IMG/VR virus record: IMGVR_UViG_3300042385_001021
Coordinates: 1-26,725 of that record
Length of the DNA: 26,725 bases
Direction: 5' to 3' (one strand)
Origin: a virus
In this document: one piece after another, positions 1 to 26,725 of the stretch
How positions within the stretch are numbered: position 1 is the stretch's first letter
How the letters are laid out: the number at the start of each line of letters is the position of its first letter
Program-made: the position numbers and the translations under genes
Notes under the pieces: model-generated
Told to the model about the DNA's origin: nothing
Seen by the model: the letters and a program-made list of their open reading frames with translations, nothing else
Databases searched by the model: none

Positions 1-42
1 GTTGCCATCCGATTTCCAATGCGCTTTATTAATGATATCCAT
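1..42 (-). CDS. N-terminus of unidentified late gene (cut by window edge)
   Basis: Fourteen codons are visible (MDIINKAHWKSDG...) before the left edge, so the product cannot be identified. The gene is downstream of the portal gene in the same direction. In many tailed phages this position holds a head maturation protease or scaffold, but nothing in the visible residues shows that. The start is supported by a TGGTATAAT box ending 9 nt before the ATG. Confidence 0.5.
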   Translation of the reverse strand, partial: MDIINKAHWKSDGN

Positions 43-51
43 ATCCTTACT

Positions 52-60
52 ATTATACCA
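52..60 (-). promoter_or_regulatory. Extended -10 promoter for the left-edge gene
   Basis: The minus strand reads TGGTATAAT, an extended -10 (TGnTATAAT), followed by 9 nt and ATG. The predicted mRNA would have only a 2-3 nt leader. The same layout occurs before the genes starting at 5639 and 20668. Confidence 0.5.
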
Positions 61-79
61 ACTATTTTAATACTTTTTA

Positions 80-1687
80 TTAATTAGAAGATCTGCCTTC
101 GCCTTGTGCATTTCTTCCAGAAATTGTGGATGGGCTATCAGAATTATTGTTTGCTCTTTGTGAATCTCTTTCTCTATTCCCTGCTAAGTTTGCTCTAGCA
201 TCTGTTTCTTGTCTTGGACTCATTTCAAATGGGATATCTCCATCTTTAATTTGTGGCAATCCAAGTTTCTCTCTTGCTTCATTTGGCATCATTACTTGGG
301 TTTTAACATACCGTTCAAGAATTTGAGACTGAGCAATTTCATCGGTAAGCGTAAGTTCGTTAAATTTAAGTTCAAGAATGTCGGTTTTTTCACGAACAAT
401 TTTGCTAATTAGTTTTGATATTTCGTTCTGTGCTGGACGAGAAACCTGTTCTTTAAATGTACGATCTTGTGCCAGTGCGTTAGCAATTGACCCAGAATCT
501 CCCCCACCTAATTTAGACAATGGCACTTGATGGGCTACTAAAATATCATTTCTATTTTGAAGTCTGTATTCTTTAAAAGATCCTTCTTGAACGCCATTTT
601 CAATTGGCTTCATGTCAAACTCAACCTTACTATTTTCAGTATCTCCTGGAAGCGGAATATACAAAGTTCTGTGAGACTGACCCTTTAATCCAGTTTGTAA
701 AAATCTAAACATTTTGTCTTCTGCATCTGCACTTAACTTAGCACCTTTAAGTGTAATGATGTATCTTGGCACTGCCTTGTTTTCAAAATAATCAATATTG
801 TAGTTTGATGCAAGTTGATCACCAATAAGTGAAGAGAGGGCTGAAATAATATCTGGAACTCCATAATAAGTATTTAATGGAGAGTATTGTTTAAAATGAA
901 TAACCTCATTTGGTCTCGTATCTGTTGTTACAGGATTTTGATTCTTTGCCCCAAAATTTCTAAAGTATGTAACTGATGGCTGAATAATCTGAACATATCC
1001 GTCATTTAATCTGCGAACACGCATTGTTGTTGATGGAATATGACCAATGTAACCAATCTCTCCTGTTACTTTACGACCAATTTCCATGTATCCATTTCCA
1101 GTTGCCTGTACATCTACATAAATTTTTTCCATAATTTTTGTAAAACTGTCGTCATCGTTAAGGTTTTCTAACCAATCACGCATTTCAATTTTTGCTCTTT
1201 CAATTCTTTTACGAGCACGACCAAGAGAATTTTCATCTTCAACATTTTCAAGTTTTAGCATGGTACGTGAAGAAACAACAAAATCATAACCAAGACCAAC
1301 AACATTCTCTACTTTAGCGTCAATCGCAGCATGGTTTGCAAAAGATGTATCGTAAAAGTTTGCCAATTCATAAAGGTTGTAAGGAGGTGTAATTACATCA
1401 AAAAGTCCATAACCATTTCTAACTGCTGTTCCTGGATTTATGGCTTTTGATTTTGTATTATCTGTACCAGACTGAACTGCATTTGCGCTATCTAAATATG
1501 CGGAAGTTGGATCTACTGCCTTGCCAAGAGTACGAGCAGTGCGCCTTTTAAAATTTTGATCAAGATTGTTTAAATTTTTAATAAAATCCCAGTTTTTATT
1601 AAAAGGATCGTTCTTTTTAAATTCATCCTCTTTGTCTGCAAGATTATCAATACTTGCTCCAAGATAGTACTCTTCTTCATCAATCAT
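80..1687 (-). CDS. Phage portal protein
   Basis: This is the portal, the dodecameric ring at the capsid vertex through which DNA is packaged and ejected. About 535 residues is a usual length. The central part carries a portal-type motif, an 'EVIHFKQYSP...YYGVPDIISAL' stretch followed by 'YFENKAVPRYIITLKG', and then 'ILVAHQVPLSKLGG'. This pattern resembles the PBSX/P2 gpQ-type portal family. The C-terminal 40 residues are polar and low in complexity (Asn, Ser, Arg). The frame also opens at 1696 (MVPMID), but that ATG sits 1 nt from AAGGAG. The second ATG at 1687 is spaced 10 nt from it and is the better start. The gene overlaps the end of the preceding gene, which suggests translational coupling. 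No terminase gene lies beside it in this window. Confidence 0.88.
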   Translation of the reverse strand: MIDEEEYYLGASIDNLADKEDEFKKNDPFNKNWDFIKNLNNLDQNFKRRTARTLGKAVDPTSAYLDSANAVQSGTDNTKSKAINPGTAVRNGYGLFDVITPPYNLYELANFYDTSFANHAAIDAKVENVVGLGYDFVVSSRTMLKLENVEDENSLGRARKRIERAKIEMRDWLENLNDDDSFTKIMEKIYVDVQATGNGYMEIGRKVTGEIGYIGHIPSTTMRVRRLNDGYVQIIQPSVTYFRNFGAKNQNPVTTDTRPNEVIHFKQYSPLNTYYGVPDIISALSSLIGDQLASNYNIDYFENKAVPRYIITLKGAKLSADAEDKMFRFLQTGLKGQSHRTLYIPLPGDTENSKVEFDMKPIENGVQEGSFKEYRLQNRNDILVAHQVPLSKLGGGDSGSIANALAQDRTFKEQVSRPAQNEISKLISKIVREKTDILELKFNELTLTDEIAQSQILERYVKTQVMMPNEAREKLGLPQIKDGDIPFEMSPRQETDARANLAGNRERDSQRANNNSDSPSTISGRNAQGEGRSSN

Positions 1688-2048
1688 CGGAACCATGCTC
1701 CTTTATTGTTTGCTGTGCTGCATGAACTGCGCCCAAATCATTCATATTAGGAATGAGTCCTTCTTTCATTCTGGCAATCTGCTCAGAGTATTCCATCTCA
1801 CTTACACGGTTTACACCAGGATGAAAAACTGGTTTTCCTTCTGGCTGACCCCAATATTCTGCTGCTTTGCGTAATTCCATGATTTTTTCAAGATCACCTT
1901 TACGTGCAGGAATGTTTAAAAGGTTTCCGTGACCATCTCCAAAGACCTTGCCATTAGGTTTTTCCCAGAAATACAAACCCCAGTCATAGTTTTTTTCAAT
2001 AAGTTTGATCTTGGACTTACCAACTTCTCCTGGTTTTTTCTCTCTCAT
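1680..2048 (-). CDS. Conserved-type phage protein of unknown function, upstream of portal
   Basis: I do not recognise a family. The protein is about 122 residues, soluble and charged, with no membrane segment or signal. It has aromatic residues near the N-terminus ('YDWGLYFWEKPNGK') and a helical middle ('DLEKIMELRKAAEYWGQ'). Its 3' end overlaps the portal frame by 8-17 nt, so the two are probably translated together, and a head-assembly role is inferred from position only. The frame opens at 2054 (MVMREKK), but that ATG is 1 nt after the -10 box TATACT. The ATG at 2048 is 7 nt after it, which fits the leaderless pattern seen elsewhere, so I chose 2048. Confidence 0.7.
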   Translation of the reverse strand: MREKKPGEVGKSKIKLIEKNYDWGLYFWEKPNGKVFGDGHGNLLNIPARKGDLEKIMELRKAAEYWGQPEGKPVFHPGVNRVSEMEYSEQIARMKEGLIPNMNDLGAVHAAQQTIKEHGSDD

Positions 2049-2055
2049 AACCATT

Positions 2056-2064
2056 AGTATACCA
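2056..2064 (-). promoter_or_regulatory. Extended -10 promoter, leaderless type
   Basis: The minus strand reads TGGTATACT with ATG 7 nt after the box. Transcription starting 6-7 nt after a -10 box would begin at or beside the A of the ATG at 2048. Confidence 0.5.
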
Positions 2065-2066
2065 TA

Positions 2067-5000
2067 TTATGCTACAGTTGATATAGAACTTTGCCAAGTG
2101 GCGTCTTTAAATACCTTCAAATAGTCAGTCTCCATATAAATACCTTCATTGTCATCTACAATAATTTTATTTGTGCCAACGTAATTCTTATAAACCTCTG
2201 CAGGATTAACAATATACCTGCTGTCCCTACTCTTAACTAAAACGTTATCCCAATTTGAATCGTCCCAATAGTTCCAATTTTGATCGTTTATTTCTCCCCA
2301 CGTTCTAAACAAAATCTGTTGTTCAAGTTGTGAATTGGTTCCTTTATAAAAAGATATGTTATTAAAAGTCATTAGATGTTTTAAATTTATTTTTCCATTG
2401 TAAGAATTTAAATTAAGGTTAACTGGAAAAGACATACCTAAAACTGCCCATCTTTGAATTGACATAGTTGGCTCTGCCACATAAAGTCCATCTAAATAAT
2501 AATACAATTCTGTAAATGGTAGGCCATCAGATTTTGTTTTAGCAGAAATAGTTGCTCTGTCTGCATTCAACGAGTTGGCTTGAATATAAAATTCTATTGT
2601 ATCGTTTGCATACTCTATTTCAAATATTAAAACTGGATCTTCAGGAAATGCCCATAAATCTGACCTAATAAACATTTGAATAGCACTTAAAGAATACTTA
2701 AGGTCTAAGCCTGGATTAATGTCAATACTGAATCCACGACTTAAATTGTTTAGTCCGTCTCTTAATTCAATCCCGCTTTTTCTTGTAAGATATAAATATG
2801 GAACACTCTCTTTGTCAATAACATATGGATTTACTCCTTTGTAATCAGCAACACCACTTGCCAATTTGTATGGAATTAAATCTATTCCATATCTACTTGT
2901 TACTGGATTTGAATCATTTGCATTTAAACTTTTTGCTGCAAACTCTATTTTTCTTAAAGAAAGTTTATTATGTAATATACCAAACACTTTAAACCTAATG
3001 GAGTAAACCATTGATATAGTGTTAAAATCAATATTTTTTGATGGATAAATTAAATAATTATCAACAATTTCAAACCTTTCAGTTTGCCAATCCGCTTCAG
3101 TATTTAAATTTAATATTCTTTTTTTAATTGCTGGGTTTGTTGTTGCATAGTCTGAGTCTGTCTGCGTAATGCCTTGAGAAATATCTTGAAAAGTAACATA
3201 TACTCTTACGTTTGAATCGTTAGTATTTAATGAATCGGAATTGTCTACCCAATAGGTGTCTCCCTCTTCTTTTACTTCAGATGGTGCTGGATAGTCAATA
3301 TTAAACTGAATAAAATCAATATCTGTTATAGTTTCTTCGTCTTCATCTAAAACATCTTTTGCAAGTACTGATAGTGGAATATAATCTTCCCAATAACCAA
3401 AAACTGAAATATCAATAAAAAACTTTCCATAATCTTCAAAAGAAAATAAGGTATAACTAGAAACATGATTAATGGTAGAGTTTGCAAAATTAAAAGTTCC
3501 ATCATCGTAGAAGTATGAGTCTAGCGTAAAAGATGTATGCTTATATGTATTAATTCCAACATTATATATATTTCCAGTAAACATATTTTCTTTATTTGGT
3601 TGGCTTCCAATATATAGTTTTAATGATCCTGGATTTGCAAAAAATTGAGCAAGCCCACCTGTTGTATTGTTTGCAATTAATTTTGAAATTTGAATTCCGG
3701 CAGTAAAAGTTGTAACGGGACAAGTATGCGATCTAATCGTAGTTGAAACTCCAGCATAAGTAAAAACATAATTTAGTAGAGTAGATTCTTTTTTAATGGC
3801 AAAACTGTTTACTCCGTCTGTTATGTACAAGAACATAGCATTTTGATTTTCTTCTAATTTAAATGTTCCAACAATAGAATCTATAGTGTTTGAAATAAAC
3901 GAAAGATTTTCAAAATATATATAAGAATTTGTGTCCCAGGTTCCGGATGGTTTCAAACTAAAAAATTTTGACCCTGTGGTTTGAATCAATTTATTAGCAG
4001 CCTCTAGTTCAGTTATAGTTTTATTTTCAGGTAGAACAAAGTTAGGCAATTGATAGTCTGGGGTTTTAAGTGTTGATATTCCAGGAATCAAATTATCCTC
4101 AATTCCAGAATCCCAAGACCTTGTAGTTGGATATGTAACGTTATTGCTATATCCTGCAAATGGATAGTCTATTTCTACTGTTGATCCACCATAATAATTA
4201 TCTATAATTTCTGGTGTTGTTGGTATACCCTGACCTAAAATATAATGAACTTTTGCTGCATTTGTTGAAATAGAATATGGATATAAAGAAATACAATCAA
4301 TCTTAATTTGATCCACATATGTTTCATATGCATAGAAAGCAATCCAGTCATTACTTTCGGTTGTGTGTATTTCATCATATTGTGAAGGAAGATTCATTAA
4401 CAATGTATCAAATATTAATGATCCAACCTCTTCACCATTAACTAAAAGAATTGCCTTATTTTTAATAAGTTTAATATGAATAAGCATTGGTCTATACCAT
4501 TCGCCAACAAAATGTGAAATAAAATTTCCATCAATTGCCAAAGTTAAAAAACAATCTTTTACATATAGACCATCTGTTGATCCTATTGGTCCCAAAATTC
4601 TTTTTGCATCTGATGTATTTACATCTGCCTGCAACCAAACCTCTAAAGTATAATCATTGTGTCTACCAGATTCATTTAAAAATCCATAGCCTGGAAAAAT
4701 AAAAGATGGTTGAGTATTTGTAATTAAATCTGCTTCATCTACAAAATAATTTATATCTGTCCAAGAGTCTTCTGTATTTTTCCAATAAGACCAACTTTCT
4801 TCAGCAACCTGTTCCCAAGTTCTATAATCAATTATTTCTGAGTGTGGGATTAACTGAACTGCTCTGTCTGATCCATAAACAAGCGGTACACCAAAATTTT
4901 TACCAGCCAAAGAATTGTTGTCAACAACATAATATCCGCTATTTGCATTAAGACCATAAGCATTTGCTTCAACTACTCCATCTAAAGATAAATTAATAGT

Positions 5001-5639
5001 TGCTGGACTTGAAAGTTTTGTTTGACCTAATGATGTTGCATTAAACTCTTCACTGTGTTGACCTGCAGTAATCCCATTAAAATGAATATTATAATCTGCA
5101 ATAGTTGCTCCTCCTGGAGAGGAAACAACTTTTATAACAAATTTAAATTCTTTGTCAAGGTCTGGAAAAGTAAATGTTGCTGAAATTGGAGTCCAAACTT
5201 CTGATTCAATAATTGTAAAATCTTTAAACTGTGATCCTCCATCATACTCATAACCAATAGATATTGAAACAATGTTTGCACTTGCTGTATAGTAGTATGT
5301 GCTTAAAGCAAAAGTTTGTAGTGTAGGATTTAAAGATTGAAAATTTACCAAGTTTGGACTTTTTATATAGTATGTTGTATTTGTACTAGAAGGAAGCGTT
5401 GATCTAAAAACTTTGCGATAACTATCTGGAAATGGTTGAACTTGGTTTTCTCCATTAAAAACTGGAGTTGATCCAGCAATAACTGTCCCACCTGTTAATG
5501 TCCAGTTGGTGGCATTACTAATATCCCTTTGTGCTTCTGATATTAAAGAGATATAGTCTGCTGAATCATCTAATGGCCAAATTGCAAGCGGATGCTCGGC
5601 AAAAATTTTTTCGGCATATAAATTAGAAGGAGTATTCAT
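2067..5639 (-). CDS. Large LamG-like tail/adhesion protein
   Basis: This 1190-residue protein is the largest in the window. It has no signal peptide and is rich in Asn, Ser, Thr, Tyr and Ile, as expected for extended beta-sandwich virion fibres. The N-terminus ('LYAEKIFAEHPLAIWPLDD') resembles actinophage tail proteins with concanavalin/LamG-like jelly rolls. LamG-like segments can be read around residues 60-190 (YYI..PN....F), 320-460 ('YTLEVWLQAD', 'MLIHIKLIKNKAILLVNGEEV') and 560-700 ('SIVGTFKLEE...MFLYITDG'). A short Trp motif (RTW, then W.YW, then W) occurs near residue 275 and again near residue 1135, which suggests duplicated peripheral domains. Its role is probably host-surface or glycan contact at the tail. 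It lies between the ribonucleotide reductase gene and the head genes. The domain borders are my estimate. Confidence 0.75.
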   Translation of the reverse strand: MNTPSNLYAEKIFAEHPLAIWPLDDSADYISLISEAQRDISNATNWTLTGGTVIAGSTPVFNGENQVQPFPDSYRKVFRSTLPSSTNTTYYIKSPNLVNFQSLNPTLQTFALSTYYYTASANIVSISIGYEYDGGSQFKDFTIIESEVWTPISATFTFPDLDKEFKFVIKVVSSPGGATIADYNIHFNGITAGQHSEEFNATSLGQTKLSSPATINLSLDGVVEANAYGLNANSGYYVVDNNSLAGKNFGVPLVYGSDRAVQLIPHSEIIDYRTWEQVAEESWSYWKNTEDSWTDINYFVDEADLITNTQPSFIFPGYGFLNESGRHNDYTLEVWLQADVNTSDAKRILGPIGSTDGLYVKDCFLTLAIDGNFISHFVGEWYRPMLIHIKLIKNKAILLVNGEEVGSLIFDTLLMNLPSQYDEIHTTESNDWIAFYAYETYVDQIKIDCISLYPYSISTNAAKVHYILGQGIPTTPEIIDNYYGGSTVEIDYPFAGYSNNVTYPTTRSWDSGIEDNLIPGISTLKTPDYQLPNFVLPENKTITELEAANKLIQTTGSKFFSLKPSGTWDTNSYIYFENLSFISNTIDSIVGTFKLEENQNAMFLYITDGVNSFAIKKESTLLNYVFTYAGVSTTIRSHTCPVTTFTAGIQISKLIANNTTGGLAQFFANPGSLKLYIGSQPNKENMFTGNIYNVGINTYKHTSFTLDSYFYDDGTFNFANSTINHVSSYTLFSFEDYGKFFIDISVFGYWEDYIPLSVLAKDVLDEDEETITDIDFIQFNIDYPAPSEVKEEGDTYWVDNSDSLNTNDSNVRVYVTFQDISQGITQTDSDYATTNPAIKKRILNLNTEADWQTERFEIVDNYLIYPSKNIDFNTISMVYSIRFKVFGILHNKLSLRKIEFAAKSLNANDSNPVTSRYGIDLIPYKLASGVADYKGVNPYVIDKESVPYLYLTRKSGIELRDGLNNLSRGFSIDINPGLDLKYSLSAIQMFIRSDLWAFPEDPVLIFEIEYANDTIEFYIQANSLNADRATISAKTKSDGLPFTELYYYLDGLYVAEPTMSIQRWAVLGMSFPVNLNLNSYNGKINLKHLMTFNNISFYKGTNSQLEQQILFRTWGEINDQNWNYWDDSNWDNVLVKSRDSRYIVNPAEVYKNYVGTNKIIVDDNEGIYMETDYLKVFKDATWQSSISTVA

Positions 5640-5648
5640 TATTACTCT

Positions 5649-5657
5649 ATTTTACCA
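5649..5657 (-). promoter_or_regulatory. Extended -10 promoter before LamG-like gene
   Basis: The minus strand reads TGGTAAAAT with ATG 9 nt after the box. No Shine-Dalgarno sequence lies between them, so the mRNA would have an almost absent leader. Confidence 0.5.
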
Positions 5658-5672
5658 CACTAAGGCTTAATT

Positions 5673-7712
5673 TTAGTTGCTAGTTTCTAATTTTATTTCA
5701 CAGTAATCTGTTGTGCAATACATTTCTCCAACGGAATCAAGATTCTCAATACCGTCATAAATTGCATCAAAGTTAATATGAGCAACCTTTCCAACATAAC
5801 CATCGTACTCTTCTTTAGTGATTTGTGTGTATGGCTGTTGTGGATAAGTGTGATTTCCCATTGGAAGGAAAGAAACTGCTTTCAATTGACCCTCGTACAT
5901 ATGAAGTGCTGGAGCAATATGTTTTGTTTCTGTTTCTTTGTCAAAAGATAAAGTCACAGACACTCCATTATCTGACCAATATTTTTGTGTAGTTGCAGCA
6001 AGACCAATCTTTTCAAACAAACTTACATCTTTCTCTGATCTTGGATGTCCTGAAGATACTGGGAAATATACTACACTAGTATTTGCTGATACTAAATCAT
6101 CTTCAATTTTATACCCTGCCGCTTTAAATAAATGTAGCATTGGATCTGTATTTCCAAAACGAATTGCACGTAAGAAATATTCTCCACCAACAGACCAGTG
6201 AACTCCTGGAGATGCTCCAGAAAGTAATGAAACTGATCCTGAAGGTTTTACTGTAGTTACACGAATTGATTCACGAACACATAGCCATTCTGAATACTGC
6301 TTGTCGTAGTGACGAATCTTATTGTATCCTTCGTCCATCCATTCTCTGGTTGTTGGCATTCCATTAATATCGGTAAATGATGCAATACCAGTTAATGATG
6401 TTCCAATTCTACGGTTTCTTTGCATGATACCGTTTGTAATTTGCCAGTGTGTTGGAAGTAGAGTTACAGTTTTTCCATAAAGATATGCAAATTTTAAGGT
6501 ACGCATAAAATCTTCTTTGTCTGTATGACGATTTAAGTGAACCTCAACTAATGTGCATAACTCATAAGATTCTAGTGGTTGTTCTGCACAAGGATTAAAA
6601 CCCATAACACGATAGTCTTTTCCATCTGCTGGATCTGCTAGTCTTCCATAATTTCTTGCAACATCAAGCCAAATAAAACCAGGCTCTCCATTATCTGCAA
6701 TCAAATCTACATAATCTTCATAATGAGTTCCAACTTCAGCAGAGATAGAGTTATTACTCATCCATGCCCATCCTGGATTTTCTGAATCAAATGAGTTACG
6801 ATCTGGAAATAGTTCTGAATTCTTAAGATTAATAAAGTCTTTATCGTTTGGATTTCCAAGAGCAAGTGTTGCAGATCTACGAACATTGCCAGAAACAACA
6901 CAAGTTCCAATAAGATTTACAATATCTACAATTGCTCTAGAATCTAACTTCTCTCCTGCTCTAGAACCAATTACTTTACGGATCATTGTATGTAGATCCA
7001 TTAATGGTTTTGGACCGCTAGCAACCCCACCAAAGCCCTTAATTGGGGCTCCTAGAGGACGGATTAAGTCATAGTTAAATTCTTGAATTGGTTGGTTTGC
7101 TCTTAAAAATGAATTAAGCAAAAGTCTAACAGATTCTACCCATCCTTCACGAGTATCTGGAATTTCATATACAGATGCTGGTTCTGTTGGTGCATAGATG
7201 GATAGATCTTTTTCTTGACCTACCGTGTCAAATCCAACTCCAATACCAAGCATTAATGCATCCATAACCCAAGCAAATAAAGATCCTGGATCGTTACGAT
7301 CAATGTCTCTTGTTGAAACCATTGCACAGTTTTGAAGAGATGCAGAATTTTTTCTTTCCATTGTCATTGGGGTACCAAAAGCCCAAAGACCTCTTCCTGG
7401 AGGTGTCCACTTAAGATTAAACATACGGTCATATGCTTCTTGTGCTGATTTTTGTGCTTTATAGTCGTTCCAAGGCAGTCTGTTTTCTTTTGCATGGTTC
7501 TTCTGTACTGAATACATACCCTCGATTACTCTTTTACAAACCTCATACCATCTTTCCTTAGTGCCATCATCTTTTACACGGGAGTAAGTACGAACAAAAG
7601 TAATCTCTCCTAATGAGTTTCCACCTGCATCTTTGAACCCAAATGGTGGTTCAATCTCTATATATTTGTTTACAAAATCATCAGAAAAACGAAAAGAAAA
7701 TATGTCAGACAT
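5673..7712 (-). CDS. nrdJ: Class II (adenosylcobalamin-dependent) ribonucleoside-triphosphate reductase
   Basis: The enzyme reduces ribonucleoside triphosphates to dNTPs using a cobalamin-generated thiyl radical and supplies phage DNA synthesis. At 679 residues it is near the length of the monomeric Lactobacillus-type enzyme. Recognisable parts are 'SLQNCAMVST' with Cys129 and the active-site segment 'FNPCAEQPLESYELCTLVE'. In that segment Cys375 is the likely thiyl residue, Asn373 and Glu377 are active-site partners, and Cys386 is the likely redox partner of Cys129. The C-terminal pair Cys666/Cys671 (CTTDYC) would re-reduce the active-site disulfide. All expected cysteines are present, so it should be active. 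No NrdB or NrdG partner is needed. The gene has its own promoter and a good Shine-Dalgarno (AAGGAG) and sits among virion genes. The symbol nrdJ is assigned by family. Confidence 0.92.
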   Translation of the reverse strand: MSDIFSFRFSDDFVNKYIEIEPPFGFKDAGGNSLGEITFVRTYSRVKDDGTKERWYEVCKRVIEGMYSVQKNHAKENRLPWNDYKAQKSAQEAYDRMFNLKWTPPGRGLWAFGTPMTMERKNSASLQNCAMVSTRDIDRNDPGSLFAWVMDALMLGIGVGFDTVGQEKDLSIYAPTEPASVYEIPDTREGWVESVRLLLNSFLRANQPIQEFNYDLIRPLGAPIKGFGGVASGPKPLMDLHTMIRKVIGSRAGEKLDSRAIVDIVNLIGTCVVSGNVRRSATLALGNPNDKDFINLKNSELFPDRNSFDSENPGWAWMSNNSISAEVGTHYEDYVDLIADNGEPGFIWLDVARNYGRLADPADGKDYRVMGFNPCAEQPLESYELCTLVEVHLNRHTDKEDFMRTLKFAYLYGKTVTLLPTHWQITNGIMQRNRRIGTSLTGIASFTDINGMPTTREWMDEGYNKIRHYDKQYSEWLCVRESIRVTTVKPSGSVSLLSGASPGVHWSVGGEYFLRAIRFGNTDPMLHLFKAAGYKIEDDLVSANTSVVYFPVSSGHPRSEKDVSLFEKIGLAATTQKYWSDNGVSVTLSFDKETETKHIAPALHMYEGQLKAVSFLPMGNHTYPQQPYTQITKEEYDGYVGKVAHINFDAIYDGIENLDSVGEMYCTTDYCEIKLETSN

Positions 7713-7741
7713 AATACTCCTTAAATTTAATTATATGTTTT

Positions 7742-7770
7742 ATTATAGCAGAGTTTTTATTTTTTAACAA
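7742..7770 (-). promoter_or_regulatory. Consensus-type promoter for nrdJ
   Basis: On the minus strand -35 TTGTTA is followed by a 17-bp spacer and TATAAT, which is preceded by TGC (extended -10). It gives a leader of about 24 nt with AAGGAG, unlike the leaderless promoters of neighbouring genes. Confidence 0.6.
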
Positions 7771-7812
7771 CTCTCAATGTTTAGAATAGGTAGAGATTTT
7801 ATTTTTATAAAA

Positions 7813-8529
7813 CTATTTATAATTTTTTTTATGCCAATAAAATTTTTTATATCCACCAATAAATAAACTTCTAATTTTTTTTCTTTGTTTAACTATAATA
7901 TTAAAATCAAAATCTTTATTAAACTCTGCAACCCAATCATCTCTTTTAAATGGAAATACTTGAACTAATGGAGTACCTTTTTTAATTGTCCCTTTAAATC
8001 CCTTATCTACAAAAAATGAAAATAAGCCATCTGACATATAACTATCCGTATCAATAATTGCAGAAACTGCATGCATTGGAATGTAGTCTTGATGTTGTGG
8101 CTCCATAAATAAACAACTATATCCTTTTTCTGTTTGTACTACCCAAGCCATATTAACTCTAAATAAATACTCTGTAAAAAAATTATGATTAAATGGATAA
8201 TGAGATATCTGTTTCATGTCGTGAGAACCAATAATAGGAGTATTTAATTTTTTATAATCTTCTGATATGTTAAAAATTTTATTATTTTCAGTCGTATCAA
8301 TTTCTATATCTACTGGACATAACAATAAATATCCACCAGTTATTATATCAAAAATTGCTTGACAACCTTTTATTGTTGTTACATCAATTGGTTGATTTTC
8401 TTGTACAATATAACTAGGTTGGTCTTTATACCATTTCGGAATATTTTTTGACATTGGTATTGGTGCTGGAAAAACATCAATCATTTTTGAATATAAGTAA
8501 TTAAATGATATTTTTTTGCTTTCTTCCAT
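7813..8529 (-). CDS. DUF6065-like phage protein
   Basis: The 238-residue protein has features I associate with the DUF6065 family of environmental phages. These are an N-terminal 'IPKWYKDQPSY', then 'TIKGCQAIFDIITGGYLLL', a 'GYSCLFMEPQHQ' strand, 'AIIDTDSYMSDGLFSFFVD', and the hallmark 'KKGTPLVQVFPFKRDDW'. The biochemical function is unknown. The family often occurs near structural or Hint-bearing genes, and here the next gene upstream (8545-9783) carries a Hint-like domain. The C-terminus is very basic (Lys, Arg, Tyr). Translation probably starts on a leaderless mRNA, since a TATAAT box ends 6 nt before ATG. No signal peptide or membrane helix is seen. Confidence 0.7.
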   Translation of the reverse strand: MEESKKISFNYLYSKMIDVFPAPIPMSKNIPKWYKDQPSYIVQENQPIDVTTIKGCQAIFDIITGGYLLLCPVDIEIDTTENNKIFNISEDYKKLNTPIIGSHDMKQISHYPFNHNFFTEYLFRVNMAWVVQTEKGYSCLFMEPQHQDYIPMHAVSAIIDTDSYMSDGLFSFFVDKGFKGTIKKGTPLVQVFPFKRDDWVAEFNKDFDFNIIVKQRKKIRSLFIGGYKKFYWHKKNYK

Positions 8530-8535
8530 AAATAA

Positions 8536-8544
8536 ATTATAGCA
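8536..8544 (-). promoter_or_regulatory. Leaderless extended -10 promoter
   Basis: The minus strand reads TGCTATAAT, 6 nt, ATG (8529). It lies directly beside the stop codon of the preceding gene (8545). Confidence 0.6.
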
Positions 8545-9783
8545 TTAGTCTGGTCGGTCAAATACAAGCATATTTTCAGTAAAGAAGTTATCATAAGGTT
8601 CACAGTTAATAGATATTTTATCCATTTGAACTTCTACATTTTCAACTGCTGTAATAGGTACCCATGTTCCTTCTCTATAGTGATAAACTTCATAAGTAGT
8701 GTCTATATATGATGATTGCAAAAATTGTGTAACTCCATCTTTTTTAACTAGAACATAGTGTGCAGGTGTATACAATACTCCATTAATATAAATAAAACTT
8801 TCAGCAGTTCCTGGAATTACAGACATAACAGTTGTTTCAACAACACGATCATTTGTTAAATCTATGTCAGAAGATGTCCATTCTGTCCAATTTGTTGTTG
8901 TTGTATCTCCACCTAAATCCATTGCATATACAACATCTCCAACAACTAAATCTTCAATAAATTTAGTGCCTGTTGGCGTTAATATTTTTGTTTGAACTGC
9001 AATTGAATCTCCCCAAGTGTGAAATCCAAAACCGTAAGCACCGAAAGCACCGAAGGCACCGAAAGCACCGAAGGCACCGAAAGCACCGAAGGCACCGAAG
9101 GCACCGAAGGCACCGAAAGCACCGAAGGCACCGAAGGCACCAAATGGTGTAAAAGCAAATGCTGAAGGTGTTGTTACTGTATTAGAGTTTTCTGAGTTTG
9201 CTGAATTTCCATTAGCATTTGTTGAATATACATAATAATATTGCGATGTACCAGCAGTTTCTGCAACTAATTTAGTTATAACTGCTGCTCCAACAGCATA
9301 TGTTGGCCCATCAGAAGAAACTACTGTATTCCCAGTAATTGCACTTCCACCATTGGCATTAATTGTCCAGTTAACTGTATCTCCTTGTGGAGCATCTCCA
9401 TATGTTGTAGTGGTTCCAATTGTTGGTGCTTGAGGTACTGTTGTAGCAGTAATTGAATTTGATGCACTTGATGCAGCAGATGATCCATAAGCACTATTTG
9501 CTACTACCGTAAATGTATATGCTGTGTTTGATTGAAGTCCAGTAACTGTAATTGGAGAGGTTGCTGATGTTCCAGTAAAAGATCCTGGAGATGATGTAGC
9601 AGTATATCCACTTACTACAGCAGTGTTTCCTGAAGTTGCAGGAGTAAAGGTAACAGTTGCAGCACCATTATTATATGCCCGTGCAGTTCCGACATCTGTT
9701 GCTGTTCCTATTGTTGGTGCATTTGGAACAATAAAGTTATCCTGTGCTGCTGCTTTAATACCCTTTTTTCTACCTGCTGCCAT
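8545..9783 (-). CDS. FN3-domain virion protein with Gly-Ala-Phe repeat and C-terminal Hint-like domain
   Basis: The protein has 412 residues. Residues 18-110 and 113-210 look like two fibronectin type III beta-sandwiches. A linker of about eleven Gly-Ala-Phe triplets follows. Residues about 258-412 resemble a Hint (hedgehog/intein) autoprocessing fold: 'TKILTPTGTKFIEDLVVGDVVYAMD' corresponds to the first block, 'TPAHYVLV' contains the TxxH motif (Thr339, His342), and the C-terminal 'YDNFFTENMLVFD' matches the last block. The usual first Cys appears as Ser260, and the usual final His-Asn is Phe-Asp, so C-terminal cleavage is probably lost. N-terminal cleavage by an acyl shift at Ser remains possible. 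The start has AGGAAGAGGA about 5 nt upstream. A tail or fibre role is inferred from the FN3 domains and the neighbours. Confidence 0.72.
   Translation of the reverse strand: MAAGRKKGIKAAAQDNFIVPNAPTIGTATDVGTARAYNNGAATVTFTPATSGNTAVVSGYTATSSPGSFTGTSATSPITVTGLQSNTAYTFTVVANSAYGSSAASSASNSITATTVPQAPTIGTTTTYGDAPQGDTVNWTINANGGSAITGNTVVSSDGPTYAVGAAVITKLVAETAGTSQYYYVYSTNANGNSANSENSNTVTTPSAFAFTPFGAFGAFGAFGAFGAFGAFGAFGAFGAFGAFGAFGAYGFGFHTWGDSIAVQTKILTPTGTKFIEDLVVGDVVYAMDLGGDTTTTNWTEWTSSDIDLTNDRVVETTVMSVIPGTAESFIYINGVLYTPAHYVLVKKDGVTQFLQSSYIDTTYEVYHYREGTWVPITAVENVEVQMDKISINCEPYDNFFTENMLVFDRPD
9038..9145 (-). repeat. 9-bp minisatellite encoding Gly-Ala-Phe repeats
   Basis: Twelve tandem 9-bp units are present, eleven being GCACCGAAA or GCACCGAAG (plus-strand reading) and the last GCACCAAAT. 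The units differ almost only at one wobble base. This near-identity suggests recent expansion by replication slippage. The unit length keeps the frame, so copy number can vary without a frameshift. Confidence 0.9.
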
Positions 9784-9806
9784 GATGTCCTCTTCCTTTT
9801 AATTTA

Positions 9807-11966
9807 TTATGCTGACAAATCTCCCATTACAACCCAAGTGTTTTCTGCTCTTTTGAAAAGAGTAGCAGATGACCATTGTGTACGTAACTTTAATCCAGGA
9901 GTACTGTTTACTGTTACTCCTACTGCTCCAGCAATTGTTACTTGTCCCGCTCCAACTTGAAGTACATCAATAGAAGTTCCTACTGGAAACGGTGTTGTTG
10001 AGTTTGTTGGAATTGTTAAAGTTGTTCCACTACCAGAGTTAATTTCAATAAGGTTATCTCTAAGAGATACTCCTCCTGTTGATAAGTTATAAGATGCGCT
10101 TTGAGCAGAAATTGTTGTTCGTGATGGAACACCTTCTTTTGTTTGTGTACCGTCGGTAAAAATAAATCCACCAGCAGTTGTGCTAAGAACGGCAGTTCCA
10201 TTAACCTTTAAATCTTTTCCTGAAGCAAGGTTGATATTTTCGGAAGATGTCCAAGAATCTGTAGCATCTACCCAGTTAAAGGTTTTGTCTGTTGCGCCTT
10301 TAAGTGTTATACCTCCGCCATCAGCAGTAGTATCGGTAGGAATTGCAACATCACCAAGAACAATATTCTTATCATCAACAGAAAGTTCTGTTGAGTTGAT
10401 AGTTGTGGTTGTTCCATTTACTGTTAGATCCCCTGAAAGTGTAAGGCTTGTTCCAGATATTGCGCCTGTAAATGTTGCTCCTGAAAGAGCAGCCTTTGCA
10501 TCAATTTGTGTTTGAATCGCTGAAGTTACTCCATCAACATATCCAATTTCTGTTGAAGATACGGTTGAAGAGATACCAAGTTTTGTCCAATCAATTGCTG
10601 CAGATGCGTTAATATCAGCATCAACAATTGTTCCATCAAGAATTTTTGCAGAAGTAACTGCACCATCTGCTAAATCTCCAACAAGAATTGTTCCATCAAG
10701 AATCATTGCAGATGTAACAGTTCCTGAAGGAAGAGTTACTGTTCCTGTGAATGTAGGAGAGGCTAGTGGTGCTTTAGCATCTAACTGTGTTTGAATAGCA
10801 GAGGTAACTCCATCAACATATCCAATTTCAGTTGAAGTTACGGTTCCAATTGAAGTATTTGTAGGAAGAACAACATCTCCAGTAAATGTCTTTGCTCCTC
10901 CAAGTGTTTGTGTACCTGATTTAAGCACGATGTCTGATGTATCTGAAATACCATGAACATTTGTTGTGTCTTGTTCATGAGAGGTAACATCTGCTACTAG
11001 TGCAAATGTTCCTGTTGCATCTGGAATCATTATTGTACGATCTGCTGTAGGATCTGTTGCTGCTATAGTGGTTTCAAAACCATCTGCTGTAGTACCTTCA
11101 AAAACTATTGCTTGAGAGAAAACTCCGGTATTAGTTATGTCTGATAAGTTTCCTGTTGTAATAACTGTTCCTGTTGCATCTGGAAGGGTAATAGTCCGGT
11201 CTGCGGTAGGATCTGTTATTGCTAAGGTGGTTTCAAAAGCATCTGCTGTAGCGCCTTCAAAAAGAAGTGAAGTGGTAAAAGTTTGTCCTGATGCTACTGC
11301 ATTATCAACATATCCTTTATTTGCTAGATCTCCACTTAATGTTGGTGCTGCTGCGTTAACAATTTTATAAGTATTATCTAAATCAATATTTCCAGTCATT
11401 TGACCGCCTGCTTTTGCTAAACGAAGCAGTACGTCTGACTGCATTGCAACTGTACCAGTTGTGTCAGGGAAAGTAATTGTACGATCTGCTGTGGGGTCTG
11501 TTACTGTTAAGGTAGTTTCAAAAGCGTCTGCTGTAGCACCTTCAAAAACAAGTCCTGTTGTAGCATTAATTGTTGTGCTGTTAATAGTAGTAGTTGTACC
11601 ACTTACTGTTAAATCTCCTGATACTGTAACATTTCCACTACCGTCGGCCAAAACGACTGTACCTGTTGCGTCTGGAAGAGTGATTGTCCGATCTGCTGTA
11701 GGGTCTACTACTGCTAGGGTAGTTTCAAAAGCATTTGCTGTAGCACCTTCAAATTTAATGTTTGAGCCAAATTGGGGGTTTGTTGTGCTGTCTGCGTCCA
11801 TGAAGTAATCAAGGCTTAGCCAGTGGTTGGTGCCATCACCAATTTTAAATTTATTAGTATCTGACTCGTAACCGATTTCTCCGGCTGCAAGAATTGGGCC
11901 ATTGCCACTATTGGTTGATATCCATTGGGCTGCAGTGCCTCGTCTCTGTTGCATTCTTGTTGCCAT
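9807..11966 (-). CDS. Modular tail-fibre protein A
   Basis: The 719-residue fibre begins with a small domain ('MQQRRGTAAQWISTN...GEIGYESDTNKFKIGDG') of the kind found at the base of phage tropism or tail-fibre proteins (Mtd_N-like). It continues with Thr/Ser/Asp/Gly-rich repeats such as 'DPTADRTITLPDATGTV' in at least four copies. A middle block ('TTTINST...DDKN...GGGITLKGATDKTF') is shared with protein B (12506-14251). The C-terminal 60 residues ('DVLQVGAGQVTIAG', 'WSSATLFKRAENTWVVMGDL') match the end of the 17575-18498 product. It probably forms a trimeric receptor-binding fibre on the virion. The start has a strong GGGGG Shine-Dalgarno and a leader of about 27 nt. Confidence 0.82.
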   Translation of the reverse strand: MATRMQQRRGTAAQWISTNSGNGPILAAGEIGYESDTNKFKIGDGTNHWLSLDYFMDADSTTNPQFGSNIKFEGATANAFETTLAVVDPTADRTITLPDATGTVVLADGSGNVTVSGDLTVSGTTTTINSTTINATTGLVFEGATADAFETTLTVTDPTADRTITFPDTTGTVAMQSDVLLRLAKAGGQMTGNIDLDNTYKIVNAAAPTLSGDLANKGYVDNAVASGQTFTTSLLFEGATADAFETTLAITDPTADRTITLPDATGTVITTGNLSDITNTGVFSQAIVFEGTTADGFETTIAATDPTADRTIMIPDATGTFALVADVTSHEQDTTNVHGISDTSDIVLKSGTQTLGGAKTFTGDVVLPTNTSIGTVTSTEIGYVDGVTSAIQTQLDAKAPLASPTFTGTVTLPSGTVTSAMILDGTILVGDLADGAVTSAKILDGTIVDADINASAAIDWTKLGISSTVSSTEIGYVDGVTSAIQTQIDAKAALSGATFTGAISGTSLTLSGDLTVNGTTTTINSTELSVDDKNIVLGDVAIPTDTTADGGGITLKGATDKTFNWVDATDSWTSSENINLASGKDLKVNGTAVLSTTAGGFIFTDGTQTKEGVPSRTTISAQSASYNLSTGGVSLRDNLIEINSGSGTTLTIPTNSTTPFPVGTSIDVLQVGAGQVTIAGAVGVTVNSTPGLKLRTQWSSATLFKRAENTWVVMGDLSA
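11003..11757 (-). repeat. Four copies of a ~100-bp fibre coding repeat
   Basis: Copies at about 11003-11103, 11160-11263, 11452-11551 and 11650-11757 encode variants of 'FEGATADAFETT' plus 'DPTADRTITLPDATGTV'. A fifth copy lies in the neighbouring fibre gene at about 13895-13994. Nucleotide similarity is visible by eye ('gtacgatctgctgt' type blocks). The repeats can recombine within and between the fibre genes. Confidence 0.8.
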
Positions 11967-11998
11967 AATTTAATCCCCCTAGATTTTATTCTTTCTTT

Positions 11999-12007
11999 AT
12001 TATAACA
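11999..12007 (-). promoter_or_regulatory. Extended -10 promoter for fibre protein A
   Basis: The minus strand reads TGTTATAAT. The predicted transcript has a leader of about 27 nt containing GGGGG, so this gene uses a normal ribosome binding site. Confidence 0.5.
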
Positions 12008-12012
12008 TATGA

Positions 12013-12483
12013 TTAATTAAAGTTATCTAACGGACTTCCGCCATCATAACTAGTTAACCACTCTACTGTATCGTAAAACCCTGCAATTTGTGCTGAAGAA
12101 AATACATCATCATATGCTCCTGCATCTTGAAAAATGGTAGTAATAAGTCCCGTTCCATCAATTGCAGTATCGTGAATATGTTGTCTCAAGTTTGCCGTAT
12201 CATCAAAAGTAGCAATCATGATCCATTCAGCAGCATCTGTTGAATATATTGAAAGATGTTGCGTAACTGTATCAAAATATATTTGCCCATCTACTGGTGA
12301 AACTGGAGCAGTTGATTCGGTTGGAACAACGTTTGCATTTCCAGCAACCGTATCAACATACAACTTAGTTGCTGCGTGAGTATTTTGAGTTGGGGTAGCA
12401 ACTGTAACAGTTCCTCCAAAAGTACCAGTTGTGGCTACATTTAAGCCATTCTTGACCTTGAAGTCTTTATCTGTTGTTGGCAT
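12013..12483 (-). CDS. Small tail-fibre-like protein
   Basis: The 156-residue protein starts with 'DKDFKVKNGLNV', the same N-terminal cap as protein B (12506-14251). It then has 'TQNTHAATKLYVDTVAG', a common phage fibre motif that joins repeat segments. The rest ('SPVDGQIYFDTVTQHLSIYSTD...EWIMIATFDD') resembles short fibre tip domains. The shared N-terminus suggests that the two proteins bind the same baseplate site, or that this is a short version or accessory of the long fibre. A GGGGG ribosome binding site precedes the start. It lies 22 bp downstream of the fibre B gene in the same direction. Confidence 0.7.
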   Translation of the reverse strand: MPTTDKDFKVKNGLNVATTGTFGGTVTVATPTQNTHAATKLYVDTVAGNANVVPTESTAPVSPVDGQIYFDTVTQHLSIYSTDAAEWIMIATFDDTANLRQHIHDTAIDGTGLITTIFQDAGAYDDVFSSAQIAGFYDTVEWLTSYDGGSPLDNFN

Positions 12484-12505
12484 TTACTACCCCCTACTTT
12501 TTTTG

Positions 12506-14251
12506 TTAAGCCTCGATGTATGTTTTGCTAACTTTAACAACTGTATCTGCTGCTGCGCCAGTTACTTGAAGAAGAACGTTTCCAGCACTGTAAACAGCGT
12601 TTGTTGTTCCTAGTTCAGCATTGCTAACTACATCAGCATACTCTGTTAAGTAAACGTTATTTGATCCATCAATGGTAACAAGTAATTCAATTACTTCAAT
12701 ATCAGTACCCTTTTTCATTTGTACGATATATTTAGCGCTTGAGTATGTTGTTGCTGACCATGTATCAATAGTTGTTGCAGTTGCAGCAGCAGTTCCTGTT
12801 GCAGATCCAATAAGAGCATCTGGAAGAGCAAGGCTTGTACCTGTTGCTGCTCCAATTTCTGGAGTAACAAGAGTTGGTGTATTAGCAAATACTAATGCGC
12901 CTGTTCCTGTCTCGTCTGAAATAACTCCTGCAAGTTCTGAAGATGATGTTGCAGCAAGTGCTGAGATCTTGCTTGCTGTAGTAATACCATTTGTAACTGT
13001 TGCAGCATTTCCAGTGTACTGTGTTGCTGACAGAACTTCAGTTCCATTAATCTTTAATACCTTGCCAGAAGCAAGATCCATGTGCTCAGAAGATGTCCAT
13101 GCATCAGTTGCATCAATCCATGAGAAGGTTTTGTCTGTTGTACCCTTAAGTGTAAGACCACCACCGTCAGCGCCTGCATCTGTTGGAGTTGCTACTGAAC
13201 CAAGTGTAAGGTTCTTGTCATCAACTGTGATTTCTGTTGAGTTAATTGTGGTTGTTGTACCGTTTACTGTTAAATCCCCTGACAAAACAAGAGATGTACC
13301 AGTTGCAGCACCAATGTTTGGTGTTACAAGTGTTGGGGTATTAGCAAAAACAAGTGCTCCAGTACCAGTTTCATCAGAGATGATTCCAGCAAGTTCTGAA
13401 GAAGATGTTGCTGCAAGTACGTTTAACTTATCTGTTGTTACAACAAGAGTCTTTGATGACGGGATAGTTGTACCGTTAACAGATGTAGCAGAAGCCACAC
13501 CAAGATCTGGAGTTGTAAGAGTTGGGCTTGTAAGAGTCTTGTTTGTAAGAGTCTGTGTGTTTGTAGTACCAACTACTGCACCAGTTGCACCGTGTGCTGT
13601 TGTTGATCCTGTATGTGTTGTAAGATCTGCATCAGCAGCCTTTGCATTTAATTGAGTCTGAATTGCTGATGTCACACCATCTACATAGTTAAGTTCTGTT
13701 GTAGAAAGAGTTGCTCCATCAAGAATGTTAAGTTCTGTAGAACTTGCTGACATAACAACATCTTCGTTAATTTTTGGTGATGTTAATGTTTTGTTTGTAA
13801 GAGTTTGTGTGTTTGTTGTTCCAACTACCGCACCAGATGCGCCGTGTGCTGCTGTTAGGTCTGCGTGAGTTGTAACATCTGAAGTAAGTGCTACTGTACC
13901 AGTTGCGTTTGGAAGTGTAATTGTACGATCTGCGGTTGGATCTGTAACTGCAAGTGTAGTCTCATAGGCATCTGCTGTTGCACCTTCGAAAATAATACTT
14001 TCTGTAAATACACCAACTGCTGCTGGATCTGACCATTGAACGCCATATGTTGCACCTGACGCTGCTGTGAGGACCTGTCCGTTGGTTCCAACGCCAAGAC
14101 GTGCTATTGCATCATTTGCACTACCAACAATTAAATCACCTTTAGCATCTACAGTTCCTGCGGTAATAACATTTTTACCATTAACAGTTGCTGTTTCTCC
14201 TTGAACAATTAAACCATTTTTTACTTTAAAATCTTTGTCTACTGTTGCCAT
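12506..14251 (-). CDS. Modular tail-fibre protein B
   Basis: The protein has 581 residues. Its N-terminal cap 'DKDFKVKNGLIV' is shared with the 12013-12483 product. A 'DAKGDLIVGSANDAIARLGVG' element is shared with 17575-18498, and the 'DPTADRTITLPNATGTV' repeat and the 'TTTINST...DDKN' block with protein A. The C-terminal ~95 residues ('SSAKYIVQMKKG...YLTEYADV') are homologous to the C-terminus of 14267-14713. Two internal 'LAATSSSELAG...ISDETGTGALVFANTPTLVTP' copies and two 'GTTNTQTLTNKTLTSP' copies show duplication. A receptor-binding or side-fibre role is inferred. The start has AAGGAG about 8 nt upstream. Confidence 0.82.
   Translation of the reverse strand: MATVDKDFKVKNGLIVQGETATVNGKNVITAGTVDAKGDLIVGSANDAIARLGVGTNGQVLTAASGATYGVQWSDPAAVGVFTESIIFEGATADAYETTLAVTDPTADRTITLPNATGTVALTSDVTTHADLTAAHGASGAVVGTTNTQTLTNKTLTSPKINEDVVMSASSTELNILDGATLSTTELNYVDGVTSAIQTQLNAKAADADLTTHTGSTTAHGATGAVVGTTNTQTLTNKTLTSPTLTTPDLGVASATSVNGTTIPSSKTLVVTTDKLNVLAATSSSELAGIISDETGTGALVFANTPTLVTPNIGAATGTSLVLSGDLTVNGTTTTINSTEITVDDKNLTLGSVATPTDAGADGGGLTLKGTTDKTFSWIDATDAWTSSEHMDLASGKVLKINGTEVLSATQYTGNAATVTNGITTASKISALAATSSSELAGVISDETGTGALVFANTPTLVTPEIGAATGTSLALPDALIGSATGTAAATATTIDTWSATTYSSAKYIVQMKKGTDIEVIELLVTIDGSNNVYLTEYADVVSNAELGTTNAVYSAGNVLLQVTGAAADTVVKVSKTYIEA
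12830..13435 (-). repeat. Internal duplication in fibre protein B
   Basis: Two segments (about 12830-12960 and 13300-13430) encode nearly the same ~45 residues, centred on 'SDETGTGALVFANTPTLVTP'. They flank the 'TTTINST...DDKN' block, as expected from a duplication with an insertion between the copies. Confidence 0.75.
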
Positions 14252-14266
14252 TTTTTATCTCCTTTT

Positions 14267-14713
14267 TTATGCCTTTAATCCCGTACGTGAATAACGTACA
14301 GTGATTGGGGTTATACCGATTACTGGAGTAACCGTTAAGGATACTGTATTTCCAGCACGGGAGACGCTAATGGTGCCAATATTCCCATCATTGTCAATAA
14401 GGCCATACTCAGTGACAGATACATCTGCACTGTCAGCAAGAACAACCAGTTCTGTTGCGTAGTATTTATTTTCGCCACCAGAAGTTTTTTTAATAGAGAC
14501 CGAATACTTAACAGATCTCCATTCTGTTGCATCAAAATTATCAATTACTGTAGCACTTTCAATGCCGTTGATTGTTGACTCATTGTTTCCTGCACTACCC
14601 AAATCTGTTGCTTGAGCGCTTGCTGTGTCAATAAAATCTTCAAAGTCCGTCTGTGAAGGACGATCTCCTGTTTGAAATCTTAACTTTAAGTTTGCTAGCG
14701 ATAGACGGGCCAT
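14267..14713 (-). CDS. Short fibre/baseplate protein sharing a C-terminal domain with fibre B
   Basis: The 148-residue protein has an N-terminal helical segment ('RLSLANLKLRFQTGDRPSQTDFEDFIDTA') of a type seen in phage fibre-base proteins. Its C-terminal beta-rich domain ('RSVKYSVSIKK...ELVVLADSADVSVTEYGLI') aligns by eye with the last ~95 residues of protein B. The shared domain may bind the same ligand or act as a trimerisation tip. The mRNA should be leaderless, with TGTTATAAT ending 6 nt before ATG. Confidence 0.7.
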   Translation of the reverse strand: MARLSLANLKLRFQTGDRPSQTDFEDFIDTASAQATDLGSAGNNESTINGIESATVIDNFDATEWRSVKYSVSIKKTSGGENKYYATELVVLADSADVSVTEYGLIDNDGNIGTISVSRAGNTVSLTVTPVIGITPITVRYSRTGLKA

Positions 14714-14719
14714 GTTTAT

Positions 14720-14728
14720 ATTATAACA
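14720..14728 (-). promoter_or_regulatory. Leaderless extended -10 promoter
   Basis: The minus strand reads TGTTATAAT, 6 nt, ATG (14713). Confidence 0.6.
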
Positions 14729-14736
14729 TAATTTTA

Positions 14737-15054
14737 TTACAAGATATAGTTAGAAAAACCAATAATCTGCATACCAATTCCTGGGGGATTTAAAGGATTT
14801 ATACCTTCAATACCTACATTAGTTATCTTTAATCTAAATGGAAGTATTGCATTTATTGATACCTTTTTAGAATAGTCAACTGTTTTTATACCCGAAGATT
14901 TAAAACCTTTTATTGGAGTTATTTTGGTTTTTGTTTTAACATCAGTTAAAGTTGTTTTTGAATAATTAACAGTTTTAATTTTAGAAGACTTAAAGTCTTT
15001 TACTGCAGTTACTTTTGTTTTTGCCTTAACGTCAGTTAGTGTTGCTTTAGCCAT
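14737..15054 (-). CDS. Small repeat protein, function unknown
   Basis: I do not recognise the family. The 105-residue, lysine-rich protein has a 29-residue unit in tandem: 'TLTDVKAKTKVTAVKDFKSS' and 'TLTDVKTKTKITPIKGFKSS' begin the two copies, and each continues into KIKTVNYSK or GIKTVDYSK. A hydrophobic C-terminal segment follows ('PFRLKITNVGIEGINPLNPPG'). The gene starts 3 nt after the stop of the 15058-15474 gene with no clear Shine-Dalgarno, so it is probably translated by coupling. Its position suggests a baseplate or fibre accessory. Confidence 0.7.
   Translation of the reverse strand: MAKATLTDVKAKTKVTAVKDFKSSKIKTVNYSKTTLTDVKTKTKITPIKGFKSSGIKTVDYSKKVSINAILPFRLKITNVGIEGINPLNPPGIGMQIIGFSNYIL
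14872..15045 (-). repeat. Tandem 87-bp duplication inside the 105-residue gene
   Basis: Two adjacent 87-bp units (about 14959-15045 and 14872-14958) encode the two 29-residue repeats. Nucleotide identity is clearly visible across both, which suggests a tandem duplication that has begun to diverge. Confidence 0.75.
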
Positions 15055-15057
15055 TTC

Positions 15058-15474
15058 TTATGACTGATCTGTAACTTCGCCAAGCATGATCATTTCTCCT
15101 TGACATACAGTCCAAACCCTTGTAGCATCTGTAAGTTGAACATCAAAAACATCACCAGTTCTTAGTTGTTTAGATTGAGCAGGGGTCAAAGAAACTAAAA
15201 ACTCTCCATCGCCATCAGTTACTGATTGTACTGGTACTAACTCAAATATTAAGTCATCTCCAACGTTATCAGAGTACCGTCTAAAATCGACCTCAATATC
15301 CCAATCATCGACTACAATTGGATCTCCTGCATCATCTTGTACATATATTCTAAAAGAGGCGCTATCGCCAATTACAACCGTCCAGTTAACCAATGGTGGC
15401 TTATTTCCAATATTGTAGGTAGAAGGAGCCTTTACATCCATCTCTGATTCGTCTGGATTGCGGTATTTAGCCAT
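15058..15474 (-). CDS. Baseplate-type beta-sandwich protein (paralogue 1 of 3)
   Basis: The 138-residue protein has the pattern 'VNWTVVIGDSASFRIYVQDDAGDPIVVDDW', then 'YSDNVGDDLIFEL', a 'DGEFLVSLTP' strand, and a final 'GDVFDVQLTD...GEMIMLGEVT'. The same order of elements occurs in the products of 18668-19069 and 19917-20330. It resembles the Ig-like N-terminal domains of BppU-type upper baseplate proteins in siphophages, so a baseplate or fibre-adaptor role is likely. There is no signal peptide. The gene heads a two-gene unit with the coupled 105-residue repeat protein. Its promoter is leaderless. Confidence 0.6.
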   Translation of the reverse strand: MAKYRNPDESEMDVKAPSTYNIGNKPPLVNWTVVIGDSASFRIYVQDDAGDPIVVDDWDIEVDFRRYSDNVGDDLIFELVPVQSVTDGDGEFLVSLTPAQSKQLRTGDVFDVQLTDATRVWTVCQGEMIMLGEVTDQS

Positions 15475-15480
15475 AAAGAA

Positions 15481-15489
15481 ATTATATCA
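15481..15489 (-). promoter_or_regulatory. Leaderless extended -10 promoter
   Basis: The minus strand reads TGATATAAT, 6 nt, ATG (15474). It lies about 16 bp from the divergent lysozyme promoter, so the two polymerases may compete. Confidence 0.6.
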
Positions 15490-15504
15490 CATTAAGTCTT
15501 TAAG

Positions 15505-15534
15505 TTGACTCAATATCCAAATCCATGATATACT
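15505..15534 (+). promoter_or_regulatory. Promoter of the lysozyme gene
   Basis: TTGACT, an 18-bp spacer and TATACT are present. Transcription would start near 15541, right at the foot of the hairpin at 15542-15563. Confidence 0.6.
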
Positions 15535-15541
15535 AGTGAGT

Positions 15542-15566
15542 AACACCATAACTTTATGGTGTTTTT
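15542..15566 (+). terminator. Terminator-like hairpin in the lysozyme leader
   Basis: AACACCATAA and TTATGGTGTT form a perfect 10-bp inverted repeat with a 2-nt centre, followed by TTTTGTTT on the plus strand. It sits between the promoter and the ribosome binding site AAGGAGG, so it could attenuate transcription or stabilise the 5' end of the mRNA. Confidence 0.6.
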
Positions 15567-15586
15567 GTTTCTAAGGAGGAACAGTC

Positions 15587-16132
15587 ATGACAACTAATAA
15601 GATAGTGATTGGAATACTCGCAGCAGTAACTGGAATTGCTTTGTTCTCTAATTCTAGTGCTAATGCTGAAAATAACTTGAGTAGTACCGTGTCAAAAAGT
15701 GAAACCCAAACCGCTGAGGCGGTTTTTTCAGTTTCTAAGGAAGAAAATAATAAAACTAAGAAAAAGTACAAATATGGAACCCCTCTTGAAAAAGATGAAC
15801 TAATTAAAATATTAAAGTCTGTAGGGTTTGAAGGCTATGCACTAAAAGTTGCTTGGGCAACAGTAATGAAAGAATCTATGGGTACTCCTAACTCTTGGAA
15901 TCCAAATAGAAACACTGGAGATAATTCTTATGGCCTATTTCAAATCAATATGCTAGGATCAATGGGTCAAGATCGACGGGATAAGTTTAACCTAAAGTCT
16001 AACGAAGACTTATTTGATCCAGTTAGAAATGCAGAAATCGCTTACCATATGAGTGATGGTGGTAAAGACTGGTCTGCTTGGAAGGGTATTACTTGGAAGA
16101 CTAAAGAGTGGTTAGCAAGATATCCTGATTAA
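15587..16132 (+). CDS. Secreted lysozyme/lytic transglycosylase-like endolysin
   Basis: The 181-residue enzyme probably cleaves peptidoglycan for lysis. Residues 1-27 form a Sec signal peptide: MTTNKIV, a hydrophobic core 'IGILAAVTGIALF', and Ala-Asn-Ala before the cleavage site. A polar Ser/Lys linker covers 28-65. Residues 66-181 look like a lysozyme-like (SLT) fold with the likely catalytic Glu96 in 'VMKESMG' and the family motif 'SYGLFQIN' at 114-121, then 'IAYHMSDGGKDWSAW'. A signal peptide would allow export without holin pores, although a holin-like gene lies at 20459. This is the only plus-strand gene inside the late cluster, with AAGGAGG before ATG. Its stop codon overlaps that of the convergent gene at 16129. 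An intrinsic-terminator-like hairpin lies inside the linker coding region. Confidence 0.85.
   Translation: MTTNKIVIGILAAVTGIALFSNSSANAENNLSSTVSKSETQTAEAVFSVSKEENNKTKKKYKYGTPLEKDELIKILKSVGFEGYALKVAWATVMKESMGTPNSWNPNRNTGDNSYGLFQINMLGSMGQDRRDKFNLKSNEDLFDPVRNAEIAYHMSDGGKDWSAWKGITWKTKEWLARYPD
15708..15728 (+). terminator. Intrinsic-terminator-like hairpin inside the lysozyme coding region
   Basis: AAACCGC and GCGGTTT form a perfect 7-bp stem with a TGAG tetraloop, followed by further Ts on the plus strand. It encodes part of the linker around residues 41-48. On the minus strand the stem is not followed by a T tract, so it should act on plus transcription only. Confidence 0.65.
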
Positions 16133-16362
16133 TCTTCTTTAAAAGAAACTCTAACCTGTCCCCATTTTCCTAAAGGACATTCTGCATTTGGCAGTTTAGT
16201 TTTTTGATTCATTAAACAACCACATTTTTTACATTGGCTTGTTAGGTGTATTAGTTCTGGACATGTTTTACATATGTTAAAACGCTCTGTAGCAATTTCT
16301 GCTTCTACCCTGCCAATATTTTTATTAAATAAATCCCAAGGTCTTGCTTTTTTTTCTGACAT
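16129..16362 (-). CDS. Zinc-ribbon phage protein
   Basis: The 77-residue protein has 'RPWDLFN' near its N-terminus and then four paired cysteines plus one more: 'CKTCPEL', 'CKKCGCLMN' and 'AECPLGKW'. This is a Zn-binding knuckle pattern seen in small proteins of cyanophages and other aquatic phages (DUF6171-like, from memory). The function is unknown and may be nucleic-acid or protein binding. It starts 5 nt after the stop of the 16368-16586 gene with no Shine-Dalgarno, so coupling is likely. Its stop codon overlaps the stop of the lysozyme gene on the other strand. Confidence 0.75.
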   Translation of the reverse strand: MSEKKARPWDLFNKNIGRVEAEIATERFNICKTCPELIHLTSQCKKCGCLMNQKTKLPNAECPLGKWGQVRVSFKED

Positions 16363-16367
16363 TAGAA

Positions 16368-16586
16368 TTATTCTGGATTTGTAAATTCAGAGGTTAATGG
16401 ATTATAGATTGAACCAATACGTGGTGCATTAACTGTATTTTTTTTATCTGTAATGTCTACAATAATTGGATCACTTAAAACTATCGCAGCAAACTTATCT
16501 ACTGCTGCAATTATTTCTACAACTTCATTATCTATAATAAATGCTATTAATGTTGGTGCAATAGTATCAATTGATGTTTCTGACAT
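16368..16586 (-). CDS. Small phage protein, function unknown
   Basis: The 72-residue protein has the hydrophobic strand pattern 'LIAFIIDNEVVEIIAAVDKFAAIVLSDPIIVDIT' and a short C-terminal tail 'GSIYNPLTSEFTNPE'. Similar small proteins ('FIIDG.V...DDR.AAI.LS.P.IVDVT', then 'YDG..F') occur in aquatic myophages without an assigned function. It has an AAGGAG ribosome binding site, and its stop is 5 nt before the zinc-ribbon gene. Confidence 0.7.
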   Translation of the reverse strand: MSETSIDTIAPTLIAFIIDNEVVEIIAAVDKFAAIVLSDPIIVDITDKKNTVNAPRIGSIYNPLTSEFTNPE

Positions 16587-16600
16587 ATTTATCTCCTTTT

Positions 16601-16611
16601 AGTATAGTATA
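16601..16611 (-). promoter_or_regulatory. Promoter before the 72-residue gene
   Basis: The minus strand has two overlapping TATACT boxes (TATACTATACT), preceded by TG. The upstream gene stops at 16624, so this 37-bp gap holds little else. Confidence 0.4.
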
Positions 16612-16623
16612 CAGTATTAATTT

Positions 16624-17565
16624 TTATTGTGCAGCAAAATTATCCAATAAAGATCCGGCATTTGTAGTTGATGGAGTTTTTACTATTCCAACACTTGTTC
16701 CTTTAGTTGGTGATGTAGCAGTATAAACAAGGTCTGATCCTAACTGTGAAGATAGTCCAGCACTTGAGTACGCCTTTGCTGTTATTACATCTCCAGATGT
16801 TGAAACAAGAATAGATGAAGCGGTTGTATAACTAGAAGAGTTACTTTGAGTTGCTATTGTTGATGATGTTGGAGTAGTAATTGTTCCAGAAACATCTGAA
16901 TAAATTGAAAGAGTTGTTGCTGTACAGGTTTGACAATTACAACTATATGTGCCTGCATAAGATGCACAAGTGGTTACAGCACACCCACATCCTTCTTGTG
17001 CTGCTGCTGGATTTGGCAATTGTTCGTAAGTTAAACAAGATCCTGGCGTGTATGTACCATTTCCTACAAAACCTTCTGTATAGTTATCATAACAAGGACA
17101 AGGGGCTGTTGTGCCACTTGATGATCCTGCAGGGCAACTACAAGAACCTGCTGAATATGAAGTGCAACTACCATTATAGGTTCCAATTGAACATGTATTA
17201 TATTGAGAACAGTATGTTGAATTACACTCACCACCACATGTTTGACAATTACAACTTGATGTTGAATAGCCAACAGAACTTGCCCACCAATTATTATTAT
17301 CAGTTACCCAAAAAGCAACTCCTGGGCCACCATTTGTAATATCAGCAGAAACTGTTACATCTTGAAGTCCTAAGTTTATTGATGCTAATGGATAAGCACT
17401 TCCTGCATCTGAAGATGTTGCTTTATTTGTAGATATTGTCCATGTGCCTCTTGTTGCTGACCATGTCTGTCCTGTGTCTGTTGATCCTATAGATCCATCT
17501 GATCTATTAAAAGAATCAGTTATTTTACTTAATATTGATGTGATAATTCCAAGTATATTTAGCAT
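16624..17565 (-). CDS. Fibre/adhesion protein with a Cys-rich insertion
   Basis: The 313-residue protein starts with a hydrophobic helix and then a jelly-roll-like domain. The motifs 'DSFNRSDGSIGSTDTGQTW' and 'GVAFWVTDNNNWWASSVGY' are typical of carbohydrate-binding-like folds in phage tail proteins. After residue 104 comes an insertion with 18 cysteines in about 110 residues, bounded by CNCQTC at both ends (105-110 and 209-214). The beta-sandwich then resumes ('TTLSIYSDVSG...'). So many paired cysteines imply disulfides or metal binding, and disulfides could only form outside the cell. It follows the 307-residue fibre gene by 9 bp with its own AAGGA, so it is probably part of the same tail tip. 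Confidence 0.72.
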   Translation of the reverse strand: MLNILGIITSILSKITDSFNRSDGSIGSTDTGQTWSATRGTWTISTNKATSSDAGSAYPLASINLGLQDVTVSADITNGGPGVAFWVTDNNNWWASSVGYSTSSCNCQTCGGECNSTYCSQYNTCSIGTYNGSCTSYSAGSCSCPAGSSSGTTAPCPCYDNYTEGFVGNGTYTPGSCLTYEQLPNPAAAQEGCGCAVTTCASYAGTYSCNCQTCTATTLSIYSDVSGTITTPTSSTIATQSNSSSYTTASSILVSTSGDVITAKAYSSAGLSSQLGSDLVYTATSPTKGTSVGIVKTPSTTNAGSLLDNFAAQ

Positions 17566-17574
17566 GGAATATCC

Positions 17575-18498
17575 TTAAGCCGTCAGATCGCCTAGAAGAA
17601 CCCAACTATTTGTACCTGTTTTAATAAGTGTTGCTGCTGAGTATTGGCCAGAAAGTTTTCTATTGTTATTCTTGCTATTTAATGTAACGCTTCCACTTAC
17701 TGGTGCAATTGATGTTTGAACAGAACCTATTTGTAGAATGTCAACCCTTGCTCCCGCTGGAAATGTGGTTTCTAGTGGAATTGTAATAATTGAAGTTGAT
17801 GATGATACGTTCATAATAATAATTTTGCCAGCATCTGCTGGATCTAATGTATAGTTTGCTGTCTTAGTTGATGAATCAACTGTTTGTTTTAATGTTGAGA
17901 CTGCATCGTATGTTGTTTTTACAGCAGTTGGAGTTGCTGCTTTAACTGACGAAGTTTCTGATGTAGAATCACTTAACTGAACAACTCCTACAACAGATGT
18001 TGTTGCTGCAGTTGATGCTTTGTCATACGCTGCTTTTACTGCAGTTGGTGTTGCTGCTTTAATTGAAGAGGTTTCTGATGTAGAGTCTGATAATTGAACA
18101 ATTCCCACAACAGATGTTGTTGCTGCTTGTGGTGGTGCAATCCATTTAAGTCCACTTGTTTCGGCTGTGTCTGTTGAAAGAATATATCCAGCAGATCCGG
18201 CAGTAAGTTTAACTACTGTATCAGCAGCACTTCCTACAATTAAATCACCTTTATCGTCTATAATTGTTTTTGATACAACAGTTCCATCTGCAGTTACTAG
18301 ATCGGCAATATCTGATTGAATTTCTTTTAAATAATATGCAATACCTGCAGTTGCATCTGCGCCAGGAGCAAGGACTCCACTTTGTCCATAATGATAATTT
18401 CTTAATGCAACTTGAATATCTGCAGGATCAGTTAATTCCGGCATTTTTGCAAGGGGATAAGGATGATTTCCAGTTGATCCAATAGAGGTAGCAGCCAT
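17575..18498 (-). CDS. Modular tail-fibre protein C
   Basis: The protein has 307 residues. An N-terminal attachment region ('HPYPLAKMPELTDPADIQVALRNYHYG') is followed by 'DDKGDLIVGSAADTVVKL', shared with fibre B. Two tandem ~39-residue repeats come next ('TTSVVGIVQLSDSTSETSS' and 'TTSVVGVVQLSDSTSETSS', each followed by KAATPTAVK), which match the phage tail-fibre repeat known from P2/lambda-type fibres (Phage_fiber_2). The C-terminal 60 residues ('RVDILQIGSVQTSIAP' to 'TNSWVLLGDL') match the end of fibre A. It is probably a receptor-binding fibre. Translation is leaderless by its promoter, with TGTTATAAT 6 nt before ATG. Confidence 0.82.
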   Translation of the reverse strand: MAATSIGSTGNHPYPLAKMPELTDPADIQVALRNYHYGQSGVLAPGADATAGIAYYLKEIQSDIADLVTADGTVVSKTIIDDKGDLIVGSAADTVVKLTAGSAGYILSTDTAETSGLKWIAPPQAATTSVVGIVQLSDSTSETSSIKAATPTAVKAAYDKASTAATTSVVGVVQLSDSTSETSSVKAATPTAVKTTYDAVSTLKQTVDSSTKTANYTLDPADAGKIIIMNVSSSTSIITIPLETTFPAGARVDILQIGSVQTSIAPVSGSVTLNSKNNNRKLSGQYSAATLIKTGTNSWVLLGDLTA

Positions 18499-18504
18499 AC
18501 AAAC

Positions 18505-18513
18505 ATTATAACA
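18505..18513 (-). promoter_or_regulatory. Leaderless extended -10 promoter
   Basis: The minus strand reads TGTTATAAT, 6 nt, ATG (18498). Confidence 0.6.
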
Positions 18514-18525
18514 TATTAATAAAAA

Positions 18526-18675
18526 CTATTGAGTTATTGTAATGGCGCTATTTACTTCAATTACTTCTATTTCTTGATCAATTCCCGTTAAATTTGGAGC
18601 GGTATTGAGAACAAGATTTAGATCTGATTGATAAACAGTTATATAATCTTCTTCATAGATAAAAACTTCAGGCAA
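18526..18675 (-). CDS. 49-residue micro-ORF coupled to baseplate-type gene
   Basis: A TTG start (18675) overlaps the last codons of the 18668-19069 gene (CTTGCCTGA). The frame stays open for 49 residues, beginning 'PEVFIYEEDYITVYQSDLN' and ending in 'ITITQ', and it fills the gap before the next promoter exactly. The product is acidic and beta-prone. The arrangement resembles the other two baseplate-type paralogues, which also have a small coupled gene just downstream. I know no family. The non-ATG start is inferred from the overlap. Confidence 0.5.
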   Translation of the reverse strand: MPEVFIYEEDYITVYQSDLNLVLNTAPNLTGIDQEIEVIEVNSAITITQ

Positions 18676-19069
18676 GATGATTGCCCAATGTGCCAGTTAC
18701 GTCATCAGTTACTGTAATCGCTCCAGTTAAAAGCGTATATCTTAAGGAAGCACCATTATAAATCTCAACATCATAATAATACGTTGATCCTCCTACTAAA
18801 ACAGTTCTAGCACCTGGTTTAATTGTGCAGGTAATAATGTCTGTTCCTCCATCTGTTGTTGCAGAAAGCATACTGTCATTTGCAGTGTTACTAATTTTAG
18901 TTGTTGGATTATCTCCTCTGCTTGTAGAAATTGTAAAAACTGTTGTTGCAGGCGCTGAGGCATAAGCGGCTAAGTCAAATGTTGCTCCAGTAGAAGTTTT
19001 CGGGGTAATTTTAAAAACAAATGTGTCTCCACGATAATAGTCAAAGTCATATGTTCCAGGAAATGCCAT
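18668..19069 (-). CDS. Baseplate-type beta-sandwich protein (paralogue 2 of 3)
   Basis: The 133-residue protein has 'DFDYYRGDTFVFKITPKT' at the start and 'YYYDVEIYNG...TLLTGAITVTDDVTG' at the end. The order of motifs is the same as in 15058-15474 and 19917-20330: GD followed by an F-x-[IV] strand, a central DW or DL strand, and a terminal 'G.I.V..DVT'. It is probably an Ig-like or BppU-N-like domain of the baseplate or of a fibre adaptor. The mRNA is predicted to be leaderless. Its last codons overlap the TTG start of the 49-residue ORF. Confidence 0.6.
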   Translation of the reverse strand: MAFPGTYDFDYYRGDTFVFKITPKTSTGATFDLAAYASAPATTVFTISTSRGDNPTTKISNTANDSMLSATTDGGTDIITCTIKPGARTVLVGGSTYYYDVEIYNGASLRYTLLTGAITVTDDVTGTLGNHLA

Positions 19070-19075
19070 GATCTT

Positions 19076-19084
19076 ATTATACCA
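19076..19084 (-). promoter_or_regulatory. Leaderless extended -10 promoter
   Basis: The minus strand reads TGGTATAAT, 6 nt, ATG (19069). It abuts the stop codon of the collagen-like gene. Confidence 0.6.
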
Positions 19085-19840
19085 CTAAGAAATGTGGACT
19101 AAGATAGATTTGACTTTTACATCCCCGTCAAAATCTGCTCTAATTTGTGGGTTAATTCCATATTTTCTAATTCTGTCATTTACTATGTACAGGGTTTGGG
19201 TAACTGAAAAATCATAAAGATATTTATATTTTAGGTTTGCTACAAACTGTGTTGAATTTAAAGTTGCTTTTTCAGAAAAGGCTCTTATCCAAACTTCAGT
19301 ATTATTTCCATATGTTTCTAGTTCAAAACAATAAGTTATTTCAACTCTAGTGCCTATATCTAATCCTTTAAAGTTTAATTGTTGATTTGCTGCACTCCAT
19401 AGACTTACATTTCCTTTTGGCAAATATTCTTCGTTTGTCCCCTCAGATTTTGCATCATTTAATAAATTTACCCATCCTTCATCTCCGCTAGATAGTCCTA
19501 CACGAATTTGTGACTGATCTAAATTTTCATAATATGCCCAACCAGACTTTCTATTTTGAGAAACTATTCCGTTGCTTGCAACAATTGATGATTCTCCTGG
19601 TTCTCCCTTTTGTCCTCTTTCACCTCGCGGTCCAGGATCCCCTTTATCGCCTTTTGGTCCTATCTCTCCCTGTCTACCAGCAATTCCTTGTGGTCCTGGT
19701 GGCCCTACAAGTATTCTGTAGTCTATATCGGGCACTGAGGGATTATTTGTTTCTATAACTGTTTCTGCTACTGCTTCGGCATAGCCATATTTAGGTTTTG
19801 ATTGCATTCCTGGAATTTCAGATTTTTTACTTATGCTCAC
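19085..19840 (-). CDS. Collagen-like virion protein
   Basis: The 251-residue protein has 13 unbroken Gly-X-Y triplets (residues 46-84, beginning 'GPPGPQGIAGRQGEIGPKGD'), so it should trimerise as a short collagen stalk. Residues 1-45 would anchor it, and 85-251 form a beta-rich head ('GWAYYENLDQSQIRVGLSSGD', 'VSLWSAANQQLNF', 'VEITYCFELETYG'). Collagen stalks are known in phage tail fibres and capsid decorations. The start is GTG, and its first bases overlap the TGA of the 27-residue ORF (GTGA), so translation is coupled. Confidence 0.78.
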   Translation of the reverse strand: MSISKKSEIPGMQSKPKYGYAEAVAETVIETNNPSVPDIDYRILVGPPGPQGIAGRQGEIGPKGDKGDPGPRGERGQKGEPGESSIVASNGIVSQNRKSGWAYYENLDQSQIRVGLSSGDEGWVNLLNDAKSEGTNEEYLPKGNVSLWSAANQQLNFKGLDIGTRVEITYCFELETYGNNTEVWIRAFSEKATLNSTQFVANLKYKYLYDFSVTQTLYIVNDRIRKYGINPQIRADFDGDVKVKSILVHIS

Positions 19841-19920
19841 TTATTAATTATAAAGGTTTTTAAGTTAACCTTAATCACCTTAGAGGGTGTAACTGCAGGT
19901 GAGGTAACTTTAATAATCAT
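19837..19920 (-). CDS. 27-residue micro-ORF between two coupled genes
   Basis: The ORF encodes 'MIIKVTSPAVTPSKVIKVNL' plus KTFIINK. Its ATG overlaps the stop of the 19917-20330 gene (ATGA), and its TGA overlaps the GTG start of the collagen-like gene (GTGA). Both junctions are typical of real coupled genes, so this is more than chance open frame. It may also serve only to carry ribosomes to the collagen-like gene. The product is basic and beta-prone, and I know no family. Confidence 0.5.
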   Translation of the reverse strand: MIIKVTSPAVTPSKVIKVNLKTFIINK

Positions 19921-20330
19921 AGCCCAGTACCTGTTACATCGCTAAGTACTACAATAGTTCCAATAACTGGTGTCCAAGTAACTTCTGATTCAACTGCACC
20001 AGACTCATCGTTAGGAATAATAATTTCCAAGTCAAAAGGTAATTCTAAAACGGTATTTCTATAACCAGTTCCCCAAAGTTTTGTAATCTCAGAGGTAGCG
20101 GTAATAACAACATAACCAGTATATTTTTCAACGGTCAATTCATCTAAAGTATCACCAGAGGCATCGTAGGAAGAAGAAACAAATGTCCAATCAGAAATAT
20201 CTACAAAAGTAACTTCATCATCTTCTAAAAATTCTACTTTAAGAGTTGCAGAATCTCCACGAACTACTTTCCATTGGATATTTATTGGAGATGCACCTAC
20301 TTGATCAATGGAAGCGGTGACATAACTCAT
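19917..20330 (-). CDS. Baseplate-type beta-sandwich protein (paralogue 3 of 3)
   Basis: The 137-residue protein has 'INIQWKVVRGDSATLKVEFLEDDEV', 'VDISDWTFVSSSYDASGD', 'YTGYVVITATSEITKLWGTGYRNTVLELPFDLEI', and 'TPVIGTIVVLSDVTGTG'. It is the clearest member of the three-protein family in this window and looks like the Ig-like N-terminal domain of BppU-type baseplate proteins. It heads a unit of three coupled genes (this, the 27-residue ORF and the collagen-like protein), which suggests an adaptor that carries the collagen fibre. The mRNA is predicted to be leaderless. Confidence 0.62.
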   Translation of the reverse strand: MSYVTASIDQVGASPINIQWKVVRGDSATLKVEFLEDDEVTFVDISDWTFVSSSYDASGDTLDELTVEKYTGYVVITATSEITKLWGTGYRNTVLELPFDLEIIIPNDESGAVESEVTWTPVIGTIVVLSDVTGTGL

Positions 20331-20336
20331 AAAATT

Positions 20337-20345
20337 ATTATACCA
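20337..20345 (-). promoter_or_regulatory. Leaderless extended -10 promoter
   Basis: The minus strand reads TGGTATAAT, 6 nt, ATG (20330). A weak -35 (CTGTCA, 17-bp spacing) can be placed. Confidence 0.62.
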
Positions 20346-20403
20346 TACGGTTTTTCATTTGACAGATCAGGAAAGTTCGTGTATACTTAAAATATATAAG
20401 AAA

Positions 20404-20417
20404 AAAGATGTATCTTT
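20404..20417 (-). terminator. Weak AT-only hairpin with T tract
   Basis: AAAGAT and ATCTTT are separated by 2 nt and followed on the minus strand by a few extra Ts. It could end the holin-like transcript, but the stem has only one G-C pair in its 6 and the loop is tight. The rest of the 128-bp gap is AT-rich and shows nothing else except the promoter at 20337. Confidence 0.2.
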
Positions 20418-20458
20418 AAGTTAAATATATAGAAGATATTTTATATATAGTATATATA

Positions 20459-20668
20459 TTATGGATGATTCTTTAAATGATCAATTAAAAGGTCGAACAC
20501 TTTGTCAGTTTTTTGTTCTAGTCTATTCAAGGAGTCTTTCATCGAAGATCCACCATTCGGGCGAAGTTCGGATAAATAATGTTTTACGAGCCACTTGACT
20601 CCGCCTGCAACTAGTGCTAGAATTGATAGCAATGTAAGAATCATTCCCAACCAGTCTTGTGCATTCAT
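20459..20668 (-). CDS. Holin-like one-helix membrane protein
   Basis: The 69-residue protein has one transmembrane helix (residues about 7-28, 'LGMILTLLSILALVAGGVKW'), a short basic stretch, and a helical, charged C-terminus ('MKDSLNRLEQKTDKVFDLLIDHL') that may be a coiled coil. The size and layout fit small phage holins and holin-like proteins of actinophages, but many phage membrane proteins look alike. It is the first gene of the late minus cluster in reading direction, 5 kb from the lysozyme gene. A TGATATAAT box ends 9 nt before its ATG. Confidence 0.55.
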   Translation of the reverse strand: MNAQDWLGMILTLLSILALVAGGVKWLVKHYLSELRPNGGSSMKDSLNRLEQKTDKVFDLLIDHLKNHP

Positions 20669-20677
20669 TGTAGGATT

Positions 20678-20686
20678 ATTATATCA
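20678..20686 (-). promoter_or_regulatory. Extended -10 promoter of the holin-like gene
   Basis: The minus strand reads TGATATAAT, 9 nt, ATG (20668). It is back to back with the plus-strand gene that starts at 20703. Confidence 0.5.
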
Positions 20687-20702
20687 TCATTTAAGGGGAG
20701 TT

Positions 20703-21473
20703 TTGAAAAAAGAAATACTCAGTACGCTTGAATACTCAAAAAATATAATTATATCTCCAGATGTTGATGGTTTAATGAGCGCAACTCTTCTTTCTCGAAA
20801 TTTGGGACATCGAGTCGTCGGCACATATGACAAAAGTATTTTATGTTTGGCGGAAGGTATAAATCCGGCGGAATGTCTGTTCGTAGACTGCGATATGAAT
20901 ACTTCAGAGTTCGCGTCAATTGGAAATCATATGCGACTTATGGAAGATAACATCTGTATCGAATCTTTTAATCCAAATGTTCACTTTGCCACCAAAAAGT
21001 ATAACGAAAAGTTCCCTTACGCAACGTGTTACTTAATCGCGTTCGCAATAGAGGCACAAACCACCACTTTAGACAAACAACGCATGGCATATGCAGATTC
21101 GACATATAAAAATGCTGTCGACTATGCAGAGAATATGCGAAATTGGTCTACTAGGATGGATGATGAGAATGTTCGGTATGTTTTGTCTGATAAAGTGGAT
21201 GTTTCCGAAGTAGCAAAAGAGTATGAAGACAAACAAGGTTTGGTATCTCGTAGACTAGGCTTAGAAAAGTATCTAGTTGAAATGAATACCGCATTAAAAA
21301 AACACTCTGCTTGGAATTTTGCATTTTCTGGGAAATTAACAACAATTAAAAAATATAAAACGGGATTAGTTGACAAAAATACTGCTATACGGTACAATAA
21401 AGATATAATCTCCTATGCTGAAATCTATGGTGGAGAATATAGCGTTACCTACAAGGATTTGGAAGAGGTATGA
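20703..21473 (+). CDS. DHH-phosphoesterase-like protein
   Basis: The protein has 256 residues from a TTG start. The frame is open further upstream, to 20595, but AAGGGGAG lies just before the TTG and the upstream part overlaps the holin-like gene. The N-terminal part resembles DHH-superfamily hydrolases (RecJ/NrnA type): 'IIISPDVDGLMSATLLSR' (Asp20, Asp22) looks like motif I and 'ECLFVDCDMN' (Asp62) like motif II. 'IGNHM' (Asn75, His76) stands where DHH would be. 'ESFNPNVHFA...FPYATCYLIAFAIE' may be the later His/Asn region. If active it would cleave nucleic acids or nucleotides with Mn2+. The altered DHH motif may mean altered chemistry or loss of activity. CpG seems more frequent here than in the late genes, by eye. 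Confidence 0.55.
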   Translation: MKKEILSTLEYSKNIIISPDVDGLMSATLLSRNLGHRVVGTYDKSILCLAEGINPAECLFVDCDMNTSEFASIGNHMRLMEDNICIESFNPNVHFATKKYNEKFPYATCYLIAFAIEAQTTTLDKQRMAYADSTYKNAVDYAENMRNWSTRMDDENVRYVLSDKVDVSEVAKEYEDKQGLVSRRLGLEKYLVEMNTALKKHSAWNFAFSGKLTTIKKYKTGLVDKNTAIRYNKDIISYAEIYGGEYSVTYKDLEEV

Positions 21474-21664
21474 TGAATAGAAAAGAAATTGAAGCAATTA
21501 TTATTGAAGAAATGGTTTTTTTATACACAGAAGAAGGAAATGCACTTAATGTTCCTACAAAAATGATTGAAAAAGGAATTCGTCTGTCGATGCCTGGTTG
21601 GGAAATAGTTGCAGAAAAACTTTCTTCAAGGCTAGAAGAGAAATTGCTAAATATCGCAACTTGA
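21470..21664 (+). CDS. Small protein coupled to the DHH-like gene
   Basis: The 64-residue protein ('MMNRKEIEAIIIEEMVFLYT...') starts in an ATGA overlap with the preceding stop, so the two genes form one translation unit. It looks alpha-helical and soluble, with Glu and Lys spread throughout and no cysteines. I know no family. Its final TTGA overlaps the -35 box of the next promoter. Confidence 0.65.
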   Translation: MMNRKEIEAIIIEEMVFLYTEEGNALNVPTKMIEKGIRLSMPGWEIVAEKLSSRLEEKLLNIAT

Positions 21665-21689
21665 CTTTAAAATATCTATGGTTTATACT
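21661..21689 (+). promoter_or_regulatory. Consensus-type promoter
   Basis: TTGACT, a 17-bp spacer and TATACT are present. The leader of about 20 nt contains GAAGGG before the ATG at 21716. Confidence 0.65.
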
Positions 21690-21715
21690 TGATATAACAA
21701 CTACGAAGGGTTAAA

Positions 21716-22735
21716 ATGTTTAAAGTAAGAGCACTACTGGCTTCTCTGTCATTTTTATTGGTTTCTGCTGTTCCATCCCAGGCAAATTGGTCTGTTTTAA
21801 GCGAAGATTCTAATTCTGTCAGGGAATTTGTGGTTTCATCCGATGAAATAGTCTCAGTTCCCCAAGTTGGCAAGATGTATGCCCAAGTCGAAGATGGAAT
21901 TATCATTAAATTCTTTACTTGGACATCAGAGATGCATCAAGAACTGCTAGTTTCACTTCCTTACTCACTTATGGTTAACTATGTCGACATTAGTGGCATT
22001 TTACGAGCAGAGCCCATCAATCATGGCGATAAAATCTACGTTCAAACCACTTCAACCACCAAAATTGAGTTAAATAACGAATTTGTAAGTGCTCCAGTAA
22101 TCGATCTGCCTATTTTCGACGGGACCCCAGTTGAGCAATACGCAACAGAGGTAATATCTAAAGAAGCAAAGGCTGATTACTCAACATCTATCACAGTTAA
22201 GCCAATCGAAAACAACGATCCAAACAAAATTGTTCAGGTTCAAGTAATTTCCAACGGTATGTCATTTACAAGCATAACCACAGATAATACAAACACTCCA
22301 GTTACAGTAGATCATCTTCCAGCAAATGCTCTTGTAACGGTACAAACAGTTATCCGTGATATGGTAACAAACTCAGACACAATTATCCAAAGTGTATTGA
22401 CGCCAACAGTAGTTGTGGATATTCCGGTTTTGCCTAATAGTCGTAATGTTGTAGAAGATAGGGCTAACATTTCATCCCCGAAAGTTTTGAGTCAAAATGA
22501 AGGTCGGGGCGCCACCATATCTTTCGATCCAATCGCAAACTTTGATGCTGAGAAAACCAGAGCAGCAATTATGGTTGTAAGTCCAAGTGGTGCTACAACA
22601 TACATTGGTATTGATGGTAATGGAGGATCTGTGAATGTTGCTGATCTATCCCCTGAAATTAACTACGTGTATAAGATGGTTATTCGAGATCTAGACTCAA
22701 GTGAAGAAACCGTTATATTAGGATCAAGGCTCTAA
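21716..22735 (+). CDS. Secreted Ig/FN3-like protein of unknown function
   Basis: The 339-residue protein has a Sec signal peptide (residues 1-24, 'VRALLASLSFLLVSAVPSQA', cleavage after Ser-Gln-Ala). The mature part is beta-rich. Residues 25-115 form one domain, 155-235 a second ('SITVKPIENNDPNKIVQVQV', 'LPANALVTVQTVIRDM'), and 265-339 a third that repeats the second ('TISFDPIANFDAEKTRAAIMV', 'LSPEINYVYKMVIRDLDSSE'). The repeated 'V.T.VIRD' and 'Y.MVIRD' strands support FN3-like duplication. It has no LPxTG motif or C-terminal anchor. Secretion in infected cells suggests action at the host envelope, for example superinfection exclusion or surface modification, but this is a guess. Confidence 0.7.
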   Translation: MFKVRALLASLSFLLVSAVPSQANWSVLSEDSNSVREFVVSSDEIVSVPQVGKMYAQVEDGIIIKFFTWTSEMHQELLVSLPYSLMVNYVDISGILRAEPINHGDKIYVQTTSTTKIELNNEFVSAPVIDLPIFDGTPVEQYATEVISKEAKADYSTSITVKPIENNDPNKIVQVQVISNGMSFTSITTDNTNTPVTVDHLPANALVTVQTVIRDMVTNSDTIIQSVLTPTVVVDIPVLPNSRNVVEDRANISSPKVLSQNEGRGATISFDPIANFDAEKTRAAIMVVSPSGATTYIGIDGNGGSVNVADLSPEINYVYKMVIRDLDSSEETVILGSRL

Positions 22736-22867
22736 ATCTTCAGAATTCCAAGAAGACTGTATTGAACATCCAGTGCAGTCTTCATTTTCTTCTAAACACT
22801 TAGTGCAAAATACATTATAAAAGTCTTTTAGTGTGTGGTTTTTAAAATATACCAGAGGTATTTCCAT
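22724..22867 (-). CDS. 47-residue Cys-pair micro-protein
   Basis: The product begins 'MEIPLVYFKNHTLKDFYNVF' and contains CTKC and CTGC pairs, ten residues apart start to start, so a small zinc knuckle is likely. It ends 'SSWNSEDLEP'. GAAGGAGAATA precedes the ATG, which overlaps the stop of the upstream micro-gene by one base (TAATG). The last 12 bases run into the end of the convergent plus-strand gene. The C-terminal 'S.W..EDL' is also in the upstream micro-gene, so the two may be distant duplicates. Confidence 0.6.
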   Translation of the reverse strand: MEIPLVYFKNHTLKDFYNVFCTKCLEENEDCTGCSIQSSWNSEDLEP

Positions 22868-22992
22868 TATTCTCCTTCAGCGAATAGGTCTTCTTGTTTC
22901 CAAGGAGAGTTTGAATCCAATACCGTTTGGCAATCGCAATGTTGACAAACCTCTTGTTGAAAAACTTTTAAGGCCAAACCATTGTTTTCCAT
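22867..22992 (-). CDS. 41-residue Cys-pair micro-protein
   Basis: The product begins 'MENNGLALKVFQQEV', then has CQHCDC and the ending 'SPWKQEDLFAEGE'. It has no ribosome binding site, but a TATAAT box ends exactly 6 nt before ATG, the leaderless arrangement used by many genes here. This supports the start. It is coupled to the 47-residue gene by TAATG. I know no family. Confidence 0.55.
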   Translation of the reverse strand: MENNGLALKVFQQEVCQHCDCQTVLDSNSPWKQEDLFAEGE

Positions 22993-22998
22993 GTATTC

Positions 22999-23004
22999 AT
23001 TATA
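22999..23004 (-). promoter_or_regulatory. -10 box of a leaderless promoter
   Basis: The minus strand reads TATAAT, 6 nt, ATG (22992). The rest of 23005-23085 is AT-rich and shows no gene. Confidence 0.5.
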
Positions 23005-23085
23005 TACCCGATTTTCTGAAAAATTTTATATTTGGGAAAAGTGGTTTTACAGAAATCTGAATATATTTTGCAAATGTACGATACA

Positions 23086-23142
23086 TGTATATAAAAAAAA
23101 ATAAATAAATAAATTAGTGAGCACACTGTGACATGTGCCCAC
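23086..23142 (-). terminator. Rho-independent terminator of the minus early operon
   Basis: On the minus strand GTGGGCACA and TGTGCTCAC pair with one mismatch around an 8-nt loop (23117-23142), followed by a long T-rich tract with nine Ts in a row. It lies 15 bp after the stop of the 58-residue gene. Confidence 0.75.
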
Positions 23143-23156
23143 CGTATCTGTTTGCT

Positions 23157-23333
23157 TTACTGTGTACCTTGTACCCACCCATTCAATCCTAATAAATCAC
23201 AGTCAACCCGCACCCGTGTTGATTTATTTAATCGTTTAGGCAAGTCATCAACGAATGTCCGCACCTGTGCTAACTGATCGAATGACATCTTTTTTTCTGT
23301 GCCTTGTGTTGTTGTTAGTGTAACTGTTATCAT
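23157..23333 (-). CDS. 58-residue early protein
   Basis: The protein begins 'MITVTLTTTQGTEKKMSFDQ' and ends 'LLGLNGWVQGTQ'. It looks like a compact alpha/beta protein with two beta strands at the ends and a helix 'DQLAQVRTFVDDLPKRL'. The ribosome binding site AAGGAGAATA spans the stop of the previous gene. It is the last gene of the three-gene operon before the terminator. I know no family. Confidence 0.65.
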   Translation of the reverse strand: MITVTLTTTQGTEKKMSFDQLAQVRTFVDDLPKRLNKSTRVRVDCDLLGLNGWVQGTQ

Positions 23334-23336
23334 TTT

Positions 23337-23453
23337 TTATTCTCCTTCGCATTCGCATGGCATGACTAGTGTTCCTTCTGTACCGTAAAAAACAAATCCT
23401 GCGCTGTTACACTCAACGCAATCAACCGCTATAACATCTAATAAATTACCCAT
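23337..23453 (-). CDS. 38-residue Cys-pair early micro-protein
   Basis: The product starts 'MGNLLDVIAVDCVECNSAGF' and later has PCECEG. The pairs CVEC and CEC look like a minimal zinc knuckle (one more cysteine-rich micro-protein in this region). AAGGGG lies about 9 nt before ATG. It ends 3 bp before the next gene, whose ribosome binding site it contains. Confidence 0.6.
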   Translation of the reverse strand: MGNLLDVIAVDCVECNSAGFVFYGTEGTLVMPCECEGE

Positions 23454-23455
23454 AA

Positions 23456-23668
23456 TTAGAGCCCCTTATTCCAGTTATATCTTGACATGATCTCAAGATT
23501 TAACGCTGTCTTTTCTATCTCGCTCATTGAGTCAAGGATAGAGCGACTCTTAGAGATATTTTCTCTAATGCGTAACTTTTCTGAGTTATCTAATTCATCT
23601 CCCCGATATTTTGGAGAGGTACTAGCGTACTCATTGGTTAATTGTTCTTGATTTTCTAAGTAAGTCAT
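23456..23668 (-). CDS. 70-residue early protein
   Basis: The protein begins 'MTYLENQEQLTNEYASTSPK' and is mostly helical and charged (many Glu, Arg, Ser), ending 'LNLEIMSRYNWNKGL'. It is the first gene of the divergent minus operon, with AAAGGGG about 6 nt before the ATG. Small soluble early proteins in this position often target host functions, but I see no motif that identifies it. Confidence 0.7.
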   Translation of the reverse strand: MTYLENQEQLTNEYASTSPKYRGDELDNSEKLRIRENISKSRSILDSMSEIEKTALNLEIMSRYNWNKGL

Positions 23669-23686
23669 TTCTGACCCCTTTCTTTA

Positions 23687-23701
23687 GGCTAACCTTTAGC
23701 C
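23687..23701. promoter_or_regulatory. Perfect inverted repeat in the minus operon leader
   Basis: GGCTAA and TTAGCC are separated by 3 nt (plus-strand reading GGCTAACCTTTAGCC). It lies between the -10 box and the ribosome binding site of the 70-residue gene, so it could be an operator or an RNA hairpin. Confidence 0.45.
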
Positions 23702-23716
23702 TTTCTTATATACCGA

Positions 23717-23771
23717 ATTATACACGAACCAACTGACATTCTCAAATCGAAAATCGGGCGATTCCGGACAT
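23717..23771 (-). promoter_or_regulatory. Early promoter with ATGTCCG and TGTCAG boxes
   Basis: On the minus strand ATGTCCG starts at 23771, TGTCAG starts 33 bp later at 23738, and TATAAT (23722-23717) follows after exactly 10 bp. The same grammar occurs in three plus-strand promoters. The 330-bp gap 23669-23998 holds this promoter, the divergent plus promoter and extra ATGTCCG copies, and no gene that I can support. Confidence 0.6.
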
Positions 23772-23815
23772 ATTGCCAAAGTGTAATGTACCTCACACAA
23801 CAAACTAGGGCAAAA

Positions 23816-23868
23816 CGGACATCGCCCCTGGGCCTGCCCGTGGGCCGTGTCCGAAATGTCCGATTTGT
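23816..23868. promoter_or_regulatory. Cluster of extra ATGTCCG elements and GC-rich inverted segments
   Basis: One ATGTCCG faces minus (23816-23822). A GTGTCCG (23847-23853) and an ATGTCCGATTTGT (23856-23868) face plus. Between them is a GC-rich stretch with repeated GGGCC/GCCC words that can fold. The cluster sits midway between the two divergent promoters. Confidence 0.45.
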
Positions 23869-23903
23869 ACTGTGATGTAACACACATTGAGAGTTTCTAA
23901 AAA

Positions 23904-23968
23904 ATGTCCGATTTGTCTGTATTTAGGTTGACATAACAACTGCAAATGTCAGTGGTGCCTGTTATAAT
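23904..23968 (+). promoter_or_regulatory. Early promoter with ATGTCCG and TGTCAG boxes
   Basis: ATGTCCG starts at 23904, TGTCAG 43 bp later at 23947, then exactly 10 bp to TATAAT (23963-23968), which is also an extended -10 (TGTTATAAT). TTGACAT and ATGTCA around 23929-23951 form an inverted repeat. Confidence 0.62.
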
Positions 23969-23998
23969 AAAACTATAACAACAAGAAAGGTGGTCCAA

Positions 23999-24169
23999 AT
24001 GACTACACTAGTCCTAATGCCCCTAAATCGGTATTATTTAACCGATTATACCCAATTCACCCACTGCGACGAGGTCCAATACCGCCACTATTGCGAAAAG
24101 CATTTCGAGGCGCAAGGTTGCTACTATTGCGAGTTTGACCCTTATGAGCCTTGCGAGTGTGATCAGTAA
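23999..24169 (+). CDS. 56-residue Cys/His-rich early protein
   Basis: The product begins 'MTTLVLMPLNRYYLTDYTQF' and has many possible metal ligands: THCD, RHYCEKH, CYYC and PCECD. The spacing suggests one or two small zinc sites. AAGAAAGGTGG lies before the ATG. The start context (ribosome binding site through MTTL) is nearly identical to that of the next gene, so both were probably copied with their promoters. I know no family. Confidence 0.65.
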   Translation: MTTLVLMPLNRYYLTDYTQFTHCDEVQYRHYCEKHFEAQGCYYCEFDPYEPCECDQ

Positions 24170-24180
24170 CACATTGAGAG

Positions 24181-24245
24181 TTGTCCGATATGTCTGATAT
24201 TTACTTGACATAATCACTGTAAATGTCAGACCCCTCTGCTAGACT
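24181..24245 (+). promoter_or_regulatory. Early promoter, duplicated copy
   Basis: TTGTCCG starts at 24181, TGTCAG 43 bp later at 24224, then exactly 10 bp to TAGACT (24240-24245), preceded by TGC. The spacing is identical to the promoter at 23904. Confidence 0.6.
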
Positions 24246-24279
24246 TACACCATAACAACAAAAAAGAAAGGTGGTCAAA

Positions 24280-24459
24280 ATGACTACATTAACAATAAAT
24301 AAAATCCATACTCATACCCCTCTAGTGAGTGCCATCTCTATCGTTGATGAGGTTGCCTATACTTTCTGTATAGAGTGTGAACAAAATATCGAGTCCTTCT
24401 ATATTGACTTTGATAGCGACCGCTTAGGTCGTTGGAGTAAATGGGAGGTGTCTAAATAA
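24280..24459 (+). CDS. 59-residue early protein
   Basis: The product begins 'MTTLTINKIHTHTPLVSAIS' and contains one CIEC pair and an acidic/aromatic stretch 'SFYIDFDSDRLGRWSKW'. A GTG at 24271 is in frame, but it lies within the ribosome binding site (AAGAAAGGTGG), and the duplicated upstream copy also starts at MTT, so ATG 24280 is preferred. It is the first gene of a four-gene plus operon. I know no family. Confidence 0.65.
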   Translation: MTTLTINKIHTHTPLVSAISIVDEVAYTFCIECEQNIESFYIDFDSDRLGRWSKWEVSK

Positions 24460-24617
24460 TGATGACACGCAAACACTACCAAGAGGTAGCAGATATTCTA
24501 AAAAATACCGAAATGCCTGCTGGCGTTCTTGAAACTTTAATAATGGATTTCTCTGATTTCTTTGAGAGAGATAATCCAAACTTCAATCCAACACTATTTG
24601 AAAAGGCGGTATTCTAA
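24459..24617 (+). CDS. Early 'MTRK' family protein, copy 1
   Basis: The 52-residue protein begins 'MMTRKHYQEVADILKN' and contains 'LIMDFSDFFERDNPNFNPTLFEKA'. It is clearly paralogous to the 25105-25293 product. Similar short proteins ('DYFA.DNP.FD...F..AC') are common in actinophage early regions, from memory, without an assigned function. The start overlaps the previous stop (TAATG). There are no cysteines. It is helical and acidic in the second half. Confidence 0.7.
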   Translation: MMTRKHYQEVADILKNTEMPAGVLETLIMDFSDFFERDNPNFNPTLFEKAVF

Positions 24618-24727
24618 TGAACTATTGGGCACTAATATCTTTCATATCTGCTGGACTCGTTGCGCTTGCTGGCGTGTTAGCCTTTGGCTTATTGCTAAGG
24701 GCTGAGAAATATGGGTGGGATGAATGA
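24617..24727 (+). CDS. 36-residue single-span membrane micro-protein
   Basis: The product 'MNYWALISFISAGLVALAGV' continues LAFGLLLRAEKYGWDE. One transmembrane helix spans nearly the whole N-terminal 27 residues, followed by a short charged tail. It overlaps the previous stop by one base (TAATG) and the next start by four (ATGA region), so it is a real coupled gene rather than filler. The membrane role is unknown. Confidence 0.6.
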   Translation: MNYWALISFISAGLVALAGVLAFGLLLRAEKYGWDE

Positions 24728-24909
24728 AATATAAATTAGATAGTGCGTGTGCGTATTGTCCTGATTGTAATTTTGGTCAGGACTCTTGGGATAGGACTTG
24801 TATCTCTTGCGGTAAACAATCTTTAGTAAGTGGCTTTCGCTATATAGATTTAGTAAATCTAAAGTATGTATATAGTGACGCACCACCACGAGAAATCTTG
24901 GAGGTGTAA
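24724..24909 (+). CDS. 61-residue zinc-ribbon early protein
   Basis: The product begins 'MKYKLDSACAYCPDCNFGQD' and continues to CISCGK, giving a CxxC...CxxC ribbon with one extra cysteine (CAYCPDC, then CISC). The C-terminal half is beta-prone and Tyr/Val-rich. Such ribbons often bind nucleic acid or RNA polymerase. It is the last gene of the 24280-24909 operon. Confidence 0.7.
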   Translation: MKYKLDSACAYCPDCNFGQDSWDRTCISCGKQSLVSGFRYIDLVNLKYVYSDAPPREILEV

Positions 24910-24926
24910 AACCCTTATATTTCAAT

Positions 24927-24951
24927 GTAACGCACTCGGGCGTGTCGTTAC
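24927..24951. promoter_or_regulatory. Imperfect hairpin beside the DnaA boxes
   Basis: GTAACGCAC and GTGTCGTTAC pair around TCGGGC with a single bulged T. No T tract follows directly, so a terminator role is weak. It may belong to the origin-like region or to the 3' end of the preceding operon. Confidence 0.35.
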
Positions 24952-24961
24952 CCCTGGGTTT

Positions 24962-24981
24962 TGTGGATAACTTGTGGATAA
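24962..24981 (-). promoter_or_regulatory. Two tandem DnaA boxes (candidate origin)
   Basis: TGTGGATAA occurs at 24962-24970 and 24973-24981 (reverse complement TTATCCACA, the perfect consensus box), 11 bp apart in the same direction. A partial third (TATGTGG) follows. They lie in the gene-free gap 24910-25016, with AT-rich sequence on both sides. This fits a replication origin or a DnaA-controlled switch. Confidence 0.6.
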
Positions 24982-25016
24982 CTTATGTGGGCTATCTCAC
25001 AAAACTAATTTAAGAA

Positions 25017-25071
25017 ATGTCCGATTTATCCTGATTTTAGATTGGCTATTGTCAGTGGCTTAGGCTAGACT
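25017..25071 (+). promoter_or_regulatory. Early promoter with ATGTCCG and TGTCAG boxes
   Basis: ATGTCCG starts at 25017, TGTCAG 33 bp later at 25050, then exactly 10 bp to TAGACT (25066-25071). The 33-bp spacing matches the minus promoter and is one DNA turn shorter than the two 43-bp promoters. It also fits TTGTCA as a -35 with 17-bp spacing to TAGAAT at 25072. Confidence 0.6.
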
Positions 25072-25104
25072 TAGAATATAACAACAATGAAGGGAAAACC
25101 TATA

Positions 25105-25293
25105 ATGATGACAAGAAAAGACTATGTTAATGTATCGGATATTTTGCGAGCATACCAAGATGAAATACCTCAAACTTTATTCGAGGATTTAATAATGGAT
25201 TTCGCAGATTTCTTTCAAGCAGACAACGACAATTTCTCACCAGAGAAATTTGAAAATGCTTGCTATAATTCTACTATGAAAGTTGGTGCGTAA
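25105..25293 (+). CDS. Early 'MTRK' family protein, copy 2
   Basis: The 62-residue protein starts 'MMTRKDYVNVSDILRAY' and has 'LIMDFADFFQADNDNFSPEKF', matching the 24459-24617 product through most of its length, then a short extra tail. The frame is open from an ATG at 25087, but that would overlap the ribosome binding site (GAAGGGA). The paralogue starts at MMTRK, so 25105 is chosen. It is the first gene of a long plus operon that reaches 26365. Confidence 0.7.
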   Translation: MMTRKDYVNVSDILRAYQDEIPQTLFEDLIMDFADFFQADNDNFSPEKFENACYNSTMKVGA

Positions 25294-25502
25294 TGAGTTA
25301 CCTTTATTCATTTGAAAGAGTTACACCAGAAACTGACGGGTATGGAGATACAATTTTCGATACCCCAGAAGTTGACACAATTCCCGCTGATCTTTATTCT
25401 GATTGGACAGATGAGGACTTAGCAGAATATGAGGCGTACTATGAGGAACACTATGACGAAACAGATGAACTACAACAGGAAGCGAGAAACAACAATGAAT
25501 AA
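25293..25502 (+). CDS. Highly acidic 69-residue early protein
   Basis: The protein has about 22 Asp/Glu and 2 Arg in 69 residues, and many Tyr, as in 'WTDEDLAEYEAYYEEHYDET'. Such charge is typical of DNA-mimic anti-restriction or inhibitor proteins, but acidic disordered proteins are also common, so this is only a hint. The start overlaps the stop of the MTRK gene by one base (TAATG). Confidence 0.65.
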   Translation: MSYLYSFERVTPETDGYGDTIFDTPEVDTIPADLYSDWTDEDLAEYEAYYEEHYDETDELQQEARNNNE

Positions 25503-25698
25503 CACTCTAACAGTAGAAACCCCGATCATCTTTAAACACACAATAAACCTTAGTGACTTTCCAGAGTTTAATCAGTTGAGTGAGGAAAAAATAAAAACTT
25601 TTCTTACTGAAATGGTTGTTACTGTCTTTGAATTAAAAGAAACAGAAAAGAAAGTCAATAAGTACAACAATGGATCTTATTGTGAGGTGATTGCGTAA
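25495..25698 (+). CDS. 67-residue early protein
   Basis: The product begins 'MNNTLTVETPIIFKHTINLS' and continues with a predicted helix 'EEKIKTFLTEMVVTVFELKE'. The frame is open from 25429, but the acidic gene reads through there in another frame and the ATG at 25495 follows AGGAAGCGAGAAA. It overlaps the acidic gene by 8 bp. I know no family. Confidence 0.6.
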   Translation: MNNTLTVETPIIFKHTINLSDFPEFNQLSEEKIKTFLTEMVVTVFELKETEKKVNKYNNGSYCEVIA

Positions 25699-26006
25699 TG
25701 GGTAGAATGTTATCTAATGAGTTGGCTAGTGGGGATTTTGGTATCCCCCTAGAAAGTGCTATGACTTATCACTTGAGAAATAATCACTACCCGCCAGTGC
25801 CTCATTCTATGGTGTCGGTATGTATTGAAGCAATAGACGCATACAGTGACGGACTAACAGAAAAACTAATTCAGTTGCCTTGCGACGGATTAGATAGAAA
25901 CGGCGAGCCATTCCAAATTACTTGGAGAGGTGAGCGATTTGCACCAGCAAATGCAATTATTGAAGCAAACCACTTATGGGAATGGGTGACATATGACAAC
26001 GACTAA
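25698..26006 (+). CDS. 102-residue early phage protein
   Basis: The protein has 'SAMTYHLRNNHYPPVPHSMV', 'CIEAIDAYSDGLTEKLIQLP', 'GEPFQITWRGERFAPANAII' and 'HLWEWV'. Proteins of this pattern ('LRNNHYPPV...', then a NG/DG strand and a final helix) are familiar from actinophage early regions without a known function. The start overlaps the previous stop by one base (TAATG). Its end overlaps the next ORF by 14 bp. Confidence 0.7.
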   Translation: MGRMLSNELASGDFGIPLESAMTYHLRNNHYPPVPHSMVSVCIEAIDAYSDGLTEKLIQLPCDGLDRNGEPFQITWRGERFAPANAIIEANHLWEWVTYDND

Positions 26007-26115
26007 CACAATTCAAGAATTAGAAAACCTTATTATCGAATATCGTGGTGATCAGAATGGCGTAAATGCTATTAGAAAATGTATTTCAATAATTAAAAAG
26101 AATGAGGGTAAATAA
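25993..26115 (+). CDS. 40-residue early micro-protein
   Basis: The product begins 'MTTTNTIQELENLIIEYRGD' and ends 'KKNEGK'. It is helical, with a basic C-terminus. It overlaps the 102-residue gene, and its stop is immediately followed by the ATG of the next gene. The GAGGG before that stop is the ribosome binding site of the next gene. I know no family. Confidence 0.55.
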   Translation: MTTTNTIQELENLIIEYRGDQNGVNAIRKCISIIKKNEGK

Positions 26116-26205
26116 ATGAAAACACTACAAGAAAAATTAGATGAAGCATCCTTAGCACTAGAGCCAGTGCTTTGGGAAATACTAAAAGAAATTGAGGAAA
26201 ATTAA
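26116..26205 (+). CDS. 29-residue early micro-protein
   Basis: The product 'MKTLQEKLDEASLALEPVLW' continues EILKEIEEN. It is entirely helical and acidic, with leucine spacing that could support a coiled coil. GAGGG lies 7-11 nt before ATG. It is a tightly packed operon member. Confidence 0.5.
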   Translation: MKTLQEKLDEASLALEPVLWEILKEIEEN

Positions 26206-26206
26206 A

Positions 26207-26365
26207 ATGATAACAAACCTAGATATAATCGCTATAACAATCGCACTTGCAGGGTCTTGCTTAGTAATGATTTTGCAATTTAATTATATTAGAAAAATGA
26301 GAAATGGTATGCATGTTTTGCAAACTCTAAACAAAAGACTTATGAGTCAAATGTATAACAAATAA
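26207..26365 (+). CDS. 52-residue single-span membrane protein
   Basis: The product begins 'MITNLDIIAITIALAGSCLV', which with MILQF forms one transmembrane helix, and is followed by a basic helical tail ('NYIRKMRNGMHVLQTLNKRL'). The orientation with the basic tail inside the cell is likely. GAGGAAAAT precedes the ATG. It is the last gene of the 25105-26365 operon. Confidence 0.6.
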   Translation: MITNLDIIAITIALAGSCLVMILQFNYIRKMRNGMHVLQTLNKRLMSQMYNK

Positions 26366-26370
26366 TAAAA

Positions 26371-26390
26371 GCGCTTCGGCGCCCATGGGC
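26371..26390. promoter_or_regulatory. GC hairpin and 10-bp palindrome after the early operon
   Basis: GCGC-TTCG-GCGC (26371-26382) can form a stem with a stable UUCG loop. It overlaps GCCCATGGGC (26381-26390), a perfect palindrome. The T tract lies on the minus-strand side only, so it is a poor terminator for the plus operon. It is followed directly by the ATGTCCG element. Confidence 0.4.
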
Positions 26391-26404
26391 AATGTCCGAT
26401 TTGT
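26391..26404 (+). promoter_or_regulatory. ATGTCCG element (AATGTCCGATTTGT)
   Basis: This is an exact match to the long form of the motif seen at 23855 and 23903. It lies 18 bp before the -35 box of the next promoter. This promoter lacks the TGTCAG box. Confidence 0.5.
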
Positions 26405-26421
26405 GTAGACTCTCCCATAAT

Positions 26422-26450
26422 TTGACTTTGGTTTAACCAAATGATAAAAT
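26422..26450 (+). promoter_or_regulatory. Promoter with operator-like palindrome in the spacer
   Basis: TTGACT (26422-26427), a 17-bp spacer and TAAAAT (26445-26450) are preceded by an ATGTCCG element. The perfect palindrome TTTGGTTTAACCAAA (26427-26441) fills the spacer and is a likely repressor site. ATG follows 6 nt after the -10 box, so the mRNA is leaderless. Confidence 0.7.
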
Positions 26451-26456
26451 TATCTT

Positions 26457-26603
26457 ATGACAAAAAAGACAGATGAGGAGTTACGTATCCTAATGGAATT
26501 ACGTAGATCTAATGCTGCTTCCTATGTCCCGTCAAAAAAAGTTTACGTACGCAAGAAAAAACACCCCAAATTGTCAGTGCAGGAAGGTATAATAGAATCA
26601 TGA
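26457..26603 (+). CDS. Basic 48-residue protein, leaderless
   Basis: The product begins 'MTKKTDEELRILMELRRSNA' and has a strongly basic middle ('KKVYVRKKKHPKLS'), so nucleic-acid contact is plausible. No ribosome binding site precedes the start, and the -10 box ends 6 nt upstream. Its stop overlaps the next ATG (ATGA). I know no family. Confidence 0.6.
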   Translation: MTKKTDEELRILMELRRSNAASYVPSKKVYVRKKKHPKLSVQEGIIES

Positions 26604-26725
26604 ACCCCAAACTAAAAAGATCAAACGATAGAAAGGTCGCTAATGCTGTCAGTCCTAATGGTAAGACTGCAACAATTGCTAACACCTTTGGCCTCCCCGC
26701 AGGTAAAGCCTATTCCTGTCCAGGA
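26600..26725 (+). CDS. Start of a GP88-like phage protein (cut by window edge)
   Basis: Forty-two codons are visible, including 'SNDRKVANAVSPNGK', 'TATIANTFGLPAGK' and 'YSCPG'. The 'FGLPAG..YSCPG' pattern is what I remember from the start of actinophage GP88-type proteins, which go on with a Cys-rich motif (C..CYA). The continuation is outside the window, so this is tentative. The start is in an ATGA overlap with the 48-residue gene. Confidence 0.5.
   Translation, partial: MNPKLKRSNDRKVANAVSPNGKTATIANTFGLPAGKAYSCPG

Follow-up and report, generated by a model that had tools for sequence, protein, structure and literature searches.

Promoters in the early region of a family of large freshwater actinophages share one invariant core unit, TGTCRG-N7-TGn-TAnnnT, as established by comparing sequences across related phages ('early' being assigned by position or gene neighbourhood). 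Within the open-access text that could be searched, this code is previously undescribed: no paper with the motif and no description of such promoters was found there, in line with an earlier sequence-only reading of this DNA, which knew of no phage promoter with such a grammar. Most of what is known about phages of the abundant Actinobacteria of fresh water comes from metagenomes, and our searches turned up no account of their transcription programme. The code can be read at single-base precision, which makes annotation of early genes possible, and it yields a testable prediction for how freshwater actinophages take over the host polymerase.

The starting point is a 26.7-kb (26,725 nt) IMG/VR virus record, the whole of which we call the window and in which sites were read directly from the sequence. 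On balance we favour the reading that the elements in the window represent a modular class of early-region promoters of one WhiB-encoding freshwater actinophage family with genomes of about 90-119 kb, a class that would depend on an activator and be assisted by CRP.

Composite promoters in the window

The sequence-only reading had proposed four early promoters, each made of an [AT]TGTCCG box (hereafter box A), a TGTCAG starting 33 or 43 bp further on and a -10 box after exactly 10 bp more, and each facing the same way as the gene it precedes. Direct reading of the window finds all four composite elements at those positions and spacings, and the orientation agrees with that of the gene at all four sites. 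The features of the region are as follows.

23856-23868, + strand: extra box A, 5' of the site 1 palindrome, not paired with TGTCAG
23871-23886, + strand: CRP/GlxR-like palindrome of site 1, TGTGATGTAACACACA; 84 bp from its centre to the first base of the -10 box
23904-23916, + strand: box A of site 1, ATGTCCGATTTGT (ATGTCCG at 23904); TGTCAG 43 bp downstream, then 10 bp to the -10 box
23947-23968, + strand: core promoter 1, TGTCAG-N7-TG-T-TATAAT (TGTCAG at 23947, TATAAT at 23963)
23999-24169, + strand: small ORF downstream of promoter 1 (MTTLVLMPLNRYY...), with ribosome-binding site AAGAAAGGTGG
24158-24173, + strand: CRP/GlxR-like palindrome of site 2, TGTGATCAGTAACACA, imperfect; 74 bp to the -10 box
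24181-24193, + strand: box A variant of site 2, TTGTCCGATATGT (TTGTCCG at 24181); TGTCAG 43 bp downstream, then 10 bp
24224-24245, + strand: core promoter 2, TGTCAG-N7-TG-C-TAGACT (TGTCAG at 24224, TAGACT at 24240)
24280-24459, + strand: small ORF downstream of promoter 2 (MTTLTINKIHTHTPL...)
24962-24981, - strand: tandem pair of perfect DnaA boxes (reading TTATCCACA on the - strand), just 5' of the site 3 palindrome
24986-25001, + strand: CRP/GlxR-like palindrome of site 3, TGTGGGCTATCTCACA; 72 bp to the -10 box
25017-25029, + strand: box A of site 3, ATGTCCGATTTAT (ATGTCCG at 25017); TGTCAG 33 bp downstream, then 10 bp
25050-25071, + strand: core promoter 3, TGTCAG-N10-TAGACT without TG (TGTCAG at 25050, TAGACT at 25066)
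25105-25293, + strand: small ORF downstream of promoter 3 (MMTRKDYVNVSDIL...)
23782-23797, - strand: CRP/GlxR-like palindrome of site 4, TGTGAGGTACATTACA; 67 bp to the -10 box, outside the main phase
23759-23771, - strand: box A of site 4, ATGTCCGGAATCG (ATGTCCG at 23771); TGTCAG 33 bp downstream, then 10 bp
23717-23738, - strand: core promoter 4, divergent, TGTCAG-N10-TATAAT (TGTCAG at 23738, TATAAT at 23722), with TTGAGA at the -35 position
23456-23668, - strand: small ORF downstream of promoter 4 (MTYLENQEQL...)
26392-26450, + strand: contrast promoter, box A followed by a near-consensus TTGACT-N17-TAAAAT, without TGTCAG
26457-26603, + strand: gene of a 48-aa basic protein (RRSNAA family), its ATG 6 nt past the -10 box
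26572-26593, + strand: fifth core promoter, TGTCAG-N10-TATAAT, within the 3' end of the 48-aa gene and preceding a gene that starts at about 26601

Three of these observations had gone unnoticed before: all four promoters are preceded by a TGTGNNNTANNTCACA-like palindrome, the extended -10 TGn is present at sites 1 and 2 (it is absent at sites 3 and 4), and a fifth TGTCAG-N10-TATAAT lies at 26572 (+). The order of box, palindrome and box at site 1 recurs among relatives. The 48-aa RRSNAA protein family is also conserved in relatives and, judging from the distance of its ATG to the -10 box, its gene possibly gives rise to a leaderless transcript.

The pattern [AT]TGTCCG-N17-40-TGTCAG-N10-TAnnnT occurs four times in the window compared to none in 300 dinucleotide-preserving shuffles. 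WTGTCCG is found 9 times versus 2.4 expected and TGTCAG 19 times versus 13.8 expected, the latter with no enrichment outside promoters. One explanation for such a cluster is coincidence together with local duplication, the promoters having been copied along with their genes. Window sites 1 to 3 are partly paralogous: sites 1 and 2 form an 85-nt imperfect tandem duplicate (73%), gene starts included, and 43 nt of site 3 are shared with both. Because this partial tandem duplication makes sites 1 to 3 non-independent, the proof is taken from relatives, where the same spacing is found in hundreds of divergent contexts on many contigs. Shuffles and relatives together rule out chance or paralogy alone, and we give this explanation practically no weight.

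The first box is also found without TGTCAG at 23856 (+), at 26392 (+) and inside a gene at 23255. Boxes lying elsewhere without the spacing had been named beforehand as evidence against the rule, and those at 23856 and 26392 are literally of this kind; the core grammar survives nonetheless.

An invariant core in related phages

We assembled 78 related loci from IMG/VR using the protein encoded at 20685-21473 of the window, and the pattern TGTCCGATTTGT-N12-42-TGTCAG retrieved at least 119 loci from the same database. When TGTCAG-Nk-TGnTAnnnT is counted over all loci, 372 distinct contexts fall at k=7 and 0-6 at every other k from 0 to 30. A less biased scan of IMG/VR with spacers of 0-20 gives 32 matches at 7 versus 1-15 at the others, and its promoter-like matches come from phages that have many genes in common with this family. 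The same scan has a second peak of 15 matches at spacer 13.

The core also emerges when TGTCAG is left unselected. Among 205 promoters anchored on a CRP-like box plus an extended -10, a perfect TGTCAG stands exactly at -16 from the -10 box in 107, and at ten other offsets it is found in none of the 205. Substitutions are tolerated at the fifth base only, giving TGTC(A/G/T)G, and are near zero at the other positions. The resulting consensus runs from AATGTC(A>G>T)G across a spacer of exactly 7 bp to TGn and the TAnnnT -10 box; TGn itself is present in 40 of the 47 non-redundant promoters that carry box A. A 107-kb genome that had been intended as a negative control was rejected in this role, having TGTCGG or TGTCTG in place of TGTCAG. 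Rigid geometry relative to the -10 box and recurrence in dozens of related phages, added to the shuffles, confirm that the spacing rule is not a product of chance.

In nine near-complete WhiB-encoding phages of about 90-119 kb and the window, all 62 core sites fall, genome by genome, within a single 15-kb region, almost exclusively on one strand. It is conceivable that this region is a replication origin, where DnaA boxes and box A would serve initiation and the promoters would be incidental. Perfect DnaA boxes are indeed found within or close to this region, at 24962-24981 in the window and in four other genomes (G005, G007, G008 and G035), but they adjoin only some of the promoters and in some genomes occur elsewhere as well. 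The core, moreover, keeps its distance to the -10 box to the single base and accompanies gene starts, neither of which an origin iteron would need. An origin is thus a highly improbable account of these elements.

Box A is an optional module with a preferred spacing

The promoter unit as proposed from the window stands in its TGTCAG-to--10 geometry and has to be revised at its upstream end. Box A (ATGTCCGATTTGT) is an optional module found in 99 of the 445 non-redundant core promoters, so that the invariant unit begins at TGTCRG. The distance between TGTCCGATTTGT and TGTCAG in IMG/VR is 33±1 bp in 90 of 121 matches, with 13, 61 and 16 matches at gaps of 19, 20 and 21 (32, 33 and 34 bp start-to-start). 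Gaps of 27 and 30 form lesser classes, with 6 and 5 matches, and the remainder is scattered and mostly coding or promoterless. After removal of redundancy the distances are 33 (28 promoters), 34 (10), 32 (3), 40-41 (3) and 43-44 bp (3), placing 41 of 47 at 32-34 bp. An additional class at 23-24 bp is seen in relatives.

By these counts the 33±1 bp spacing is firmly established and 43 bp is a minor class. Of the two distances reported from the window, the first is borne out by the relatives; the second is rare there and weakly supported, and the window's pair of 43-bp sites are duplicates of one another. The accompanying idea that 33 and 43 bp differ by one helical turn fares less well: relatives also have distances of 23-24 and 40-42 bp, and a helical phase test is weak outside the 33±1 peak, for which reason we do not adopt a single helical-phase law for box A.

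These distances bear on the original proposal that a single protein touches ATGTCCG and TGTCAG from the same face of the DNA, at 33 or 43 bp by helical phase. AATGTCnG is common to both boxes, the preference for 33±1 bp is strong, and the classes at 24 and 43-44 bp are about one turn off the main one. Distances of 40-42 bp are, however, no rarer than 43-44 bp, the phase test weakens away from the main peak, both 43-bp cases in the window are tandem duplicates, and most core promoters lack box A altogether. We consider this version unlikely.

A CRP/GlxR-like palindrome upstream

The GlxR consensus of Actinobacteria is TGTGANNTANNTCACA (PMC4254451). A palindrome matching it precedes 142 of the 445 non-redundant core promoters, and in a first promoter set 24 of 33 palindromes score at least 9/11 compared to 6 of 1650 shuffles. 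The distance from palindrome centre to -10 box peaks at 52, 62 and 72 bp, with few sites near 42 and 84 bp and a minor off-phase group at 57-58 bp. At a period of 10.5 bp the phase statistic is R=0.64 (n=142), and R=0.60 (n=43) when only contexts less than 50% identical are kept, with a p value of about 2e-7 that overstates independence since the phage sequences are related. Clear helical phasing, as far as these distances indicate, is a property of the CRP/GlxR-like palindrome and not of box A.

Similarity of the motif suggests that the protein at the palindromes is probably host CRP. The arrangement resembles actinobacterial promoters activated by CRP/GlxR in having the same palindrome, upstream and helically phased as for class I CRP. 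It differs from them in being found in a phage and coupled to TGTCRG, and CRP binding is putative here. Positions 52, 62 and 72 bp from the -10 box sit about 3 bp off the register of class I CRP sites in E. coli. The phased palindromes suggest that a host metabolic regulator (cAMP/CRP) may gate infection.

TGTCRG as a candidate substitute for the -35 hexamer

If the -10 box is taken as -12 to -7, TGTCRG occupies about -28 to -23, just downstream of the usual -35 position. A TTGACW -35 is present in only 14 of the 445 TGTCRG promoters, compared to 18 of the 136 extended -10 matches from the same regions that lack TGTCRG. CRP-anchored promoters likewise match a -35 hexamer less well with TGTCAG (mean of 3.30) than without it (mean of 3.85, p=0.013). 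Because TGTCRG is rarely accompanied by a strong -35 hexamer, we infer that it replaces the -35 and is most likely the site of a protein that contacts the RNA polymerase.

We hypothesize that host sigmaA polymerase reads the extended -10 and that TGTCRG, standing in for a good -35 hexamer, is bound by the polymerase-contacting protein. TGTCRG promoters would then be activator-dependent and would functionally resemble the middle promoters of phage T4. Host cAMP-receptor protein on the phased upstream sites would aid recruitment of the polymerase from one face of the DNA, and box A may give a further contact, possibly through the same TGTCnG-reading protein.

In T4 middle promoters a MotA box at about -30 replaces the -35 through sigma appropriation by MotA and AsiA, and the -10 is extended in about half of the cases (PMC6755090). 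Both systems would thus place a phage-specific box at a fixed distance where the -35 would be, keep a good -10 and the host polymerase, and seldom have a consensus -35. Unlike the MotA box, TGTCRG is centred some 4-5 bp closer to the -10 and has a different sequence, and the promoters described here have upstream palindromes in helical register. As sequence and position both differ, the TGTCRG class falls outside the T4 MotA system. A phage protein reading TGTCRG, if there is one, would provide a counterpart in Actinobacteria to the sigma appropriation of T4. Sigma-70 extended -10 promoters are also alike in their TGn-TATAAT core and poor -35, and unlike in that an extra invariant TGTCRG is found here exactly 7 bp 5' of TGn.

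A rigidly placed motif could equally be an operator. TGTCRG and box A would in this case be bound by a phage repressor that silences early promoters, as in mycobacteriophage L5, whose site also has a TGTCA core. L5-type repressor sites are asymmetric, oriented with transcription and located in early promoters (PMC9283540); TGTCRG sites are so too, and box A is also found apart from core promoters. Yet TGTCAG, with 19 copies in the window for 13.8 expected and no enrichment outside promoters, provides no stoperator set, and the core keeps to its one 15-kb region per genome. TGTCRG is fixed relative to the -10 box, whereas L5 sites overlap a consensus -35, and missing strong -35 hexamers suit activation better than repression. 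A search for lysogeny genes, which covered tyrosine integrase and HTH_3, gave no tyrosine integrase and no above-cut-off HTH_3 match in 14 family genomes, so that nothing in these two protein families points to lysogeny. Repression therefore appears distinctly unlikely.

Candidate readers

Returning to an activator at TGTCRG, we looked for proteins that could act there. Neither a cNMP-binding domain nor a sigma-70 region 2 was detected in 30 records of the phage family, while controls matched in both searches. On this basis we set aside a phage-encoded sigma factor or CRP, and both are probably supplied by the host. MotA (PF09158) and AsiA (PF09010) gave no match in the 14 family genomes, nor did any control genome match.

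WhiB has been described as exclusive to Actinobacteriota and as an actinophage marker (PMC10202952). It is present in the near-complete genomes of the family, but as sole TGTCRG binder it is insufficient, as other WhiB-encoding phages are without TGTCRG. The 48-aa RRSNAA protein had been considered as activator on the argument that its own promoter lacks TGTCAG, as in 19 of the 19 first upstream regions; the argument fell because some members do have TGTCRG.

A phage-encoded factor is the favoured reader, with one lead, a core protein about 180 aa long that has a MerR/HTH_17-like domain. Its gene is found in all nine large genomes and in nine of ten further contigs of the family, and is absent from the other group of WhiB-encoding phages. 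Five of nine members match Pfam HTH_17, at best with 4.6e-6. The structural model is of moderate confidence (pLDDT 70.8), and a fold search gave no significant match, with some non-significant ones to MerR-type regulators. We treat it as a lead, since any core gene would co-occur with these promoters. An actinophage form of polymerase appropriation, in which a phage protein (the HTH_17/MerR-like one as lead) would read TGTCRG and, along with host CRP, couple lytic expression to host cAMP, is a tentative proposal and a doubtful one at present.

Distribution of the code

Each family contig covering the region carries 5-13 core promoters, and there are none on one contig of the family, a 79-kb fragment. 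In another group of WhiB-encoding phages no core promoter was found in six contigs (191 kb). This absence favours a family-specific, and so a phage, reader, although both groups need not share hosts. Among the isolated phages of INPHARED there are no relatives of the early-region DNA, of the 292-aa protein or of the 48-aa protein.

The same distribution bears on the alternative that no added protein is required and that the host sigmaA holoenzyme itself reads TGTCRG as a spacer element beside the extended -10. Such a reading would agree with the rigid spacing to the -10 and with the location of TGTCRG between the -35 and -10 boxes, and early promoters would have to function on host polymerase alone, barring an injected factor. 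The absence of the core from the other WhiB-encoding group, with possibly similar hosts, argues against it, as does the near absence of the full composite from bacterial genomes. No contact of sigma-70 by which six bases at -28 to -23 are read is known to us. Direct recognition by sigmaA is thus possible, if rather improbable.

Box A, TGTCAG and the -10 box are found together at 6 loci across 84,980 prokaryote species. Three of the six (L203, L205 and L206, on contigs assigned to Bacteroidetes, a cyanobacterium and Legionella) have the full promoter architecture; these carry genes of this phage family and are therefore probably misbinned phage contigs.

Promoter 3 and a candidate replication origin

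Promoter 3, one of the TGTCRG core promoters of the window, adjoins a pair of DnaA boxes:

24962-24981, window: two tandem perfect DnaA boxes

Several relatives also carry DnaA boxes in or near the same region. Taken together, these positions suggest that the promoter 3 region contains a replication origin using host DnaA.

Variant promoters and their gene context

Five loci (L245, L292, L303, L324 and L352) have a TGTCAG-N7-TGATATAAT core inside a coding sequence, within its conserved 3' end and directly before the start of the next gene; this core may be a gene-embedded promoter. Four others (L046, L049, L060 and L066) have variant promoters that lack the canonical TGTCAG-N7-TGn: the upstream element box A is followed by a GTCAG-like element, with TATACT about 49 bp downstream. 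Between TGTCAG and TGnTATAAT, a spacer of 13 forms a second, smaller peak (15 matches) in the scan of IMG/VR viral contigs.

In the phage genome G034 the TGTCRG promoter region itself holds a WhiB gene:

29109-29300, G034: WhiB gene inside the TGTCRG promoter region

The same arrangement is found in its relatives L383-L395. In this higher-GC branch the gene comes on top of a WhiB elsewhere in the genome.

Conserved genes of the window

Two conserved genes are plus-strand:

26457-26603 (+), window: 48-aa basic protein, conserved core LRRSNAA...KK.Y.RK
20595-21473 (+), window: 292-aa ORF, conserved in IMG/VR

The majority of family genomes encode the 48-aa protein, which has only weak matches, to phrog_11957 and phrog_2057 (both of unknown function). 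Its gene is usually preceded by a near-consensus -35 without TGTCAG, and is possibly leaderless because the ATG is only about 6 nt downstream of the -10.

The 292-aa ORF, queried as 20685-21473, is conserved across 78 IMG/VR loci. A Pfam search gave zero matches; by eye, its IIISPDVDGLMSATLLSR resembles a DHH-type motif.

Phage-like contigs in prokaryote assemblies

Three prokaryote MAG contigs (L203, L205 and L206) look like misbinned phage contigs of the window's family; their taxonomic labels are Bacteroidetes, a cyanobacterium and Legionella.

Follow-up and report, generated by a model that had tools for sequence, protein, structure and literature searches.

Tandem DnaA boxes within a predicted composite early promoter of a freshwater phage family

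The window analysed here, a viral record of 26,725 bases taken at its full length, is a piece of a larger phage genome and carries two perfect DnaA boxes in a gap between early genes. There is about an even chance that this pair is a host-DnaA site within a composite early promoter, where it would modulate early transcription together with a CRP-type factor, a reading that rests on computed elements, their order and enrichment, the phasing of a palindrome and recurrence in relatives. Since dozens of relatives repeat the layout beside a CRP-type site, the boxes more likely tune early expression to the state of the host than start phage replication at this place.

The DnaA box pair and its intergenic gap

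Box 1 (24962-24970) and box 2 (24973-24981) are both perfect copies of the 9-bp high-affinity consensus TTATCCACA on the minus strand, read as TGTGGATAA on the plus strand, and their starts are 11 bp apart, which is the arrangement that the initial annotation had described. Its judgement that such a pair is improbable by chance was supported by simulation, as only 0.30 (order-3 Markov) to 0.34 exact boxes were expected in a sequence of the size of the window and none of 400 simulated Markov windows contained two same-strand boxes 30 bp or less apart; the pair is therefore not attributable to chance. A third exact copy was located at 5839, within the ribonucleotide reductase gene.

The gap (24910-25086) separates an ORF ending at 24909 from the next early ORF and is free of genes, as had been noted. 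Its GC content is 38%, against 36% for the window, and the AT-rich flanks previously ascribed to the boxes were found on the promoter side (34%) and not on the hairpin side (24910-24961, 48%). The hairpin reported beside the boxes is present as an imperfect structure at 24927-24951, with a stem formed by 24927-24935 and 24942-24951, though this segment folded no better than its own shuffles when the window sequence alone was considered (z 0.61). It holds one copy, GGCGTGTC at 24939, of the family-wide repeat GGGCGTGTCG.

The boxes were also considered as the marker of an adjacent initiator gene, which was rejected: the neighbouring ORFs received no confident family assignment and gave no support for such a gene, and DnaA domain IV was absent from the ten long or near-complete phage records searched. 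The small early ORFs at 24459-24617 and 25087-25293, which have separate early promoters, are alike (about 71% DNA identity over 72 nt), suggesting a gene duplication.

A predicted composite early promoter that includes the boxes

Downstream of the pair, a CRP/GlxR-like palindrome, TGTGGGCTATCTCACA (24986-25001), differs by one mismatch from TGTGA-N6-TCACA and lies upstream of the core promoter, the placement by which CRP/GlxR-type promoters are recognized. It is followed by ATGTCCGATTTATC (25017-25030, plus strand), an operator-like repeat common to early promoters, the earlier report of an ATGTCCG box at 25017 being correct, and by the core early promoter TGTCAG-N10-TAGACT (25050-25071, plus strand), whose predicted –10 element at 25066-25071 lies 72.5 bp downstream of the centre of the palindrome. 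The first early ORF of the downstream unit (25087-25293, plus strand) encodes 68 aa, with possible alternative starts at 25105 or 25108.

The window has four early promoters in all, and its four palindromes with at most one mismatch are each found at one of them. The divergent promoter combines the CRP-like site TGTAATGTACCTCACA (23782-23797) with the core TGTCAG-N10-TATAAT on the minus strand (23717-23738). Two paralogous promoters on the plus strand occupy 23871-23968 (CRP-like site at 23871-23886, ATGTCCG at 23904 and TGTCAG-N10-TATAAT at 23947-23968) and 24158-24245 (CRP-like site at 24158-24173 and TGTCAG-N10-TAGACT at 24224-24245), and no DnaA box was found at either. The box pair is restricted to the promoter at 25050 among the four. 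The relative G010 has a second pair at its counterpart of the 23947 promoter, and one of the two boxes there carries a mismatch. The TGTC[AG]G core with a 10-nt spacer, seen at 23947, 24224 and 25050 on the plus strand and at 23717-23738 on the minus strand, represents an unusual –35 spacing.

Enrichment of the boxes in the phage family

Box counts were obtained from 80 loci around an early gene and from a subset of 63 non-redundant loci (1.05 Mb of early region), which are related to each other, so that the counts are not independent. Across the 80 early loci, TTATCCACA ranked first among 1,680 9-mers of the same composition, with 281 matches compared with a mean of 16.3 and 78 for the next word, and its density reached 21.7 per 100 kb versus 2.7 in portal-region loci. 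The non-redundant set of 63 relatives held 219 boxes, against 13.4 for a typical word of the same composition, and 142 of them (65%) were intergenic, though intergenic DNA made up 23% of the sequence by a crude gene call. Among close pairs, same-strand boxes favoured spacings of 11, 12, 21 and 53 bp, and opposite-strand boxes favoured 23-24 bp. In the box pairs at L320:19929, L327:19241, L329:19121, L337:11873 and L303:9786, the second box supplied the left-hand arm of a hairpin with a T-run behind it (TTATCCACAgcctgtggatttttt), which resembles a terminator built from a DnaA box.

Over 192 family boxes, the conserved block was the 9-mer itself, with only weak preferences in the flanks. That this block equals the 9-bp DnaA consensus makes it highly improbable that the word is read by another, phage-encoded protein sharing the DnaA box sequence, as does its occurrence around dnaA in the candidate host Ca. 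Planktophila versatilis, even if the early phage proteins scanned, which received no confident family assignment, leave room for such a reader.

The position of the boxes also bears on whether they could act as a sponge, in which high-affinity boxes on the replicating phage genome would absorb host DnaA and block new rounds of host chromosome replication. The strong enrichment of perfect boxes is in line with this, and the 2-10 exact copies per record (64-123 kb records) would multiply with phage copy number, in likeness to the perfect DnaA boxes outside oriC that form datA-type titration sites (PMC5835720). However, a sponge needs no set position, and the boxes, unlike those of datA, are carried by a phage and occupy fixed promoter positions, clustering in the early segment beside CRP-like promoter sites; moreover, several relatives have only two to four boxes. 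Titration is therefore unlikely as the main role, and it could operate in addition to a role at the promoter.

Architecture and phasing of the early promoters

The promoter role is favoured by the wider context in which the boxes recur. The elements follow a recurring order, consisting of a GC-rich hairpin, one or more DnaA boxes, TGTGA-N6-TCACA, ATGTCCG or CGACACGCC/GGCGTGTCG, TGTCAG and a –10 box, the last two forming the core promoter TGTCAG-N10-TAnnnT. The palindrome occurred 255 times in exact form, and variants with other gaps between 3 and 9 yielded 0-4 occurrences; in 70 of 135 box clusters its start lay between –6 and +40 bp relative to the last box, compared with 2.5% of random positions. 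Of 249 distinct promoters, 235 had a spacer of exactly 10 nt in TGTC[AG]G-N10-TAnnnT. The 1.05 Mb contained 300 copies of CGACACGCC/GGCGTGTCG, where shuffled words gave 2.4, and a copy in the window lies at 24939; together with ATGTCCG, it looks like one of two versions of a single operator preceding the core promoter.

Measured from the –10 box, the centres of 256 CRP-like sites peaked at distances of about 42, 52, 62, 73 and 83 bp and were helically phased to it (Rayleigh R 0.57 at 10.3 bp), as would be expected for a DNA-bound activator touching RNA polymerase, and the DnaA boxes were phased more weakly (p 0.002 at 10.5 bp). An upstream TGTGA-N6-TCACA in helical phase with the –10 element is shared with class I promoters activated by CRP or GlxR, from which the family differs in its core, TGTCAG-N10-TAnnnT instead of –35 and –10 hexamers spaced by 17 bp, and in that the ligand is a predicted one. 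The distances are also about 3 bp off the E. coli class I series. A DnaA box was carried by 40 of 220 distinct CRP-like promoters (about 18%), the other 180 having no exact box, a point against the promoter reading. The box pair, taken as a 22-mer, also turned up in at least 120 further viral contigs, where a CRP or promoter context was mostly lacking, so that the pair alone is not diagnostic. The recurrence of boxes upstream of CRP-like sites and of the same core promoter across the family lends weight to the proposal, made in the initial annotation, that they may couple early transcription to host DnaA.

The hairpins of these promoters suggest another role, in which DnaA bound at the hairpin would act as a roadblock or insulator, halting transcripts from the upstream unit (the gene ending at 24909) and leaving the downstream unit to its own promoter only. 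In many cases a stable hairpin immediately precedes the first box, the 36 nt before it in boxed family promoters having a mean of –8.1 kcal/mol versus –3.7 kcal/mol in random stretches, and box pairs of one class overlap a stem that, trailed by T-runs, looks like a terminator. Nevertheless, hairpins were also present at divergent and at unboxed promoters, the orientation of the boxes relative to transcription varied in the family, and the excess of co-directional upstream genes at boxed promoters (32 of 40, against 118 of 180 unboxed ones) was not significant (Fisher p 0.09), making a roadblock rather unlikely.

Conservation of the gap in relatives

Alignment of nine loci with an equivalent gap, the window included, revealed that both 9-mers were kept in eight of them. 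Four of these eight gaps had the hairpin-side sequence replaced and a box spacing of 12 bp. From the ninth (G015/L258) the boxes have been cleanly deleted along with the hairpin and the gene upstream, with the palindrome, ATGTCCG and the promoter left in place. Consequently, the boxes have been maintained in most lineages and are dispensable in one, and the preservation of the rest of the promoter in G015 counts against an essential role there.

The origin question and a downstream module

The suggestion that the pair is a phage replication origin, or part of one, acting through host DnaA fared poorly, and such an origin at this spot is very unlikely. The likeness of same-strand tandem boxes 11-12 bp apart to the putative oriC boxes of P. 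versatilis speaks for it. The DnaA-trio rule of the basal unwinding system asks for three or more.A. trinucleotides no farther than 16 nt from a box (PMC8287927); the window pair shares with that system the tandem, closely spaced high-affinity boxes of chromosomal origins, and differs from it in having no run of three such trinucleotides within 16 nt on either side. The hairpin side, at the GC content given above, offers no AT-rich unwinding stretch, and the boxes are missing from G015. The window is a fragment, and in the near-complete relatives G015 and G045 the extremes of GC skew lay away from the site and appeared to follow gene direction.

A better candidate lies downstream in the relatives, where a trio-like CAGTAAGAT adjoins tandem boxes. 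In 12 relatives this module consists of CAGTAAGAT (or TAGTAAGAT), about 5 nt, TGTGGATAA, 2-3 nt and a second TGTGGATAA, and a run of CTCCACT repeats precedes it, the surrounding stretch being poor in genes and rich in AT; for example, AGTAAGATTTATc-TGTGGATAA-acc-TGTGGATAA was found at L243:19300-19600 (G015) and L242:5780-5850 (G004). It is placed about 8-9 kb downstream, which in G015 corresponds to about 8.3 kb past the position of the window gap and beyond the end of the window record. CAGTAA[G/C]AT also accompanied 26 of about 130 occurrences of the 22-mer box pair in other viral contigs. CAG-TAA-GAT fits the three-trio pattern, as do 36% of random 25-mers, and the conservation of the module is for that reason a stronger argument than the trio fit. 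The module is a candidate DnaA-dependent phage origin and would be more origin-like than the pair in the window.

Phage relatives and candidate hosts

The nearest annotated phages by portal protein were Streptomyces phages such as Karimac (46% identity), and the ribonucleotide reductase was 61% identical to that of the Actinomycetia phage DSL-LC01 (OQ999401). Portal relatives among viral contigs numbered 433, including G015 (112.9 kb) and G029 (108.1 kb), and a DNA search of annotated phages with window positions 24000-26000 returned no match. DSL-LC01 has a GC content of 54% and lacks TTATCCACA and TTGTCCACA, an exact CRP palindrome and a TGTCRG-N10 promoter; it does not, therefore, have the composite architecture. 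Elsewhere in the window, clustered long genes (9807-11966, 12506-14251, 17575-18498 and 19085-19840) matched tail-fibre and collagen-like families.

The hosts are likely freshwater Actinomycetota. A phage PstS-like protein gave matches of about 36%, the best being to a freshwater Actinomycetota bin and to Ca. Planktophila. In the candidate host P. versatilis, dnaA is flanked by tandem TTATCCACA pairs with spacings of 12 and 11 bp (G054:C1:94-114 and 1584-1603), as found in the phages. This, like the lack of DnaA domain IV in the ten phage records, favours host DnaA as the probable ligand. TGTGA-N6-TCACA was not enriched in this genome (17 versus 21 in the control), so that another host, or another ligand of the palindrome, is possible, and counts of CRP sites in P. 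versatilis and a sample of its class singled out no host. A search for CRP-family proteins produced one match above the cut-off in P. versatilis and, in the phages, one weak CRP helix-turn-helix match below it.

Proposed role and relation to known systems

According to the proposed mechanism, host DnaA would occupy both boxes next to each other, at a distance of about 90-110 bp upstream of the predicted –10 element, and a CRP/GlxR-type regulator would sit on the neighbouring palindrome, always on the same side of the helix with respect to RNA polymerase. These factors and the ligand of ATGTCCG would jointly determine how strongly or when the early unit beginning at about 25087 is expressed, and its output would then follow the growth and replication state of the host. 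We infer DnaA and a CRP-family protein as the ligands, activation as the net effect and the physiological purpose.

To our knowledge, the action of DnaA on phage early promoters is known mainly from lambda. The closest parallel is that phage, in which DnaA stimulates transcription at pR and oriLambda (Wegrzyn 1995; Szalewska-Palasz 1998; references in PMC3985674). Common to both systems are DnaA boxes in a phage early promoter region and a proposed influence of host DnaA on early transcription. As described in PMC3985674, the lambda sites lie downstream of pO near the origin and only resemble the consensus, whereas the boxes described here match it perfectly, occur in tandem ahead of the core promoter and next to a CRP-like palindrome, and are present at several promoters across the family.

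The literature searched yielded no description of DnaA boxes at freshwater actinophage early promoters, or of a single phage family in which many early promoters combine perfect DnaA boxes in tandem with phased CRP-type palindromes; this is no proof that none exists.

A broader picture is put forward tentatively. In a widespread family of freshwater phages of about 105-125 kb, probably actinophages, DnaA, reporting replication state, and a CRP/GlxR-type factor, reporting nutrient state, may act at adjacent, helically ordered sites of many early promoters, and many members may have a DnaA-trio-type origin about 8-9 kb downstream, which would place early expression and replication alike under host DnaA. 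If true, this family would constitute a replicated natural test of phage takeover coupled to the cell cycle and nutrition of the host, in bacteria that are ecologically important and hard to culture, and would also provide a concrete candidate for a DnaA-dependent phage origin.
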